Source: Acinetobacter rathckeae
GTDB taxonomy: Bacteria > Pseudomonadota > Gammaproteobacteria > Pseudomonadales > Moraxellaceae
NCBI RefSeq assembly: GCF_015627125.1
Contig: NZ_VTDO01000004.1
Coordinates: 62,001 to 126,000, forward strand
DNA length: 64,000 nt
Reading direction: 5' to 3'
Below are positions 1 to 64,000 of the stretch, piece by piece; position 1 is the first letter of the stretch, and each line of letters starts with the position of its first letter. The position numbers and the translations under genes were made by a program. The notes under the pieces were generated by a model. That model saw only the letters and a program-made list of their open reading frames with translations. It was not told the DNA's origin and ran no database searches.

Positions 1-431
1 TGAGCTTGAATATATGCGGCTGTTCCTGCATGCTCTAGGAGTGTTAATCGTGTTGTAAAACAGCGTAGGGTGTGTGGGTCGAGCTGTTCCCACGGGTTAA
101 TCATAATCATTTTTTCAATGCATTTTGGTGCGATTTTTGCCAACTCCATACCAATAAATGCACCGAGTGCATGACCAATAAAGTAGCATTGGTCGATGTG
201 TGCAGTTTGCATGATCTGATGTAATTCAGTGGCCATGTCTGTCAGGCTGTAGCCATTGGGTAGGTCTGCACTGTTGCTAGTAATGCCAATGTGGTCATAG
301 GTGAGTACATGAAAATGTTGGCTGAGGGCTTCAATTTGTGGCTTCCAAAATTGAGCATGGCCGCCTAAACCTGAGCTCAACACAACGGTTTTGGCATGGG
401 TGTTTTGACTTGGATAAATTGTATATGTCAT
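1..431 (-). CDS. rutD: RutD-like aminoacrylate hydrolase, N-terminal part (cut by window edge)
   Basis: The gene starts at an ATG (complement of 429-431) and stays open to the window edge, giving about 143 residues of an expected 265 or so. The alpha/beta-hydrolase start is clear: VVLSSGLGG forms the oxyanion-loop region and GHALGAFIG the nucleophile elbow. The elbow has Ala where most hydrolases have Ser, and as I recall E. coli RutD also reads GHALGA there. A later block, HTLRCF with nearby LLEHAG, also resembles RutD. RutD belongs to the Rut pathway of pyrimidine-ring degradation, where it speeds aminoacrylate breakdown. The rest of a rut operon would lie to the left, outside the window. 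The family call rests on remembered similarity; a general alpha/beta hydrolase is the alternative. Confidence 0.8.
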   Translation of the reverse strand, partial: MTYTIYPSQNTHAKTVVLSSGLGGHAQFWKPQIEALSQHFHVLTYDHIGITSNSADLPNGYSLTDMATELHQIMQTAHIDQCYFIGHALGAFIGMELAKIAPKCIEKMIMINPWEQLDPHTLRCFTTRLTLLEHAGTAAYIQA

Positions 432-638
432 GGTTAAATCAAAAAATAAAAAAGGTGTTATTCTTTTAAAAGCAAAAATTATACCCATTAACAATCGCAC
501 TACAGCAACGGTTATAGATTAAGTAAATTTTAATGGCTTTATGGCAGTATAAATACTGCACATATTCGATGATGTTATTTTTATTTAAACCTTTAATTTT
601 TAAAATCTTTTATTGTCTTTATAACAACATGGTTTTTT

Positions 639-2114
639 ATGTTACTCAGTTATCAAAAACAGTGGTTTGGTCATGTCCGTAAAGACATTTTAGCAGGGCT
701 TGTGGTTGGGCTTGCTTTAATTCCAGAAGCCATTTCTTTTTCAGTCATTGCAGGTGTTGACCCAAGTGTGGGGCTATACGCAGCCTTTTCTATGGCTGTT
801 GTGATTGCATTTGTGGGAGGGCGTCCCGCCATGATCTCGGCGGCCACAGGGGCAATGGCATTGCTCATGGTCACGTTGGTGAAAGAACATGGTTTACAGT
901 ATTTATTTGCCACCACCATTTTAACGGGTTTGCTACAAATTACCATTGGTAAAATTCGTTTGGCTCGACTGATGCGTTTTGTACCGAAGCCTGTAGTGAT
1001 TGGCTTTGTGAATGCTTTGGCGATTGTGACATTTATGGCACAGCTACCACACTTAATACATGTGCCTTATGCGGTGTATGGTTTGGTGGTGTTGGGGCTT
1101 TTGATTATTTATGCGTTTCCTAAAATTCCCAAAGTGGGGCAGATGTTACCCCCTTCGCTGGTTTGTATTATTGTCCTGACGTTACTGACCATCTTTTTAG
1201 GGCTGTCGGTTAAAACAGTGGGTGATATGGGGCATTTGCCACAGAGCTTACCTGTTTTTCTCATGCCTGATATTCCATTTACATGGCAAACCCTTGGCAT
1301 TATTTTTCCTTATGCGATTGCCATGGCTTTTGTAGGTTTGCTTGAGTCAGTGATGACGGCTAAGTTGATTGACCAAATTACCCATACTGAAAGTAATAAA
1401 CACCAAGAATGTATCGGGCAGGGCATTGCCAATATTGTCACAGGCTTTTTAGGAGGCATGGCAGGCTGTGCCATTATTGGTCAGTCAATGATTAATGTGA
1501 AGTCGGGTGCAAGAGGTCGATTATCTACATTTGTGGCAGGTGCATTTTTACTGGTATTGGTGCTGTTTTTAACGGGGTGGTTAAAAGTCATTCCTATGGC
1601 TGCATTGGTGGCTGTGATGATTGTGGTGTGTATACATACCTTTGATTGGCAGTCGATCACACAATTTAAAAACCAACCTACAAGTAATAATGTGGTGATG
1701 ATTGTGACAGTCGCCGTGGTACTGCTGAGTCATAACTTAGCTTTAGGTGTATTAGCAGGTGTACTGGTGTCAGCTTTGTGTTTGGTGGCACAACTTGAAC
1801 AAAGTATTCAGGTGAAAGCACTGCCCATCTTGGAGCAAACCCAAACGTATCAAGTGACAGGACAGCTATTTTTTAGTTCGTCTGACATATTTCTTAAAGC
1901 CTTTGATTTTAATATAGAAGCTGTTCATCATGTCGTGATTGACTTAACAGCAGCAGATGTGTGGGATATTAACGCAGTAGAAGCATTAGATTTGGTGGCA
2001 CAGCAATATCAGTACCGTCAAATCACGTGTACTGTGGTGGGATTAAATGAAAGAAGTTTAATGATGATGCAGCGTTACGGTCGTGACAACACCCTTGTTG
2101 AATCTCACGGGTGA
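639..2114 (+). CDS. SulP-family inorganic anion transporter with STAS domain
   Basis: This 491-residue inner-membrane protein has about ten to twelve hydrophobic segments over residues 15-385. The SulP N-terminal signature is present (ILAGLVVGLALIPEAISFS, with GVDPSVGLYAAF after it). The C-terminal 90 residues form a soluble STAS domain containing VVIDLTAADVWDINAVEALD. SulP proteins carry sulfate, bicarbonate or dicarboxylates; the substrate cannot be told here. The ATG at 639 has no clear Shine-Dalgarno sequence, and the ATG ten bases upstream is out of frame. The next gene follows after 59 bases on the same strand, so co-transcription is possible. No carbonic anhydrase or sulfur gene lies nearby to suggest a substrate. 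Confidence 0.88.
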   Translation: MLLSYQKQWFGHVRKDILAGLVVGLALIPEAISFSVIAGVDPSVGLYAAFSMAVVIAFVGGRPAMISAATGAMALLMVTLVKEHGLQYLFATTILTGLLQITIGKIRLARLMRFVPKPVVIGFVNALAIVTFMAQLPHLIHVPYAVYGLVVLGLLIIYAFPKIPKVGQMLPPSLVCIIVLTLLTIFLGLSVKTVGDMGHLPQSLPVFLMPDIPFTWQTLGIIFPYAIAMAFVGLLESVMTAKLIDQITHTESNKHQECIGQGIANIVTGFLGGMAGCAIIGQSMINVKSGARGRLSTFVAGAFLLVLVLFLTGWLKVIPMAALVAVMIVVCIHTFDWQSITQFKNQPTSNNVVMIVTVAVVLLSHNLALGVLAGVLVSALCLVAQLEQSIQVKALPILEQTQTYQVTGQLFFSSSDIFLKAFDFNIEAVHHVVIDLTAADVWDINAVEALDLVAQQYQYRQITCTVVGLNERSLMMMQRYGRDNTLVESHG

Positions 2115-2173
2115 GTGAAGCGGTATGATATTGATAGACATTGTAATGGGCCAATTGGTTGTATAGGAAAGAT

Positions 2174-4174
2174 ATGCTAAGCCACATTTTAAAAAAAACA
2201 CGTCGCAGTTGTATTGCTATGGCAATACTGGCCACAAGTGCTGCCCTGCATGCACAAACGCCGTCAAATACGGCAGATCCTTTAACAGTCATTGGTTACC
2301 ATGAGGTCACGAATGCTGCAAATGATGCTGTGATACCCATGTATGCAGTGACCACCACGAACTTTGAAGCACAAATCAACTATTTGAAAAATAATGGTTT
2401 CCATTTTATTTCTACCGACCAGTTGATTAAAGCACATGCAGGTCAAATCACATTGCCACCTAAGCCTGTGCTACTAACAGTCGATGATGGCTATGAGTCG
2501 TTTTATAGCAACATTTACCCCTTTGTAAAAGCCAATAAAATTCCAATTGTATTGGCGATAGTCGGTTCTTGGGTCGATACACCAAGTAACCAAGAAGTAC
2601 ATTTTGGTGATAGCGAAGTGGCACGTAATAAAATTTTAACGTGGGCACAAATTAAAGAAATGAGTGACAGTGGCTATGTCGAAATTGCCAGCCACAGTTA
2701 TGACTTGCATCATGGTGTATTGGGTAATCCGCAAGGTAACTCACAACCTGCGGCCACAACACGCATATATAATCCAACGACTAAAGGTTATGAAAATGAC
2801 CAGCAGTATGCACAGCGTATTTTTCAGGATTTGAAAAAGAACAATGATCGCATGAAAGCCAATGGCATACCGTCCCCACGTGTGATGGTTTGGCCGTATG
2901 GTCGTTATAATGCACAAACGGTGGCTGTTGCAAAGAAACTTGGCATGCCAATTACCGTGAGTTTGGACGATGGCCCTGTGTTTGTAAATCAGCCACTGAG
3001 TGCAATCAACCGTATTTTAATTGAAAGCAAAATGACGGTCGATGATTTGGGTAAAGAGATTTATAACCGTCAGCACGACTTAGGTGATAACTACCGTGCA
3101 CAAAAAATTATGCATGTCGATCTTGACTATATTTATGACAAAGACGAAAAACAAGAAGAAAAAAATCTTGGTTTGCTGTTAGACCGTATTCAGCAAATGA
3201 ATGTCAATACCGTGTATCTACAAGCATTCTCAGATACAGACGCCAATGGTTCAGCCGACATGGTGTATTTCCCGAATCGTTATATTCCAATGCGTCAAGA
3301 CCTGTTTAACCGTGTCGCATGGCAAATTGAAAAACGTACACAGGTAAAACGCGTTTATGCATGGATGCCACTTTTAGCATGGGAGCTACCGAAAACTAAC
3401 CCTGTGTCTAAAGACCTGGTGAAAACTGAGCAACCAAAAGCCAGTGATCATTTAAATATGGGTTACATTCGTTTGTCGCCGTATTCTGCACCTGCTCGTA
3501 AAGTGATTGAAGGTATTTTTGAAGATCTGGGTAAATCTGCGACATTTGATGGGGTATTATTCCATGATGACACCACGTTGTCAGACTATGAAGATGCGAG
3601 CCCTGAAGCATTAAAAGCCTATGCCAAAGCAGGGTTATCTACCAACCTAGAAGCAGTTCGACATGATGACCAGCAATTACAAAAGTGGACCGCATTTAAG
3701 ACCAAAACTATTGATGACTTTGCAATGCAAGTGGCCAAAGATGTTAGACAATATCAGCCTGCATTATTAACAGCACGTAATATGTATGCTCAAGTGGTAC
3801 TCAGCCCGTATGCAGAAAATTGGTATTCGCAGTCGTTAGAGCAATCACTCAACCGTTATGACTTTACGGCCATTATGGCCATGCCATATATGGAACAAGC
3901 CAAAGATAAAGATCAGTTCTATACAGATATTGTGAATCGTTTAAAGCAGTATCCAAATGGTTTACGTAAAGCGGTGGTCGAGTTGCAAGCCGTGAATTGG
4001 CGTAAAGACAATGCCCCAATTCCATCACAAGAGTTGGCTGATACCATTACTTCTTTATACAATCAGGGTGTAATTCATGTGGGTTATTATCCAGATGATC
4101 CAATTAAAGGCCACCCAGACCCTGCCGTTTTGCGTAAGGTCTTTGACTTGAAGCCAAACCGTGTTCAGCAATAA
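2174..4174 (+). CDS. pgaB: PgaB-like poly-beta-1,6-N-acetylglucosamine deacetylase, no pga partners nearby
   Basis: The 666-residue protein has the PgaB two-domain plan. Residues about 40-310 form a polysaccharide-deacetylase domain with the metal-site Asp pair (TVDDGY), a His pair in ASHSYDLHHG, and VWPYGRYN. The rest is the C-terminal glycoside-hydrolase-like domain, starting near MHVDLDYIYDKD. PgaB deacetylates the biofilm polymer PNAG in the periplasm so that it can be exported. The start at 2174 is chosen over 2159 because AGGAAAG lies just before it. The signal peptide ends in ALHA with no lipobox Cys, whereas E. coli PgaB is a lipoprotein. No pgaA, pgaC or pgaD is present, so its role here may differ. 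A strong terminator follows. Confidence 0.85.
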   Translation: MLSHILKKTRRSCIAMAILATSAALHAQTPSNTADPLTVIGYHEVTNAANDAVIPMYAVTTTNFEAQINYLKNNGFHFISTDQLIKAHAGQITLPPKPVLLTVDDGYESFYSNIYPFVKANKIPIVLAIVGSWVDTPSNQEVHFGDSEVARNKILTWAQIKEMSDSGYVEIASHSYDLHHGVLGNPQGNSQPAATTRIYNPTTKGYENDQQYAQRIFQDLKKNNDRMKANGIPSPRVMVWPYGRYNAQTVAVAKKLGMPITVSLDDGPVFVNQPLSAINRILIESKMTVDDLGKEIYNRQHDLGDNYRAQKIMHVDLDYIYDKDEKQEEKNLGLLLDRIQQMNVNTVYLQAFSDTDANGSADMVYFPNRYIPMRQDLFNRVAWQIEKRTQVKRVYAWMPLLAWELPKTNPVSKDLVKTEQPKASDHLNMGYIRLSPYSAPARKVIEGIFEDLGKSATFDGVLFHDDTTLSDYEDASPEALKAYAKAGLSTNLEAVRHDDQQLQKWTAFKTKTIDDFAMQVAKDVRQYQPALLTARNMYAQVVLSPYAENWYSQSLEQSLNRYDFTAIMAMPYMEQAKDKDQFYTDIVNRLKQYPNGLRKAVVELQAVNWRKDNAPIPSQELADTITSLYNQGVIHVGYYPDDPIKGHPDPAVLRKVFDLKPNRVQQ

Positions 4175-4189
4175 TCTTTAAAGCAGTAG

Positions 4190-4220
4190 AACAAGCGAGG
4201 GAATCCTCGCTTGTTTTTTT
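4190..4220 (+). terminator. Rho-independent terminator after pgaB
   Basis: An 11-bp perfect stem (AACAAGCGAGG, loop GAAT, CCTCGCTTGTT) is followed directly by a T run. It ends the pgaB transcript just ahead of the next gene's ribosome binding site. Confidence 0.92.
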
Positions 4221-4236
4221 ATAGGAGTAGGCTATT

Positions 4237-5061
4237 GTGAAAGCAGAGCTTATAAGTTTAGCCAAGCATGTCTTGGAAAATTCTTTCGCCGTAGATCCCC
4301 CATTTTCTATTTACTCAGCACATCAGGTTCAAATTATTCAGAATGTGCCAATTTTGAAGCCATTACTTATTTTTGTTCTCAGCGGTTTGAAAGCATTTGG
4401 AAAACATGGCGACATTCAGTGCTTGGCGGGTGAATTTATTCTATTATCTGCAAGTACACAGATGGATATGCGAAACATTCCGCATCAAGAAGAATATTTT
4501 GCAGTACTGATTGATTGTGAATATGCAGACTTTCATGACTTACCACAAGGTTTTGGTGTGCCTAAACCCTATGTGAAAGGAGAAGTTGATCCTGCTTTAG
4601 CACTTGCTCTCAAACAGTTTATAGAAATTTCTTCTGTTGCACCTTTAGTAGTAACATCAGATCGAAAAAAAGAACTTTTAAAGCTCATTTATCACGCAGG
4701 TTATTCTGATATCTCTAATCTTTATAAGCACTTAACCATCAGTGAAAAAGTACAATCCTTGTTGTGTGAAAATAGATTACAAGATTATACGGCAGAGCAG
4801 ATTGCATCATCATTATTTATGAGTGTGTCTACACTAAGACGAAAGCTGAAAAGAGAATCTGATTGTCTGTCTGAAATAAAACATCGGGTACGTTTAGCAC
4901 ATGGCTTACACTTAATTCAGACCACGCATTGGAGTATTGGTCATATCGCGAGTGAATGTGGTTATGTATCCGCCTCTAGATTTACTGAACAATTTAAACA
5001 TCGCTTTGGTATGACCCCACGAGCCATTCGGAAAACAAAATTGCATGTTGAGAGCGAATAG
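4237..5061 (+). CDS. AraC-family transcriptional regulator
   Basis: This 274-residue protein starts at GTG with AGGAG about nine bases upstream. Residues 1-160 look like a small cupin-type sensor domain, with no strong ligand clue. Residues about 165-270 carry the two helix-turn-helix motifs of AraC proteins: TAEQIASSLFMSVSTLRRKL and the stronger family signature IGHIASECGYVSASRFTEQF followed by RFGMTPRAIRK. It lies 74 bases ahead of elbB on the same strand. AraC regulators often control a neighbour, so elbB or the facing adhP are possible targets, but this is only inferred from position. Confidence 0.88.
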   Translation: MKAELISLAKHVLENSFAVDPPFSIYSAHQVQIIQNVPILKPLLIFVLSGLKAFGKHGDIQCLAGEFILLSASTQMDMRNIPHQEEYFAVLIDCEYADFHDLPQGFGVPKPYVKGEVDPALALALKQFIEISSVAPLVVTSDRKKELLKLIYHAGYSDISNLYKHLTISEKVQSLLCENRLQDYTAEQIASSLFMSVSTLRRKLKRESDCLSEIKHRVRLAHGLHLIQTTHWSIGHIASECGYVSASRFTEQFKHRFGMTPRAIRKTKLHVESE

Positions 5062-5135
5062 TTGACGTTTAAACGTATAAATATTTCTGCTTAAAGCCAC
5101 TATAGTTATATTTTAAATGTTAGAAAGTTTGGTCT

Positions 5136-5783
5136 ATGACAATGAAGAAAATCGCAGTGGTTTTATCGGGTTGTGGTTATTTAGATGGGGCAGAAATCAG
5201 AGAGTCTGTTTTAACATTATTGGCTTTAGATACTGAACAAGTGACCTATAGTATTTTTGCTCCTGACCAGCAACAACATCATACAGTGAATCATTTTACA
5301 CAAGATGTAAATGCTTTAGAGTCTAGAAATGTTTTACAAGAGGCGAGCCGAATCGCACGAGGAAAAATTCTTCCACTTACAGAATTAGATAGTACGCTTT
5401 TTGATGCACTGATTATTCCAGGTGGTTTTGGTGTTGCTAAAAACTTATCTAATTTTGCTTTTCATGGAGCAGATGGGCAGGTAAATACGCATATGGTTGA
5501 AATTCTTAAATCATTTCAATCCAGTAAAAAACCAATTGGGGCAATTTGTATTGCACCCGTTTTATTGGCCTTGGTTTTTGGTCATTTAAATCCAAAAATT
5601 ACATTGGGGTCAGCTGTAAATATTGCCCAAGAGATTGAAAAAACTGGGGCAATACACCAAGTATGTGAAACAGTCAGTTGTGTGGCAGATGAAGAGCAGT
5701 TATTTGTTACAACGCCTGCATATATGGACGATGAAGCAAACTTGACTGACGTATTTCAAGGTCAATCACCATACGGCCTGTAA
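5136..5783 (+). CDS. elbB: ElbB-type glyoxalase (DJ-1/PfpI family), 3' end replaced
   Basis: Residues 1-199 match ElbB, the 'enhancing lycopene biosynthesis' protein with glyoxalase III activity: the start [20 protein letters not shown], the block [18 protein letters not shown], the Cys elbow [10 protein letters not shown], and VTTPAYM. The family normally continues about 24 residues after AYM in a helix rich in hydrophobic residues. Here about 12 plausible residues (to VFQG) are followed by QSPYGL and a stop. Those last codons are read from the reverse complement of the adhP coding end. The gene therefore seems to have lost its last dozen residues in the deletion that joined it to adhP. The core and Cys are intact, so some activity is possible. 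The start may be 5136 or 5142. Confidence 0.82.
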
Positions 5784-6757
5784 TTTTACCTTGTTCCATT
5801 TCAGTAAAAATCGCATTAATGTCTTTCAGTGGGCGCTTAGTGACTTTAGGCACAACTTTACCTTCAGCGGCAAATTGGAAGGCCTCTTTTAAATCTTCAC
5901 GTGTGCCGACTAAAGAACCCACCACTTGAATACCATCAAGCACTAAACGTGGAATATTTAAGTCCATAGACTCAGGCGGTAAACCAACAGCAACCAAACG
6001 CCCACCTGCACGTAGACAATCTACTGCAGCGTTAAATGCAGAGCGAGCTACAGCAGTGACAACCGCAGCATGAGCACCTCCGCATTTTTCTTGCATGATT
6101 TTGGCGGCATCTTCTTGTATTGGGTTAATGACTAAATCTGCACCCATAGATTTTGCCAATTCAAGTTGTGACTCATTGACATCTATAGCAACTACTTTGG
6201 CATTAAAGACATTTTTTGCATATTGTAATGCTAAGTTACCCAAGCCACCTAAGCCGTAAATGGCAATCCATTGACCGGGTTTAATCTCAGAGACCTTAAC
6301 GGCTTTATAGGTTGTTACCCCTGCACATGTGATACTGCTTGCAGCAGCAGGGTCTAAATTGTCTGGTACTTTTACTGCATAGTCAGCAACGACAATACAT
6401 TCTTGTGCCATGCCACCGTCGACAGAGTAGCCTGCATTTTTCACATTTCGGCAGAGTGTTTCATTGCCACTATTGCAGTATTCACAGTGGCCACAACCTT
6501 GAAAAAACCATGCCACACTGGCGCGATCACCGACTTTAAGTGAAGTTACACCTGAGTATACTTCTTTGACAATACCAATGCCTTCATGCCCTAAAGTTGT
6601 GCCTGTGACATCACCAAAATGTCCTTCTTTAACGTGTAAGTCGGTATGGCATACCCCGCAACTCCATACTTAAAAGTGCTTCACCGTACTGTAAAGGACG
6701 TAGTTTTTTATCTTGAATGTCTACACCATGATCTTTTTTCACAACTGCTGCTTTCAT
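5707..6757 (-). pseudogene. adhP: Zinc alcohol dehydrogenase AdhP, frameshifted near its start and altered at its end
   Basis: The gene starts at the ATG at 6757 (MKAAVVKKDHGVD) and reads correctly to LLSME. There the frame shifts near 6660: codons after ATG GAG need two more bases (or one fewer) to continue as [17 protein letters not shown]. In the given frame a stop follows within a dozen codons. The rest is a well-kept AdhP: zinc ligands CGHCEYC, cofactor motif [16 protein letters not shown], and HAAVVTAVA. After GRMVID the family should end within a few residues. Here LEIRQSS and more is read from the end of elbB. AdhP oxidises ethanol to acetaldehyde. Without the frameshift it would be about 340 residues. 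A sequencing error could explain the frameshift but not the altered 3' end. Confidence 0.85.
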
Positions 6758-7108
6758 GAGTTTGCTCCAATTTACGTGTAATAAATTAACCCTGTTGCCG
6801 GTGCTATTTTGTTTTGTCTATGCATTTTAAATCTTTGTTGGCAACAGCTTTATATTACTCCCCTTACTTAAAAAATGAGGGTGTTTTTTTAATTTTTTAA
6901 GCTATTTTTAAGGCGTGAAAAATGGTATAATTAGCATATTGAATCCCGTGATTTTTAGTCGGGATTTTATTGTTATATGTTTGTTTTTTAATAAAAATAT
7001 AAATTAAATATAGAGTGTATTAAAAGCCTTTGGGGTTTACCTAAAAATGATTACTTTTATTGTTGTGCTATGCATATTGTGAGGGATGTGTCAGAAGCAA
7101 AAAAATGC
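6758..7108. other. Intergenic region with a -10-like box and a small hairpin
   Basis: No gene is visible. On the plus strand a TATAAT box at 6926-6931 is followed by a 7-bp hairpin (AATCCCG at 6942-6948 with CGGGATT at 6960-6966) and a T-rich stretch. The spacing is too short for an ordinary small RNA, so this may be a terminator or a leader structure. The promoter of adhP should lie at the left end, on the minus strand. Confidence 0.35.
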
Positions 7109-7378
7109 TTATATATTTGGTGACTGTGTTTTTAGATCTAAGGATTTATTGGTTTGAGTGACGGTAAAGGATTGGTCATTTATTAATATTTTCTGGTTCA
7201 CTTGAGCTGTATCTAATAGCGGATACAGTTGAATATCAATTAATAGGTCATTTTCAGTATCGATCCAAATCCGATTTGTATAAACCTGACCCTGATGATC
7301 TGTGAAAGACTCTTCAATGCACTGTAGTTGCAACAGGTTAAGGTTTTCTGATTGTAAAAAGATAGATGAGTTGAACAT
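7109..7378 (-). CDS. Small hypothetical protein (about 89 residues)
   Basis: I do not recognise this protein. The reading frame begins at an ATG (complement of 7376-7378) with AGG about six bases before it; the TTG just upstream is less likely. The product is acidic to neutral and has no membrane segment or Cys motif. It contains alternating hydrophobic stretches such as RIWIDTENDLLIDIQLYPLLD, suggesting a small beta-rich domain. It is divergent from the BLUF gene, and the 34-bp palindrome lies between the two. The good ribosome binding site and lack of any competing gene argue that it is real, but support is modest. Confidence 0.5.
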   Translation of the reverse strand: MFNSSIFLQSENLNLLQLQCIEESFTDHQGQVYTNRIWIDTENDLLIDIQLYPLLDTAQVNQKILINDQSFTVTQTNKSLDLKTQSPNI

Positions 7379-7469
7379 CAAGTACCTAATAATTAAAGAT
7401 ATGAAGGCAGATTCTATTATTTCATTGGGGTACTGACAAAATGAATATTCTATTTTTTGTTACAAGTGG

Positions 7470-7503
7470 GCAATATTTGTAAGCCATGGCTTACAAATAT
7501 TGC
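7470..7503. repeat. 34-bp perfect palindrome between divergent genes
   Basis: The half-site is GCAATATTTGTAAGCCA and its exact complement follows with no spacer, centred on CATG. It lies about 90 bases from each of the two divergent genes. In RNA it would form a strong hairpin, followed on the plus strand by TTATTTTTC. It could be an operator for a dimeric regulator or a terminator/attenuator ahead of the BLUF gene. Confidence 0.8.
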
Positions 7504-7589
7504 TTATTTTTCAAGCTTGTGGTTTGATTGTTGAGTAAGATGCTTTCAACTTTTTGTAAATTTAAACATACTCTACAAATCTGATCTGG

Positions 7590-8024
7590 ATGATTAATGT
7601 GAAATTGCATTTTTTATGTTATTCGAGCATTCGTACAGGAAATCATGAAAATTTATTGGATGAAATTTCTGATATTTTAACAGTGGCACATACATTTAAT
7701 AAAAAGCATCGGATCACAGGGGTATTATATTATTCACAAGGACAATTTTTTCAATATATTGAAGGTCTTGAGCAAGTCATTGAAGACCTATTCGACCATA
7801 TTGCCGTAGATTCAAGGCATCACTATATTCACTATTACGGTACATTTCCAACAAGCGAGCGTCGCTTTAAAGATTGGTCTATGAAATACGTTCAAGACAA
7901 CTCCCAAGTAAGTATGCTTTTTGAGCAACGAAAAAAATCCCTAATCCTCTTTGATCATTTAAGTGAAAATAGCCTCATGAAATTGATAGATGATTTAATG
8001 AATACTGATGAAACGACTCGCTAA
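7590..8024 (+). CDS. BLUF-domain blue-light sensor, single domain
   Basis: This 144-residue protein is a short BLUF protein that binds FAD and senses blue light. The key residues all line up: the Tyr in LCYSS, the Asn in FNKKHRITGVLYY, and the Gln in GQFFQYIEG, matching Tyr21, Asn45 and Gln63 of AppA. RRFKDWSMKYV after the core is also typical of short Acinetobacter BLUF proteins. The C-terminal 45 residues carry no output domain, so signalling must go through a protein partner, as for the Acinetobacter BLUF protein BlsA. ATG at 7590 is used; GTG at 7599 is an alternative. A second BLUF-like gene follows 86 bases downstream. Confidence 0.9.
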   Translation: MINVKLHFLCYSSIRTGNHENLLDEISDILTVAHTFNKKHRITGVLYYSQGQFFQYIEGLEQVIEDLFDHIAVDSRHHYIHYYGTFPTSERRFKDWSMKYVQDNSQVSMLFEQRKKSLILFDHLSENSLMKLIDDLMNTDETTR

Positions 8025-8110
8025 TCAAATATTATTCGGTATATTTGATGGCAGAAAAATAATGGTATTTGATTGCTTATTACACCTTTTTTATAGGGGT
8101 TACGACACAA

Positions 8111-8575
8111 GTGAAAATTAAATATTGTTATTTTGGCTTGGTAAAGTTGAATGAAAAAGAGACATTAATTGATCATTTATTTTCTATTCAGAGACTGATT
8201 TTAAAGTTTTCACAGCAATACGAAATTAATGGTGTTTTTTACTATGCGCACCAATCTTTTTTTCATTGCCTTGAAGGCGATGCAGATGTCATTGATATTC
8301 TGCTCTCAAAGTTAGAACAATTACAAATACTGTATTCCTGTAAGCATGTAAATGCAGTAGACACCGTGAGTTACAGTTCATGGAGTATGCGATATGTTAC
8401 GAAAGACTCTGAAATATTTGAATTCTTAAAAGCAAGAAATTTAAATAAGTTTCAGCCACTAGCGCTTGATTCAAGCGATCGTGAAAAGCTCGTGACAGTG
8501 ATTGAAGCTCAGTATACAACTAATAAAGTAAAATCCAAAAAAGGTTATAAAGTCAGAGGCTATAAAGCGTATTAA
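8111..8575 (+). CDS. Degenerate BLUF-like protein lacking flavin-site residues
   Basis: The fold-defining spacing of BLUF is kept when aligned to its upstream neighbour: VKIKYCYFGL, FSQQYEINGVFYY, SFFHCLEGD and SSWSMRYV. All three photocycle residues differ: Tyr becomes Phe, Asn becomes Ser and Gln becomes His. It is therefore unlikely to perform normal BLUF photochemistry. The C terminus is basic (VKSKKGYKVRGYK). I place the start at GTG 8111, with AGGGG upstream, because this matches the neighbour's N terminus; a TTG at 8069 would add 14 residues. It may pair with the intact BLUF protein, which is inference. A strong terminator follows. Confidence 0.72.
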   Translation: MKIKYCYFGLVKLNEKETLIDHLFSIQRLILKFSQQYEINGVFYYAHQSFFHCLEGDADVIDILLSKLEQLQILYSCKHVNAVDTVSYSSWSMRYVTKDSEIFEFLKARNLNKFQPLALDSSDREKLVTVIEAQYTTNKVKSKKGYKVRGYKAY

Positions 8576-8611
8576 CATGATTTTTAATATGTATGCCCTA
8601 AGTGTTCAAGC

Positions 8612-8653
8612 AACAAAGCCCTTTATTGAGTTAAGTTTATAAAGGGCTTTGTT
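8612..8653 (+). terminator. Rho-independent terminator after the BLUF pair
   Basis: A 15-bp perfect stem (AACAAAGCCCTTTAT pairing with ATAAAGGGCTTTGTT) encloses a 12-base loop. It sits between the convergent BLUF and qorB genes and may serve both. Confidence 0.9.
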
Positions 8654-8681
8654 TAAATAGTCACTCGTGAAATTGAATGAG

Positions 8682-9539
8682 TTAAGCTGTTTTGAGTTGT
8701 GTGATGAGTTGTTCTGGCGACATTGTTTCATGTCCAATCAGGGTGCTTAAATCATCTGATTCACTATACATGCCACCAAAGGTTGCTTGTACATCTGCAT
8801 CTACAATCACATCAACTAAACCTTGTGGTAATCCAGCCTCACTGAGCGCATGGCTATAGTCTGTTGCTGTTAAGTTAATGTATTCGACAGTGGTGTTATA
8901 TACCGTACTGATGGTTTGCGCCAATTCACTTAAAGTAAAAGCAGCTGATCCCGCAAGTTCATAGGTTGGGTTGTTTGATGGTGCATTGATTAATACATTG
9001 GCTGCAGCTTGTGCATAGTCTTGGCGTGAAGCCGCCCTAATTCTACCAATGCCTGCTGCACCATAAAGTTTTCCTTCAGAAACGATATGTGCAAGGTTGC
9101 CTAAATAGTTTTCGATGTACCAGTTATTACGTAGAAAAGCATATGCTAGCCCACTGTTTTGAATGATTTCTTCAGTGGCTTTGTGTTCAGTGGCTAAGCC
9201 AAGTGCACTGGTATCTGCATGTAATAGACTGGTATAGGCAACATACGGTACAGATGCTTTTACAGCGGCACTTATCACAGCCTGATGTTGTGGCACACGT
9301 TGCCCAACTTCACTGCCTGAAATCAGTAATAGGCGATCTACCCCTTCTAACGCAGGCTGTAAAGTCTCTATTTGGTTATAGTCAAATAGACGTACTTCAA
9401 TGCCTTGGTCTGCAAAGTGTTCGGCTTTATGTGTATCACGCACTAAAGCAATAATATTTTTTGTAGGAATCTGTTGGCTTAAAGCCTGAATAACCAAAGT
9501 GCCGAGTTGACCTGTTGCACCTGTAACTGCAATTTTCAT
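8682..9539 (-). CDS. qorB: NAD(P)H-dependent quinone oxidoreductase QorB (NmrA-like SDR)
   Basis: The 285-residue protein starts at the ATG at 9539, which has AGAGG six bases upstream. It begins with an NAD(P)-binding glycine motif (VTGATGQLG) and matches E. coli QorB (YtfG) throughout: LLLISGSEVGQR, AYTSLLHADTSALGLA, FLRNNWYIENYL, and YELAGSAAFTLSEL. QorB-type enzymes reduce quinones using NADPH and protect against quinone stress. It is divergent from an HxlR-family regulator, the same arrangement as qorB/qorR (ytfG/ytfH), so regulation by that neighbour is very likely. Confidence 0.92.
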   Translation of the reverse strand: MKIAVTGATGQLGTLVIQALSQQIPTKNIIALVRDTHKAEHFADQGIEVRLFDYNQIETLQPALEGVDRLLLISGSEVGQRVPQHQAVISAAVKASVPYVAYTSLLHADTSALGLATEHKATEEIIQNSGLAYAFLRNNWYIENYLGNLAHIVSEGKLYGAAGIGRIRAASRQDYAQAAANVLINAPSNNPTYELAGSAAFTLSELAQTISTVYNTTVEYINLTATDYSHALSEAGLPQGLVDVIVDADVQATFGGMYSESDDLSTLIGHETMSPEQLITQLKTA

Positions 9540-9608
9540 ATAAACCTCTTGTGAAATGATGGGGTATTTACTGCACAAGATTTATGCTATGCTATTTACT
9601 AACTAAAT

Positions 9609-9635
9609 GTAAGTACTTACCTAAAAGTAAGTATT
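9609..9635. promoter_or_regulatory. Candidate QorR operator between qorB and qorR
   Basis: A perfect 12-bp palindrome, GTAAGTACTTAC (9609-9620), is followed six bases later by a second copy of the half-site (AGTAAGTATT, 9626-9635). It lies in the 111-bp divergent promoter region. HxlR proteins bind such short inverted repeats as dimers. The assignment to QorR is inferred. Confidence 0.65.
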
Positions 9636-9650
9636 GTAAAAAGGTAAATT

Positions 9651-10016
9651 ATGTCAGCAACGCCATTAAAAGGTTATGTATTGTCAAGCCAATGTCCCTC
9701 TCGGCAGATTTTAGAGCACTTGACCAGTAAATGGTCGGTACTGATTTTACGTTGCCTAAGTCAACATCATGTATTGCGATTTAGTCAGTTGAAGCATCAT
9801 ATTGATGGCGTGAGTGAAAAAATGCTGTCACAAACTTTAAGAATGTTAGAGCAAGATGACTTTATTACACGTAAAGTCTATGCAGAAATTCCACCAAAAG
9901 TAGAATACCGCCTGACTGAGCTTGGGCAACAAGCGGCAGAAAAAATAGACCATTTGGTGTTTTGGATTGAAGAGAATCTTGAGGATATTTTAGCAAGTCG
10001 TCAGCAAGCACCATAA
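9651..10016 (+). CDS. qorR: HxlR-family regulator QorR
   Basis: The 121-residue protein is a single winged-helix HxlR domain. It contains the family opening SQCPSRQILEHLTSKWSVLIL, with a Cys before PSR as in redox-sensing members, then RFSQLKHHIDGVSEKMLSQTLR and the wing PPKVEYRLTELG. It matches E. coli QorR (YtfH), which senses oxidation through that Cys and represses qorB. AAGG lies before the ATG. The divergent qorB and the palindrome between them support a local repressor role. Confidence 0.9.
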   Translation: MSATPLKGYVLSSQCPSRQILEHLTSKWSVLILRCLSQHHVLRFSQLKHHIDGVSEKMLSQTLRMLEQDDFITRKVYAEIPPKVEYRLTELGQQAAEKIDHLVFWIEENLEDILASRQQAP

Positions 10017-10046
10017 AAGTGACAGATTTTGTGTTGGTGTTGGTAT

Positions 10047-10100
10047 ATAGCACTCAAATAGATATATTTTAGCCATGAGAATGTATTGAGTGCTATTTTA
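10047..10100 (+). terminator. Probable terminator after qorR
   Basis: An 11-bp stem (ATAGCACTCAA pairing with TTGAGTGCTAT) closes a 28-base loop and is followed by TTTT. The large loop makes it weaker than a classic terminator. Confidence 0.55.
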
Positions 10101-10254
10101 GTGCGTTGAGGTGAGTCGTAATGGCTCCTTTTTTAGATTCATTTAAATTGCTTTATAAAAAGACGATGGAATCTCATCATCATTGCGTTCTATTTTTAAT
10201 GATAAAAATAAATATCAATAATTTATTGTTTGTGTCTGCTGGGTTTTAAGGTCA

Positions 10255-10270
10255 TGGCATGCTTATTGCT
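10255..10270 (+). promoter_or_regulatory. Sigma-54 (-24/-12) promoter for the amino-acid ABC operon
   Basis: TGGCATG, four bases, then TTGCT gives the exact GG-N10-GC spacing of RpoN promoters. It lies 48 bases before the binding-protein start codon. One base differs from the usual TGGCACG. Confidence 0.75.
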
Positions 10271-10318
10271 TACTAGTGAATATCTCTTTTTTCACTGTCA
10301 CATACGCTTGGGGTCATT

Positions 10319-11107
10319 ATGCTTAAACCTTCTTCTTTGTTGTTAGCACTTTCCGTTCTCACATCTGTGGCAGTGGTTCCAACATTTGCCAATGCCGATG
10401 CACTTGCAGATATTAAAAAGTCTGGTGTGATTAAAGTTGCGATTCCACAAGACTATCCGCCGTTTGGTTCGGTGAGTAAAGACTTACAAGCACAAGGTTA
10501 CGACATTGATGTTGCAAAACTTATTGCCCAATCTTTAGGGGTGAAATTGGTGTTAGTCCCTGTGACCAGTGCAAACCGTATTCCATTTTTAACCACGAAA
10601 AAAGTAGACCTTGTGATTTCAAGTTTGGGTAAAACACCTGAGCGTGAGCAAGTGATTGACTTTGTGGGCCCATATGCACCGTTTTACTTAGGGGTTTTTG
10701 GACAAAAAAATGAATCTGTAAAATCTTTGGCTGAGCTTGCAGGTAAAACAGTTGGTGTGACTCGTGGTGCGATTGAAGATATTGAGCTGACTAAACTTGC
10801 ACCTGCATCAACCACCATTAAACGCTTTGAAGACAATAACTCAACCATTTCATCGTTTTATTCAGGTCAGGTGAACTTAATTGCAACAGGTAACGTGGTT
10901 GCGGGTACACTCAGCAAAAACTTTACTAAAAAACCACTAGATACCAAATTTATTATTAAAAACTCGCCGTGTTACATTGGTTTAAATAAAGGTGAACCTG
11001 AGTTACACAATAAAATTAATGCCATTATTAGTACTGCAAAAAGCAACGGTCAGCTGAACCGCATTTCTGTGCAATGGTTGAATGCACCACTACCAAAACA
11101 GTTTTAA
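10319..11107 (+). CDS. Polar amino-acid ABC transporter, periplasmic binding protein
   Basis: The 262-residue protein has a signal peptide ending FANA, then a family-3 solute-binding domain. It shows IKKSGVIKVAIPQDYPPFGSV near the start, GYDIDVAKLIAQSLGVKL, and DLVISSLGKTPEREQVIDFV, all typical of lysine/arginine/glutamine-type binders. Two permeases and an ATPase follow directly, so this is a complete importer. The cargo is not shown by the sequence. The nearby hydroxyproline-pathway enzymes make hydroxyproline or a related imino acid a candidate. A sigma-54 promoter upstream suggests induction under nitrogen limitation. Confidence 0.9.
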   Translation: MLKPSSLLLALSVLTSVAVVPTFANADALADIKKSGVIKVAIPQDYPPFGSVSKDLQAQGYDIDVAKLIAQSLGVKLVLVPVTSANRIPFLTTKKVDLVISSLGKTPEREQVIDFVGPYAPFYLGVFGQKNESVKSLAELAGKTVGVTRGAIEDIELTKLAPASTTIKRFEDNNSTISSFYSGQVNLIATGNVVAGTLSKNFTKKPLDTKFIIKNSPCYIGLNKGEPELHNKINAIISTAKSNGQLNRISVQWLNAPLPKQF

Positions 11108-11143
11108 TGATCGCATTGTGACCAATATGTAGAAGAGGGTGTA

Positions 11144-11815
11144 ATGGCGTATCAGTTTGATTTTTCGAGTGTATTGCCTTATAGCGATATGATTGTTGCA
11201 GGTTTAGGTCGCACACTTGTGCTCACGGTCGTGGGTACGGTGTTTGGTTTGGCCTTAGGTATTTTTGCAGGGGCATGTCGTGCATGGAAAGTACAGCCAT
11301 TGAGTGCAATTTTTCGTGTGTATGTTGAACTGATTCGTAATACACCTTTTTTAGTACAGTTGTTTTTCATCTTTTTTGGTTTACCTGCCGTTGGTGTGAC
11401 CATGAATGCATGGACTGCTTCTATTTTGGCGATGGTGATTAATTTAGGTGCATACAGTGCAGAAATTGTACGTGCTGGTATACAAGCAACCGCCAAGGGG
11501 CAAATAGAGGCTGCTGAGTCATTGGCAATGACCCGCTTTCAAGTATTGCGGTATGTGGTTTTACCACCATCGCTTGGGCGAGTTTGGCCTGCATTATGTA
11601 GTCAAATTATTATTGTCATGCTTGGCTCATCTGTGTGTTCACAGATTTCCATGGAAGATTTAACCTTTGTGGCTAACTTTATTCAGTCACGTAATTTCCG
11701 CAGTTTTGAAATTTATATTGTGATTGCGGTGTTGTATCTGATGCTGTCTATCATCATTCGTGCCTTACTTTTACGTTTAGGTCGCATCTGTTTCAAAGGG
11801 AGTGACAGTGTATGA
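11144..11815 (+). CDS. Amino-acid ABC transporter permease (first)
   Basis: This 223-residue protein has about five membrane segments and the permease motif of the polar amino-acid class. RNTPFLVQLFFIFFGLPAVG is followed by the EAA-loop region IEAAESLAMTRFQVLRYVVLP, the site that contacts the ATPase. It shares a four-base overlap (ATGA) with the second permease, so the two are translationally coupled and likely form a heterodimer. The loop reads AAESLAMTRFQ, very like AASSLALTRFQ in the second permease, showing common descent. Confidence 0.92.
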   Translation: MAYQFDFSSVLPYSDMIVAGLGRTLVLTVVGTVFGLALGIFAGACRAWKVQPLSAIFRVYVELIRNTPFLVQLFFIFFGLPAVGVTMNAWTASILAMVINLGAYSAEIVRAGIQATAKGQIEAAESLAMTRFQVLRYVVLPPSLGRVWPALCSQIIIVMLGSSVCSQISMEDLTFVANFIQSRNFRSFEIYIVIAVLYLMLSIIIRALLLRLGRICFKGSDSV

Positions 11816-12477
11816 TGATGCAAGAATTTACCCTTTGGGACATTATTCATAACCTACTCAATGGTTTTGGTTGGTCATTGGTGTTGTCTTTGATGGTGTT
11901 TGTACTTGGTGGGCTATGTGGGCTCTTGGTACTGATGTTACGCATTAGCAACGACCGTATCTTACAAAAAATTGCGATTGTTTATATTGAGTTCTTTCAG
12001 GGTACGCCGTTATTGGTACAACTTTTCATGACCTTTTTTGGTTTGGCACTTTTAGGTTTTGATACTTCTGCTTGGGTGGCGGCATCATTTTCATTGACTG
12101 CGTATGCGGCGGCTTATTTTGCAGAAATTTGGCGTGGTTGTGTACAGTCTGTACCTGTGGGGCAGTGGGAAGCTGCCAGTAGCTTGGCACTTACTCGCTT
12201 TCAACAGTTTCGTTATGTAATCTTGCCACAAGCACTACGTATTGCGATTGCACCGACGGTCGGTTTTTCTGTGCAAATTGTTAAAGCCACCGCAGTGACC
12301 TCAATTATTGGCTTTACTGAACTGACTAAAACAGGGTCTATTTTAGCGAATGCCACATTTGAGCCATTTTTAGTCTTTGGCTTAGTGGCTGTGGGTTACT
12401 TTATTTTATGTTTCCCATTGTCTGCACTCGCATCTTATCTTGAGAAAAAACTTCATGGCACTACTTCACATACATAA
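11812..12477 (+). CDS. Amino-acid ABC transporter permease (second)
   Basis: The 221-residue inner-membrane protein carries QGTPLLVQLFMTFFGLALLG and the EAA-type loop WEAASSLALTRFQQFRYVILP. It ends in a typical LEKKL tail. It overlaps the first permease by four bases upstream and the ATPase gene by 23 bases downstream. It should pair with the first permease to form the import channel for the amino acid delivered by the binding protein at 10319. Confidence 0.92.
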   Translation: MMMQEFTLWDIIHNLLNGFGWSLVLSLMVFVLGGLCGLLVLMLRISNDRILQKIAIVYIEFFQGTPLLVQLFMTFFGLALLGFDTSAWVAASFSLTAYAAAYFAEIWRGCVQSVPVGQWEAASSLALTRFQQFRYVILPQALRIAIAPTVGFSVQIVKATAVTSIIGFTELTKTGSILANATFEPFLVFGLVAVGYFILCFPLSALASYLEKKLHGTTSHT

Positions 12478-13186
12478 TTTACATAAGCACTTTGGTGAAA
12501 ACCATGTTTTAAAAGGCATAGATCTAGATGTAGAAGCAGGGTCTGTGGTGTCTATTATTGGGCGTAGTGGCTCGGGCAAGTCAACCTTATTACGTTCAAT
12601 TAATGGTTTAGAAACCATTGATAAAGGCTACATTCAAGTCGATGGTACGGTGTTAGATGTCGACCGTACAGACTTAAGAGAATTACGCTTAAAAGTTGGC
12701 ATGATTTTTCAGCAGTTTAATTTATTTCCACATTTAAGTGTGGTGCAAAATGTCATGCTTGCAGTACAAGTGGTGAAAAAAGTAGACAAAGCCACCACCC
12801 ATGCTTTGGCATTAACCATGCTAGACAAAGTGGGTCTAAAAGCCAAAGCAGATGCTATGCCAAGCCAACTGTCTGGTGGGCAACAACAACGTGTTGCGAT
12901 TGCTCGGGCACTTGCCATGTCACCAAAAATTTTATTGTGTGATGAAATTACCTCTGCACTTGACCCCGAGCTAGTCAATGAAGTGTTGGCCGTAGTACGT
13001 GACTTGGCACATGAGGGCATGACTTTAATTATGGTCACTCACGAAATGCGTTTTGCTCGAGATGTTGGTGACTACTTATTGTTTATGCATGAGGGACGTG
13101 TACATGAGTACGGCAATGCCAAGACCTTATTTGCTGAACCACAAACCGAAGAGTTACGCTCATTTATTCGTATGACGCAAGGCTAA
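12455..13186 (+). CDS. Amino-acid ABC transporter ATP-binding protein
   Basis: A 243-residue ATPase of the GlnQ/HisP class. It shows Walker A GRSGSGKST, the Q-loop FQQFNLFPHLSV, signature LSGGQQQRVAIARAL, Walker B ILLCDEITSALDPE and switch His in MVTHEMRFA. The start at 12455 (MALLHIHNLHKHF) is preferred to the frame-upstream codon because the homologous proteins begin there. It is the last gene of the importer operon, and a bidirectional hairpin follows. Confidence 0.93.
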   Translation: MALLHIHNLHKHFGENHVLKGIDLDVEAGSVVSIIGRSGSGKSTLLRSINGLETIDKGYIQVDGTVLDVDRTDLRELRLKVGMIFQQFNLFPHLSVVQNVMLAVQVVKKVDKATTHALALTMLDKVGLKAKADAMPSQLSGGQQQRVAIARALAMSPKILLCDEITSALDPELVNEVLAVVRDLAHEGMTLIMVTHEMRFARDVGDYLLFMHEGRVHEYGNAKTLFAEPQTEELRSFIRMTQG

Positions 13187-13192
13187 AAGACC

Positions 13193-13228
13193 TGCTTAAA
13201 AGCAATGAAACAATATTGCTTTTAAGCA
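13193..13228. terminator. Bidirectional hairpin between ABC operon and LysR gene
   Basis: A 14-bp perfect stem (TGCTTAAAAGCAAT pairing with ATTGCTTTTAAGCA) with an eight-base loop lies between the converging genes. Its right arm includes the stop codon of the LysR gene. The T run is weak in both directions. Confidence 0.7.
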
Positions 13229-14109
13229 CCTTTCAGTAAATTTTTTACAATTTCAAAAGCGGGCGAAAGTAGATTTCGGCTCGTATAAAATAAATACAAT
13301 GGTGGTAAAGAAATACAGTACTCGGGCATTAAACGTTGCACCTGACCCGACTCAATGGCTTGTTTTGCAAGATCATACGGCAAATAACTAATTCCACAGC
13401 CTTGTATGGTCGCATCTAACATCTGCTCTAAATCATTCATAATTAATTGTGCTTTGCCTTTGAAGAAAATATGTTTTTTAGCAACATTTAACTCCCAAGG
13501 CATAATGGCATTTTCAGTCATTAATTGAATATAAATACATCGGTGTGACTGTAAATCACTTATATTTTTTGGCACGCCATGCAAATTTAAATAACTAGGC
13601 GAGGCCAATAGTACAAACTCAATTTCTTGGCTGATTGGAAAAGCGACCATATCTTTTTCGACCAAACGTCCCACACGTACGCCTGCATCATAGCCTTCTT
13701 TGGCAATATCAATACGTCTATTTTCAGACACAAGTGCTAAGCAAATATCTGGGTACTGATGAATCAGTGGTTCGAGTTTTGGCCATAAATGATATTTAAT
13801 GGTGTAGCTGTCGGCTGAAATACGTACATGCCCACTGGGCTGATTTTTCATAAGGCTGAGTTGTTCTAAGCCTTGTTGAATATGCTTAATGTTTTGATCG
13901 ATGCGTTCAAATAACTGCTCACCTGCCTGAGTTAGTCGTAAGCTACGGGTTGTTCGGTGAAATAACTTGAGCCCGATACTTTGTTCTAGGTGTTGAATAC
14001 TTTGGCTGACTGCAGACTGTGTAATGCCAAGTTTTGTAGCAGTACGCGTGAAGTTTTGTTGATGTACCACTTCGCTAAAGATATTCAGATCATTTAAATT
14101 TACTTTCAT
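13222..14109 (-). CDS. LysR-family regulator, divergent from two hydrolase genes
   Basis: The 295-residue protein has an N-terminal winged helix (NFTRTATKLGITQSAVSQSI, then LEQSIGLKLFHRTTRSLRLT) and a substrate-binding effector domain with GHVRISADSYTIKYHLWPKL. This wording fits the CrgA/DsdC-like group of LysR proteins. The gene is transcribed away from the two alpha/beta hydrolases at 14217 and 15168, with 107 bases between the start codons. LysR proteins usually control the gene next to them on the opposite strand, so these hydrolases are the likely targets. The effector is unknown. Confidence 0.9.
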   Translation of the reverse strand: MKVNLNDLNIFSEVVHQQNFTRTATKLGITQSAVSQSIQHLEQSIGLKLFHRTTRSLRLTQAGEQLFERIDQNIKHIQQGLEQLSLMKNQPSGHVRISADSYTIKYHLWPKLEPLIHQYPDICLALVSENRRIDIAKEGYDAGVRVGRLVEKDMVAFPISQEIEFVLLASPSYLNLHGVPKNISDLQSHRCIYIQLMTENAIMPWELNVAKKHIFFKGKAQLIMNDLEQMLDATIQGCGISYLPYDLAKQAIESGQVQRLMPEYCISLPPLYLFYTSRNLLSPAFEIVKNLLKGA

Positions 14110-14216
14110 AATTCATAAGAAATACTAATGGATGCTATTGAACTATAGCATCTAATCAATGAAATAAAATCTTGCTATTTTGTATTTAAGCCATAAAACA
14201 GATACAGGAGTCACAC

Positions 14217-15137
14217 ATGAACAATGTAAAAATACAAGCACCCTATTGGACGATTGCAGCAAATATCTATTATCCACCACAGTTTGATGCGAGCCAAAAA
14301 TATCCAGCAATTATTGCAGCGCATCCGATTGGTAGTTGCAAAGAGCAAACCTCAGGGCAGATCTATGGTCAGGCTTTAGCTGAATCTGGTTTTGTTGTGA
14401 TTGCCTTCGATGCAAGCTTTCAAGGCCAAAGTGGTGGTGAGCCACGATTTGTAGAAAACCCTACATTAAGAGTTGAAGATTTTAGAATAGTGACAGACTA
14501 CCTTGTCACGCTTGATTATGTAGATGAACATAAAATTGGCGTACTTGGGATTTGTGGCGGTGGTGGTTATGCATTGAATGTGGCTTTAACCGAAAAGCGT
14601 ATTAAAGCGGTAGCAACAGTAGATGCGGTGAACTTTGGCCGTTTATCTCGAGAAGCTTTTAGCGGTTGGGATCCACTCACTAAGCTAGAGCAAATTGCGA
14701 CCCAACGCACAGCAGAAGCACGTGGTCAATGCCCTCGTGTAGATGATTTACTTCCACCATCTGTTGCTGATGCAAAAGCAGCAGGTTTGACAGACATTGA
14801 TGTACTCGAAGCAACAGATTACTACAAAACTGCACGTGGGCAGTCACCACAAGGTCAGGCCAAAGTATTATTCTCACAGTCGGCTGTTTCAATCGGGTGG
14901 GACGCATTTCATTTGGCAGAAGTATTACTTACACAACCACTGCTAATCATTGCAGGAGATCGTGTGGGTGGTTTTGGTGCTTACCGAGACAGTTTAGAAA
15001 TTTATGGCCGTGCATGTTCAAAGCAAAAAGAACTCTTTATTTTAGAAAATACATCACATTATGCCTTATACGATCAAGACAAGCCTGTGACAGAGGCTTT
15101 AGAAAAACTGATTCCTTTTTATCAAAAAAAATTGTAA
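14217..15137 (+). CDS. Alpha/beta hydrolase with Cys nucleophile (first of tandem pair)
   Basis: The 306-residue protein has an alpha/beta-hydrolase core with the nucleophile elbow GICGGGG, where Cys replaces the usual Ser, as in dienelactone hydrolases. The likely acid lies near IIAGDRVGG and the His in NTSHYALYD. AAHPIGSCKEQ marks the oxyanion loop. A ribosome binding site (CAGGAG) precedes the ATG. It is followed 30 bases later by a paralogue of similar length. Related proteins are annotated as YcjY-like or dienelactone-hydrolase-like; the substrate is unknown. The divergent LysR regulator suggests induction by a specific ester or lactone. Confidence 0.82.
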   Translation: MNNVKIQAPYWTIAANIYYPPQFDASQKYPAIIAAHPIGSCKEQTSGQIYGQALAESGFVVIAFDASFQGQSGGEPRFVENPTLRVEDFRIVTDYLVTLDYVDEHKIGVLGICGGGGYALNVALTEKRIKAVATVDAVNFGRLSREAFSGWDPLTKLEQIATQRTAEARGQCPRVDDLLPPSVADAKAAGLTDIDVLEATDYYKTARGQSPQGQAKVLFSQSAVSIGWDAFHLAEVLLTQPLLIIAGDRVGGFGAYRDSLEIYGRACSKQKELFILENTSHYALYDQDKPVTEALEKLIPFYQKKL

Positions 15138-15167
15138 GTCACAGGGTATATTCAGAGGTTAATACAG

Positions 15168-16115
15168 ATGAAAACAGTTCGCTTTTTAAATACAAATGGT
15201 CAAAATATTACCATTGCAGCCAATATTTATTATCCAACATCATTTGATGCCAGTAACAAGTATCCTGCTATTGTTGTTACCCACCCAGGTGGTGGTGTGA
15301 AAGAACAGACTGCAGGAGTCTATGCAGAAAAACTGGCACAGCATGGTTTTGTAACCATTGCTTTTGATGCGTCGTATCAGGGCGAAAGCACAGGTTTTCC
15401 ACGCCAACTTGAAAATCCATATGTACGCACTGAAGATATTAGTGCCGTGATTGACTACCTTAGCACGCTTGATTATGTCGATGCCGAGCATATTGGGGCG
15501 ATGGGGATTTGTGCAGGGGGTGGCTATACTGCCAATGCAGCAATCAATGATCGCCGTATTCAAGCTATTGCAACGATTAGTGCTGTGAATATTGGCGCAA
15601 TGTTCCGTAATGGTTGGGATAATAATGTTGAAGACCAAGATGCTTTAGCTTATATACAAGCCGGTTCAAACATACGTAGTGCAGATATCAAAAGTGGTGA
15701 GTTTGCACAGATGCCACTTGCACCAAGCAATGAAGCAGATGCACCGAATGAAGAACTACGCCAAGCGTGGGAGTATTATCATACCTCACGTGCACAGCAT
15801 AAAAATGCACCAGGTTATGCCACTATGCGAAGTTTAACGCAATTAATTGCTTATGATGCATATAACAAAGCTGAAGCATTTTTAACTCAGCCTATATTGG
15901 CAATTGCAGGTGCAAAAGCGGGCAGCAAATGGATGAGTGAGGACTTGATTGTACGTGCGGCAAGCTCGGAAAAAAGTCTTTATGTGATTGAAGATGCAAA
16001 TCATATGCAGTTATATGATGTTGCGATGTATGTTGAAAATGCAGTATCACAACTGAGCATATTTTTTAACAGTACCTTTAATAATGCTTTAGTTAAAGTA
16101 TGGCCATCAATATAG
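15168..16115 (+). CDS. Alpha/beta hydrolase with Cys nucleophile (second of tandem pair)
   Basis: The 315-residue protein is clearly a duplicate of the preceding hydrolase: ITIAANIYYPTSFDASNKYP, VTHPGGGVKEQTAG, IAFDASYQGES and the elbow MGICAGGGYTANAA align without large gaps. It keeps the Cys nucleophile and the His (DANHMQLYD). Where the first protein has AGD at the acid position it has AGA, so the catalytic acid may come from elsewhere or activity may be altered. The last codons run into a terminator stem. It is probably co-transcribed with the first hydrolase. Confidence 0.82.
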   Translation: MKTVRFLNTNGQNITIAANIYYPTSFDASNKYPAIVVTHPGGGVKEQTAGVYAEKLAQHGFVTIAFDASYQGESTGFPRQLENPYVRTEDISAVIDYLSTLDYVDAEHIGAMGICAGGGYTANAAINDRRIQAIATISAVNIGAMFRNGWDNNVEDQDALAYIQAGSNIRSADIKSGEFAQMPLAPSNEADAPNEELRQAWEYYHTSRAQHKNAPGYATMRSLTQLIAYDAYNKAEAFLTQPILAIAGAKAGSKWMSEDLIVRAASSEKSLYVIEDANHMQLYDVAMYVENAVSQLSIFFNSTFNNALVKVWPSI

Positions 16116-16131
16116 ATGGTCATACTTTTTT
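16098..16131 (+). terminator. Rho-independent terminator overlapping the hydrolase stop codon
   Basis: An 11-bp stem with one G-T pair (GTATGGCCATC pairing with GATGGTCATAC), a six-base loop and a run of six T. It contains the stop codon of the second hydrolase. Confidence 0.85.
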
Positions 16132-16281
16132 AGTGGGTCATCACGAAGAGCAATAAGAACCTATAGGGTTGGAACTTTTAGTATTTGAGTGAAATTGAAA
16201 TCACAAATACTTTACCTTAAACCGCTTTCATTTTTATTTCGTATACGATATATTAAAATTAATCTTAAAAAGGACACAACA

Positions 16282-17214
16282 ATGAATAATATTTTTACAG
16301 GTACTATCCCAGCCCTTATGACGCCATGCACAGCAGATCGTCAGCCAGATTTTGATGCTTTGGTAAAAAAAGCCAAGCAACTGATTGAAGCAGGCATGAG
16401 TGCAGTGGTGTATTGCGGTTCAATGGGGGATTGGCCACTTTTAACAGAACAACAACGCCAAGAAGGGGTGGCACGTTTGGTTGAAGCAGGGATTCCAACC
16501 ATTGTGGGTACAGGTGCAATTAACAGTAAAGAAGCGGTTTCACATGCAGCTCACGCACAAAAGGTGGGTGCACAGGGTTTAATGGTGATTCCTCGTGTAT
16601 TGTCACGTGGTAGCTCACCTGCAGCACAAAAAGCCCACTTTTCGGCAATCTTAGCGGCGGCACCCAATATTCCTGCGGTGATTTACAACAGCCCATATTA
16701 TGGCTTTGCAACACGTGCAGATTTATTTTTTGATTTACGCACAAGCTTTCCAAACTTGATTGGTTTTAAAGAATTTGGTGGGGCTACCGATATGCGTTAT
16801 GCCTCAGAATTTATTACCTCACAAGATGATGTCACGCTTATGGCAGGTGTAGACACACAAGTGTTTCATGGCTTTGTGAACTGTAATGCTACAGGAGCAA
16901 TTACAGGGATTGGTAATGCCTTACCAAAAGAAGTGTTGCACTTGGTAGAACTGAGTAAAAAAGCTGCTGAAGGTGATGCGTTAAGCTACAGATTGGGGCA
17001 AGAATTATCTGTCGCTTTAAATGTGCTTTCATCATTTGATGAAGGTTGTGACTTGGTATTGTATTACAAATATTTATTGGTACTTAATGGCGATACCGAG
17101 TACGAGCTACACTTTAACGAAACAGATAAATTAAGTGAATCACAGCGTAAATATGCCGAGCAACAATATAAGCAATTCCGTGTTTGGTATAAAAATTGGA
17201 TTGCAGAACAATAA
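16282..17214 (+). CDS. HypD-type 1-pyrroline-4-hydroxy-2-carboxylate deaminase (DHDPS family)
   Basis: The 310-residue protein belongs to the dihydrodipicolinate synthase / N-acetylneuraminate lyase aldolase family. It starts at 16282 (MNNIFTGTIPALMTPCTADR) with AAGGA upstream. The Schiff-base Lys lies in LIGFKEFGG and the conserved Tyr in YNSPYYGFAT. The wording MSAVVYCGSMGDWPLLTE is, from memory, that of the deaminase that makes alpha-ketoglutarate semialdehyde from the cyclic imine of D-hydroxyproline. The next gene is exactly the enzyme that uses that product, which strongly supports the call. A generic DHDPS-family aldolase is the fallback. Confidence 0.85.
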   Translation: MNNIFTGTIPALMTPCTADRQPDFDALVKKAKQLIEAGMSAVVYCGSMGDWPLLTEQQRQEGVARLVEAGIPTIVGTGAINSKEAVSHAAHAQKVGAQGLMVIPRVLSRGSSPAAQKAHFSAILAAAPNIPAVIYNSPYYGFATRADLFFDLRTSFPNLIGFKEFGGATDMRYASEFITSQDDVTLMAGVDTQVFHGFVNCNATGAITGIGNALPKEVLHLVELSKKAAEGDALSYRLGQELSVALNVLSSFDEGCDLVLYYKYLLVLNGDTEYELHFNETDKLSESQRKYAEQQYKQFRVWYKNWIAEQ

Positions 17215-17225
17215 ACATATCTCAT

Positions 17226-17261
17226 ACTTTAAAGGTATATATACACGCATATCTTTAAAGT
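17226..17261 (+). other. Hairpin between the deaminase and dehydrogenase genes
   Basis: ACTTTAAAG pairs with CTTTAAAGT and the stem can extend inward through TATAT/ATAT. No T run follows, so it is more likely an mRNA-stability or processing element than a full terminator. Confidence 0.4.
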
Positions 17262-17302
17262 GAACGTCTTTTATCTTCAATATTTAAACATACAGGTGTT
17301 AC

Positions 17303-18880
17303 ATGACTTTAACGGGTGAAATGCAAATTGGTCAGCAACGTGTTGCAGGTACAGGTGAAGCAATTCAGGCGGTAAATCCAGCAAATAATCAAAGACTTGA
17401 GCCTACTTATTTGGGTGGAAATAAAGATCATGTAGACCATGCATGTACCTTTGCATGGCAAGCATTTGATGACTACCGTACTCGACCATTTGAGCAACGT
17501 GCTGTTTTTTTAGAAACCATTGCCACAGAAATTGAAGCACTTGGTGATGTACTTATTGAACGGGCTATGCTTGAGTCGGGGTTGCCTCGTGCGAGATTGG
17601 AAGGCGAGCGGGGACGTACCTGTGGGCAATTACGCTTATTTGCTAAAACAGTTCGTGATGGACATTGGTTAGATGTACGTATTGACCATGCACTGCCTGA
17701 TCGTGCTCCATTGCCTCGAGCAGACTTACGCCAACAACATATTGCACTTGGGCCTGTTGCTGTGTTTGGCGCAAGTAACTTTCCTTTAGCATTTTCTGTG
17801 GCAGGCGGTGACACTGCATCTGCACTGGCGGCGGGTTGCCCTGTAGTTGTCAAAGCCCATAGTGCCCATCCTGGTACAAGTGAGCTTGTAGGAAAAGCCA
17901 TTCAAAATGCTGTAAAAATCTGTGCTTTGCCTGAAGGTGTATTTTCCCTGCTATTTGGTGCAGGTGCGATTGTGGGGTCAAGCCTAGTGCAACATCCTGC
18001 GATTAAAGCTGTTGGCTTTACAGGCTCGCGCCAAGGTGGAACGGCATTGGTACAACTTGCGCAGCAACGTAAAGAGCCGATCCCTGTATATGCAGAAATG
18101 AGTTCAATTAACCCAGTCTATTTATTACCTAACGCTTTAAGTACAGATCCTGCCCAATTGGCTCAGGCTTTTGTGTCTTCACTTGCCATGGGTGCAGGTC
18201 AGTTTTGTACCAACCCCGGTTTAGTGATTGCCCTAGAAAGTGATGCATTAACACAGTTTAAAGACGTTGCAAAACAACGTTTGGCACATGTTCAACCACA
18301 AACCATGCTTACCGCAGGTATTTGCACAGCATTTGAGAAAAATATTGCCTTGGTGACTGAGCAAAGCAATGCTGAAATACTTGCAATAGGTACAAATCAA
18401 AGTGAGCATCAAAATCAGTGCATCGGGCGTTTATTTGCAGTCAAAGCAAATGAGTTTTTAAGTAATGATGTGCTACAAACTGAAATGTTTGGTGTGGCTT
18501 CCATTATTGTGAGCTGTGACAGTCTTGAGCAAGTGAAACAGGTGACGGAACATTTAGAAGGGCAGTTAACAGCAACCTTACATATGCAACCGCAAGATAC
18601 TGCTTTTGCACAAGCGTTATTGCCAATTTTAGAGCGTAAAGTCGGGCGTATTTTAGTGAATGGTTGGCCAACAGGGGTAGAGGTGTGTGATGCTATGGTG
18701 CATGGTGGGCCGTATCCATCAACCTCAGATTCCCGCACGACTTCTGTGGGTACAGGGGCAATTTCTCGCTTCTTACGCCCTGTATGCTATCAAAACTTTC
18801 CTGAAGACTTATTGCCAACTGCTGTTCAGTCAGATAATCCGCTCGGGTTCATACGTTTGATCGATGGTCAAAAAGAATAA
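17303..18880 (+). CDS. Alpha-ketoglutarate semialdehyde dehydrogenase (NADP+)
   Basis: The 525-residue protein is an aldehyde dehydrogenase of the alpha-ketoglutarate-semialdehyde type. The active-site motifs are present: GASNFPLAFSVAGGDTASAL, VVKAHSAHPGTSEL, AVGFTGSRQGG, the general-base Glu in YAEMSSINPV, and the catalytic Cys in MGAGQFCTNPG. It oxidises 2,5-dioxopentanoate to 2-oxoglutarate, which enters the TCA cycle. The same step ends the hydroxyproline, L-arabinose and glucarate pathways. The HypD-type deaminase directly upstream points to hydroxyproline. The hydroxyproline epimerase and D-hydroxyproline dehydrogenase expected in such loci are not in this window. Confidence 0.9.
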   Translation: MTLTGEMQIGQQRVAGTGEAIQAVNPANNQRLEPTYLGGNKDHVDHACTFAWQAFDDYRTRPFEQRAVFLETIATEIEALGDVLIERAMLESGLPRARLEGERGRTCGQLRLFAKTVRDGHWLDVRIDHALPDRAPLPRADLRQQHIALGPVAVFGASNFPLAFSVAGGDTASALAAGCPVVVKAHSAHPGTSELVGKAIQNAVKICALPEGVFSLLFGAGAIVGSSLVQHPAIKAVGFTGSRQGGTALVQLAQQRKEPIPVYAEMSSINPVYLLPNALSTDPAQLAQAFVSSLAMGAGQFCTNPGLVIALESDALTQFKDVAKQRLAHVQPQTMLTAGICTAFEKNIALVTEQSNAEILAIGTNQSEHQNQCIGRLFAVKANEFLSNDVLQTEMFGVASIIVSCDSLEQVKQVTEHLEGQLTATLHMQPQDTAFAQALLPILERKVGRILVNGWPTGVEVCDAMVHGGPYPSTSDSRTTSVGTGAISRFLRPVCYQNFPEDLLPTAVQSDNPLGFIRLIDGQKE

Positions 18881-18893
18881 AAATATTATGCGT

Positions 18894-18924
18894 ACCTATG
18901 TTTTTTGAAGCATAGGTATTTTTT
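18894..18924 (+). terminator. Terminator after the semialdehyde dehydrogenase
   Basis: A stem of at least seven pairs (ACCTATG with CATAGGT) and a T-rich loop, followed by ATTTTTT. Confidence 0.75.
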
Positions 18925-19031
18925 ATGTCTTATTGTTGAGATGACTTGCTTAAAATATCACTGTAGTCAATATAAAAATAAAACAAGGAGTAAATTGATC
19001 TCTTGAGACTTAAGTCTATAGTGATAATGGT

Positions 19032-19047
19032 TGGCACATAAATTGCT
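19032..19047 (+). promoter_or_regulatory. Sigma-54 (-24/-12) promoter for the urea transporter operon
   Basis: TGGCACA, four bases, TTGCT: near-consensus, with exact GG-N10-GC spacing. Transcription should begin near 19058, leaving a leader of about 30 bases before urtA, with TGGAG as ribosome binding site. Confidence 0.85.
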
Positions 19048-19086
19048 CAAGCCAGTATATAAAGCGATCATATACTGGAGTACAAC

Positions 19087-20388
19087 ATGCGCTTGACGCA
19101 AAATATTTTATCTAAGAGTTTATTGGCAGTAACAATTCTTGGGGGTATTGCATTAACAGGTTGTTCAAAACCTGCCGAAGCACCTGCAGAAAGTAAGCCT
19201 ACACCTGCGGCATCTGAGGCGAAAACAACTACACCAAGTGGCGATACCATTAAAGTGGGTATTTTGCACTCATTGTCAGGTACGATGGCCATTTCAGAGA
19301 CCTCTTTAAAAGATACCGCACTCATGACCATTAATGAAATTAATGCCAAAGGTGGTGTGTTAGGTAAAAAACTAGAACCAGTTGTGGTTGACCCTGCATC
19401 GAACTGGCCATTGTTTGCTGAAAAAACCCGTCAGCTGATTACTCAAGACAAAGTGGCTGTCATTTTTGGGTGTTGGACATCGGTATCTCGTAAGTCAGTA
19501 TTGCCTGTGGTTGAAGAGCTCAATGGCTTACTGTTTTACCCTGTGCAGTATGAGGGTCAAGAGCAATCTAAAAACATTTTCTATACTGGTGCTGCACCAA
19601 ACCAACAAGCCATTCCTGCGGTGGAATACCTCATGAGTGACGAGGGTGGTAAAGCTCAGCGCTTTGTTTTATTGGGTACAGACTATGTTTACCCACGTAC
19701 CACCAATAAGATTTTACGTGCATTCTTAAAGTCAAAAGGCGTGTCTGATGCAGACATCATGGAAGAATACACGCCGTTTGGTCACAGTAACTATCAAACC
19801 ATTGTGGGTAATATTAAGAAATTTGCTGCAGGTAAAAAGACGGCGGTGATTTCGACCATTAATGGTGACTCAAACGTACCATTCTACCGTGAGTTGGGCA
19901 ACCAAGGTATTAAAGCGTCAGATATTCCTGTCATGGCATTCTCTGTGGGTGAAGAAGAATTACGTGGTATAGACACCAAGCCATTGGTCGGTCATTTGGC
20001 ATCTTGGAACTACTTCATGTCGGTGAAAAACCCTGTCAATGCAGACTTTATTGGCAAAATGAAGCAATATGCAGTGCAATATAAATTGCCAAATGCAGAT
20101 AAATTGGTGACCAATGATCCAATGGAAGCAACCTATGTTGGTATTAACATGTGGAAGCAAGCTGTTGAAAAGGCAGGCACAACAGATGTAGATAAAGTGC
20201 GTGATGCAATGGCCGGTCAAACCTTTAATGCACCGTCTGGTTATACTTTGAAAATGGATGAGAAAAATCATCACCTTTATAAGCCAGTCATGATTGGTCA
20301 GATTCGTGCAGATGGTCAATTTGATGTGGTATATAAATCACCAACCACGATCGAAGCACAACCGTGGAGTACTTATATTCCTAAGTAA
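19087..20388 (+). CDS. urtA: Urea ABC transporter substrate-binding lipoprotein
   Basis: The 433-residue protein has a lipobox (ALTGC at residues 22-26), then a linker rich in Ala, Pro and Glu, and a type-1 periplasmic binding domain. KVGILHSLSGTMAISETSLKD, FGCWTSVSRKSVLPVVE, YPVQYEGQEQSKNIFYTG and LLGTDYVYPRTTN are typical of UrtA rather than of branched-chain amino-acid binders. It captures urea outside the inner membrane. It heads the operon urtABCDE, behind a sigma-54 promoter. A hairpin with a T run just after it should give more UrtA than the downstream proteins. No urease genes are in this window. Confidence 0.93.
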   Translation: MRLTQNILSKSLLAVTILGGIALTGCSKPAEAPAESKPTPAASEAKTTTPSGDTIKVGILHSLSGTMAISETSLKDTALMTINEINAKGGVLGKKLEPVVVDPASNWPLFAEKTRQLITQDKVAVIFGCWTSVSRKSVLPVVEELNGLLFYPVQYEGQEQSKNIFYTGAAPNQQAIPAVEYLMSDEGGKAQRFVLLGTDYVYPRTTNKILRAFLKSKGVSDADIMEEYTPFGHSNYQTIVGNIKKFAAGKKTAVISTINGDSNVPFYRELGNQGIKASDIPVMAFSVGEEELRGIDTKPLVGHLASWNYFMSVKNPVNADFIGKMKQYAVQYKLPNADKLVTNDPMEATYVGINMWKQAVEKAGTTDVDKVRDAMAGQTFNAPSGYTLKMDEKNHHLYKPVMIGQIRADGQFDVVYKSPTTIEAQPWSTYIPK

Positions 20389-20399
20389 ATCAGTTGATT

Positions 20400-20431
20400 A
20401 AAGCCCATTACTTTATGTGATGGGCTTTTTC
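20400..20431 (+). terminator. Intra-operon terminator between urtA and urtB
   Basis: A 12-bp stem (AAAGCCCATTAC with GTGATGGGCTTT, one T-G pair), a five-base loop and a short T run. Partial termination here would raise binding protein over permease levels. Confidence 0.8.
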
Positions 20432-20470
20432 TTAGCTGTTTGATGGGCATATAAAAGAGGAGTACTGCCG

Positions 20471-22105
20471 ATGTCAGTAAAAACAAGCGTTGCAACCATT
20501 TTCATGTTGTTGGCACAACTGTGTTGTCTTCAGTATGTGTATGCAGAGTCGACCACCAATACAAGTAATGGGCAACAGGTGATCTCTGCTGACGATGCAA
20601 TTCAAAAGTTTGTGAAAGCAAACTTTTCTGAACGCCGTAATATGCTGAATCAGTGGACAGCAAGCACAGAACAACTTGAAAAATTGGCAGATTATTTAGA
20701 AAAAGAACAGCTCTACACAGACAGTGCAGGGCACACCTACATTATGAAGTCTGCAGATGAAGTGTTTAGCTATCCGCAAGATCAGCAAGTGAAACCTATA
20801 CCTGCTGACTTAAATCAAGTGACTTTGGTCAATACCTTACAAAAAGCGTTAAGTTTTGGTTTAGCCAAAGCAAAATTAAAATCAGACAGCACATCACAAC
20901 GTTTAAAAGCCATTGATATCTTAGAGTCAAATGTGAGTGAACTTGACCCCAATATGGTCAATCAACTGTATGCACATGAGTCAAATGATCAGGTGAAAAA
21001 CCGTTTCTTGCTTCTCAAAGCCAGAATGGATTTGTCGAGTACAGATGTAAAAACCAAAATACAGGCCGCAGACATACTCAAAGCCTCTAATCGCCCAGAT
21101 GTATTGGCAGATATTGACCAGCAGTTAAGCCAAACGCCGTTAGATGCACAGCTAAAACAAGCCCTTGAGCAAGCGAAAAAAGATATTGCATGGCGTTTAA
21201 AAATGAGTGAGTGGAGCGGTTATGTGTTCTCTGGAGTGAGTACCGCCAGTATTTTACTGCTTGCTGCATTAGGCCTTGCCATTACCTATGGTCTGCTTGG
21301 GGTCATTAATATGGCACATGGTGAATTGATCATGATTGGTGCATATACCACCTATGTGGTGCAAGGTTTATTTAAAACTTATTTGTCACACTATATGGAT
21401 TGGTACTTAATTGCTGCTATTCCTGCTGCATTTTTGGTCAGTGCCTTGGTTGGTATGTTGATTGAACGCACCGTGATTCGTCCGCTCTATGGTCGTCAGC
21501 TTGAAACATTATTAGCTACCTTTGGGGTGAGCCTGATTTTAATGCAGTTGGTGCGGATGATTTTTGGGGCACAAAATGTCGAAATTTCTAATATCTCGTG
21601 GTTGTCTGGTGGGTGGTCAATTACGCCATCACTGATTTTACCGTATAACCGTATTGCGATTATTGGCTTTACAGTGGCTATTTTATTGTTGCTTTTATAT
21701 GTACTGAATAAAACCCGTTTTGGTTTGTTTATTCGTGCTGTGACACAAAATCGCCAAATGGCACGAGCTGTGGGTATTCGTTCGGCTCGTATAGACATGA
21801 TGGCCTTTGGTTTAGGCTCAGGTTTGGCAGGCCTTGCAGGCTGCGCTTTGGCACAGGTAGGTAATGTTGGCCCAGATTTGGGGCAAAATTATATTATTGA
21901 TGCCTTTTTAGTGGTCGTTGTTGGTGGTGTGGGTCAAGTATGGGGCGCGGTGTTGGCAGCACTTGGTTTAGGTGTGAGTGGTACGGTGCTCGAAATCGGT
22001 TTGGGTGCAGTATTGGCAAAAATTATTTTATTGGTGCTTGTTGTGTTGTTTATTCAAAAACGCCCGCAAGGTTTATTTGCCATTAAAGGCCGTTTTGTGG
22101 AGTAA
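20471..22105 (+). CDS. urtB: Urea ABC transporter permease UrtB, long form
   Basis: The 544-residue protein has a signal peptide (ending YVYA) and a helical periplasmic region to about residue 245. A LivH-type permease of about 300 residues follows, beginning near SGVSTASILLLAALGLAITYGLLG. GVINMAHGELIMIGAYTTYV and the C-terminal block QVWGAVLAALGLGVSGTVLE are typical. The N-terminal extension is common in proteobacterial UrtB and its role is not clear. It forms the channel with UrtC, whose start lies three bases after this stop. Confidence 0.92.
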   Translation: MSVKTSVATIFMLLAQLCCLQYVYAESTTNTSNGQQVISADDAIQKFVKANFSERRNMLNQWTASTEQLEKLADYLEKEQLYTDSAGHTYIMKSADEVFSYPQDQQVKPIPADLNQVTLVNTLQKALSFGLAKAKLKSDSTSQRLKAIDILESNVSELDPNMVNQLYAHESNDQVKNRFLLLKARMDLSSTDVKTKIQAADILKASNRPDVLADIDQQLSQTPLDAQLKQALEQAKKDIAWRLKMSEWSGYVFSGVSTASILLLAALGLAITYGLLGVINMAHGELIMIGAYTTYVVQGLFKTYLSHYMDWYLIAAIPAAFLVSALVGMLIERTVIRPLYGRQLETLLATFGVSLILMQLVRMIFGAQNVEISNISWLSGGWSITPSLILPYNRIAIIGFTVAILLLLLYVLNKTRFGLFIRAVTQNRQMARAVGIRSARIDMMAFGLGSGLAGLAGCALAQVGNVGPDLGQNYIIDAFLVVVVGGVGQVWGAVLAALGLGVSGTVLEIGLGAVLAKIILLVLVVLFIQKRPQGLFAIKGRFVE

Positions 22106-22108
22106 TTT

Positions 22109-23179
22109 ATGAAAATTCAAGCATTACTTTCAGACCGCCCAGTCAGTGCAGTACTGATTGCACTGTGTTTTGCAGTGTTACTGCTTTTACCGTGGCTACA
22201 TGTGCTGTCGCCAAGCTCAAGCTTTTATTTGTCAGCCTATTGGGTGACTTTACTTGGCAAAATTATGTGTTTGGCACTGGTGGCGTTAGCCCTCGATTTG
22301 GTGTGGGGTTATGCAGGCATACTCAGTTTAGGGCATGGTTTGTACTTTGCTTTGGGTGGCTATGCGTTTGGTATGTACCTCATGCGTCAGTCATCGGGCG
22401 ATCAGTTGCCTGACTTTATGCGTTTTTTGAGTTGGACCGAACTGCCGTGGTATTGGGTCGGTAGCAACCATTTTTTATGGGCGATGTTTTTGGTGGTCGC
22501 AGTGCCCGGTCTTGTGGCACTGATTTTCGGCTTCTTTGCCTTTCGTTCGAAAATTAAAGGTGTGTATTTTTCGATTATTACCCAAGCCATGACATTTGCT
22601 GCCGCGTTATTATTTTTCCGCAATGAAACAGGTTTTGGTGGTAACAATGGCTTTACTGGTTTTAAAACCATTTTAGGTTTTGATATTACTTCTGCACCTA
22701 TGCGTGCGACCTTATGCTCACTTACTGCATTGGTATTGTTGCTGTGTTTTATTGGTTTACGTAGTTTAATGAACCGACCGTATGGCCGTGTGTTGGGTGC
22801 GATTCGTGACAGTGAAAACCGTTTGCAGTATTTAGGCTATCGTACTTTATGGTACAAGCTGTCTGCTTGGATTTTATCGGCAGTGATTGCAGGTATTGCA
22901 GGAGCATTGTATGTACCACAGGTGGGGATTATTAACCCGAGTGAAATGAACCCTGTGAACTCGATTGAGATTGCTGTATGGGTTGCATCGGGTGGTCGTG
23001 GCACACTCATTGGGCCAATTTTAGGTGCAGGGATCATCAATGGCATGAAAACCTATTTTACCGTGGCGTACCCAGAAGCATGGTTACTCATTTTAGGTGC
23101 ATTGTTCATTGTGGTTACCATCTTTTTACCCAAAGGCATTATTGGTTTATTTGAGCGTTTTAAAAAGGGAGACCGCTAA
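22109..23179 (+). CDS. urtC: Urea ABC transporter permease UrtC
   Basis: The 356-residue protein is a LivM-type permease with about ten membrane segments. GYAGILSLGHGLYFALGGYAFGMYLM near the start and the loop RPYGRVLGAIRDSENRLQYLGY, where the ATPase docks, are characteristic. ASGGRGTLIGPILGAGIING near the end is also typical. The stop overlaps the start of urtD by one base. It partners UrtB in the membrane channel for urea. Confidence 0.93.
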   Translation: MKIQALLSDRPVSAVLIALCFAVLLLLPWLHVLSPSSSFYLSAYWVTLLGKIMCLALVALALDLVWGYAGILSLGHGLYFALGGYAFGMYLMRQSSGDQLPDFMRFLSWTELPWYWVGSNHFLWAMFLVVAVPGLVALIFGFFAFRSKIKGVYFSIITQAMTFAAALLFFRNETGFGGNNGFTGFKTILGFDITSAPMRATLCSLTALVLLLCFIGLRSLMNRPYGRVLGAIRDSENRLQYLGYRTLWYKLSAWILSAVIAGIAGALYVPQVGIINPSEMNPVNSIEIAVWVASGGRGTLIGPILGAGIINGMKTYFTVAYPEAWLLILGALFIVVTIFLPKGIIGLFERFKKGDR

Positions 23180-24003
23180 TGTCAAATATAGAAAAAGACA
23201 TCGAACATGGTGGTCAAGTTGGTGAGAATTACGCTCGCCCGAAACAAACGGGGCCTGACTTCACCCATGGCGTGGCATTATATTTAGAAAATGTCAGTGT
23301 GTGGTTTGATTCATTTCGTGCTTTAAATGACTTATCGCTATACATTCAAGAAGGTGAGTTACGCTGTATTATTGGCCCTAATGGGGCAGGTAAAACCACA
23401 CTGATGGATGTGATTACAGGAAAAACACGCCCAACAGAAGGCAGCGCTTTTTTTGGACAAAATTATAACTTAGCCAAAATGAGTACAGAGCAAATTGCAG
23501 AGTCTGGTATTGGGCGAAAATTTCAAAAACCAACTGTATTTGAAAATTTTACTGTCATGGAAAATTTACTCTTAGCAGCACCTAAAGATAAGCGGGTGAA
23601 GAAAAGTTTATTTCGTAAGCTCAGTGCAGATGCACAACTGGCATTAGATGAGTCCTTACAACAAATCCGCTTGCAAGAGTTTATTCACAAGCCTGCAGGG
23701 CTGTTATCACATGGCCAAAAGCAGTGGTTGGAAATTGGTATGTTGCTGATGCAGCGCCCAAAACTCATTTTACTCGATGAACCTGTGGCAGGTATGACCG
23801 ATGCCGAAACAGAACGGACCGCAGAGTTGTGTTTAGAGCTGAAAAAAAATCACACTTTGGTGGTGGTTGAGCATGACATGAGTTTTATTGACACCATTAG
23901 TGAAAAAGTGACCGTACTTGCACAAGGGGCAATTCTTGCCGAAGGCACGTTGGCTGAAGTTCAAGCCAATGAAGATGTCATTGAAAAGTACTTAGGGCGT
24001 TAG
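23179..24003 (+). CDS. urtD: Urea ABC transporter ATPase UrtD
   Basis: This 274-residue ATPase of the LivG class has Walker A GPNGAGKTT, LSHGQKQWLEIGMLL in place of the usual LSGGQ signature (as is normal for UrtD), Walker B LILLDEPVAGM and switch VVVEHDMSFI. The first 30 residues are a polar extension before the ATPase core. Coupled by a one-base overlap to urtC. It drives urea import together with UrtE. Confidence 0.93.
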   Translation: MSNIEKDIEHGGQVGENYARPKQTGPDFTHGVALYLENVSVWFDSFRALNDLSLYIQEGELRCIIGPNGAGKTTLMDVITGKTRPTEGSAFFGQNYNLAKMSTEQIAESGIGRKFQKPTVFENFTVMENLLLAAPKDKRVKKSLFRKLSADAQLALDESLQQIRLQEFIHKPAGLLSHGQKQWLEIGMLLMQRPKLILLDEPVAGMTDAETERTAELCLELKKNHTLVVVEHDMSFIDTISEKVTVLAQGAILAEGTLAEVQANEDVIEKYLGR

Positions 24004-24011
24004 GAGCGATC

Positions 24012-24710
24012 ATGCTAGAAGTAAAACAAATTAACCAGTTTTATGGTGGGAGTCATATTTTAAGAGATGTCTCTTTTACTGCCCCGATTGGTGCGTGTTC
24101 TGTGGTTTTAGGCCGAAATGGTGTGGGTAAAACCACTTTTCTCAAGTGCTTGATGGGGATTTTACCCATTAAGTCGGGTGAAATATTACTTAATGGTAAA
24201 GACATTTCTAAAATGAGCCCTGAACAGCGTGTACGAGCAGGATTGGCGTATGTGCCACAAGGGCGTGATATTTTTTCAACACTCACGGTAGAAGAAAATA
24301 TTTTAATTGGCATGGCTAAATTTTCAGGGGCAAAGACTAAAAAAGTGCCCAGCCATTTGTATGAAATTTTCCCTGTGTTAGATGAAATGAAGCACCGCCG
24401 TGGGGGAGATTTGTCCGGTGGGCAGCAGCAACAACTTGCCATTGCTCGGGCGTTGGCTTCTGAACCAAGTGTGCTGATTTTAGATGAGCCAACGGAGGGA
24501 ATTCAGCCATCTATTATTAAAGACATTGGCCGAGTGATTCGAAAATTGGCAGACAATGGTGATATGGCGATTGTATTGGTAGAGCAATTTTATGACTTTG
24601 CCGAAGAAATTGCAGACCACTATACCGTCATGTCACGTGGGCAAGTGGTCGCAGAAGGTTTAGGTGCAGAGATGCCAGCCAAAGGTATTAAAGACTTAGT
24701 GGCGATTTAA
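24012..24710 (+). CDS. urtE: Urea ABC transporter ATPase UrtE
   Basis: The 232-residue LivF-type ATPase shows Walker A GRNGVGKTT, signature LSGGQQQQLAIARAL, Walker B VLILDEPTEGIQPS and VLVEQFYDFA. GILPIKSGEILLNGKDIS is typical of UrtE. TAGGAGCG precedes the start codon. It is the last gene of the urt operon. A possible short hairpin (AGAATGG/CCATTCT, 24749-24776) lies before the converging AraC gene. Confidence 0.93.
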   Translation: MLEVKQINQFYGGSHILRDVSFTAPIGACSVVLGRNGVGKTTFLKCLMGILPIKSGEILLNGKDISKMSPEQRVRAGLAYVPQGRDIFSTLTVEENILIGMAKFSGAKTKKVPSHLYEIFPVLDEMKHRRGGDLSGGQQQQLAIARALASEPSVLILDEPTEGIQPSIIKDIGRVIRKLADNGDMAIVLVEQFYDFAEEIADHYTVMSRGQVVAEGLGAEMPAKGIKDLVAI

Positions 24711-24773
24711 CTGAAGATGCCTATCCCATGCATAGGTTTGTTGGTTTAGAATGGTTCTGGCACACCGTCCATT

Positions 24774-25808
24774 CTAGTCAACAAATATGGCATGGGAATG
24801 TCTATTATCACTTGAATATTTTTGTCTATAGGTATTGGGCGACTCTTTTGTCCATTGTTTAAATGCTCTAAAGAAAGAGTTAACTTCTTGAAAGCCCAGT
24901 AAGAATGAAATTTCGTTGATACTGATTGGGGACTGTATTAAATAATACTGAGCAAGTTCTTTTCGGGTATCGTCTAATATGGTTTTGAAGTTGGTTTGTT
25001 CATCTGCAAGTAACCTTTGTAGTGAGCGTTTACTCAGTGCCAATCTTTGTGCAATTTCATCAATATGGGCGATTCCTGCGGGTAGACTTTCCAATAAAAT
25101 GGCTTTAACTTTTTCATGTATTTTTACACGATGATCAAGCTCTGCGAGATTTTGTATTAAATGAGGCTCGAAAAAAGACCACATTTTTGAGTTAGATGTT
25201 AAAAAAGGTCGCTCAATGTCTGTGTTAAAGAAATGAATTGAAATAGATTGGCTTTTTTGGAGTTTTACACCTAAAAAGGCCTCATATTTTTCAGTATGAT
25301 CGGGTAGCTTTGGTACGTAGATGGCTTTAGGAATAATATGAACACGGGTACATATCCGTGCTAATTGTATAAAAAAGACCAGTTCGGTGAGGATGAGGCT
25401 TTGGGGTACTTCTATATCTATATTGCAAAACTGAAGCTCTAAACATAATCTATTTTCATCTATATCTAGTTGTAATGCCATTGGCCCAACCAGACGTTTG
25501 AAATGTGATAATCGTTGCAATGCTATATTTAGATTTGGGCTGCAAATACAAGCAAATATGGCAGGATCAAAGAGTTCAACGGTAATCATTTGCCCGATTT
25601 TTAGTGCCAAGTGGTCAACCTTTGCCAAGGTCTCTATGGCTCGCCAAAAGTCAAAATATTGAGAGGCTGTTACACTGAACTCTTTGCGACTAAATGCATC
25701 TAAAGGCAAGCCTGCTAGACGTAAAGCATCTTCAGGTTTGACTGAGAGGTCAATTAAAAATAATGCCCAGTTTGGTTGTAATATAAACTTTTCAGCATGC
25801 TTTATCAT
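24774..25808 (-). CDS. AraC-family regulator with Arabinose_bd-type N domain
   Basis: The 344-residue protein has the layout of OruR/ArgR-like AraC regulators. Residues 1-210 form an alpha-rich ligand domain starting with LPLDAFSRKEFSVTASQYFDFW. The C-terminal 100 residues form the double helix-turn-helix, with HIDEIAQRLALSKRSLQRLL and ISINEISFLLGFQEVNSFFRAF. The last helix is followed by KQWTKESPNTYRQ. It lies 46 bases downstream of the SDR gene on the same strand, so the two are probably co-transcribed and the regulator may control that gene. It converges with the urt operon and is unlikely to control it. Confidence 0.88.
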   Translation of the reverse strand: MIKHAEKFILQPNWALFLIDLSVKPEDALRLAGLPLDAFSRKEFSVTASQYFDFWRAIETLAKVDHLALKIGQMITVELFDPAIFACICSPNLNIALQRLSHFKRLVGPMALQLDIDENRLCLELQFCNIDIEVPQSLILTELVFFIQLARICTRVHIIPKAIYVPKLPDHTEKYEAFLGVKLQKSQSISIHFFNTDIERPFLTSNSKMWSFFEPHLIQNLAELDHRVKIHEKVKAILLESLPAGIAHIDEIAQRLALSKRSLQRLLADEQTNFKTILDDTRKELAQYYLIQSPISINEISFLLGFQEVNSFFRAFKQWTKESPNTYRQKYSSDNRHSHAIFVD

Positions 25809-25854
25809 AATGCTTGACCTGATAATTTGAATATTATGAGATTTTTCTAGCCCG

Positions 25855-26685
25855 TTATTTAACGATAGACATCACCATTTTGTCGAAAATACGATCGCCA
25901 AACCATTTCCTAACAAAAATCATCAGCTTTGCATATTTTCCACCGACATAGCGTGTTTTTGGTGTATTGGCCTGTATTGCTTGCATAAACATATCTACGA
26001 CGACTTGTACATCAGATAAATTTCCTTTTTCAACAGATTCATGTGTCGCATCTGCAACAGCATTTGCTATTTTACTGTAAGCACCTGACCCAGAACGTTC
26101 AAGCAGTGGTTTGACCATCACTGCTGCAAATTCGGTTGCAATCGCACCTGGTTCAATGACTACAACATCAATATTGAACGGGGCAAGCTCTAAGCGTAAG
26201 CAATCAGACCAACCCTCTACAGCATGTTTACTGGCATGGTACCAGCTACCCATTGGAGTATAAATTTTTCCTCCCATTGACGAAATGTTGATAATTCGTC
26301 CTTTGTTTTTATGACGCATGAAGGGAAGTACTTGTTGGGTTAAGTAAGCCATGCCAAATAAATTAACTTCAAATTGATAGCGAGCATCTGCAAGCGAGGT
26401 GTCTTCCATCGCACCATATAAGCCAAAACCTGCACAGTTCACCAATATATCTACGCCATGGCTGTGTTTTTCAATATGTTGTATGGTGTCGTCAATATCT
26501 TGTTGCTTGGTTATATCCATTTTTAACGTATGTGCACCAAGAGAAGCTAAATCTGCCATGGCATCTATACGTCGTGCGACAGCATATACGACCGCACCCT
26601 GATTAAGGAGTGCTTTTGTAAAAGCTTTTCCCATGCCTGACGAAGCACCTGTGATGAGTACAACTTGGCCTTTAACTTGATTCAT
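25855..26685 (-). CDS. Short-chain dehydrogenase/reductase
   Basis: The 276-residue protein starts at 26685 (MNQVKGQVVLITG), with AGAGGG nine bases upstream. It is a classical SDR: cofactor motif TGASSGMG, NCAGFG, the catalytic Ser in NISSMGGK, and YHASK with catalytic Tyr and Lys. The C terminus is basic and hydrophobic. Proteins of this type act on many alcohols, ketones and sterol-like compounds; the substrate cannot be predicted. The AraC gene just downstream probably belongs to the same transcript. Confidence 0.9.
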   Translation of the reverse strand: MNQVKGQVVLITGASSGMGKAFTKALLNQGAVVYAVARRIDAMADLASLGAHTLKMDITKQQDIDDTIQHIEKHSHGVDILVNCAGFGLYGAMEDTSLADARYQFEVNLFGMAYLTQQVLPFMRHKNKGRIINISSMGGKIYTPMGSWYHASKHAVEGWSDCLRLELAPFNIDVVVIEPGAIATEFAAVMVKPLLERSGSGAYSKIANAVADATHESVEKGNLSDVQVVVDMFMQAIQANTPKTRYVGGKYAKLMIFVRKWFGDRIFDKMVMSIVK

Positions 26686-26703
26686 TGTGATACCCTCTAT
26701 CAT

Positions 26704-27089
26704 GGTTATTTAATATTGCTTAAGTTTATTTTAGGATAAATCTATTGTTTTGGATGAATCGGATAATGACAAAGTATATTCAAATGACGACAAGTCATTA
26801 ATAGCAATGTAGATTATTCTAGACAGAACGATGAACAGTATTTCTTACATTTTACCGTTTTAGCATTTATAAAAAAGAGTGCCTTTAATTTCCTAAAATA
26901 TAAAGATAATCCCATAGCTTGTTCTTAAGCCATGGCAGATATGTTATGGCTCATGATTTACTCATAGGTACTATTTTGTGCATTATTTGCTCAGTTGGTG
27001 CTTTATTTTTATACATTGTATTTTTGTTTATAGAAATATTATTTATATAAGTTTTTGATAATTAAAGATTAAATTTTAAAATTGTGTCT
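26704..27089. other. Intergenic region between the SDR gene and the ureide cluster
   Basis: This 386-bp stretch is very AT-rich and I see no gene in it. It should hold the SDR promoter on the minus strand and enhancer sites for the sigma-54 promoter on the plus strand. I could not identify a convincing NtrC site by eye. Confidence 0.4.
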
Positions 27090-27105
27090 TGGCACATATG
27101 TTGCA
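27090..27105 (+). promoter_or_regulatory. Sigma-54 (-24/-12) promoter for the RpiR-ureide cluster
   Basis: TGGCACA, four bases, TTGCA, with exact GG-N10-GC spacing. Transcription would begin near 27117, which supports 27147 as the start of the first gene rather than a codon further upstream. Confidence 0.83.
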
Positions 27106-27146
27106 AATTAAAAGAATATGAAATAAATATTTCAAATAGGCTGTGT

Positions 27147-28001
27147 ATGACACAGACCAAAGTGCATCAAAGAATTGTGAATGTAGGGCAAGTTTTGACA
27201 GAGAGTGAATCAAAACTTACACAAGTCATTTTGGAAAATATCAATCAGCTCTCTTCGTATTCTGCGACAGAGTTAGCTCAGTTAGCACACGTTTCAAAAG
27301 CAACGACCGCCCGATTTTTTAAACGATTAGGGTATGCCTCATTTCATGAATTTCGTTTAGAAGCACGAGAGTTACAAGATACCGCATCGCCATTGTATGA
27401 ATTTATACAGCAAAAACATGTCGATGGTGGTTTTGTTGGTGTTGAACAACATGTGAAACAAGAGCTAAAAAATATTACCCAAACGTTTGAGCAGTTTGAT
27501 ACACAAGCGTTTCAGCAATCTATTGATATGTTAGGCCATGCTCACACCATCTATATCGTTGGTTTTAGAAATAGTCATCATCTTGCCCATTATATGTGGC
27601 TTTTACTTGCACAAATTTGCCCCAACGTTCGGTTGGTTTCAGGGCAAAGTGCACTTAACTTTATTGAAGAGTTGGTCGATTTGAACCAAAAAGATGTCCT
27701 CGTCATTATGGATTATCGTCGTAGAGTCCATTTGATGCGCCAAATCACAGATCATGCAGCCATGGTAAAAGCAAAGATATTACGTTTTACCGATCTATCT
27801 CTCCTCGAGCAACCAGCAAAAGCAGATGTCACTTTAAGAACATTCACTAAAAGTACCGCCATGTTTGACTCTTATAGTGCGGTTATTTCCCTGATTCATT
27901 CATTGTGTACACAACTGGCGATTGCACAAGAAATAAATACTCAAAGTCGTTTAGGCCATATCGAACAATTACATCAACATTATAAAGATCTTGATCTATA
28001 A
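27147..28001 (+). CDS. MurR/RpiR-family transcriptional regulator with SIS domain
   Basis: The 284-residue protein has an RpiR helix-turn-helix (SSYSATELAQLAHVSKATTARFFKRLG region, residues 35-65). A C-terminal SIS domain follows from about residue 125 (HTIYIVGFRNSHHLAHYMWLL). SIS domains usually bind phosphosugars, but RpiR members in ureide and purine loci sense other metabolites. The start at 27147 fits the sigma-54 promoter 40 bases upstream. The gene leads a run of same-strand genes for an amidohydrolase, an importer and amidases, which it presumably controls together with nitrogen status. Confidence 0.9.
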   Translation: MTQTKVHQRIVNVGQVLTESESKLTQVILENINQLSSYSATELAQLAHVSKATTARFFKRLGYASFHEFRLEARELQDTASPLYEFIQQKHVDGGFVGVEQHVKQELKNITQTFEQFDTQAFQQSIDMLGHAHTIYIVGFRNSHHLAHYMWLLLAQICPNVRLVSGQSALNFIEELVDLNQKDVLVIMDYRRRVHLMRQITDHAAMVKAKILRFTDLSLLEQPAKADVTLRTFTKSTAMFDSYSAVISLIHSLCTQLAIAQEINTQSRLGHIEQLHQHYKDLDL

Positions 28002-28010
28002 GGAAAAAAT

Positions 28011-29315
28011 ATGAATACGCATCTTAAAGTAACTGAACAGCAACACCTGCCATTAAATTTAACAATCAATAAAGAACGTCTTTTAAATCGAATACATACG
28101 CTTGCACAAGTGGGGGCACTTGAAGGCGGAGGTGTCTGCCGATTAGCACTCACTGATGAAGATAAGCAAGGTCGAGATTTAGTGATTCAGTGGATGAAAG
28201 AATTAGGCCTAGAGATACGTATTGATCAAATCGGTAATGTGGTGGGCTTACGTCAGGGGTTAGAAGATTTACCGCCAGTCATGACAGGTTCGCATATTGA
28301 TACAGTTGCGACAGGTGGAAAGTATGACGGCAACTTAGGTGTTTTGGCTGGATTAGAAGTCATAGCGACATTAAATGATCATAATATTCAAACTAAACAC
28401 CCTATTGCAGTGACTTTTTTTACCAATGAAGAAGGTGCTCGGTTTCCGCCAGACACCATGGGAAGCTTGGTTTTCCAAGGCGATATGAGTTTAGAAACTG
28501 CCTATAACATTGTCGGTATTGATGGCACTACAGTCAAAGAAAATCTACAACGCATTGGCTATATTGGTACAGCTCCCGTTGGCTCGCAAAACATACATGC
28601 ATTTATTGAGCTACATATTGAACAAGGGCCTGTTCTAGAACATGAACAGATCATGATTGGTGCTGTGACTGGGGTTCAAGGTATTCATTGGATTGAATTT
28701 ACAATACAAGGCACGTCAAATCATGCTGGTACAACACCAATGGCACTCAGACATGATGCTGGTATTGTAGCCATGCAAATTGCAACCTATGCAAGAGATT
28801 TGATTAAAAAAACTGGGCAAGGACAACTTGCAACCATTGGCCAAATGAAACTGATGCCTAATTTGGTCAATGTTATTCCACATACGGCAGTTTTCACTTT
28901 AGATATTCGAAATACTAACCAAACCATTTTAGATGAAACCTATCAAAAGATTCTCAAATTTGCTCAACAAGTTGCACAAGATGAAGGTGTGAAATTATTA
29001 CATCGAGACATTGCCAAGTCAGCTCCAATTGCTTTTGATTCTCGTATTGTTGATTGCATTGCAACCATTGCACAGCAACAAGGGGGCAGTGTGAAAAGAA
29101 TGCCGAGTGGGGCTGGGCATGATGCACAAGTGATTGCGGACATTTGCCCAACAGGCATGATTTTTGTGCCGAGCGTTAAAGGTTTATCTCACAATATTAA
29201 AGAATTTACACATGATCATGATGTGGAGCGTGGTGCAAATATTTTGTTACATGCCTTATATCAGCTCGCTAATGGTCATGTGATTAGCACAGTGAATACT
29301 GAAGTACATAAATAG
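28011..29315 (+). CDS. Zn-dependent N-carbamoyl amino acid / ureido amidohydrolase (M20 family)
   Basis: The 434-residue protein belongs to the hydantoinase/carbamoylase group of M20 hydrolases (allantoate amidohydrolase, beta-ureidopropionase, L-carbamoylase). Metal and substrate motifs are present: GSHIDTVATGGKYDGNLGVL, the EE pair in FFTNEEGARF, ELHIEQGPVLE, and GAGHDAQ with KGLSHN near the end. Such enzymes release ammonia and CO2 from N-carbamoyl groups. AAGGAAAAA precedes the ATG, nine bases after the regulator stop. The substrate class (ureide, carbamoyl amino acid) is likely; the exact one is not shown. The following importer probably brings it in. Confidence 0.88.
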   Translation: MNTHLKVTEQQHLPLNLTINKERLLNRIHTLAQVGALEGGGVCRLALTDEDKQGRDLVIQWMKELGLEIRIDQIGNVVGLRQGLEDLPPVMTGSHIDTVATGGKYDGNLGVLAGLEVIATLNDHNIQTKHPIAVTFFTNEEGARFPPDTMGSLVFQGDMSLETAYNIVGIDGTTVKENLQRIGYIGTAPVGSQNIHAFIELHIEQGPVLEHEQIMIGAVTGVQGIHWIEFTIQGTSNHAGTTPMALRHDAGIVAMQIATYARDLIKKTGQGQLATIGQMKLMPNLVNVIPHTAVFTLDIRNTNQTILDETYQKILKFAQQVAQDEGVKLLHRDIAKSAPIAFDSRIVDCIATIAQQQGGSVKRMPSGAGHDAQVIADICPTGMIFVPSVKGLSHNIKEFTHDHDVERGANILLHALYQLANGHVISTVNTEVHK

Positions 29316-29377
29316 TAGATGAATGAATTTTTGTAAATGCTGTCAGTATCAGCAGTGATGATTAAAAGGAGTGAGCA

Positions 29378-30181
29378 TTGAAGACACAGTTGGAAATTAA
29401 TCACCTTAATCATGCTTTTATGATGGAAGATGGTAAAGCCGTAAAAATCTTTCAAGATCTTAATTTTAAGGTAAAAAAAGCTGAAATTGTGGCCGTTGTT
29501 GGGCGAAGTGGTTCGGGGAAAAGTACATTATTTAATTTGATCTCGGGATTGTTGGCACCGACGGCAGGGGAAATTTCTTTAGGGAAAAAGCCAAATGGTG
29601 AGGAAGGCAGTATTGCCTATATGTTGCAAAAAGACCTGCTATTGCCGTGGCGAACCATTTTAGAAAATGCAGTCTTAGGCATTGAATTACAGTGTAATGT
29701 GGTTGCAGCAGACCGAGAACGTGCTCTTAGCATGTTGGCACGTTACGGTTTGACGGAGTTTGCCTATGCATACCCACATGCCTTGTCTGGTGGGATGAAG
29801 CAACGTGTGGCACTCACACGAACCTTACTCTCTGACCCAAGTGTTGTTTTATTAGATGAGCCATTTTCTGCATTAGATTATGAAACACGTTTAATGTTGG
29901 AAAATGATGTGATTCAACTGACACAAACTGAAGGAACAAGTGTCATTTTGGTCACTCACGACATTGATGAAGCCATTGCCATGAGTGATCGAGTCATTGT
30001 CTTGGGTGGGCGTCCTGCCAATATTACGCTTGAAGAACAAATTATTTTGTCAGTGGATGGGCCACGAAATGCAGTCACGGCACGGGGTGCACCTGAGTTT
30101 CATCAGTATCATGCTCGAATTTGGGATGCACTAAGAGCGAGTGATGTTGCCCACGCAGCCGTTGAAGGAGGTTCATCATGA
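29378..30181 (+). CDS. NitT/TauT-type ABC transporter ATP-binding protein
   Basis: This 267-residue ATPase of the SsuB/TauB class starts at TTG, with AAAAGGA before it. It shows Walker A GRSGSGKST, LSGGMKQRVALTRTLL, Walker B VVLLDEPFSALDYETR and switch VTHDIDEAIAMSDR. Transporters of this class import taurine, sulfonates, nitrate, pyrimidines or hydantoins. It overlaps the permease gene by four bases. Together with the permease and binding protein that follow it makes a complete importer, set beside an N-carbamoyl hydrolase. Confidence 0.92.
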   Translation: MKTQLEINHLNHAFMMEDGKAVKIFQDLNFKVKKAEIVAVVGRSGSGKSTLFNLISGLLAPTAGEISLGKKPNGEEGSIAYMLQKDLLLPWRTILENAVLGIELQCNVVAADRERALSMLARYGLTEFAYAYPHALSGGMKQRVALTRTLLSDPSVVLLDEPFSALDYETRLMLENDVIQLTQTEGTSVILVTHDIDEAIAMSDRVIVLGGRPANITLEEQIILSVDGPRNAVTARGAPEFHQYHARIWDALRASDVAHAAVEGGSS

Positions 30182-30939
30182 AATATATAAAAAGCACCTC
30201 CATGATTGTGACCGTTATTTTGCTTGTATTAATCCTACTATGGCAAATGGCTGCACAATTTCAGTGGATTAATGGTCAGTTATTAGGTTCACCATTGGGT
30301 ATTTATAAATCTGCTGTGTTTGGTTTTTCTGAGCAGGGCACACTCATTGAAGACACTTGGGTGACTTTAGTTGAAACTGTCATTGGCTTGGTCGTAGGAA
30401 GTAGTTTAGGGATTCTGATGGGGTTGATGTTGTGGTTTTACCCGAAGGTCTCTGATGTTGCAGAACAGTTTTCTATTTTATTGAACAGTGTACCTAAAAT
30501 CGCATTGGGCCCTTTAATTATTATTTGGTTCGGTTCAGGGATGAGTTCAAAAATTTGGTTAGCTGGGATATCAACATTTGCAGTGGCCATGATTTCTGCA
30601 TGTGCTGCGGCAAGAGAAGTTGATTCCGATTTATTAAATTTATTTAAATCTTATAAAGCAGATTCAATGAAAATTTTTAAGAAGTTGATTATACCCGCAT
30701 CAATTCCTTGGATTTTTTCAATTTTTAGAATCAATATTGGTTTTGCTTTAATTGGTGCAGTGGTTGGGGAGTTTATTGCATCGCAAAATGGCTTGGGGCA
30801 TTCGGTATTTGTTGCAGGTTCTTTGTTTGATTTAAATACGGTGTGGTTGGGCGTTATTGTATTAACTTTAATGGCTGCAATATTAACTTGGGTTGTACAA
30901 CGAATTGAAAAAAAGGTGATTTTATGGAAAGTAAAGTAG
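30178..30939 (+). CDS. NitT/TauT-type ABC transporter permease
   Basis: The 253-residue protein has about six membrane segments and the family docking loop near FKSYKADSMKIFKKLIIPAS. VPKIALGPLIIIWFGSGMSSKIWLA is the standard SsuC/TauC-type motif. GEFIASQNGLGHSVF follows near the end. It shares a four-base overlap with the ATPase gene upstream and a 16-base overlap with the binding-protein gene downstream, so the three are tightly coupled. Confidence 0.92.
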   Translation: MKYIKSTSMIVTVILLVLILLWQMAAQFQWINGQLLGSPLGIYKSAVFGFSEQGTLIEDTWVTLVETVIGLVVGSSLGILMGLMLWFYPKVSDVAEQFSILLNSVPKIALGPLIIIWFGSGMSSKIWLAGISTFAVAMISACAAAREVDSDLLNLFKSYKADSMKIFKKLIIPASIPWIFSIFRINIGFALIGAVVGEFIASQNGLGHSVFVAGSLFDLNTVWLGVIVLTLMAAILTWVVQRIEKKVILWKVK

Positions 30940-31907
30940 TAAAAAAACTTCGTAAACTGGCTGTATGTTCATTCATGTTAGGTTCTGTCATGCTGTCTAC
31001 TTCAAGCATTGCAGCAGAAAAAGCCACAGTGTATCAGGCATTTCAATCTATTTTATATTTGCCTTTATATGTGGGTATGAATGAAGGTATTTTTGATAAA
31101 GAAGGTTTAGAGGTTAAAAAAGTGACGGCCAGTGGGGGAGCTCAGGCGGTGGCTGCTGTTGTGGGAGGCAGTGCAGACTTTTCTTTAGGTGATCCGATGA
31201 CTGCTGTTTTAGCCAACTTAAAAGGTGGCTCGACCAAAGCAGTTGCAATGGTGGTTTCTGGTGTACCTGCATGGGTTATTGTACCCAAAGACTCGCCAAT
31301 TAAGTCTTTTGCAGATATTAGCAACCAAACCTTTGCGACAGCTATTCCACCCTCTACAACTACATATTTATTTCAAAATACCTTGAAAGAGCATAAGTTA
31401 ACCAATGTGAAGTTAAATACAGTTCAGGTTGGAACAGAGCTTGCTCCTGTACAAGCAGGTCGAGCAGATGGTGCAGTGGTGTATCAGCCACAATTAGAAC
31501 AGGCGGTTTCACAGGGCTACCGTATTGTGTATGACTATGCGAAGCAGTTTCACGGTGTATATGAGTTTTCTGCAATCGTGACGAAAACAGACACGATTAA
31601 AAACAAACCTGCAATGGTACAAAAGTTTGTGACTGGTTTAGCTAAAGCAGAAAAACTGATGCAATCGAATCCAAATCTTGCACGCAGTATTGCTCGTAAA
31701 GAGTTTCCAACCTTAGATCCGAAAGTGGTTGATGCGGCTGTTGACCGTATGCTTGCTCAAAATATTTATCCTGCAACGCCTGAGATTTCACAAGCAGCGT
31801 TTAATAATGCGATAAATCTACAAATCTCTATTGGTAACATTAAACCAGGTCAGGTGGCATATCACGATGCGGTAGATAACAGCTTTGCTCAAAAAGCAGT
31901 GAAGTAA
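30924..31907 (+). CDS. NitT/TauT-type ABC transporter substrate-binding protein
   Basis: The 327-residue protein has a signal peptide ending SSIAA and a NMT1/THI5-like (ThiY/SsuA) binding fold. Recognisable parts are YLPLYVGMNEGIFDKEGLEV, GGAQAVAAVVGGSADFSLGDP, and PVQAGRADGAVVYQPQ. Its relatives bind aromatic or heterocyclic nitrogen compounds, formylaminopyrimidine or sulfonates. Set between an N-carbamoyl hydrolase and amidases, it probably binds a ureide, hydantoin or amide. The start overlaps the permease end. Unusually the binding protein comes last in the ABC operon. Confidence 0.9.
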   Translation: MESKVVKKLRKLAVCSFMLGSVMLSTSSIAAEKATVYQAFQSILYLPLYVGMNEGIFDKEGLEVKKVTASGGAQAVAAVVGGSADFSLGDPMTAVLANLKGGSTKAVAMVVSGVPAWVIVPKDSPIKSFADISNQTFATAIPPSTTTYLFQNTLKEHKLTNVKLNTVQVGTELAPVQAGRADGAVVYQPQLEQAVSQGYRIVYDYAKQFHGVYEFSAIVTKTDTIKNKPAMVQKFVTGLAKAEKLMQSNPNLARSIARKEFPTLDPKVVDAAVDRMLAQNIYPATPEISQAAFNNAINLQISIGNIKPGQVAYHDAVDNSFAQKAVK

Positions 31908-32080
31908 TCATGATGTGTAGCTGGCGCTTTAAGGAATAGGGCGTCAGTGCTTTTACTTTAAATAATAAGAAATAATATACGAATGTATGGTTTGAGTTTT
32001 TCCCATTGAGTGACGGTGAGTGCATTGGCCTAATGTATATGATCTGTTGCGTGGACTATTTTTATCAACATGGATAGACA

Positions 32081-33321
32081 ATGACACATAAAATCAGTTT
32101 AGAAACAACACTTGAAATGATCACTCGTGATGAATCAACCATTAAAGCATTTAGTTACGTACCTAAAAAACAAGACTGGTGTGAGGTTTTAGAGAGTCCA
32201 TTGAATGGTGTGACGGTTGCAATAAAAGATTTAATCGACACTGCTGACTGGACGACAACCTATGGCTCAAAAGCATTTCAGAAAAATATTCCTAAAAAGA
32301 TGCATGGATTGTAGATTGTTTAAAAAAAAGCGGTGCCATTATTGTGGGAAAAACGGTGACCACCGAATTTGCATGGCGTGATGCTGGCCCGACCACGAAT
32401 CCATGGAATGTAAAGCATACACCAGGTGGGTCTTCAAGTGGTTCTGCAGCGGCTGTTGCGGCGGGTATGGTCGATATTGCTGTAGGAACGCACACACTGG
32501 GTTCAGTGATTCGGCCGGCATCTTATTGTGGCTGTGTTGGCTATAAACCAACATTTGATCTTATCTCGCGTGAAGGGGTGTATCCACTTTCTTCTACATT
32601 AGACCATGTTGGATTTTTAACCTCATCTTGCTATTGGGCTGCTGCGACTTATATGTTGGGTCAAGACATGAAAAGCAGTAAAGATGTATTGAAAGGCTTT
32701 GATCGAGGTGAAAAACCATTAAAAATAGGTATATATCGTTCATCACAGTGGCATTGGGTAGAAGATGAGGTTAAAGCGAATTTTGATGCAGTGGTTCGGC
32801 ATTTAACAAGGTTTGGTATTGCATTTACATGTGTTGACTTAGACTTGGATATTTTAGATATCACTCAGCAAGCCATTAAAACCACCTCTTATGAGGCAAA
32901 TCAAGAGATCTATCCAAAGGTTTGTGATCGGCTTGATGAGATTGGCCCATACAGTTTAAATCTAATGTTAGAGGGCCAAGAAATTACTCCAGAAGCATAC
33001 CAAGCACTGCTTAAAACAAATCAAAAGATGCGTGAACATCGTGATGATTTATTTCAAGACATTGATCTCATCATGTCTATTACCTCTCCGACAACGGCAC
33101 CAGAAGATTTATCTTACACAGGCGATGCGATGTTTTGTACACCCTGGACTTATTTGGGTCTCCCCACGGTCACCATACCATCGGGACTTTCACGGGATTT
33201 TTTACCCATTGGTTTGCAATTGATTGGTCAGGCTGGGTGTGATTTAAAGGTGTTGAAATTTGCACAGTGGATATCTAACCGCTTACCTGAGTTTAAGCGT
33301 GCAAGTGTTGCCTTTGAATAG
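32081..33321 (+). pseudogene. Amidase-signature enzyme with a frameshift
   Basis: The first 74 codons read as an amidase start with the catalytic Lys in VAIKDLIDTADW. Near 32295-32299 a run of five A in CCTAAAAAG needs a sixth. With it the frame would continue as KKDAWIVDCLKKSGAIIVGK into the second fragment. As given, a stop follows at 32314. The rest keeps the Ser-rich motif GGSSSGSAAAVAAGM and the nucleophile region GTHTLGSVIRPAS, differing from the usual GTDTGGS. It ends in LPIGLQLIGQAG. Unbroken it would be about 413 residues. It may be a true pseudogene or an assembly error in a homopolymer. An intact amidase follows 50 bases on. Confidence 0.85.
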
Positions 33322-33370
33322 AATTTAAATTGTTGTTCATAATTATTTTATGTATAGGCGGTGAGTAAAT

Positions 33371-34720
33371 ATGGTAAATATTAAAGATGCTGTTGCTTTG
33401 TCGCAATGTTTTCAAAAGACTCAGACCACGCCTTTAAAAGTTTTAGAGGAGAGTTTGAGTCAAATGAGCTCAACCTCATCTGTATTTATACAGTCTTGCC
33501 AAGATAGAGCGATTTTAGAAGCCAAGCTGGCAACCGCACGCTGGCAGGCAAATAGCCCATTGTCTTTATTTGATGGTATTCCTATTTCTTGGAAAGACCT
33601 TTTTGATTTACGTGGCTATAGAACCACCGCAGGGTCAATAGTATTGGCAAACAGTGAACTTAAAACAGCCGATGCCACCGTTGTTGCACACATTGCCCAA
33701 AAGGGTTTGGTTAGTGTTGGCAAAACCAATTTGTCTGAGTTTGCTTATTCGGGGTTTGGTTTAAACCCACATTTTGGTCATCCAAAAAATATATATGACG
33801 CGAAATGTATTTCAGGAGGCTCTTCTTCTGGTGCGGCACTGTCTGTTGCACATGGTTGTGTGCCACTTGCTATGGGTACAGATACTGGCGGGTCAGTACG
33901 TATTCCTGCGGCTTTAAATGGCTTGGTTGGTTATAGAAGTAGTCATCATCGTTATTCACATCAGGGTGTATTTGAGTTATCTAAAACCTTAGATACACTC
34001 GGGCCTATTACACACAGTGTAAGAGACTGTATTGTGTTAGATGAGTTGTTAACAGGCCATCATAGCCTTGATTTTCCTCAAGTCACTATTCCTTTAAATG
34101 AGCTTACTTTTGTTGTAGATCCTAGAATCACCGATATGATTGCTTTAGATGACTCGGTACAAAATAACTTTCAACGTAGTGTAGATCGGTTAAAAATGTT
34201 GGGTTGTCGAGTGGTTGAAAAGCCTATAGATGCGTTTACTCAAGCGATGGCATTGATTCAACAGGGGCTATGGTTAGGTTCAGCCGAAGCATTCACAAAA
34301 CATGAGTCATTACTTAATTCTCCACAGGCCAACGAGATTGATCAACGTATTCGCCAAAGAATGGAAATGGCTCGGCATTTTCCTGCATCGAAACAAATTA
34401 GGCTGTATTTTGCACAGCAACAACTGATGCAAGATTTGCCAAATCAGCTCAAAGGTTGTGTTTTACTCACACCAACTGTTGCCCATACAGCACCAGAAAT
34501 TGAGCCGTTAGAAAAGAGTACTGAACTGTTTTTTGAAACCAATATGAAAACTTTGGCTTTAACCATGCCCGGCAGTTTTTTAGATATGCCAGCTGTCACC
34601 TTACCAAATGGTTTTTGTGAGCGTGGTCTACCAACAGGGTTGCTGGTATCTACATATTCGGGAAATGATGAATATATTTTATCGGTTGCCCATGCCATTG
34701 AGGCATCCATTCGTGCATAA
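33371..34720 (+). CDS. Amidase-signature family amidase
   Basis: The 449-residue protein has the complete Ser-Ser-Lys apparatus: Lys in SWKDLFDLRG, cis-Ser in GGSSSGAALSVAHG and nucleophile Ser in GTDTGGSVRIPAALNGLVGY. The C-terminal part includes DMPAVTLPNGF and GLPTGLLVSTY. It resembles AtzF/allophanate-hydrolase-type and GatA-like amidases but has no extra domain. It would release ammonia from a small amide, which suits the preceding N-carbamoyl hydrolase and importer. It is distinct in sequence from the broken amidase upstream. It converges with the class II aldolase gene, 12 bases away. Confidence 0.9.
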   Translation: MVNIKDAVALSQCFQKTQTTPLKVLEESLSQMSSTSSVFIQSCQDRAILEAKLATARWQANSPLSLFDGIPISWKDLFDLRGYRTTAGSIVLANSELKTADATVVAHIAQKGLVSVGKTNLSEFAYSGFGLNPHFGHPKNIYDAKCISGGSSSGAALSVAHGCVPLAMGTDTGGSVRIPAALNGLVGYRSSHHRYSHQGVFELSKTLDTLGPITHSVRDCIVLDELLTGHHSLDFPQVTIPLNELTFVVDPRITDMIALDDSVQNNFQRSVDRLKMLGCRVVEKPIDAFTQAMALIQQGLWLGSAEAFTKHESLLNSPQANEIDQRIRQRMEMARHFPASKQIRLYFAQQQLMQDLPNQLKGCVLLTPTVAHTAPEIEPLEKSTELFFETNMKTLALTMPGSFLDMPAVTLPNGFCERGLPTGLLVSTYSGNDEYILSVAHAIEASIRA

Positions 34721-34732
34721 ACTTTCATTGCA

Positions 34733-35458
34733 TTATATGGTCGTTAACAGAGTATTCTCTTGTATTAGCATCATTTTCATTTCTTCAAAATGGGCTTCAC
34801 TAAAGTCTTCAATACTGTCCCAATCGAGGGCAGTTTTTTCGGCCACATCATCACTGAGTATTTTGAGTGGTTGTTGTGTGGCATAGGCAATCGATAAAAT
34901 TTGGCAAGCACGTTCTATGGTGTACATATCATCAAAAGCGACACCAATAGAGTGTGAGCCGATCAGTACACCATGATTTCCCATCAGTAGGCGTTTTTTA
35001 TCTTTTAATAAGTTGGCTAGCCGTTGCCCTTCCGCTTTTGAGTCTGCCATACCACCGTAGTGTTCGTCATAGGCAACACGGTTGAAATAACGGGCGGTAT
35101 TTTGGTCAATAGGTAAAATCTGTGGATTTTTTAGGCATGCAATGGCGGTGGTATAGATGGGGTGCAAATGAAGTACCACGCGAATATCTGGGCGTAATTG
35201 GTGAATTTGCCCATGTATAGCCAATGCAGTGGGGTCAATATGTGGATGATCAAGAAGGGTCTCATCATCTGCATTGACTAAAATTAAATCATTGGGCTGA
35301 ATGGTTGAAAAATGCTTCCATTTGGGATTAATCAGAAAGGTTTTACCATCTTCTGACACAGCCGCACTAAAGTGATTGGCAACCGCTTCATGCATGCCAA
35401 GTTTTGCAAATAACTGAAAGCAGGCTGCTAAATCAATGCGTATTTGTTTTTCGTCCAT
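34733..35458 (-). CDS. Class II aldolase/adducin family protein
   Basis: The 241-residue protein has the zinc-binding HLHP in VVLHLHPIYTTAIA and a later His in GNHGVLIGSHSI. The N-terminal block LAACFQLFAKLGMHEAVANHFSAAV is typical of this family. Such enzymes cleave sugar phosphates or decarboxylate/aldol-cleave small acids; the substrate is unknown. It is transcribed away from the amino-acid binding protein at 35637. It may work with the D-2-hydroxyacid dehydrogenase further on, but no operon links them. Confidence 0.87.
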   Translation of the reverse strand: MDEKQIRIDLAACFQLFAKLGMHEAVANHFSAAVSEDGKTFLINPKWKHFSTIQPNDLILVNADDETLLDHPHIDPTALAIHGQIHQLRPDIRVVLHLHPIYTTAIACLKNPQILPIDQNTARYFNRVAYDEHYGGMADSKAEGQRLANLLKDKKRLLMGNHGVLIGSHSIGVAFDDMYTIERACQILSIAYATQQPLKILSDDVAEKTALDWDSIEDFSEAHFEEMKMMLIQENTLLTTI

Positions 35459-35636
35459 TTTTTCTGTTTCCGTTTCATATTGCTTATTAGTTTATGTACT
35501 TTTTGATGAAAGTTTGCATCGGATTTTTCATAACCCTACATAAGAATTTCAAAATTACTTTTTTAATTGAGATGACCTATAACTTGAGATACGGGGTCGG
35601 GTAATTCATTGAATAAGAATTTTGGAGAGTCTTTTT

Positions 35637-36506
35637 ATGCATATTTTGAGTAAGCGTTTAAGTCCGTTATGGGCAATACTTTTTGTCAGTGGGTTAACAG
35701 CATGTGGAAAAACAGAAGTGGCCACACCACAAGAAACCAAGCCTGATGTCGCACAAGCACAGGTTTTAAAAGTGGGTTCAGATATTACGTTTCCTCCATT
35801 TGAATATATGGTTGATAATAAACCTGAAGGTTTTGACATAGATCTGATGAATGGCATTCTTAAACAATCCAATGCCAGTGCAGATTTTATAGATACGCGT
35901 TTTTCTAACCTGATTTCAGGTTTAGAAGGCAAGAAATTTGATGCAGTGATTTCAGGTATGTATATTACTTCTGAACGCTTGATGAAAGTAGATATGATTC
36001 CCTACTTTAAGTCGACAGAATCGGTGGTGGTACTGAGTGACTCTATATACAAACCAAAAGTGCGTGATGATTTATGTGGTAAAACCATTGCCACACAAAA
36101 AGGCTCATTGTTCCCCGATCAACTGAACCAAATGTCCAAAGAAAGCTGTCTTGCCAAAGGCAAAGCTGCCATAACCGTCAGAGAGTTTGATACTTCACCA
36201 CAAGCCATTCAAGCGGTACTTGCTAAGGCAGCAGACGCACAGTATGACGACACCAGTGTGGCCAAAACAGCCGTAAAAAAACTCAATAACCGTGTAGAAA
36301 TTACATCGACTGAGCCATTCTTTCCATTTATTGGGGGGATTGTGGTACGTAAAGGGGATACAGAAACATATAACCGTGTTTATGATGGCTTAGAAAAAAT
36401 GAAAGCCTCTGGTGAATATGATGCACTGATTCAAAAGTATGATTTGATTGCACCAACCGCCGATGAAATTAAAACATTTATGGCACAAGTTCAAAAAAAA
36501 TCATAA
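35637..36506 (+). CDS. Polar amino-acid binding lipoprotein without its own permease
   Basis: The start at 35637 has GGAG nine bases upstream. The 289-residue protein has a lipobox (LTACGK) and a family-3 binding domain: LKVGSDITFPPFEYMVDNKPEGFDIDLMN, VISGMYITSERLMKVD, and GGIVVRKGDTETY. It resembles arginine/lysine/cystine binders. No permease or ATPase gene is next to it, so it must share a transporter encoded elsewhere or act as a sensor. The next gene, a D-2-hydroxyacid dehydrogenase, follows after a strong hairpin. Confidence 0.87.
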   Translation: MHILSKRLSPLWAILFVSGLTACGKTEVATPQETKPDVAQAQVLKVGSDITFPPFEYMVDNKPEGFDIDLMNGILKQSNASADFIDTRFSNLISGLEGKKFDAVISGMYITSERLMKVDMIPYFKSTESVVVLSDSIYKPKVRDDLCGKTIATQKGSLFPDQLNQMSKESCLAKGKAAITVREFDTSPQAIQAVLAKAADAQYDDTSVAKTAVKKLNNRVEITSTEPFFPFIGGIVVRKGDTETYNRVYDGLEKMKASGEYDALIQKYDLIAPTADEIKTFMAQVQKKS

Positions 36507-36523
36507 TGACAAAGGAACTATTC

Positions 36524-36562
36524 ATTCAACTTATGGTATGAAATACTGCCAATAAGTTGAAT
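36524..36562 (+). other. Long imperfect hairpin between binding protein and dehydrogenase genes
   Basis: ATTCAACTTAT pairs with ATAAGTTGAAT, and the stem continues inward through TGGTAT/ATACTGCCA with a bulge. An A run rather than a T run follows on the plus strand, so it is probably an mRNA-stabilising structure behind the binding-protein gene. Confidence 0.5.
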
Positions 36563-36586
36563 TAAAAAAAATGAGTTGATGTTGCG

Positions 36587-37537
36587 ATGACCCCCTTGAA
36601 AATAACATGTGTAGAAAAAGATATTCTGCTAGATCAAGCTTTTCATTTTGATTTTCCAGTTGAATATACCGAGTATGGTTGCTTAACACAGCAGGAGTTA
36701 TATGACAAAGTGCATCAGCAAGATGTGATTATTGTCAGTGACTTAACTGTAGATCAGCAGGTGCTAGACAATAACCCTGATTTAAAATTAGTGGCATTAT
36801 GTTCTACAGGTTTTGATCATATAGATGTCCCTTTACTGCAATCGAAAAATATAAAAGTGTGTAATATTCGTGGCTATGCAGGTGATGCAGTTGCTGAGCA
36901 TGCTTTTTTAATGATGATGCATTTAATTAAAAACTTTTCATCACAAATCAACGCAGTAGGTACGGGAGACTGGTCTAAAGGTCAAACTTCATTTTATTTA
37001 GCAGCCCCCATTCGTGAGCTCAAAGGTAAAACGTTAGTGATTTTAGGAAAGGGTGAAATTGGTCTGGCTTTGGCAGAAAAAGCACATGCGTTTGGTCTGC
37101 AGGTGGTTTTTAGTGAGCGTCAGGGAGCTAAAGTGTGCCGTGAGGGCTACGTGCCCTTTGAGCAGGCAATCACTCAGGCCGATATTTTGTCACTGCACTG
37201 TGAGTTAAATGCTCAAACCTCAGGTTTAATCAATCATGAGGTACTCAGCCGACTCAAAAAAGGCTGTATTTTGGTGAATGTTGGGCGTGGTGGTCTGCTC
37301 AATAACAATGATGTCATTGAGGCATTAAATAACAATACACTTGGCGGTTTGGGGGTAGATGTTTTAGATGTTGAGCCACCGCCAGAGCATCACCCACTCC
37401 TTACACTGCAGCACCCAAATGTGCTGATAACAGCACATATTGCTTGGGCAACCGATGAAGCACAACAGCGTTTATTTGCCATCTTACAAGACAATATCAA
37501 CTCAAATATTGCAGGCGTTGCTAAAAACTTAGTTTAG
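36587..37537 (+). CDS. D-isomer-specific 2-hydroxyacid dehydrogenase
   Basis: The 316-residue protein has the NAD-binding motif GKGEIGLALAEKA in the middle of the chain, the substrate Arg in NVGRGGLLNN, a conserved Asp-Val-Glu region (GVDVLDVEPP) and the catalytic His in VLITAHIAWAT. It belongs to the glycerate/hydroxypyruvate reductase group that interconverts 2-keto and D-2-hydroxy acids. GDWSKGQTSF in the middle is typical of glycerate dehydrogenases. The precise acid is not evident. A terminator follows. Confidence 0.88.
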   Translation: MTPLKITCVEKDILLDQAFHFDFPVEYTEYGCLTQQELYDKVHQQDVIIVSDLTVDQQVLDNNPDLKLVALCSTGFDHIDVPLLQSKNIKVCNIRGYAGDAVAEHAFLMMMHLIKNFSSQINAVGTGDWSKGQTSFYLAAPIRELKGKTLVILGKGEIGLALAEKAHAFGLQVVFSERQGAKVCREGYVPFEQAITQADILSLHCELNAQTSGLINHEVLSRLKKGCILVNVGRGGLLNNNDVIEALNNNTLGGLGVDVLDVEPPPEHHPLLTLQHPNVLITAHIAWATDEAQQRLFAILQDNINSNIAGVAKNLV

Positions 37538-37567
37538 ATCTTTGATCTATATTGGCATACCAATCAT

Positions 37568-37597
37568 GTGTGCATAGATTTTTTATGCACACGTTTT
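37568..37597 (+). terminator. Terminator after the 2-hydroxyacid dehydrogenase
   Basis: An eight-bp stem (GTGTGCAT with ATGCACAC), nine-base loop, then G and TTTT. Confidence 0.6.
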
Positions 37598-37732
37598 GCC
37601 ATGTATTTATATTTTGAGTGACATGATTTTGATGCTGAATAGCTATCAATATTCAATTTTCCCAGCGTGAGTCCATTTTAATGATCTCAATATCTATGAG
37701 CACTCATATGAATGGACGCACATAAAATCATT

Positions 37733-39454
37733 TTATTTAATGAAATTATTGACCAACAAGTCTTTAACATCACCTGCACGACCAGAGAGTAAAGCTTTAG
37801 CCGCATATAATGATGTCGATGAAACTTGACTCAAGTGCGGGTCGGGTGGCATGACTAATTCAACAGGGTTGGTGTGTACATCTAGCAATGCAGGGCCATC
37901 ATGTTTTAAAAACGCTTCAACAATATGCTCGAGTCCTTCACCTTGTGTGACTGTTTGCCCATACAGACCAATGACTTGTGCCAATTGGCCAAAATCAGGG
38001 TTGATTAAATCTGTATAATGGTCTAGCAAGCCTTCAACTTTTTGTTCTAATTCAACAAAATTTAAAGAGCTATTGTTAATGACCACAATTTTGATGGGGA
38101 GTTTTTCTTGAATTGTTGTGAGCAGGTCACCGAGCAACATGGCAATCCCACCGTCGCCACATAACGCAATAATTTGACGTTTAGGGTAGGCTTTTTGTGC
38201 CCCTAGAGCTTGTGGCATGGCATTTGCCATTGTGCCGTGTAATAAGCTAGTAAACGTCCGACGTTTGCCATTTACGTCAATATGGCGCAATAACCACACC
38301 ATGGGTGAACCGCCGTCAGCAAAAAATACAGCATCTTGATCGGCATATTTATTAATTAATGACACCAAATATTGTGGATGGATTAATCCATTTTTTCCTA
38401 TACGCTCTTCTTTACGTCGCGTTTCTTCACTGGCTTGTTTTAAGGTTAAACCATAATCTAAAAAGTCTTGAGTTTTTCGAACATCAAGTAAAGGGATTAA
38501 TGCACGCAAAGTCGATGAAATTTTACCAACTACACCCAAATCAATTGGATGACGGCGACCAAGGTGGGTAGGATCTAAGTCGATTTGTAAGACTTTGGCA
38601 TGGTTGGGGTAGTATTGTGCCCACGCAAAATCGGTGCCCAATAAAATTAATAAGTCGCAATCCATCACGGTGTGATAGCCTGCTTTACTCCCAAATATTC
38701 CTGTCATGCCCATATTGTACGGGTTGTCATATTCAATAAAATCTTTGGCACGTGACGTATGAGTAATGGGTGCTTTGAGTACTTCAGCGAATTTCACCAC
38801 CTCATCATGTGCATCTTCACAGCCAGCGCCTGCGTAAATCGCAATGTTTTGATGCTGTGAAATGAGTTTTACAATCGCTTGAAGTTCAGTTTTATTGGGT
38901 AAAATATCAGGGCTTGCACGATGTGGAACAAAGGGTAGCCCAGATGCTGCAATGGCTTGGCTAATATTTACAGGAACAATCACTACAGCAACACCACGTT
39001 TATTCAGTGCTGTTTGGCACGCCAGTGTCATAATATGCCGTGCTTGAGAGGCTTGAGTGATCTCCTCACAAAAGACAGATGTACTGGCATAGACAGATTT
39101 AAAATCAACATATTGTGGAAAATCGGTAAACCCTGCGCTCTCCGTTGATAATTGGCTTGCAATAAGAATAACAGGGGCACGATTGCGATGCGATTCAAAT
39201 AACCCATTGATAAAATGTAAACTTCCCGGACCACATGAGCCAGCACATGCAGTGAGTTGTCCGGTCAGCAATGCATCCGCACCAGCAGCGAAACCACCCA
39301 CTTCCTCATGTCGTACGTGAATCCATTCGATATCACTTTTACTCATGGACTCTGTCACGTAATTGAGGGTATCACCCACGATACCATAACAACGCTTTAC
39401 GCCTGCTTGTTGCAAGACTTCGATGATAACATCCGCGACTTTATGATCACTCAT
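37733..39454 (-). CDS. poxB: PoxB-like thiamine-diphosphate enzyme (pyruvate dehydrogenase, quinone/oxidase type)
   Basis: The 573-residue protein has the three domains of the pyruvate oxidase family. The N-terminal catalytic Glu lies in HVRHEEVGGFAAGAD. A central FAD-type domain follows, with YAGAGCEDAHDEV. The C-terminal thiamine-diphosphate motif is GDGGIAMLLGDLLTT ending in NNSSLN. VEGLLDHYTDLINPDFGQLA fits PoxB rather than acetolactate synthase. PoxB oxidises pyruvate to acetate and CO2 and passes electrons to ubiquinone. Acetolactate synthase-like enzymes are the alternative. AAGGAGA lies before the ATG. Confidence 0.82.
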   Translation of the reverse strand: MSDHKVADVIIEVLQQAGVKRCYGIVGDTLNYVTESMSKSDIEWIHVRHEEVGGFAAGADALLTGQLTACAGSCGPGSLHFINGLFESHRNRAPVILIASQLSTESAGFTDFPQYVDFKSVYASTSVFCEEITQASQARHIMTLACQTALNKRGVAVVIVPVNISQAIAASGLPFVPHRASPDILPNKTELQAIVKLISQHQNIAIYAGAGCEDAHDEVVKFAEVLKAPITHTSRAKDFIEYDNPYNMGMTGIFGSKAGYHTVMDCDLLILLGTDFAWAQYYPNHAKVLQIDLDPTHLGRRHPIDLGVVGKISSTLRALIPLLDVRKTQDFLDYGLTLKQASEETRRKEERIGKNGLIHPQYLVSLINKYADQDAVFFADGGSPMVWLLRHIDVNGKRRTFTSLLHGTMANAMPQALGAQKAYPKRQIIALCGDGGIAMLLGDLLTTIQEKLPIKIVVINNSSLNFVELEQKVEGLLDHYTDLINPDFGQLAQVIGLYGQTVTQGEGLEHIVEAFLKHDGPALLDVHTNPVELVMPPDPHLSQVSSTSLYAAKALLSGRAGDVKDLLVNNFIK

Positions 39455-39626
39455 GAGACTGTCTCCTTGTATGACTTCCTTTTGAAAAGGACTATTTTTA
39501 TATTTATTTCATCATTCACCTATTGAGATGGGATAACTAGCTTTATTTTGTATTGTTGTATAGAGATCCTGTAAATTGTCATCAAAAGTGATACATAGGC
39601 GGTACTGAAAGTGATACCAATCCACT

Positions 39627-40925
39627 TTAGCCTCTGCCTTTGAGTGCTTTACTGCTGAGCATGTCAGATGAATCTGTGTGCGGTGGTTGGTACTGTAAGT
39701 AGCTTTTTTGAATGGCAATATGGTCTGCAATGCGTTTGGCATCATGCCATACCCCCCAAATAAAGCTAGAGCCTCGGCCTGTCAGGTACGGTAAGCCTAG
39801 AAAGTACACCCCAGAGACATCAGTCACACCGTTACGATGTTTCGGACGTGATAATTCATCTAAGACATCTATATCTAACCAATCATAGTCATAATGAAAG
39901 CCCGAAGCCCAAATGATACTGGTAATATTTTCTTTGGCTAAATCGAGCGATAAAATAGGGTGGGTGACACACGCAGGGTCATCTAAAATGATCCGTGCTT
40001 CAGGGTCTTCAGGCAAAGAGAGTCCATTGTTTTGAATAAAAAGATCCGCTTGATCAAGTAGTTCTAAATAGCATTTTTCACCTTCATGAATGTGAGTTGC
40101 CAAATCTTCTTGGAAGGTGACGGTATTGTTTGTAAATTCCTTAGTCATTCCTACAAGGGTAATGCCTTGCTGTACTAATTTTTTAAAGTCAACGGTATGT
40201 CCACCATGTGCACCACTCACAGCAAAGCCTTTTAATGGGCCATTGTTGGGTTTTTCTACATCCCAGCCACCAAGTACCCCTAACCACCATACATTGTCAC
40301 GTCCACGATAACGCCGTGGTGGACGCTCATGTTTACCCACAGATAAAAACACTTTTTTACCTGCACGGTTTAGTTCATCGGCAATTTGTACGCCCGATGA
40401 ACCTGCACCCACCACCAATACTGCACCTTCAGGCAATTGCTGGGCATTTTTGTATTGGTCTGAGTGGATTTGGTATCGCGTTGAATCTTTGGGTGCAATG
40501 GGTGGAATGCTTGCTTTTTGAAATGGGCCTGTGGCAATCACAATGCGTTTTGCAGTGAGCGAACCTTGCGAAGTTTTGATGTTGTATTTGGGTTGATTTT
40601 TTACTTTTGAAACTTTTAACACTTCAATATTGGTGAAAATAGGTGCATCAATCTGCTTGGCATAGGCTTCAAAATAGTCAGCCACTTGGTTATGAGGTAC
40701 AAATTCATCACCTGCATTGGGAAAATCTAAATGTGGAAAGCGGTCATGCCAACACGGGCCATTGGCCACCAAAGAGTCCCAACGGCGACTACGCCATGCT
40801 TCGGCAATACGTGCTTTTTCTAGCACAATGTGCGCTGTACCTGATGCCGTCAGATGCTCGCTCATGGCAATGCCAGCTTGCCCAGCACCAATCACGACTG
40901 TGTCTATACTTTGGGGTAATTGCAT
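39627..40925 (-). CDS. Flavin-containing monooxygenase (CzcO/YUCCA-like)
   Basis: The 432-residue protein has two dinucleotide-binding motifs: GAGQAGIAMSEHL for FAD at the start and GAGSSGVQIADEL for NADPH near residue 175. WRSRRWDSLVANGPCW and ASGFHYDYDWLD match the group that includes plant YUCCA enzymes and bacterial CzcO. Such proteins oxygenate small N- or S-compounds. The substrate is unknown. No RBS-linked partner lies upstream; the start codon region is at the end of a 240-bp spacer shared with the Rid gene. Confidence 0.87.
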   Translation of the reverse strand: MQLPQSIDTVVIGAGQAGIAMSEHLTASGTAHIVLEKARIAEAWRSRRWDSLVANGPCWHDRFPHLDFPNAGDEFVPHNQVADYFEAYAKQIDAPIFTNIEVLKVSKVKNQPKYNIKTSQGSLTAKRIVIATGPFQKASIPPIAPKDSTRYQIHSDQYKNAQQLPEGAVLVVGAGSSGVQIADELNRAGKKVFLSVGKHERPPRRYRGRDNVWWLGVLGGWDVEKPNNGPLKGFAVSGAHGGHTVDFKKLVQQGITLVGMTKEFTNNTVTFQEDLATHIHEGEKCYLELLDQADLFIQNNGLSLPEDPEARIILDDPACVTHPILSLDLAKENITSIIWASGFHYDYDWLDIDVLDELSRPKHRNGVTDVSGVYFLGLPYLTGRGSSFIWGVWHDAKRIADHIAIQKSYLQYQPPHTDSSDMLSSKALKGRG

Positions 40926-41165
40926 CTATTTATCCTCAATGACTTACTTTCTATTTTCTTTGATTCCGATATTAGAAATTTGTGGCATAAAATGAAAATC
41001 ACATATCCAAAACAGTTGCATCAAAAAAAACGAAGCGGAAGTCTTCGACTTAAATAAAGTGCTAATACGGATTAACCGAAGTATAGGCACGGAAAATATA
41101 AATTGTCTTACCGTGACAGCATTGCATACTAAGAAAAACAGTGATGAAAATAAAAGGATCGCCCC

Positions 41166-41579
41166 ATGAAACACACACGGATTCGTCCATTTAATACTAA
41201 AACAACTTATCCAGAACAAAAGTTAAATAATGACCTCTGCCAAGCCGTGGTCGCCCGTGGAAGTATGGTCTTTTTAAGAGGACAAATTGGGCAAAACCTA
41301 GATACTTCGGAGAGTGTCTGCATTGGTGATGTTGAAGGGCAGGCCGAGCAGGCCATGTACAACATAGACATGTTGCTCAAAGAGGCAGGCGGGGAATTAG
41401 AAGATATTTGTAAAATCACCATTTATATTATCGACCCACGCTACCGTGAAGCGGTGTATGGTGTGGTTGGGAAATGGTTAAAAGGGGTCTTTCCTGTGTC
41501 TACAGGGATTGTCGTATCTGCATTGGCACGTCCTGAATGGTTGGTTGAAATTGATGCTACAGCGGTAATCCCTGACTAA
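41166..41579 (+). CDS. Rid-family (YjgF/UK114) protein without the catalytic Arg
   Basis: The 137-residue protein is a single Rid domain: VVARGSMVFLRGQIGQNLDT, EQAMYNIDMLLKEAGGELEDICKITIYI and LVEIDATAVIP. RidA enzymes that deaminate enamines need an Arg in the motif FPARS. Here the same place reads FPVSTGIVV, with Ser at that position. It should therefore belong to the Rid subfamilies (Rid4 to Rid7 type) whose function is unknown or different. It leads a cluster with a DUF1028 protein, a LysR regulator and an M20 deacylase, a neighbourhood that suggests a role in catabolism of an N-acyl amino compound. Confidence 0.88.
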   Translation: MKHTRIRPFNTKTTYPEQKLNNDLCQAVVARGSMVFLRGQIGQNLDTSESVCIGDVEGQAEQAMYNIDMLLKEAGGELEDICKITIYIIDPRYREAVYGVVGKWLKGVFPVSTGIVVSALARPEWLVEIDATAVIPD

Positions 41580-41594
41580 TTTGGATATAAAAAT

Positions 41595-42269
41595 ATGACA
41601 TTTTCAATTGTTGCACGTTGCCAAAAAACAGGGCAGATGGGTGCTGCCGTGAGCTCTTCATCCCCTGCAGTGGCTGCCAGATGTATTCGTGCCAAAGCAG
41701 GTGTTGGGGTGGCTGTCAGTCAAAACATTACCGACCCAAATTTATCAGAAGTTTTACTTAATTTAGTGCGTTTTGATATTGAGCCAGAAAGTGCTATACA
41801 TGAGTTAGTGGCAAACACTGAATTTATTGATTATCGGCAACTTATGGTACTCAATACACAAGGGCAAGTTGCCACCTACAGTGGTGAAAAAACTTTAGGC
41901 ATTTATGCCACACATACAGGTCATCAAGTCGCTTGTGCAGGCAATATGCTCAAGCATGCAAATATTCCTGAAGTGATGTGCCAAGCTTTTGAACACAGTG
42001 AGGGCTCTTTAGCTGAGCGACTGCTATTGGCCATGCAAGCAGGAGTAGATGCAGGTGGTGAAGCAGGGCCTGTGCATTCGGCAGGCGTATTGGTGGTCGA
42101 TAAAGTGGATTGGCCAATTATAGATTTACGGGTAGATTGGTCTGAGCATGACCCCATTGCTGCGCTGTATCAGATTTGGAAGCTGTATGAGCCACAAGTG
42201 GAAGACTATGTGATACGTGCTTTAGATCCGTCATCTGCACAAAGTTTTGGAGTCGCTGGCAATTTATAA
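41595..42269 (+). CDS. DUF1028 family protein (predicted Ntn-type hydrolase)
   Basis: The 224-residue protein begins MTFSIVARCQKTGQMGAAVSS, the usual DUF1028 start. It continues with GVGVAVSQNITDPNL and VACAGNMLKHANIPEVM. The middle has AGVDAGGEAGPVHSAGVLVV. The fold is thought to be of the Ntn-hydrolase type; the biochemical role is not established. It follows the Rid gene by 15 bases, and its ribosome binding region (TTTGGATATAAA) is repeated before the next gene. The pairing with Rid and M20 proteins suggests that it handles an amide or peptide-like intermediate. Confidence 0.88.
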   Translation: MTFSIVARCQKTGQMGAAVSSSSPAVAARCIRAKAGVGVAVSQNITDPNLSEVLLNLVRFDIEPESAIHELVANTEFIDYRQLMVLNTQGQVATYSGEKTLGIYATHTGHQVACAGNMLKHANIPEVMCQAFEHSEGSLAERLLLAMQAGVDAGGEAGPVHSAGVLVVDKVDWPIIDLRVDWSEHDPIAALYQIWKLYEPQVEDYVIRALDPSSAQSFGVAGNL

Positions 42270-42297
42270 AAATTTTAATCTTTGGATATAAACACAC

Positions 42298-43266
42298 GTG
42301 CTAAACCGTATTTCACTGCGTCAAATTGAGTATTTTGTGGCGACCGCAGAAAGTGGCAGTATTATTATTGCTTCTGAGCGAATCCATGTGTCATCGCCGT
42401 CTATTTCAGCGGCCATTGCCCATATTGAATCTGAATTACAAGTACAACTCTTTATACGCCAACATGCCAAAGGGCTGATCTTAACCAATGTGGGCGAGCA
42501 CCTGATGAAAGAGTGCCAAGAGATTTTAGCCCGTGCAGGTAATTTATATGCTTTGGCTGCCAACTACTCAGGTTCAATTCGAGGGCCACTCAAGCTTGGC
42601 TGTTTTTCTGCCTTTGCACCGATGCTGTATGCCGAAATTATTCACGGGTTTGCGCATTTATATAAAAGCGTTCAGTTAGATGTCTGTGAGGGAGACCAAG
42701 AGGTTTTACTCAGTGGTTTACTGCGTAATGTGTTAGATGTGGTGCTTACCTATGATTTAAATATAGACCATGATCTGATCCACTTTGAGCCACTGGCAAG
42801 TTTGCCACCGTATGCTTTATTTAGTAAAGAGCATCCTTTGGCAGAGGCATCTGCGGTGACAATGGAAGAGTTAGCTGAGCATCCAATGGTATTGTTAGAT
42901 ATGCCATACAGTAGTGACTATTTTATTTCTTTATTTAAGCAAAAAAAACTCAGTCCAAATGTTGTCAAAACTTCTAAAAGCTCGGAAGTGATTCGTGCCA
43001 TGGTCGCCAATAATATTGGTTACAGTATTTTAAATGTAAGGCCAAAAATCAATTACTCTTTAGATGGTAAGCAACTGGTACGTGTACGTATTTCTGGTGA
43101 GCAGCGTCCCATGCAAATTGGTCTTGCTACGGCAAAAAATGCGGTACTCAATACGGTTGCTCAGGCATTTATTAGCCGATGTCGTGCCTTTATTTCTGAC
43201 CAATATATTTCAGGAATGGATGCCCCACATTTTTATGATCCACACATTCGTGTAAAGGACAGCTAA
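42298..43266 (+). CDS. LysR-family regulator inside the Rid-DUF1028-M20 cluster
   Basis: The 322-residue protein starts at GTG. The helix-turn-helix is FVATAESGSIIIASERIHVSSPSISAAI, followed by the usual IESELQVQLFIRQHAKGL. The effector domain includes GPLKLGCFSAFAPMLYAEII and LFSKEHPLAEASAVTMEELAEHPMVLLD. It is transcribed in line with the cluster, 28 bases after the DUF1028 gene, and its TAA stop overlaps the ATG of the M20 gene. This is unusual for LysR regulators, which are mostly divergent from their targets. It presumably controls its own operon. Confidence 0.9.
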   Translation: MLNRISLRQIEYFVATAESGSIIIASERIHVSSPSISAAIAHIESELQVQLFIRQHAKGLILTNVGEHLMKECQEILARAGNLYALAANYSGSIRGPLKLGCFSAFAPMLYAEIIHGFAHLYKSVQLDVCEGDQEVLLSGLLRNVLDVVLTYDLNIDHDLIHFEPLASLPPYALFSKEHPLAEASAVTMEELAEHPMVLLDMPYSSDYFISLFKQKKLSPNVVKTSKSSEVIRAMVANNIGYSILNVRPKINYSLDGKQLVRVRISGEQRPMQIGLATAKNAVLNTVAQAFISRCRAFISDQYISGMDAPHFYDPHIRVKDS

Positions 43267-44408
43267 TGTCAAATACAGTCTCTCAAGCACTATTAAAACA
43301 ACTGATCTCTTTTGATACCACATCATATAAAAGTAATTTAGATTTAATTTATTTTGTGCAACAGCAGTTTGAACAACATGGTATTCGTGTTCGGGTAAAG
43401 TTGAATGACCAAGGTAATAAAGCTTGTTTATTTGCCAGTGTAGGGCCACAAGATGTCGCAGGTGTTTTATTGTCTGGACATAGTGATGTGGTGCCTGTAG
43501 ACGGCCAAGACTGGCATAGCCCACCATTTGTTGCTTTGGAAAAAGACAATAAAATTTATGGGCGTGGTACCGCCGACATGAAAGGCTTTATTGCCTGTGC
43601 CATGGCAGTGATGTTGTCTGTAGAACAAGCACAGTTAAAACGACCACTGCATTTGTGTATTTCTTATGATGAAGAAATTGGTTGTATTGGCGTGCGAGAT
43701 ATTTTGCCTCAGCTGGCTGAATATTTGGTCACGCCGTTATTGTGTATTGTTGGTGAACCGACTCTAATGCAAATGGCTTTGGGGCATAAAGGCAAATCAG
43801 TTTTTAAAGCGCTGTGTCATGGGCAAGAAGGACACTCTGCATTAGCACCCCATTTCAGCAGTGCCATACATGCCGCCAATGCACTGATGAATGCCATTAT
43901 AAACATGCAACAAGAGATCACACAGCAACATCCACAAGATGCAGACTATGATATTCCGTATACCACGTTGCATATTGGGAAAATTCATGGGGGACAAGCA
44001 CTTAATATTGTGCCAAATGAATGTATTGTCGACTATGAAATTCGCCATATTGCACAAGACAGTAGTCATCACATTCAACAAAAAATAGCTGCTTCTTTAG
44101 AACACAGTACATTTAAAAAATTTATTCATATTGAAGAAGTAAACAATTATTCAGGTCTTGCCACCGCAAAAAATACACCGATTATTCATAGCGTAAAAAA
44201 ACTCTTACCTGAAAGTACCACAATAGGAAAAATTTCTTTTGGTACAGAAGGTGGCTTGTTTTTTGATGCACTTGATTGTCCTGTATTGGTGTGTGGGCCT
44301 GCGTCCATTGAAGTCGCACATAAACCCAATGAATATATTGAGCTGAGTCAGCTACAACAGTGTGATGTTTTTTTAGAGAAGTTGGTGCAGTTTTTGAAAT
44401 CTGCTTAA
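43266..44408 (+). CDS. ArgE-type M20 amidohydrolase (acetylornithine deacetylase-like)
   Basis: The 380-residue protein has the M20 dinuclear zinc motifs: SGHSDVVPVDGQDW, the Asp in GRGTADMKGF, the EE pair in SYDEEIGCIG, the Glu in VGEPTLMQMALGHKG, and the final His in EVAHKPNEYIEL. It is close to ArgE, which removes acetyl groups from N-acetylornithine. The genomic context is a catabolic cluster, not arginine biosynthesis, so an N-acyl amino acid is the likely substrate. AAAGGACAG upstream and the TAATG overlap show coupling to the LysR gene. Confidence 0.88.
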   Translation: MSNTVSQALLKQLISFDTTSYKSNLDLIYFVQQQFEQHGIRVRVKLNDQGNKACLFASVGPQDVAGVLLSGHSDVVPVDGQDWHSPPFVALEKDNKIYGRGTADMKGFIACAMAVMLSVEQAQLKRPLHLCISYDEEIGCIGVRDILPQLAEYLVTPLLCIVGEPTLMQMALGHKGKSVFKALCHGQEGHSALAPHFSSAIHAANALMNAIINMQQEITQQHPQDADYDIPYTTLHIGKIHGGQALNIVPNECIVDYEIRHIAQDSSHHIQQKIAASLEHSTFKKFIHIEEVNNYSGLATAKNTPIIHSVKKLLPESTTIGKISFGTEGGLFFDALDCPVLVCGPASIEVAHKPNEYIELSQLQQCDVFLEKLVQFLKSA

Positions 44409-44472
44409 AATATGTATTATTATCGTCAAATTAATATATTAATAACAAACAAAATACAGTGGATATTTATTC

Positions 44473-46107
44473 ATGAAAAAGAAATACACATGTGTGATTC
44501 CGTTCATTTCTTTAGCTGTTTTAGCTTCGTGTAGTAGTACAAACGATATAAACCATCATACGATTTCTAAAATTCCAAATAAATCGACGTGTACATGGAA
44601 TACAGCAGTTCCACTCAGTTACGAAGAACGTCGTCTTGAAACTCCTTTACCTTATTCTGGTGAGAATGTTGTTGGTAAAGATTCAACAGCATTGGCAACA
44701 CGTATTATCAATGGCGCGGGTTTTGAAGATTTTTCCCTAGTATTTAAAGCCTCTCTTTGTGGTACAGATGGCACAACAAATGTCAGCAACTTTAATCAAG
44801 CCATGCAAGTGGTGACTCAGTCAGGCCATGCACTTTGGCGTGCTGCTGTAGATCGTGCTCAGGGTAAACGAGTGAGTAAAGCCACTGAAACCCTACCTGC
44901 CAGTGAAGATCGTATGTTGTATTGGACACGTGTTGAAATGACGAAAATTTTACGGCAATGGCAACCGAGCTTTACGCTGAGTCATTCACAAAAAGAGCAA
45001 CTACAATGGCAATTTGAAAAAGCATCACGTGGCCAAACTGACATTCAATTGCCTCAAGGGAAGACCGAGAGCGGTAAAGTGTACCGCCGTATGATTATTA
45101 GTGGGTTCGATGTATTTACACTGGGGACACCAGATCATGCCAATACAGGATTGAGAAATGGCAATCCAACAGGTGCAATTGCATTGGCTTTAGATGGCAA
45201 AGAATTTACCCTTTCAGATGGTTCTATTTTACATATCGAGTCGTATATTTTACCTGTAAGTTATGATCCATTTACCAAAGGTATGCAAGAAGACACATTA
45301 GGCCCATGGTTCAAACAAGGCCCTCAACGTGTTGATGCTTCGATTACCCTAAGTCAGGGTGCCAGTAATATATTTTGGCTTGAACAATACAATGGTCGCT
45401 ACCACGGCACATCAGCAGGTAATGATGGTGTGATTTACTGTCAACCGAATGGATTACCAAAAGATACCTTTGCAGTTGGTACACAAGTGGGGCTGAGTGC
45501 TATGCCAATCACGCAAGCAGGAGCAGGCTGTAATATTGTTGTGCAAAAACGTTGGTACGGTTCGAACACGCTGTCGCAGTGGATAAAAAATTCACCGCCA
45601 CAGTTTACTCAAGCCTCTTTTCCTTATGAAAAAATCCTAAAAAGCCATACGCAAAGTGGTATTGTTCGTCCAATTGGTGCAAAAAGTGAAGGTTTGGAAG
45701 GCTTTGATGTCACATGGCATACCAATTATACGTACTTCCCAAATTGCAGTGTATCTAGCACACTTACTCAGCCATGGCATGGTGTAGTGAATAAAATGCC
45801 AGATCTTTCTACGGTAAAAGACCCTGATCCTACGTGGTGTGCTCGACGAGGTGGTGGCGGTGATTATCTATCGAATGAGTCTGGGTATAGAAATACCTTG
45901 TTACGTGATGTCATGGGGCTTCATATTCCAGCAGGTCATATACACGTACCTGTGATGAACTATTATTACGATGGTACAGCAGAAAATGGTGGTGGTGTTC
46001 GTGATGATAACGCCATTACAGATGCACGATACGAAAGTTATCGTACTGCTATTATTGGACAAAGTACGAACTTGCTCAAGGTGATTGGGGAAAGCTTGGT
46101 TCATTAG
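44473..46107 (+). CDS. Large lipoprotein resembling pyroglutamyl peptidase (C15), Ser at the Cys position
   Basis: The 544-residue protein has a lipobox (LAVLASC). From about residue 210 parts of it resemble peptidase C15: MIISGFDVFTL with a nearby NPTGAIAL (family: TGFEPFGG and NPS), ITLSQGASNIFWLEQYNG (family Glu in the LERVA.N motif), and AGHIHVPVM with the catalytic His. Where C15 has AGTYLCN with nucleophile Cys, this protein has GGGDYLSNESG. If the alignment is right, Ser replaces Cys. The N-terminal 200 residues match nothing I recognise. It may be an inactive or Ser-type surface relative of the peptidase. Moderately sure of the relationship, unsure of the function. Confidence 0.6.
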   Translation: MKKKYTCVIPFISLAVLASCSSTNDINHHTISKIPNKSTCTWNTAVPLSYEERRLETPLPYSGENVVGKDSTALATRIINGAGFEDFSLVFKASLCGTDGTTNVSNFNQAMQVVTQSGHALWRAAVDRAQGKRVSKATETLPASEDRMLYWTRVEMTKILRQWQPSFTLSHSQKEQLQWQFEKASRGQTDIQLPQGKTESGKVYRRMIISGFDVFTLGTPDHANTGLRNGNPTGAIALALDGKEFTLSDGSILHIESYILPVSYDPFTKGMQEDTLGPWFKQGPQRVDASITLSQGASNIFWLEQYNGRYHGTSAGNDGVIYCQPNGLPKDTFAVGTQVGLSAMPITQAGAGCNIVVQKRWYGSNTLSQWIKNSPPQFTQASFPYEKILKSHTQSGIVRPIGAKSEGLEGFDVTWHTNYTYFPNCSVSSTLTQPWHGVVNKMPDLSTVKDPDPTWCARRGGGGDYLSNESGYRNTLLRDVMGLHIPAGHIHVPVMNYYYDGTAENGGGVRDDNAITDARYESYRTAIIGQSTNLLKVIGESLVH

Positions 46108-46333
46108 TCTAGCCTTCCTCCTCGTTTGATATCACTTACCTTAAGGCCATCGAGTGCGTGAAATAAAGAGATCATATTGCTGTATCTTCGGTGGTATTGA
46201 AGGCGATGTAAGTACGATTCAAAAGAATGATGGGTCATCATCGCAGTATTTAAATTTACGTGCATCGTAGATTCAGTAACATAGAAATGAATAACGGCTA
46301 CTTTCTTCTTCAAGCCACTTGGAATGCATATAC

Positions 46334-46645
46334 ATGAAAATTACTCAAAGTAAGACATTTACAGGAAATAAAGCATGGGATGCACTCGATATTGCAAAGT
46401 TTGATGCTACGACGATTCGCTTACATTGGACCAATCAGCCATATATTTGGCATGTGAATGATGGTGAGGAAGTATTTGTTGTACTTGATGGTGTGGTTGA
46501 TATGCATTATAAAGAAGATCACTTCATAAAAAATGTACGTTTGCATGTGGGTGATATATTTTTTGCCAGTGTAGGTACAGAGCATGTTGCTCACCCTCAA
46601 GGTGAAGCAAGAGTACTGGTGATTGAGAAAGAAGGTTCTATTTAG
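46334..46645 (+). CDS. Small cupin-domain protein
   Basis: The 103-residue protein is one cupin barrel: WHVNDGEEVFVVLDGVVDMHYKEDH forms the first motif, with His and Glu metal ligands, and LHVGDIFFASVGTEHVAHP the second, with a metal His. The start is taken at 46334 (MKITQSK). Such small cupins are sugar- or acid-binding isomerase- or dioxygenase-like proteins; the role is unknown. It converges with the GFA-family gene, three bases away. The 226 bases before it contain a weak minus-strand frame that I do not call as a gene. Confidence 0.82.
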   Translation: MKITQSKTFTGNKAWDALDIAKFDATTIRLHWTNQPYIWHVNDGEEVFVVLDGVVDMHYKEDHFIKNVRLHVGDIFFASVGTEHVAHPQGEARVLVIEKEGSI

Positions 46646-46648
46646 TCG

Positions 46649-47083
46649 TCAAAGCGAGCGAAAATAGTGTTCTAGTTCTTGCTGTGTAGGTAAATCAATA
46701 TATTCTTGATCGAAAGAAATGATAGGCGCCCAACTGCTTTTTGAATGCAGACAGAAACCTAATCGTTGAGTTACTGTTGGAATTTCATCTAATAATCCTA
46801 ATGGAATCCACACAAATTCAGTATTTCCAACTTTATTTGGAACAGGTGAGCCACAGTATTTGCAAAAACAACAAGTAAAGCCTGTGTTCTTTTTAAAAGT
46901 TTTAATGATCTCTGTGTTACAATACCATTCGAAGTGCTTTTCATTGATCAGTGTCGCTGCATTTGCACCTGTGCCACTTTGCTTACGATATAAACTACAA
47001 TGGCAGTGATAGATCACTTGAATCTCTTTTTTTATTAAGAATTGAACCTCACCACACAAACAACGTCCTATGTGTTTCATCAT
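46649..47083 (-). CDS. GFA (CENP-V/Gfa-like) zinc-binding protein
   Basis: The 144-residue protein has the cysteine pattern of the GFA family: GRCLCGEVQF at the start, YHCHCSLYRKQSG, and CFCKYCGSPVPN. These bind two zinc ions. The family is named after glutathione-dependent formaldehyde-activating enzyme, but most members have no proven activity. The start may be 47083 or the next ATG at 47080. Confidence 0.88.
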   Translation of the reverse strand: MMKHIGRCLCGEVQFLIKKEIQVIYHCHCSLYRKQSGTGANAATLINEKHFEWYCNTEIIKTFKKNTGFTCCFCKYCGSPVPNKVGNTEFVWIPLGLLDEIPTVTQRLGFCLHSKSSWAPIISFDQEYIDLPTQQELEHYFRSL

Positions 47084-47419
47084 TTATGGTTCATTTAAAC
47101 GTTTTAGATATTTTAATCTAACACACTACATACTCATGAATAATCAGATACTGAGTAACTTTTTACTGAAGATGTTTATTCGATCTAATCAGTATATCTG
47201 TACCTCGTTTTATATGAGTGTTGAAGTGACAGCCAATATTTACCCTACTATCTTATAGACTTTATATATCACTGAATGATGCTTAATTTTTGGATAGTGC
47301 CAAATCTATGCATTGTGCAAAAAAGTCTTCATAATCATCAACTGTCTATAAATGTGTGTTTAAATAAAACACATAACAATCTCTTAATGAAAATAAATTA
47401 ATCGGGGTGTATCTATTAT
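47084..47419. other. Intergenic region ahead of the pqi operon
   Basis: The 336-bp stretch is AT-rich with short frames only. It must hold the promoter for pqiA1 and the promoter of the GFA gene. I see no hairpin or palindrome of note. Confidence 0.4.
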
Positions 47420-48085
47420 ATGACCCAAACGTATCAGCAAGACACATCAGCAAGTGAAAACAGCCCTCAGGTGTTAGAAGATTTAACGCAACTTTCCAGC
47501 TGTGAGGAATGCGACACGCTCTATTTAAAAGTGCCTTTAGCTAAGGGCGAAAAAGCATGTTGCTTATGCTGTGGTGCTGAAATTTATAAAGAAATACAAC
47601 CTTTTAATACGATTATTGCTTTAGTCTTTACTGCACTGATTATTTTTATTGTGGCCAATAGTTTTCCAATTATAAAAATTGAAGTACAAGGCCATAGCAT
47701 GCAAACCACTTTGCTCGGTGCAGCGTGGACCATGTTTCAAATAGATCGTGCCATTGTGGGTATTATTTTAATGGTGACCACATTTATTGTGCCACTCATT
47801 AACTTAATGTTGCTTTTGTATGTCTTTTTAAATGTGAGTTGGCTCAAGCGACGACCATATTTTATGGTTTTTGCACTCAGAACATTGTTCCTATTTAGAG
47901 TATGGGCCATGGTAGAAGTCTTTCTTATTGGTATTTTAGTCACTTTAGTCAAACTTATTAGCATGGTGATTGTGATTCCAGAAATTGCCTTGTGGGGTTT
48001 TGCATTACTGAGTTTATTTATGGTCTATTTAAATGACATTAAAGTACAAGACACATGGAATGCCATAGATAGGTATTTACCATGA
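47420..48085 (+). CDS. pqiA: PqiA-type membrane protein, first half
   Basis: The 221-residue protein is one PqiA domain: a zinc-ribbon-like head (CEECDTLYLKVPL, then CCLCCGAEIYKEI) followed by four membrane segments. FNTIIALVFTALIIFIVANSFPII and VEVFLIGILVTLVKL are typical. E. coli PqiA joins two such domains in one chain of over 400 residues; here they are separate genes, this one and the next. The pair should form the inner-membrane part of a lipid-trafficking system with PqiB and PqiC. It overlaps the second PqiA gene by four bases (ATGA). Confidence 0.88.
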   Translation: MTQTYQQDTSASENSPQVLEDLTQLSSCEECDTLYLKVPLAKGEKACCLCCGAEIYKEIQPFNTIIALVFTALIIFIVANSFPIIKIEVQGHSMQTTLLGAAWTMFQIDRAIVGIILMVTTFIVPLINLMLLLYVFLNVSWLKRRPYFMVFALRTLFLFRVWAMVEVFLIGILVTLVKLISMVIVIPEIALWGFALLSLFMVYLNDIKVQDTWNAIDRYLP

Positions 48086-48849
48086 AAAATAAGCAGACCT
48101 ATTACCCCCGTGCAAGTGATTTGTCTTTAATGAGATGCCACTGTTGTGGGCAATTAAGCCATGCAAATCAAATCAATGATATAACAGATGAGAACCAAAG
48201 CGCTGAACCACAGTATTGTCCAAGATGCCACTCCGTTTTACATTTTCGTAAGCCACAAAGCCTACAAAAAACATTTGCCTTTTTAATTGCAGCGAGCATT
48301 TTATACATTCCTGCAAACGTATTGCCCATGACCATTACAAACTCAATTTTTGGGAGTCAAAAAGACACCATCATGAGTGGTGTGATTTATTTTTGGCAAA
48401 CACATGACTACCTCGTGGCAACAGTGATCTTTCTTGCCAGTATATTTATTCCGTTACTCAAGCTATTTATTCTGAGCTTTTTATTATTTAGTATTTACAT
48501 GCAATCTTTAAAACAGTGGAATTTTAGCCCAAAACATTGCAGTATTTTATACCGAGTTGTAGAGTTTATTGGTCGTTGGTCAATGATTGATGTTTTTGTG
48601 GTTAGTTTGCTGACCGCACTCATTCAAATTCAATCATTGGCCACAATTTTAGCAGGCCCTGGTGCAGTTGCTTTTGGGGCAGTGGTCATTTTGACCATGC
48701 TGGCCTCTTTGAGTTTTGAGCCACGCATGATTTGGGATAACTATCACGCAAATGCTCGTACATCTGAGCAAAATAATACACAAACCCACGCAACAGATAC
48801 CACATTACATGCTGAAGCCCCCCATTCCAAATCATTGAATGAACGATAA
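48082..48849 (+). CDS. pqiA: PqiA-type membrane protein, second half
   Basis: The 255-residue protein carries a second zinc-ribbon head (MRCHCCGQL and PQYCPRCHSVL) and four membrane segments, including SILYIPANVLPMTITNS and the conserved GRWSMIDVFVVSLLTALIQ. The C-terminal 35 residues are polar. It corresponds to the C-terminal domain of E. coli PqiA. The gene is coupled on both sides: a four-base overlap with the first half and an 11-base overlap with pqiB if pqiB starts at 48839. Confidence 0.88.
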   Translation: MKNKQTYYPRASDLSLMRCHCCGQLSHANQINDITDENQSAEPQYCPRCHSVLHFRKPQSLQKTFAFLIAASILYIPANVLPMTITNSIFGSQKDTIMSGVIYFWQTHDYLVATVIFLASIFIPLLKLFILSFLLFSIYMQSLKQWNFSPKHCSILYRVVEFIGRWSMIDVFVVSLLTALIQIQSLATILAGPGAVAFGAVVILTMLASLSFEPRMIWDNYHANARTSEQNNTQTHATDTTLHAEAPHSKSLNER

Positions 48850-50512
48850 TATGTCTGAAAATATAAATACTGATCATGGCCTAGATTCGACCAGCAATGC
48901 ACAGCATCATACTGAGCAACCGCAGATTCCTGAGCCTAAAAAAAAGAAACCACGCTATAAAATGTCATGGATTTGGCTCATTCCAATCGTTGCCTTATTG
49001 ATTGCACTGTCATTGGCGGTTAAAGCGGTGTGGGAAAGAGGCCCAACCATTGATGTCAGTTTTAGAACAGCAGACGGATTAGAAGCAGGAAAAACCAATG
49101 TACGTTATAAGCAAGTGAATATTGGGCTTGTACGCCAAATTAAACTTGCGCCAGATAACACACATGTGATTGCTCAAATTGAGTTGAGTAAAGACAGCAG
49201 TAACTTTGCTGCAAAAGATTCACGTTTTTGGGTGGTACGCCCACGCATTGGTACAACAGGCGTGTCGGGTATAGATACATTGTTGTCTGGGTCATATATT
49301 GAAGTCGATGGTGGTAAAGCATCTGATGAGCAAACCAACTTTGTAGGGCTAGAAACACCACCCGTTGTACCTTCTGATGTGCCGGGTAAAGTATTTTTTC
49401 TTACCGCAGACAATTTAGGTTCTTTAGATATTGGTTCACCTATTTATTATCGAAGAATGAATGTTGGACAAATTACCGCTTACAACTTATCTGAAGATGG
49501 TAAGCATGTTGAAATGCAAACCTTTATTCGAAGCCCTTATGACAAGTTTGTCACCACAGATGCACGTTTTTGGCAGGCCAGTGGTGTTGATGTCAGCCTG
49601 AATGCTTCAGGGTTTAGCTTAAATACACAATCTTTAGCCAGTATTGTGACGGGTGGTGTTGCGTTTGGTTATCCAGATAACTCAAATGCTCAGATTGCTC
49701 CAAAGAATAGCCAGTTTACGCTATGGAATACCAAAGTAGATGCCTTAAAAGTACCCGATGGTAAACCGCATAAAATTGTGATGTATTTTGACACCTCACT
49801 ACGTGGTCTGAGTGCAGGTGCACCAATTGACTTTATGGGTATTAATATTGGTGATGTGACAGCGATTAATGTTGAATTTGACCCCGATTATAGCAAGTTG
49901 CGTATGCGCGTGGATGCTGTGCTTTATCCATCTCGCTTAGCACATGGTAAAGAGCTAGACCCTGCAGGCACAATTTTCAAACGCTTTATTCAGCAAGGCT
50001 GGCGTGCCCAAATGCGTACGGGTAACTTACTTACAGGGCAAAACTATATTGCATTTGATAAGTTCGCTAAAGCTAAACCTGTCACACTCATACACCATGA
50101 CGATGGTTTGGTTGAAGTGCCGACAATACCGCCTGAGCTGAATAGTTTGCAGGCACAAGTATCTGAAATTGCAGGTAAAGTCAGCAAATTCCCAATAGAT
50201 GAAATTGGTGCAGATGTTCGTAAAACTTTAAAAAGTATGAACAATACTATTGATTCAACAGACAAGTTGGTGAAGCAACTAGACAGCAAAGTTGCCCCTG
50301 ACTTTCAAGCGACATTAAATGATGCACGTAAAACCATGCAGTCTACAGAATCTGTATTGTCGAGCGATGCCCCAATGCAACAAGACTTACGTAAAGCATT
50401 ACAGCAAGTTACGCGTACAGCAGCCTCATTACAGCTCATGGCTGATTATATTGAAGAACATCCTGAAGCCTTGATTCGTGGTAAAAAAGGAGAAGTTAAA
50501 AATGCCAAATAA
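48839..50512 (+). CDS. pqiB: PqiB, MCE-domain lipid-transport protein
   Basis: The 557-residue protein has a polar N terminus, one membrane anchor near residue 50 (MSWIWLIPIVALLIALSLAV) and three MCE domains in a row. The domains start near GPTIDVSFRTADGLEAGKT, VFFLTADNLGSLDIGSPIYY and HKIVMYFDTSLRGLSAGAPI. The last 100 residues are helical. PqiB builds a syringe-like tunnel across the periplasm that moves lipids between the membranes. The start may be 48839 or ATG 48851. The gene overlaps pqiC by 11 bases. Confidence 0.9.
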   Translation: MNDNMSENINTDHGLDSTSNAQHHTEQPQIPEPKKKKPRYKMSWIWLIPIVALLIALSLAVKAVWERGPTIDVSFRTADGLEAGKTNVRYKQVNIGLVRQIKLAPDNTHVIAQIELSKDSSNFAAKDSRFWVVRPRIGTTGVSGIDTLLSGSYIEVDGGKASDEQTNFVGLETPPVVPSDVPGKVFFLTADNLGSLDIGSPIYYRRMNVGQITAYNLSEDGKHVEMQTFIRSPYDKFVTTDARFWQASGVDVSLNASGFSLNTQSLASIVTGGVAFGYPDNSNAQIAPKNSQFTLWNTKVDALKVPDGKPHKIVMYFDTSLRGLSAGAPIDFMGINIGDVTAINVEFDPDYSKLRMRVDAVLYPSRLAHGKELDPAGTIFKRFIQQGWRAQMRTGNLLTGQNYIAFDKFAKAKPVTLIHHDDGLVEVPTIPPELNSLQAQVSEIAGKVSKFPIDEIGADVRKTLKSMNNTIDSTDKLVKQLDSKVAPDFQATLNDARKTMQSTESVLSSDAPMQQDLRKALQQVTRTAASLQLMADYIEEHPEALIRGKKGEVKNAK

Positions 50513-51203
50513 AATAAACCGCCACGTAAGAAAGGGAAGTTTAGGCTTTCATATGACATTGCCTATGTTAAGTATGTTTATGCTTGCTTTAACAGGGTGT
50601 ACCAGTTCAGTTGTCCCCAATTACTATACGCTTGCCCCACGGGTGACAGCAGTACAAGGTGCAAGCTTACGTGTGATTGAAGTTTTACCTGTAAGTTTAC
50701 CCGACCGCTTAGACCGTCCCTCTATTATGGTGAATACAGAGCAAGGGCAGTCTAAGATTTTAGACAATGACAGATGGACATCTCCTCTTTCTGCCGAGTT
50801 GCATGACAGCCTGTCTTCAGGGCTTCAACAGCAACTTGGAGCCGTCGATCGTTATAGTAGTGGCTTGCCAAGTACCAATACGGTGTATCGGATAGGTGTT
50901 AATTTTTCACGCTTTGATATTGTTAAAGCCAATACAGCACAAGACAATAGTGAGATTGTAGTAGAAGTAACATGGATAATTAAACCAATTGAGCCAGCTC
51001 AAGCAACGACTACAAAACTACAGAATCACCGACCACTGAGTTGTCGTATGGCTTTTAATCAATCTATTGCCAATAAAGCAGAAGTGCCAGATATGGTCAG
51101 TGCATCTAAAGTCGCACTTGGACGAGTAACCACAGCCATTTCAGATACAGTGCTTGCATCTGAACAAGGGACTTTACAGGTGAAAGATGCGGTGTGTTCT
51201 TAA
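50502..51203 (+). CDS. pqiC: PqiC, outer-membrane lipoprotein of the Pqi system
   Basis: The 233-residue protein starts at 50502, with AGGAG nine bases before it. It has a signal peptide with lipobox LTGC (near residue 32) and the ABC-transport auxiliary lipoprotein domain: YYTLAPRVTAVQ, VLPVSLPDRLDRPSIMV and DRWTSPLSAELHDSLSSGLQQQL. PqiC anchors the PqiB tunnel at the outer membrane. It closes the four-gene pqi operon. Confidence 0.9.
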   Translation: MPNKINRHVRKGSLGFHMTLPMLSMFMLALTGCTSSVVPNYYTLAPRVTAVQGASLRVIEVLPVSLPDRLDRPSIMVNTEQGQSKILDNDRWTSPLSAELHDSLSSGLQQQLGAVDRYSSGLPSTNTVYRIGVNFSRFDIVKANTAQDNSEIVVEVTWIIKPIEPAQATTTKLQNHRPLSCRMAFNQSIANKAEVPDMVSASKVALGRVTTAISDTVLASEQGTLQVKDAVCS

Positions 51204-51496
51204 TTACGCCGTGTCGTGTGGCTTTATGTTTTAGAGAAATGTAGAGCCATAATGATATTTAAAACCTGCCTGTATCACTTCATATTAAAAAGACTAAAAC
51301 TAAATAATCTATTAAATCGTTGCTGGTTTGGTTTACTTTATAAATGCAAAGTGAAAAGATGAATTGAAAATAAAAAACGTCATCACTTGTTATAAGTATT
51401 ACTTAGTCTCAAGATATTTAAGAAATAATACAATGATTTACAAGATTAGATTAAGACTAATCATTTAAATTTAAATAAAAATAGAGGTCAAATAGA

Positions 51497-53581
51497 ATGC
51501 TCAATTCATCAAAATATACAGACCCTTATTTAGGGTATAAAGAGTTCACACTTCGTGGGGTTATTCTTGGTATTTTAATCACGATTATTTTCACGGCATC
51601 TAATATTTACTTAGGTCTAAAAGTTGGACTGACCTTTGCATCATCTATTCCTGCTGCAGTCATTTCAATGGCGGTACTCCGCTATGCGAAAGATTCAAAC
51701 ATTCTAGAAAATAACTTTGTACAAACTCAGGCTTCCGCTGCAGGTACCTTGTCATCTGTTGTTTTTGTCATTCCCGGTCTATTAATGATGGGGTATTGGC
51801 AAGACTTTCCATTTTGGCAGACCACACTGTTATGTTTAAGTGGTGGTATTTTAGGTGTTATTTTTACAGTACCGCTTAGACATGTCATGGTTGTTAAAAG
51901 TGACCTACCTTACCCTGAAGGTGTTGCAGCTGCTGAAATCTTAAAAGCAGGTGCAGTCGGGCGTGTTGCAAATCAGCAAGGTGAGTTATTGCAAGATAGC
52001 CATCAAAAAAACACTGAATCAAAACAAAATCATGCCAAAGAAATTCTATTTGGTGGTGTTTTAGCTGCAGTAACCAGTTTATTCAACAGTGGTTTTAGGG
52101 TTATTTCAGACAGTGCCAGTTTTTGGTTTAAATCAGGTACAGCAATCTTTCAACTGCCTATGGGCTTTTCTTTAGCACTTCTTGGTGCGGGCTCACTCAT
52201 GGGTCTTGCCGCAGGCTGTGCCATATTTCTAGGAATATTTATTGCGTGGGGAATCGCTGTTCCTGTGTTGAGCAGTATTGTGCCACAACCCGAACACATG
52301 GAAATGGCAGCATTTGCCAAGCAATTATGGGTGTCTAAAGTTCGTTTTATTGGTGTGGGAACCATTGGTATTGCAGCAATTTGGACGTTACTTATTTTGT
52401 TTAAGCCAATGGTTGAAGGCATTCGTTTATCTATTTCAGCATATACTTCGGTTAAACAGTCACAGCAAGATGTAGTACGAGCAGATCGTGATTTAAGTCC
52501 AAAATATATGTTAGCCATCACAACTTTGATGGTCGCTATTTTATTTGCCACCTTTTACTCTTTTGTTGCAACCTCAGGCTTAGACCTAAAAATGGCATGG
52601 GCACTGGTATTGCTCATGACGCTCATTACATTTGTCATTGGTTTTTTAATTGCGGCTGCATGTGGTTATATGGCAGGTTTAGTGGGCTCATCTTCAAGCC
52701 CAATTTCAGGGATTGGTATTTTATCCGTTTTAGTTTTTGCCGTGATTTTACTCATGGTGGGGCATGTTGAAAATTTAACTGCATCTGCCAATGGGGTGAA
52801 GTTTCTTACAGCACTGACTTTATTTGGTACGTCAGCTGTATTGGCTGTGGCAACCATTTCTAACGATAACTTACAAGATTTAAAAACAGGTTATCTTATT
52901 CATGCTACCCCCCAACGCCAACAGGTTGCTTTAATTATTGGTAGTATTGTGGGTGCATTGGTGATTTCTCCTTTATTGGAATTGCTATATCACGCATACG
53001 GTTTCTCTGGTGCGATGCCACGTGCCAATATGGATCCATCTCAAGCATTGGCAGCACCACAAGCACTCTTAATGACAACCATTTCACAGGGTATTTTTTC
53101 ACATCAACTGCAATGGAATTATATTTTTATTGGTGTCATGATTGGTGTGGCGTGTATCGTAATTGATTTAGTTTTAAAAAGAGTTAGCCACAATAAAATC
53201 GGTTTACCTGTGTTGGCGATTGGCATGGGCATTTATTTGCCACCGAGTGTAAATATGCCTTTGTTTATTGGTGCAGTCATGTTTTGGCTGATTAAAAAGT
53301 ATGTGAAAAAACGTACAGCCCTAGAACAGCAAGAACACACAATGAAGCAACTAGAACAACGAGGCACGTTATTTGCTGCGGGGTTAATTGTGGGTGAAAG
53401 CTTAATGGGCGTGATTTTAGCCATCCTGATTGTGATTTCAACAGGTACAGGCGGGTCAGATGCACCGCTTGCGATTCCATTAAAAAATTGGGATCACATT
53501 GCAGATTATCTTGGTTTAGCATTGTTTATGGTTGCTATTTTTATCTTTGTACAACGCTGTTTGAAATTAAAACAAAACTAA
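51497..53581 (+). CDS. OPT-family oligopeptide transporter
   Basis: The 694-residue protein has about 14-16 membrane segments, as expected for the OPT family. The N-terminal block ELTLRGVILGILITIIF-like sequence here reads EFTLRGVILGILI, followed by NIYLGLKVGLTFASSIPAAV and LPYPEGVAAAEILKAGA. NNFVQTQASAAGTLSSVVFV is the other hallmark. Members import small peptides or peptide-metal chelates. It stands alone with 293 bases of AT-rich sequence before it and a hairpin after it. Confidence 0.92.
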   Translation: MLNSSKYTDPYLGYKEFTLRGVILGILITIIFTASNIYLGLKVGLTFASSIPAAVISMAVLRYAKDSNILENNFVQTQASAAGTLSSVVFVIPGLLMMGYWQDFPFWQTTLLCLSGGILGVIFTVPLRHVMVVKSDLPYPEGVAAAEILKAGAVGRVANQQGELLQDSHQKNTESKQNHAKEILFGGVLAAVTSLFNSGFRVISDSASFWFKSGTAIFQLPMGFSLALLGAGSLMGLAAGCAIFLGIFIAWGIAVPVLSSIVPQPEHMEMAAFAKQLWVSKVRFIGVGTIGIAAIWTLLILFKPMVEGIRLSISAYTSVKQSQQDVVRADRDLSPKYMLAITTLMVAILFATFYSFVATSGLDLKMAWALVLLMTLITFVIGFLIAAACGYMAGLVGSSSSPISGIGILSVLVFAVILLMVGHVENLTASANGVKFLTALTLFGTSAVLAVATISNDNLQDLKTGYLIHATPQRQQVALIIGSIVGALVISPLLELLYHAYGFSGAMPRANMDPSQALAAPQALLMTTISQGIFSHQLQWNYIFIGVMIGVACIVIDLVLKRVSHNKIGLPVLAIGMGIYLPPSVNMPLFIGAVMFWLIKKYVKKRTALEQQEHTMKQLEQRGTLFAAGLIVGESLMGVILAILIVISTGTGGSDAPLAIPLKNWDHIADYLGLALFMVAIFIFVQRCLKLKQN

Positions 53582-54015
53582 AAGCACTTTAAAGAGGCGA
53601 TTTAGGATGAGTTGAATGATCCTAAATCGTCGAAATACTATTTCTCATAAATTTATTCTATTTAACCTGAATAGGTCAAAAGGTTTATCTAATAAGTCGT
53701 AGAACCAGCCCATAAATATATCGTGTCATGACTTTAGATAAATATTTTGCCTACAAGTTGCTGTAAAGTAGGATTTGTACATAATGGTTTTTTCCATTTA
53801 TGATGATTGTGCTATGAAAAGCATGTCATACCCAAAAAATCGCTACAAGTTTCAGAAAAAAACATCGTCTATACAAAAAAAGGATTAATATCCTATATGC
53901 TGATAAATATTTAGGCCAGTGTCATTATATTGTGCAAAGACCGTAGAAGCTTTACTTTTCAACCGCTGTGCTTATCTGTAATTCAAATTAATATATTGAT
54001 GAAGTGGTGATATAT
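53582..54015. other. Intergenic region with an 11-bp hairpin behind the OPT gene
   Basis: CGATTTAGGAT (53598-53608) pairs with ATCCTAAATCG (53619-53629) around a ten-base loop. There is no T run, so it may stabilise or process the OPT transcript. The remaining 380 bases show no gene; they should hold the promoter of the downstream peptidase. Confidence 0.45.
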
Positions 54016-55551
54016 ATGGCGAATATGAAAATTAGACTGAGCGATTTTACAGGCATTTACGCACGCTCTGTTTTGTCTATATTTCTTCTAGCGATAACAG
54101 CTCCCACCTATGCTAAAGTAGCTTCATCAAACAATATCTCCATTGAACCTAATATTCATTGGCAATCTTGTCGCAGTGATCAATTTACACATTGGTTTGA
54201 TGAAAAGCCTCCACGAAATTTACGCTGTGGCTTTTTAGATGTACCTTTAGCTTACTCCCAATCTTCTCTTCATCCGTCACAAAGAAATACCCGTAGAGTC
54301 AAACTTGCACTTACATTACTCCCTGCCACAAAAGTGAAAAAAGGGAGTTTAGTAATGATTAGTGGCGGGCCAGGTGAGTCAGGTATAAACCCTTCTCTAG
54401 GTGAAGACCCAAGTGTACGAAAATTGCGGGAGTCCTACGATATTATTGGGTATGACCCTCGAGGTGTTGGTGAGTCTATACCTCGAATCTCTTGTGAGGT
54501 GAATGCGACAAGTGAACAACAATTAAAATATAATGATGATATCGCTGATGCTGAGCGACAAACACGGAATTTAATATCGAGTTGTATTCAGCAAACAGGT
54601 GCAGATGTACTACAACATATTGGGACTGAAGAAGCCGTCAATGATTTAGATATGATTCGTCAGGCTTTAAATGAACCTAAGTTGACAGCGGTTGCATACT
54701 CTTATGGTACAAAAGTAGCCGCATTATATGCTGAAAAATTTCCAGAAAAAACACGTGCTTTGGTACTCGATGGTGTTGTTGATCTTGCTGAAGATGATTT
54801 TACTCAGCGACTTAACCAAGAAAAAGCATTTAAACAAGGGTTCAAACGCTTTGCACGGTACTGTGAAAAAACAACTCACTGTGCGATCAGTGGGAAACCA
54901 GATCAAGCCATTCAACAATATCAAATGCTATTACGTCACTTACATGATCATCCATTAATTGCTGAAGATGGTTATGAGATTACCGCAGATAAAGTTTTGA
55001 ATACGACTTATTCTTTACTGGTTTTGAATGATCGCTGGTCTGACTTAGTGATGATGTTGTCAGATATAAGTGATGGTATAGCAAGTCAAGAATTATCTGA
55101 TCTCATTCAAGAATATAATTCAGAAGATGTCGATAGTACGCTCAGCGTGATTACTTGTGCTGATGTTTCAAACCCTTCTGCAGATATAAATGTATTGCGA
55201 AAACAACGCCAAGAAATTAATAAGGCATCGCAATTTGCAGACTATTTACCCAATCATAAATATCCATTAGAGATGTGTGACCTGTGGCCCTATCGTGGAA
55301 AAGATAAACCACATACCCCCGTGGCATCATCGGCTTTGCCAAAGTTATTATTCGTTGCACAACGCTATGATCCAACAACACCTTACCGAAATGCAGAGGT
55401 CATGGCAAAAGCGTTTAATAGTTATTTAATTACTCGTGAAAATGATGGGCATACGTTTGTACTTAGTGATGTCGATCCTTGTATTGATAAAAAGGTGGTG
55501 AATTATTTACTTTACCCAGAAAAAATTTTAAATGATAAGACGTGTAATTAA
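54016..55551 (+). CDS. Secreted alpha/beta hydrolase with TAP-like C-terminal domain
   Basis: The roughly 511-residue protein resembles bacterial tripeptidyl aminopeptidases. It has a signal peptide (ending near PTYAK), an oxyanion-loop motif SGGPGESG, the nucleophile elbow VAYSYGTKVAALYAEKFP, a TAP-like C-terminal domain with catalytic Asp in QRYDPTTPYRNAEVM and His in NDGHTFVL. CDLWPY is also a hallmark. It should release short peptides outside the inner membrane, feeding transporters such as the OPT protein upstream. I take ATG 54016; 54004 (GTG) and 54025 (ATG) are possible. Confidence 0.87.
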   Translation: MANMKIRLSDFTGIYARSVLSIFLLAITAPTYAKVASSNNISIEPNIHWQSCRSDQFTHWFDEKPPRNLRCGFLDVPLAYSQSSLHPSQRNTRRVKLALTLLPATKVKKGSLVMISGGPGESGINPSLGEDPSVRKLRESYDIIGYDPRGVGESIPRISCEVNATSEQQLKYNDDIADAERQTRNLISSCIQQTGADVLQHIGTEEAVNDLDMIRQALNEPKLTAVAYSYGTKVAALYAEKFPEKTRALVLDGVVDLAEDDFTQRLNQEKAFKQGFKRFARYCEKTTHCAISGKPDQAIQQYQMLLRHLHDHPLIAEDGYEITADKVLNTTYSLLVLNDRWSDLVMMLSDISDGIASQELSDLIQEYNSEDVDSTLSVITCADVSNPSADINVLRKQRQEINKASQFADYLPNHKYPLEMCDLWPYRGKDKPHTPVASSALPKLLFVAQRYDPTTPYRNAEVMAKAFNSYLITRENDGHTFVLSDVDPCIDKKVVNYLLYPEKILNDKTCN

Positions 55552-55982
55552 CTGTATTTATAGCGAGGCAGTTTCTTAAAAATGAGGACACGCCCTAGTT
55601 AGCTTAATGCCTCTAATGAGGGTGTGGAATAAAGGTTAACTCGGTAATTTTTTCTATTCGGAGAGGAAGTTGTTTTCGTTTATCTTGAATCAAGGGATTC
55701 TATTCTAAAATGAAGAAAATAGTGAGCCCTAAGTCTGAACGTAGATGATGTGTCCACTTCGTTTTATGGTTATAAACTTGATGATAGATCACGAACAGTG
55801 AGCCAAGGCTTATACGATGACAACTCACCATTACCTCGGCCATCTTTGATCCATTTCTGTTGTTGGATTAAAAGCATAAAAAAACACCTGTTGTGTTCAT
55901 TTAAAATGAGCATAACAGGTGTTTATAAAACAAATAATCTAGTGTGATACTTTCATACAAGAATCAATTTCACCGATAAAAC
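55552..55982. other. Intergenic region between the peptidase and glmS
   Basis: About 430 bases without a convincing gene. A 65-codon plus-strand frame (55750-55947) has no recognisable product and ends inside the glmS terminator, so I do not call it. The less AT-rich patch near 55560-55860 may be decayed coding sequence. Confidence 0.35.
55883..55925 (-). terminator. Terminator of glmS
   Basis: AAACACCTGTT pairs with AACAGGTGTTT, with a partly self-complementary loop. On the minus strand the stem is followed by a run of T, which fits termination of the glmS transcript. Confidence 0.85.
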
Positions 55983-57824
55983 CTACTCAACGGTAACAGA
56001 CTTCGCCAAATTACGTGGTTGGTCTACATCTGTACCACGTAGTACAGCAACATGATATGACAGTAATTGCACAGGTACACTATAAATAATCGGACTTAAC
56101 CAGTGGCTAATGCTAGGCACTTTAACCACATGCTGACGGTCTTTATCTGAAATACCGCTGTTTTCATCTGCAAATACAAACAGTTCACCACCACGCGCTT
56201 GTACTTCTTCCATATTTGATCTGAGTTTATCAAGCATGTCATCTTTCGGTGCTAAAATCACCACAGGCATGTCATTGTCTACCAATGCCAATGGGCCATG
56301 TTTAAGTTCACCTGCAGCATAACCTTCAGCATGAATATATGAAATTTCTTTCAGTTTTAAAGCACCTTCTAAAGCGATAGGATAATTCGTTCCACGCCCT
56401 AAAAATAAACAGTGTTGCTTTTCTACAAATAGCTCAGATAAATGTAAAATTTCAGCATTGTGTTGTAATGTGTTGAGCAAGACTTTTGGACAATGCCATA
56501 AATCTTCAATCATTTGTGCTAAGTCAGACTCAGTAATACGCCCTTGTACTTGACCAATTTTTAAAATAAATAGCATTAAAGCGGCCAGTTGAGTCGTAAA
56601 TGCCTTCGTTGATGCTACTCCAATTTCAGGCCCAGCCAATGTCAGTAAGTGATAGTCCGTTTCACGTACCATAGAAGACGTTGCTACGTTACAAATTGCC
56701 ATACTTGAAATACGTAAGCCTTTTGCTTTAGCACGTTTTTGAGTATCACGAAGCGCGGCTAATGTATCTGCTGTTTCACCCGACTGAGAGATACACACAT
56801 ACAACGTGTCTTCAACAATGACAGGGTAGCGGTAACGGAATTCACTAGCGATTTCAACCTGACACGGTAAGTCAATCAGCTGTTCAAACCAGTATTTAGC
56901 AATTAACCCAGAGTGATAACTTGTACCACAGGCAATAATCTGTATTTGCTTAATCCCTTTTAGATCAGCTTCAGCATGTTGTAAAAAATCGTCACGTAAT
57001 GCATTACCATTGAGTGCTTGAGAGATGGTTTGTTGTAATGCTTCAGGTTGCTCAAAAATTTCTTTCAGCATAAAGTGTTTATATTCACCTTTTGAGGCAT
57101 GACTTACAGTGGCATCTAACTCTTTGATTGGGCGCTCTACTTCATGCTCACCATCTGCAAAAACACGTACTTCTTGACGTGTAATATAGGCAATATCACC
57201 TTCTTCAAGATAGATAAAACGATTGGTAATTGGAAGTAATGCCAATTGGTCTGAGCCAATAAAATGCTCGCCAATACCTACACCTACGACTAATGGTGAA
57301 CCTTCACGGACCGCAATCAGTTCATCTGGGTAGGCTGCATGTACAATACCTAAAGCAAATGCACCTTTGAGTTTTGGCACAACAGATTGCACAGCACTTA
57401 ATAGGGTTGCATGTGTTTTTAACGCTTCAGTGACAAGGTGAGCGACGACTTCAGTATCTGTTTGTGATGAAAACACATAGCCTTTTTCTAAAAGTGCATT
57501 TTTTAGTGCTTCAAAGTTTTCAATAATGCCGTTATGAACAACCGCCACTTTTTCTGAAAGGTGTGGGTGAGCATTGTGTTCAGTTGGTTTACCATGGGTT
57601 GCCCAACGGGTATGTGCAATGCCTAAGCTACCAGTAATTTGACTGGTTGTTACGGCATCTTCTAAGTTAACCACTTTACCAACACGGCGTTCACGTAACA
57701 CGTGTTGTTGATTAATGAGTGCTAAGCCTGCAGAGTCATAGCCACGGTATTCTAGGCGTTTTAAGCCTTCAATTAAAATTTCACTAATATTACGTTCTGC
57801 AACGCCACCAACGATTCCACACAT
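55983..57824 (-). CDS. glmS: Glutamine-fructose-6-phosphate aminotransferase (isomerizing)
   Basis: The 613-residue enzyme starts MCGIVGGVAERN, so the catalytic Cys becomes N-terminal after Met removal. The glutaminase domain covers residues 1-240 (RLEYRGYDSAGLALI, HTRWATHGKPTEHNAHPH). Two SIS domains follow (CGTSYHSGLIAKYW, SQSGETADTLAALR). The sequence ends with the family's DQPRNLAKSVTVE. It makes glucosamine-6-phosphate, the first step toward UDP-GlcNAc for cell wall and LPS. glmU lies 26 bases upstream on the same strand, so both UDP-GlcNAc genes form one operon. Confidence 0.97.
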   Translation of the reverse strand: MCGIVGGVAERNISEILIEGLKRLEYRGYDSAGLALINQQHVLRERRVGKVVNLEDAVTTSQITGSLGIAHTRWATHGKPTEHNAHPHLSEKVAVVHNGIIENFEALKNALLEKGYVFSSQTDTEVVAHLVTEALKTHATLLSAVQSVVPKLKGAFALGIVHAAYPDELIAVREGSPLVVGVGIGEHFIGSDQLALLPITNRFIYLEEGDIAYITRQEVRVFADGEHEVERPIKELDATVSHASKGEYKHFMLKEIFEQPEALQQTISQALNGNALRDDFLQHAEADLKGIKQIQIIACGTSYHSGLIAKYWFEQLIDLPCQVEIASEFRYRYPVIVEDTLYVCISQSGETADTLAALRDTQKRAKAKGLRISSMAICNVATSSMVRETDYHLLTLAGPEIGVASTKAFTTQLAALMLFILKIGQVQGRITESDLAQMIEDLWHCPKVLLNTLQHNAEILHLSELFVEKQHCLFLGRGTNYPIALEGALKLKEISYIHAEGYAAGELKHGPLALVDNDMPVVILAPKDDMLDKLRSNMEEVQARGGELFVFADENSGISDKDRQHVVKVPSISHWLSPIIYSVPVQLLSYHVAVLRGTDVDQPRNLAKSVTVE

Positions 57825-57850
57825 ATCATGTACCTCTAATTCTTTAATCT

Positions 57851-59212
57851 TTATTTGCTTTTTTGCGGACGTTGATAATTTGGCTTTTCAACTTGAATTG
57901 CACGTCCAATGGCTAGGGCATGGTCAGCGACATCACGGGTGATGGTTGAGCCTGCAGCAACGGTTGCGCCATGTCCTACTTTAATTGGAGCGACCAAAGC
58001 ACTATTTGAACCAATAAAGGCGGCTTCACCAATCTCAGTTTTATGCTTGTTTACACCGTCGTAGTTGCAGGTAATTGTGCCTGCACCAATATTAGTGTCT
58101 TTGCCTACCGTTGCATCACCTAAATAGGTAAAGTGGTTGGCTTTGACCCCTTGGGCGAGTACGCTGTTTTTCACTTCAACAAAGTTACCAATATGGACTT
58201 GGTCTGCCAATACACTGCCAGGACGAAGTCGAGCAAATGGGCCAATGATGTTGGTTTGTCCAACAATCGCTTGGTCAAATATGCTATACGGTTGCACCTT
58301 GGTGTATGCTGCAATTTTTGTATTTTTTAAGATACAACCTGTACCAATTTCAACGCCGTCACCAAGTTCACAGTCGCCTTCAATAATTACATTGGTATCT
58401 ATACGTACATCACGGCCAACTTTAAGTGAGCCACGTAAGTCAAACCGGTTTGGGTCTGCAAATGTGACACCTTCACGCATTAAATGCAGTGCTTGGTGTG
58501 ATTGATACGCACGTTCAAGTGTTGCCAACTGTACTCGGTCATTTACACCTTCAACTTCAAATGCCATTTCAGGTTGAATAGAGGCGACTTCTAAGCCATC
58601 TGCAACAGCCATTGCAACAATGTCGGTTAAATAGTATTCGCCCTGTGCATTGTTATTTGATAGGTGAGGTAACCATTCATGTAGTTTTTGGTTGCTCACA
58701 CAGTAAATACCCGTATTAATTTCTTGGATACGCTGTTGTTCTACAGAGGCATCTTTGTGTTCAACAATGGCTTGAATTTTGTTGTCATGGCGTACCACTC
58801 GGCCATAGCCTGTAGGGTCTGCAACATTTAAGGTAATCATGCCTATACCTGTTTGTACCGAGGCATCGAGTAAACGCTGTAACGTATTTGCACTGACCAA
58901 TGGCACATCGCCATATAAAATTAAAGATGTGCCAGAGGTTGCCAATACAGGCAATACCATTTGTACGGCATGGCCTGTACCAAGCTGTTCTGTTTGTTCA
59001 ACCCAAGTCAGGTTCTCGGTTGCAAAAGTCTCTTTAACGAATGTGCCACCATGGCCAAAAATTGTAATTATATCTTGTGCTTGTAATTGTTTGGCTGTTT
59101 CAATCACATGAGCAAGGAGCGGTCTGCCTGCAAGAGGTTGTAACACCTTGGGCAATAAAGAACGCATGCGAGTGCCTTTTCCCGCAGCTAAAATAATAAC
59201 GGTTGTTGACAT
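57851..59212 (-). CDS. glmU: Bifunctional GlmU (N-acetylglucosamine-1-phosphate uridyltransferase / acetyltransferase)
   Basis: The 453-residue protein starts at ATG 59212, with AGGGTG just upstream; a longer frame exists but does not fit the family. The uridyltransferase domain has [21 protein letters not shown] and LYGDVPLV. The C-terminal part is a left-handed beta helix of hexapeptide repeats with [21 protein letters not shown] and [11 protein letters not shown]. It performs the last two steps of UDP-GlcNAc synthesis. glmS follows directly. Confidence 0.97.
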
Positions 59213-59237
59213 AATCACCCTACAAAGTTGTATGTAG

Positions 59238-59750
59238 TTAAATTGATAAATAAAGCACAATACACAGTGCAGCCCATATACCTGCCAGTAGGTCATCAAA
59301 CATAATACCAAACCCACCTGACAATTTTTTGTCAGCTACACAAATTGGCCACGGTTTCCAAATATCAAATAAGCGAAACAGTGCAAAACCAACCACTAAC
59401 CATTGTACACTCATGATATTAAAATAGATTAAAGGCAAAAAGGTAATGGATTGACCCGCGAATTCATCCCAAACAATGCGACCATCGTCATGCACCTGCA
59501 TAATTTTGGCTGTTTGCCCACAAATGGCAATCCCTAAGACTGACATGATAATAATGGCGAGCAAAGATAAGTTAAAACCAATGCTGTACCAGATGGGTAT
59601 AAATAATAAAGCAAATGCTGAGCCAAATGTGCCAGGGGCTTTAGGTGCAAGCCCTGAACCGAGTCCAACACCTAAAAAAACAACCAAACGTTGTGGCCAA
59701 GACAGGCGACTAAAACGAAGTTCAGGTTTATGCAAAGTGTTGGTATCCAT
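59238..59750 (-). CDS. pgpA: Phosphatidylglycerophosphatase A
   Basis: The 170-residue membrane protein has the PgpA motifs [37 protein letters not shown] and [11 protein letters not shown], and DDLLAGI near the end. These hold the acidic residues for metal binding. It removes a phosphate from phosphatidylglycerophosphate to make phosphatidylglycerol. It overlaps the end of thiL by 23 bases, as is common in gammaproteobacteria. Confidence 0.95.
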
Positions 59751-60651
59751 GTAAATCTAATGTTTGTCGTTGTTTTTGGTAATGTAACCTAAGCCCGAGC
59801 TGTTCTTCTATACGTCCAATCACTGTGATAGGGGTAGATAAATTTTGTTGTTGCAGTATTTGATAGTGTTTTTCTGAGATTGTGAAACATAGTTCGTAGT
59901 CATCGCCACCTGCCAATGCATATTGCCACTGCTGTTGTTGAGGTTGCTTTTGTAGTACAGGGTCTAATGGCAAATTTTCTAAGTCGAGTGTCGCCCCAAC
60001 ATTTGATGCTGTTAAAATATGCTTTAAATCTTGAATCAGGCCATCTGAAAGGTCAATCATACTCGATGCCAGACCTTTGAGTTGTTGGCCGAGCGTACAA
60101 CGAGGGCTAGGGTAATCTAAGCGTTGTTGTAGAGGGTGTCCAAGATGCTGTAAGCCAAAAGCGGCATCACCAAGTTGTCCACTCACCACAATATAATCAC
60201 CGATACAAGCCCCTTTTCGGGTAATGGCTTGGCCTTTTTCAACCCAACCTAATGCTGTGACAGACACAGTCAGTTGGTTGCCTTGGGTGGTATCTCCACC
60301 AATGAGGTCAACGGCATAAGGTGCACAACAATCAAATATGCCTTGTGAAAAGTCTTTGAGCCATGCATGGTCTATTTGAGGGAGTGTGATTGCCAGTAGA
60401 ATACTGTGTGGGGTTGCGCCCATTGCAGCCAAGTCAGATAAATTGACTGCAACACTTTTCCAACCCACGGCATGTGCTGCCGTCGTGGTAGGGAAGTGCC
60501 GTCCTTCAACCGATGTGTCGGTACAAATGACCAATTCATGATTTGAGGGCGGGGCAATAATGGCTGAATCATCGCAAATGCCCAGTACAACATTGTTTTG
60601 GTACAAGCGCGCTTGCTTGAAGTACTGTTCAATTATTGAAAATTCAGCCAT
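59728..60651 (-). CDS. thiL: Thiamine-monophosphate kinase
   Basis: The 307-residue protein matches ThiL: MAEFSIIEQYFKQ at the start, GICDDSAIIAPP with metal-binding Asp pair, VNLSDLAAMGATPHSIL, DLIGGDTTQG, and ASSMIDLSDGLIQDLKHIL. It phosphorylates thiamine monophosphate to the active cofactor thiamine diphosphate. It lies between nusB and pgpA in the usual order. Confidence 0.96.
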   Translation of the reverse strand: MAEFSIIEQYFKQARLYQNNVVLGICDDSAIIAPPSNHELVICTDTSVEGRHFPTTTAAHAVGWKSVAVNLSDLAAMGATPHSILLAITLPQIDHAWLKDFSQGIFDCCAPYAVDLIGGDTTQGNQLTVSVTALGWVEKGQAITRKGACIGDYIVVSGQLGDAAFGLQHLGHPLQQRLDYPSPRCTLGQQLKGLASSMIDLSDGLIQDLKHILTASNVGATLDLENLPLDPVLQKQPQQQQWQYALAGGDDYELCFTISEKHYQILQQQNLSTPITVIGRIEEQLGLRLHYQKQRQTLDLHGYQHFA

Positions 60652-60671
60652 AGATGATCTTTTTTTCTGTA

Positions 60672-61115
60672 TTAAGCTTGTTTTTCAGCTTGGCGTAATG
60701 TTTGCGCCAAGCGGTCAAGTACACCATTAATGTACTTGTGGCTGTCTGCACCACCAAAGTGTTTTGCTAGCTCAATCGCTTCGTCCAAAACCACACGGTA
60801 AGGAATTTCGGCATGATCACGCAACTCGTAAGCACCTAGACGTAAAATTGCAAGCTCGACACCATCTAAAGCTGAAAGTTCACGGTCTAATACGCTCAGT
60901 AAAAGTTGATCTAATACTTCATGTTCTGTTACCACTTGTGTGAGCAGTTCATGGTAGTAGTTTAAATCTACTTTATGCATAGCATTGTCTGCACGTGTAC
61001 GTGCTTCAATTTGATGCGATGGATTGTGGCTCATTTGCCACTCGTAGATACCCTGAACCGCAAAGCGACGTGCTTTGCGTTTTGCAGCATACACTGCCTG
61101 TAATGTTTGTGACAT
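60672..61115 (-). CDS. nusB: Transcription antitermination factor NusB
   Basis: The 147-residue all-helical protein shows the N-terminal [13 protein letters not shown] block, preceded by the basic KRK, and the C-terminal signature [34 protein letters not shown]. NusB binds boxA RNA with NusE (S10) during rRNA transcription. The gene starts three bases after the ribH stop, in one operon with it. Confidence 0.97.
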
Positions 61116-61118
61116 CGA

Positions 61119-61589
61119 TTAAATTGCCTTTAACAAGTTAACCATTTCAATGGCTGTCAAAGCAGCTTCGCTGCCTTTGTTGCCCGCTTTAGTACCTGAG
61201 CGTTCGATGGCTTGTTCAATGCTGTCGGTGGTGAGAACACCATTAATCACAGGTAAGCCTGTGTCTAAACCAACCACACCTAAACCTTTAGCACATTCAC
61301 CTGCAACAAAATCAAAGTGAGGTGTGCTTCCACGAATTACGGCACCAAGCGCAATAATGGCATCATAAGTTGATGTTGTTGCTAGTTTTTTAGCCACAAC
61401 AGGAAGTTCCCATGCACCAGGTGCATGAACAACTGTAATATTTTCTTCTGCAACACCATGACGTTTAAGTGTGTCAATTGCACCTTCTAACAGGTGTTCA
61501 ACCACAAAACTGTTAAAACGACCAACAACAATTGCATAATGGCCTTCACCTGCCAAATGCATTAAACCTTCAATACGGCGAATAGCCAT
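61119..61589 (-). CDS. ribH: 6,7-dimethyl-8-ribityllumazine synthase
   Basis: The 156-residue protein has the lumazine synthase motifs: [57 protein letters not shown] with the catalytic His region, and [17 protein letters not shown]. It joins the ribB product with the pyrimidine intermediate in riboflavin synthesis. It lies nine bases after ribB. The flavin made here is also the cofactor of the BLUF protein in this window, though no direct link is implied. Confidence 0.97.
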
Positions 61590-61598
61590 AATAACCTC

Positions 61599-62720
61599 TT
61601 ATTTTTCAGTCGACTGATCAGCAGAAATATATTCTACCACTTCTAAGTTAAAGCCAGATAGTGCATTAAAACGTAGCGGTGAGCTGAGGAGTTTCATTTT
61701 CTCCACACCTAAATCACGCAAAATTTGTGCACCCACACCTGTGGTTTGGTACTGTCTAGACAGCTCTGAACTTGACTTTGCCGCTTTAGGTAAGTTCAGT
61801 GCATTGAGTGCTGGGCCTAAGTCTAACAAGTGATTTTGTCCAATCCATACTAAAACTGCACGCTCGCTGTCGGCAATATATTGTAAAGATCGGTCTAAAC
61901 TCCAACCTGTTTCACCCGTAGGTTTTTTAAGTTTGAGTAAATCACGTAGTGGGTTAAAGCCATGCACACGTACCGTCGTCACGCCTTCTTTTGGCTCACC
62001 TTTAACAATGGCCAAATGTGTTTCTGCACTGCCGTGTTCTTTGTAGCGAAAAAGCTCAAAAGAACCGTATTCTGTATTGATGGTTTCTTGGCTTAAACGT
62101 TCAACAGTTTGTTCACTGGTCATACGGTGATGAATCAGGTCGGCGATTGTACCAATTTTTAAGCCATGTTTCTCGGCAAATTTCTCTAAATCTGCACGAC
62201 GTGCCATTGTGCCGTCTTCATTAATGATTTCACAGATGACAGATGCGGGCTCTAAACCTGCAAGACGTGACAAATCAGAGCCTGCTTCGGTATGTCCTGC
62301 ACGGTGTAATACACCACCTGGCTGTGCCATGAGTGGGAAAATGTGGCCTGGTTGTACAATGTCTGTCGGTTTTGCTTGTGGTGAAACCGCTGTACGAATG
62401 GTATGAGCACGTTCAGCAGGAGAAATTCCTGTGGTAATGCCTTCACGTGCCTCAATAGACAGAGTGAAGTTGGTACCGTGTTGTGCGCCGTTTTGGTCGA
62501 CCATGAGCGGAAGTTTTAATTGTTGGCAACGCTCTTTACTTAAAGTGAGACAAACTAAACCGCGTGCATGGGTAATCATAAAGTTAATGTCTTCAGGGCG
62601 AACATGTGTTGCTGCCATGACCAAGTCACCTTCGTTTTCTCGGTCTTCATCGTCCATTAAAATAACCATTTTTCCAGCACGGATATCTTCGATGAGTTCT
62701 TCTACAGTATTGAGTGGCAT
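61599..62720 (-). CDS. ribB: 3,4-dihydroxy-2-butanone 4-phosphate synthase with degenerate GTP cyclohydrolase II domain
   Basis: I take the start at 62720 (MPLNTVEELIEDIRAGKM), where AGGTAAAA lies eight bases before the ATG. The N-terminal 200 residues are RibB: DDEDRENEGDLVMAATHV, FTLSIEAREGITTGISP and HRAGHTEAGSDLSRLAG. The C-terminal 170 residues have the outline of GTP cyclohydrolase II but lack the three zinc Cys (family LRCDCG) and the RQEGR motif. The second domain is therefore probably inactive, as known for several gammaproteobacterial RibBA-like proteins. GTP cyclohydrolase II should be encoded elsewhere. I see no FMN riboswitch upstream. Confidence 0.93.
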   Translation of the reverse strand: MPLNTVEELIEDIRAGKMVILMDDEDRENEGDLVMAATHVRPEDINFMITHARGLVCLTLSKERCQQLKLPLMVDQNGAQHGTNFTLSIEAREGITTGISPAERAHTIRTAVSPQAKPTDIVQPGHIFPLMAQPGGVLHRAGHTEAGSDLSRLAGLEPASVICEIINEDGTMARRADLEKFAEKHGLKIGTIADLIHHRMTSEQTVERLSQETINTEYGSFELFRYKEHGSAETHLAIVKGEPKEGVTTVRVHGFNPLRDLLKLKKPTGETGWSLDRSLQYIADSERAVLVWIGQNHLLDLGPALNALNLPKAAKSSSELSRQYQTTGVGAQILRDLGVEKMKLLSSPLRFNALSGFNLEVVEYISADQSTEK

Positions 62721-63127
62721 TTCTTTTACCTGCACCCATTGCATTGTTTGGCCAATGCCTTGGGCTTGTTGTTAATCCGTCGTGGTTTTTGTACTTACAA
62801 GTTATGGGTAAGTCGCATGGGTCTATGAAGCTACAATAAAGTAAATTGTAAGCGATGAAAAGAGATAAGCCGTATTTTGATGGTATCTGGAATAAATCAT
62901 CCTGTGCTTTATTTATTGTCCAGCTTCAATCATATCTGCTTACTTCACTCAAAGCATGCGTACATTGGTGTAAAAACGATGTATTTATTTATAGCTTTGT
63001 ATAGAAATAGAAAGATGGTTTGAAGTAAGTTGTCGCTTAGAAGGGGACGTTTCTTTTTAGTATGAAATAGCTTTTATACAATGCCCCAATATGTAGAAAT
63101 TGGGGCATTGGTCTGATTGAAAGTAGA
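62721..63127. other. Intergenic region upstream of ribB
   Basis: About 400 bases with no gene. It holds the ribB promoter. I looked for the conserved blocks of an FMN riboswitch on the minus strand and did not find them. Confidence 0.45.
63080..63109 (-). terminator. Hairpin/terminator behind the membrane protein gene
   Basis: An 11-bp perfect stem (AATGCCCCAAT with ATTGGGGCATT) and an eight-base loop, 19 bases beyond the stop codon of the gene at 63128. The T run on the minus strand is poor (GTATAAAA). Confidence 0.65.
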
Positions 63128-63982
63128 CTATCCCTTTAAAATTTGTGTTCGCATACGCTGTGCTAACTCTGCACACTCATGGTTCATGCCATTAATTAAA
63201 TAGGCATGTCTCGTTAAAGCATTGGTTGGGTGGGGCAGTGTGACGAGCTGATAGCACTGTGTCATGCTTTGTAAAAACTTATGGTTGACATACACTGCAC
63301 TTTCTTTACTGCTTAAAGACTGCGTTAAGCGCTTAGATGCAGCAGTCGCATCGAGTTGCATGTCCTTTACAGCACTTGAAATGGCACAACGTGTTTGCAG
63401 TACAAAGCGTTTTTCCTCTCTGTAGCGTCTGTAGAGGACATCTGAGAGCATTTGGAATACGGCAGAAATCATCATTAAACATTCTGCATCTTTGTATTTT
63501 TCTGCATCTATATAAATAGTTGCCCCCTCTGCATCAAAACTTTCGCTAATAATAAAGTCATCAACGGCAATATTATAATGTTGTGAGCACTGGGTAATGG
63601 CTTTATTTAAAAACATTTGACACAAATTAAAATAAGACTGGGCGACAGATTGACTGACGCTATCTAGTAATCCTTTAGGGTCATAAAATTGAATGTTTAA
63701 ACAAATGGTTTTTTCATTCAGGAGATGGTCTGTACTTTGCTGTACGTCTTCTTCGGGCTCTGGGCTGACGACCGCTTGTGGTGTAGCCGTTGTTTGCTCA
63801 TTATTTTCAAGAGCCTGTTTTAAAGTATCTATTTGTTGTTTTAGCTCGTTTTCATGCTGTACACGGGTTAAATATTCACTGCGTGTTGGTCGTGCAATCA
63901 GGCGGTAGGCAAGCCATAGAAAAATATACAGTAGTAAAGATAAGGTAAGGGCTAACCATTCACTACGTAAAATTTCCCCCAT
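63128..63982 (-). CDS. Membrane-anchored coiled-coil protein of unknown function
   Basis: I do not recognise this protein. From ATG 63982 it has 284 residues: one membrane segment (WLALTLSLLLYIFLWLAYRL, residues 9-28), a charged coiled-coil stretch (VQHENELKQQIDTLKQALEN), an acidic Pro-rich linker, and a soluble domain of about 190 residues with no known motif. The soluble domain includes many Cys and Met residues. The frame stays open to the window edge (LIEPSMGEI), so the true start could lie upstream, outside the window. It does not seem to be part of the rib operon, because about 400 bases and a terminator separate them. Confidence 0.6.
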   Translation of the reverse strand: MGEILRSEWLALTLSLLLYIFLWLAYRLIARPTRSEYLTRVQHENELKQQIDTLKQALENNEQTTATPQAVVSPEPEEDVQQSTDHLLNEKTICLNIQFYDPKGLLDSVSQSVAQSYFNLCQMFLNKAITQCSQHYNIAVDDFIISESFDAEGATIYIDAEKYKDAECLMMISAVFQMLSDVLYRRYREEKRFVLQTRCAISSAVKDMQLDATAASKRLTQSLSSKESAVYVNHKFLQSMTQCYQLVTLPHPTNALTRHAYLINGMNHECAELAQRMRTQILKG

Positions 63983-64000
63983 GCTTGGTTCAATGAGCGT

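Follow-up and report, generated by a model that had tools for sequence, protein, structure and literature searches.

The window analysed here, a stretch of 64,000 nucleotides from Acinetobacter rathckeae, includes a gene set with the following features:

24711–34754 (no strand assigned): stretch absent from the close relative G134, which has about 1.3 kb with another open reading frame there instead
27090–27105 (+): sigma-54 box TGGCACATATGTTGCA, an exact match to the consensus
27119–27134 (no strand assigned): palindrome TGAAAT-AAAT-ATTTCA, a putative RpiR operator, with repeats also found before homologous RpiR genes
27147–28001 (+): RpiR-family regulator (HTH_6 and SIS; Pfam matches over the cut-off)
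28011–29315 (+): ureido/N-carbamoyl amidohydrolase, M20 family, from the dpaL-linked clade (TIGR01879 over the cut-off; tree)
29378–30181 (+): ATPase of an ABC importer, NitT/TauT type (PF00005)
30178–30939 (+): permease of the ABC importer (PF00528)
30924–31907 (+): NMT1-type periplasmic binding protein (PF09084, 89.7 bits)
31920–31948 (+): terminator-like hairpin 5' of the amidases (consensus scan only)
32081–33321 (+): amidase A, malonamidase-like, frameshifted (N-terminal part 32081–32311; C-terminal part in another frame)
33371–34720 (+): amidase B, amidase-signature family, intact (PF01425, 259 bits)

The operon is mosaic, assembled from known families and with its control rewired. The RpiR regulator, the M20 amidohydrolase and the three-gene NitT/TauT-type importer, which had been named in an earlier note on this DNA, are all present on the evidence of Pfam and TIGR models and of the reading frames. 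That note also named two amidase-signature genes; amidase B is intact, but amidase A is frameshifted, and hence there are not two working amidases. The intergenic gap before the amidases is 173 bp long and contains the terminator-like hairpin (31920–31948), so that the single promoter which the earlier note placed ahead of all the genes may not serve the amidases. The RpiR protein matches HTH_6 (53.4 bits) and SIS (38.2 bits), both above the Pfam cut-off, and has 42–44% identity to the RpiR of Achromobacter and of two Cupriavidus dpaL loci. We place its start at ATG 27147; with the mechanical start at 27084, the reading frame would extend across the promoter. The model of the hexose-type regulator HexR failed (51.8 vs. 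296 bits).

A sigma-54 promoter 5' of the RpiR gene, as the earlier note had proposed, is predicted and, at the sequence level, well supported. The pattern TGGCACN5TTGCA occurs at only 3 sites in the 2.75-Mb genome, compared with 1 for the reversed control pattern. Sigma-54 membership was judged by a GG-N10-GC box at promoter distance together with rpoN in the genome, and both are found. From the box-to-start spacing rule, which we take to apply here, transcription would start at about 27116. Two further exact boxes are present in the window, 40–49 bp before UrtA-like and amino-acid-importer genes (names assigned by eye), and are conserved in G134. Upstream of the sigma-54 box, no NtrC-like site with at most one mismatch was found, one half-site being located at 26996; a sigma-70-like site (10/12 match) lies at 27055–27082, and such sites are no commoner than in shuffles. 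Among relatives of the importer, a sigma-54 box (at most one mismatch, 300 bp upstream) is found in 7 of 10 loci vs. 0–2.75% of random stretches. The loci with the importers closest to that of the window, L020 and L021, have no such box (best 2 and 3 mismatches, respectively), and over about 100 bp the RpiR-dpaL relatives show none either, the sole one being at 210 bp in L091.

An inverted repeat (27119–27134), overlooked in the earlier note, lies 3' of the sigma-54 box, at about +4 to +19 relative to the predicted start. It matches the repeats TGAMA-N6-TKTCA that precede the homologous RpiR gene at 10 of the 13 related loci, although the independent cases are fewer than ten, since six of these loci are from Achromobacter and two from Cupriavidus. 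The palindrome has 3 sites in the genome (0 for the reversed control), and its strict form, a pattern picked after it had been sighted, was found in a fraction of 0.0005 of shuffled intergenic regions. RpiR probably acts at 27119–27134. A literature search, with subscription journals largely outside it, found nothing joining RpiR with diaminopropionate ammonia-lyase (DpaL).

The M20 protein matches the hydantoinase/carbamoylase-family model TIGR01879 (418.4 bits; cut-off 204) and shares 64–69% identity with its Achromobacter homologues. A match to a characterised allantoate system, an outcome named in the earlier note as telling against its reading, did not appear at the sequence level, as the models for the allantoate deiminases AllC (TIGR03176; 290.1 vs. 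597.75 bits) and NF006768 (335 bits; cut-off 532) both failed. The score for the N-carbamyl-L-glutamate amidohydrolase ErtE (NF058540) was likewise under the cut-off (369.1 vs. 520 bits). Within the flank fetched for each locus, dpaL is located near 22 of the 24 loci whose M20 protein is at least 47% identical and near none of the 11 at 43% or below; some relatives also sit with a hydantoinase or a YgeY-type hydrolase. In a tree built without the near-copies L003 and L005, the window M20 falls inside a clade of seven rows, the other six dpaL-linked (support 100/100), and within a wider clade of 23 rows (support 95/94). It retains 102 of the 106 columns that are invariant among dpaL-linked rows, while unlinked rows retain 70–87.

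Members of the dpaL-linked M20 clade, by analogy with the reductive urate pathway, probably act on a C3 ureido acid, e.g., albizziin or 2,3-diureidopropionate, by cleaving its ureido group. The chemistry from albizziin to diaminopropionate and pyruvate is described in PMC12507026; a search for literature on the lyase and albizziin, again largely outside subscription journals, returned only the reductive urate papers (PMC12507026, PMC12990295). In its lower half, that pathway employs HyuA, YgeW/UacY, YgeY and YgeX, i.e., DpaL. In both settings ureido groups are, or would be, removed from C3 ureido acids, and relatives of the window M20 sit with DpaL. In contrast, the window has no DpaL, HyuA and YgeY are absent from the cluster, its M20 belongs to the hydantoinase/carbamoylase family rather than to YgeY, and its control is by sigma-54 and RpiR. 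A closer counterpart is the cluster of Achromobacter and Cupriavidus (RpiR, DpaL, M20, nitrilase, MFS and a YgeY-like gene), with its similar RpiR and M20 proteins and palindromic repeats before RpiR. The window, however, lacks the DpaL, nitrilase, MFS and YgeY-like genes and has instead the importer and the amidases, as well as a sigma-54 box in place of an apparent sigma-70 promoter (by eye). Thus, the view that the genes match no known pathway gives way to a lead: RpiR and M20 alike have their nearest homologues beside dpaL, and we therefore favour, tentatively and at somewhat less than an even chance, a C3 ureido acid as the substrate of the operon.

The genome itself has no dpaL match above the cut-off (best 51 vs. 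274 bits), and none is present in the cluster. The description of the set as self-contained is doubtful, as no lyase to take the carbon product further was found. The window M20 also lies on a long branch (0.63), has an unusual composition and deviates at 4 of the 106 clade-invariant and 2 of the 7 clade-specific columns, so that its substrate may have changed. It is possible, though on balance unlikely, that the enzyme switched substrate after leaving the dpaL context and that another ureide, e.g., an N-carbamoyl amino acid, is imported; the changes M149T and F337S at columns invariant in linked rows and an importer from a different lineage would fit this, whereas the other invariant residues are kept and RpiR and its palindrome are retained alongside M20.

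The importer has its nearest relatives in Paraburkholderia, with 63–67% (ATPase), 69–72% (permease) and 57–58% (binding protein) amino acid identity. In L020 and L021 these three genes have the same order within an importer-amidase-GntR-amidase cluster, which differs from the window in lacking M20 and RpiR as well as the box. Of 12 related loci, 10 have an amidase-signature gene next to the importer genes; the other two carry acetamidase/formamidase homologues. None of these 12 loci has M20 or RpiR, and the pairing of the importer with the RpiR-M20 module is therefore known from this genome only. A search of 299 genomes in the family of G557 gave a single importer match. The models for the aliphatic sulfonate protein SsuA (TIGR01728; 86.6 vs. 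163.5 bits) and the taurine protein TauA (TIGR01729; 33.3 vs. 304.25 bits) were not matched by the binding protein, which among the models tried matches just the broad Pfam NMT1; its solved-structure matches are weak (E value about 1e-9) and name no ligand.

Amidase A begins at ATG 32081, changes frame near 32290–32300 and meets a TAG stop at 32312–32314, the remainder continuing in another frame to 33321. Its best solved-structure match is malonamidase E2 (156 bits), whose catalytic triad we take to be a Lys and two Ser. The Lys is on the N-terminal fragment and the Ser residues are on the C-terminal one, i.e., the triad is not found in one open frame, and the enzyme is probably dead. Ten module relatives, read by alignment only, are single frames with 32–41% identity to it; the amidases of L020 and L021 have 39–41% over the aligned part, and their second amidase has about 27% identity to amidase B. 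Amidase B scores just under the cut-off of the PRK06102 amidase model NF004766 (553.5 vs. 559 bits), and its relatives (44–45%) lie in other settings that offered no lead. The ANSA amidase cluster of acesulfame degraders likewise combines an amidase-signature gene and genes for anion uptake, and its authors propose that it takes up an external amide and hydrolyses it (PMC10413263); it is set apart from the window by LysR control and other transporters.

These associations permit a different reading, to which we give rather little credence, in which the core is the module of importer and amidase, serving a small amide (a dicarboxylic monoamide, perhaps), and M20 is a passenger. The company kept by the importer and the malonamidase E2 match agree with it, as does Paraburkholderia aromaticivorans, where genes with the annotations gamma-glutamyltransferase and oxalate/formate antiporter come after the module. 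It sits poorly, however, with the frameshift, with the low identity of amidase A to the module amidases although the importer has 57–72%, and with a promoter adjoined by M20 and RpiR rather than by an amidase.

The set was apparently acquired. Both flanks of the stretch absent from G134 align to that genome at 85–89%, and no binding-protein orthologue was found in the 148 other genomes of the genus searched. Although a contamination of 8.5% is given for the assembly, a foreign or contaminant contig is unlikely, with 54–64 kb of the window about 75% identical to Acinetobacter baumannii, an even G+C content and alignable flanks. That the cassette is decaying and has no present use, as the frameshift, the loss of dpaL, which in relatives stands between RpiR and M20, and the missing orthologues might suggest, is improbable given six other open genes, an exact sigma-54 box and palindrome, and a G+C content like that of the rest of the window.

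A sigma-54-led, RpiR-associated importer and hydrolase set, as the earlier note had it, is thus supported, and its function is likely to be nitrogen scavenging, with a ureide or an amide as the source. The full explanation, an acquired nitrogen-scavenging operon under the two controls of sigma-54 and RpiR, we hold to be about evenly balanced between right and wrong. Under nitrogen limitation, sigma-54 RNA polymerase would start transcription, and RpiR bound to the palindrome immediately beyond the start would block it until the substrate or its product is present. The importer would take up a small ureido or amide compound, the likeliest being 2-amino-3-ureidopropionate (albizziin) or 2,3-diureidopropionate, from which the M20 enzyme would strip the ureido (carbamoyl) group, releasing CO2 and NH3. 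Amidase B may draw amide nitrogen from that compound or from one related to it. As no dpaL was found, probably only nitrogen is recovered, and the carbon skeleton would go unused. We speculate, at low confidence, that an operon once providing carbon and nitrogen from C3 ureido acids became a nitrogen-only salvage system that dropped the lyase, gained a high-affinity importer and swapped in a sigma-54 promoter, keeping the RpiR operator just past the start site and so responding to both nitrogen hunger and substrate.

If the substrate guess is wrong, the locus is one more mosaic nitrogen operon from familiar parts. For an M20 clade annotated merely as "Zn-dependent hydrolase" or "allantoate amidohydrolase", the analysis provides a class of substrates that can be tested; it links that clade to the recently described chemistry of the reductive urate pathway and offers a plausible case of promoter replacement, in which the same regulator and operator were brought under nitrogen control. 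If the nitrogen-only salvage reading is true, aerobic proteobacteria would use M20 and nitrilase-type carbamoylases to carry out the lower half of that pathway.

The earlier note had placed a sigma-54 promoter ahead of the cluster, and this is supported by an exact box at 27090–27105, 42 bp 5' of the ATG of the RpiR gene, together with an rpoN gene in the genome. The parts of the cluster belong to known families.

Genes of the cluster (coordinates, strand, product)
27147–28001, +, RpiR regulator
28011–29315, +, M20 amidohydrolase
29378–30181, +, ABC ATPase
30178–30939, +, ABC permease
30924–31907, +, binding protein
32081–33321, +, amidase A, frame broken
33371–34720, +, amidase B

The M20 protein scores above cut-off with broad family models only; it falls short of the AllC, allantoate deiminase and ErtE models, in agreement with the incomplete fit to the known allantoin route proposed before. 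Its nearest homologues are from Achromobacter (64–69% identity) and Cupriavidus plasmids (about 66%). By tblastn on the fetched stretches, the diaminopropionate ammonia-lyase gene (dpaL) is near M20 in 22 of 24 loci at 47% M20 identity or more and in none of 11 at 43% or less, the close set not being a random sample because it was drawn by searches with the window protein, near-copies included. The two close loci without dpaL, L064 and L069 (the latter cut by a contig end), both carry a nitrilase-type gene. In a 34-row M20 tree, which leaves out L003 and L005, the window protein and six dpaL-linked rows form a clade (support 100/100) within a wider clade of 23 rows (95/94) containing all 20 linked rows used. 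The window M20 retains 102 of the 106 columns invariant in linked rows, and unlinked rows retain 70–87; since its branch is long and its departures include M149T and F337S, the substrate may have shifted. A separate group in locus L089 (7117–13937) joins RpiR, an M20 protein (34% identity to that of the window), an amidase and an aminotransferase, with polysaccharide-deacetylase-type and racemase-type ORFs named by eye.

As described in two papers, the reductive urate pathway opens ureidomethyl-hydantoin to 2,3-diureidopropionate, which loses one ureido group to give albizziin and the other through YgeY, the sequence of these removals being contested; the PLP lyase YgeX (DpaL) then converts 2,3-diaminopropionate to pyruvate and ammonia (PMC12507026, PMC12990295). 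Together, DpaL and two carbamoylases, one of the M20 family and one of nitrilase type, would suit the same end of this pathway. No DpaL scored above the cut-off in the window genome (best 51 against 274 bits), and only 9 bases separate RpiR from M20, where relatives carry dpaL. Use for nitrogen alone would fit sigma-54 control.

The importer shares 57–72% identity with Paraburkholderia plasmid importers and 34–49% with others. Twelve related loci were compared, five from plasmids and seven from a sample of 398 Pseudomonadota-level genomes (eight matches, the window genome included). An amidase-signature gene adjoins the importer in ten and acetamidase/formamidase homologues in the other two; neither M20 nor RpiR occurs at any of the twelve. 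Allowing one mismatch at most, 7/10 (L052 and L053 left out) have a sigma-54 box within 300 bp upstream, against 0–2.75% of random stretches from the same loci; five of the seven boxes lie at 50–65 bp and two are exact. L020 and L021, whose importers are closest to that of the window, have no such box in that interval.

Both amidase-signature genes named earlier are present, but A is broken: its frame closes after 77 codons at a TAG (32312), the remainder lying in another frame. When three amidases adjoining importer relatives are aligned to it, each alignment splits between two frames that meet near 32293–32300; the first fragment carries what we take to be the catalytic Lys, and the second the Ser residues. 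Its identity to ten such amidases is only 32–41%, below expectation from the importer and in line with decay or replacement.

The window holds three exact TGGCAYN5TTGCW sites (shuffle mean 0.55; 3/100 shuffles reach three), each 40–49 bp 5' of the leading gene of an importer or the present cluster. The box at 10255–10270 lies 49 bp ahead of a gene for an amino-acid-type importer (10319), and that at 19032–19047 lies 40 bp ahead of a UrtA-like gene for urea import (19087), the genes being named by eye; both boxes are kept in the close relative G134 with changed spacers, and the host encodes a urease alpha subunit. Against sigma-54 control, the region upstream of the cluster box showed no NtrC-like site within one mismatch, only a half-site, and a sigma-70-like site (27055–27082) scores 10/12.

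Just 3' of the box lies the palindrome TGAAAT-AAAT-ATTTCA (27119–27134), which the usual sigma-54 start spacing would put at about +4 to +19. Its strict form occurs at three places in the genome against none for the reversed control, and in 0.0005 of intergenic-region shuffles, a post hoc figure. Of 13 loci with a homologous RpiR gene, 10 have the related TGAMA-N6-TKTCA upstream of that gene (Achromobacter 6/6, Cupriavidus 2/3, L065 and L066), often as two or three copies at 30-bp spacing; L091, L024 and L092 lack it. The Achromobacter repeats flank an apparent TTGACA...TATATT (by eye). On the simplest reading of these sequences, RpiR and its putative operator would have been retained while the promoter became sigma-54-dependent.

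The binding protein is absent from 148 other genomes of the genus (best other match 28%, E 5.9e-11); among 58 such genomes, M20 homologues reach 37–41% in five, with one further short match. Between flanks of 85–89% nucleotide identity, G134 has, in place of 24711–34754, some 1.3 kb containing a 330-aa ORF. The stretch missing there also holds two genes, one AraC-type regulator-like and one short-chain dehydrogenase-like (named by eye). Loss in G134 is possible; gain of 24711–34754 in the window lineage is the simpler reading. The 330-aa ORF (L102, 8829–10154) has tandem repeats resembling Sel1 repeats. The host genome is 2.75 Mb; all 11 plasmid-collection matches to 54–64 kb of the window are from Acinetobacter, the best four, all A. 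baumannii, being about 75% identical across 66% of the query. RidA, DUF1028, LysR and ArgE-like genes (41166–44408, named by eye) keep their order in at least three other genomes of the genus (L104–L106).

Clusters of dpaL and M20 recur in Proteobacteria (L001–L006, L024–L026, L063, L065–L068, L070, L071, L090–L095), many with a nitrilase-type gene (D-carbamoylase-type among the M20 relatives), some with a hydantoinase (L024, L092) or a hydrolase of YgeY type (369.6 bits, cut-off 321), and offer a candidate pathway for albizziin or diureidopropionate. An M20 homologue (48%) occurs in rhizobia from Calliandra and Leucaena (L095, hit H10), adjoined by dpaL in L095. Albizziin is made by mimosoid legumes, which would be a natural source. 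The substrate is the weak element of this interpretation; within the scope of the present searches, novelty lies in how the parts are combined and controlled and in the substrate lead.
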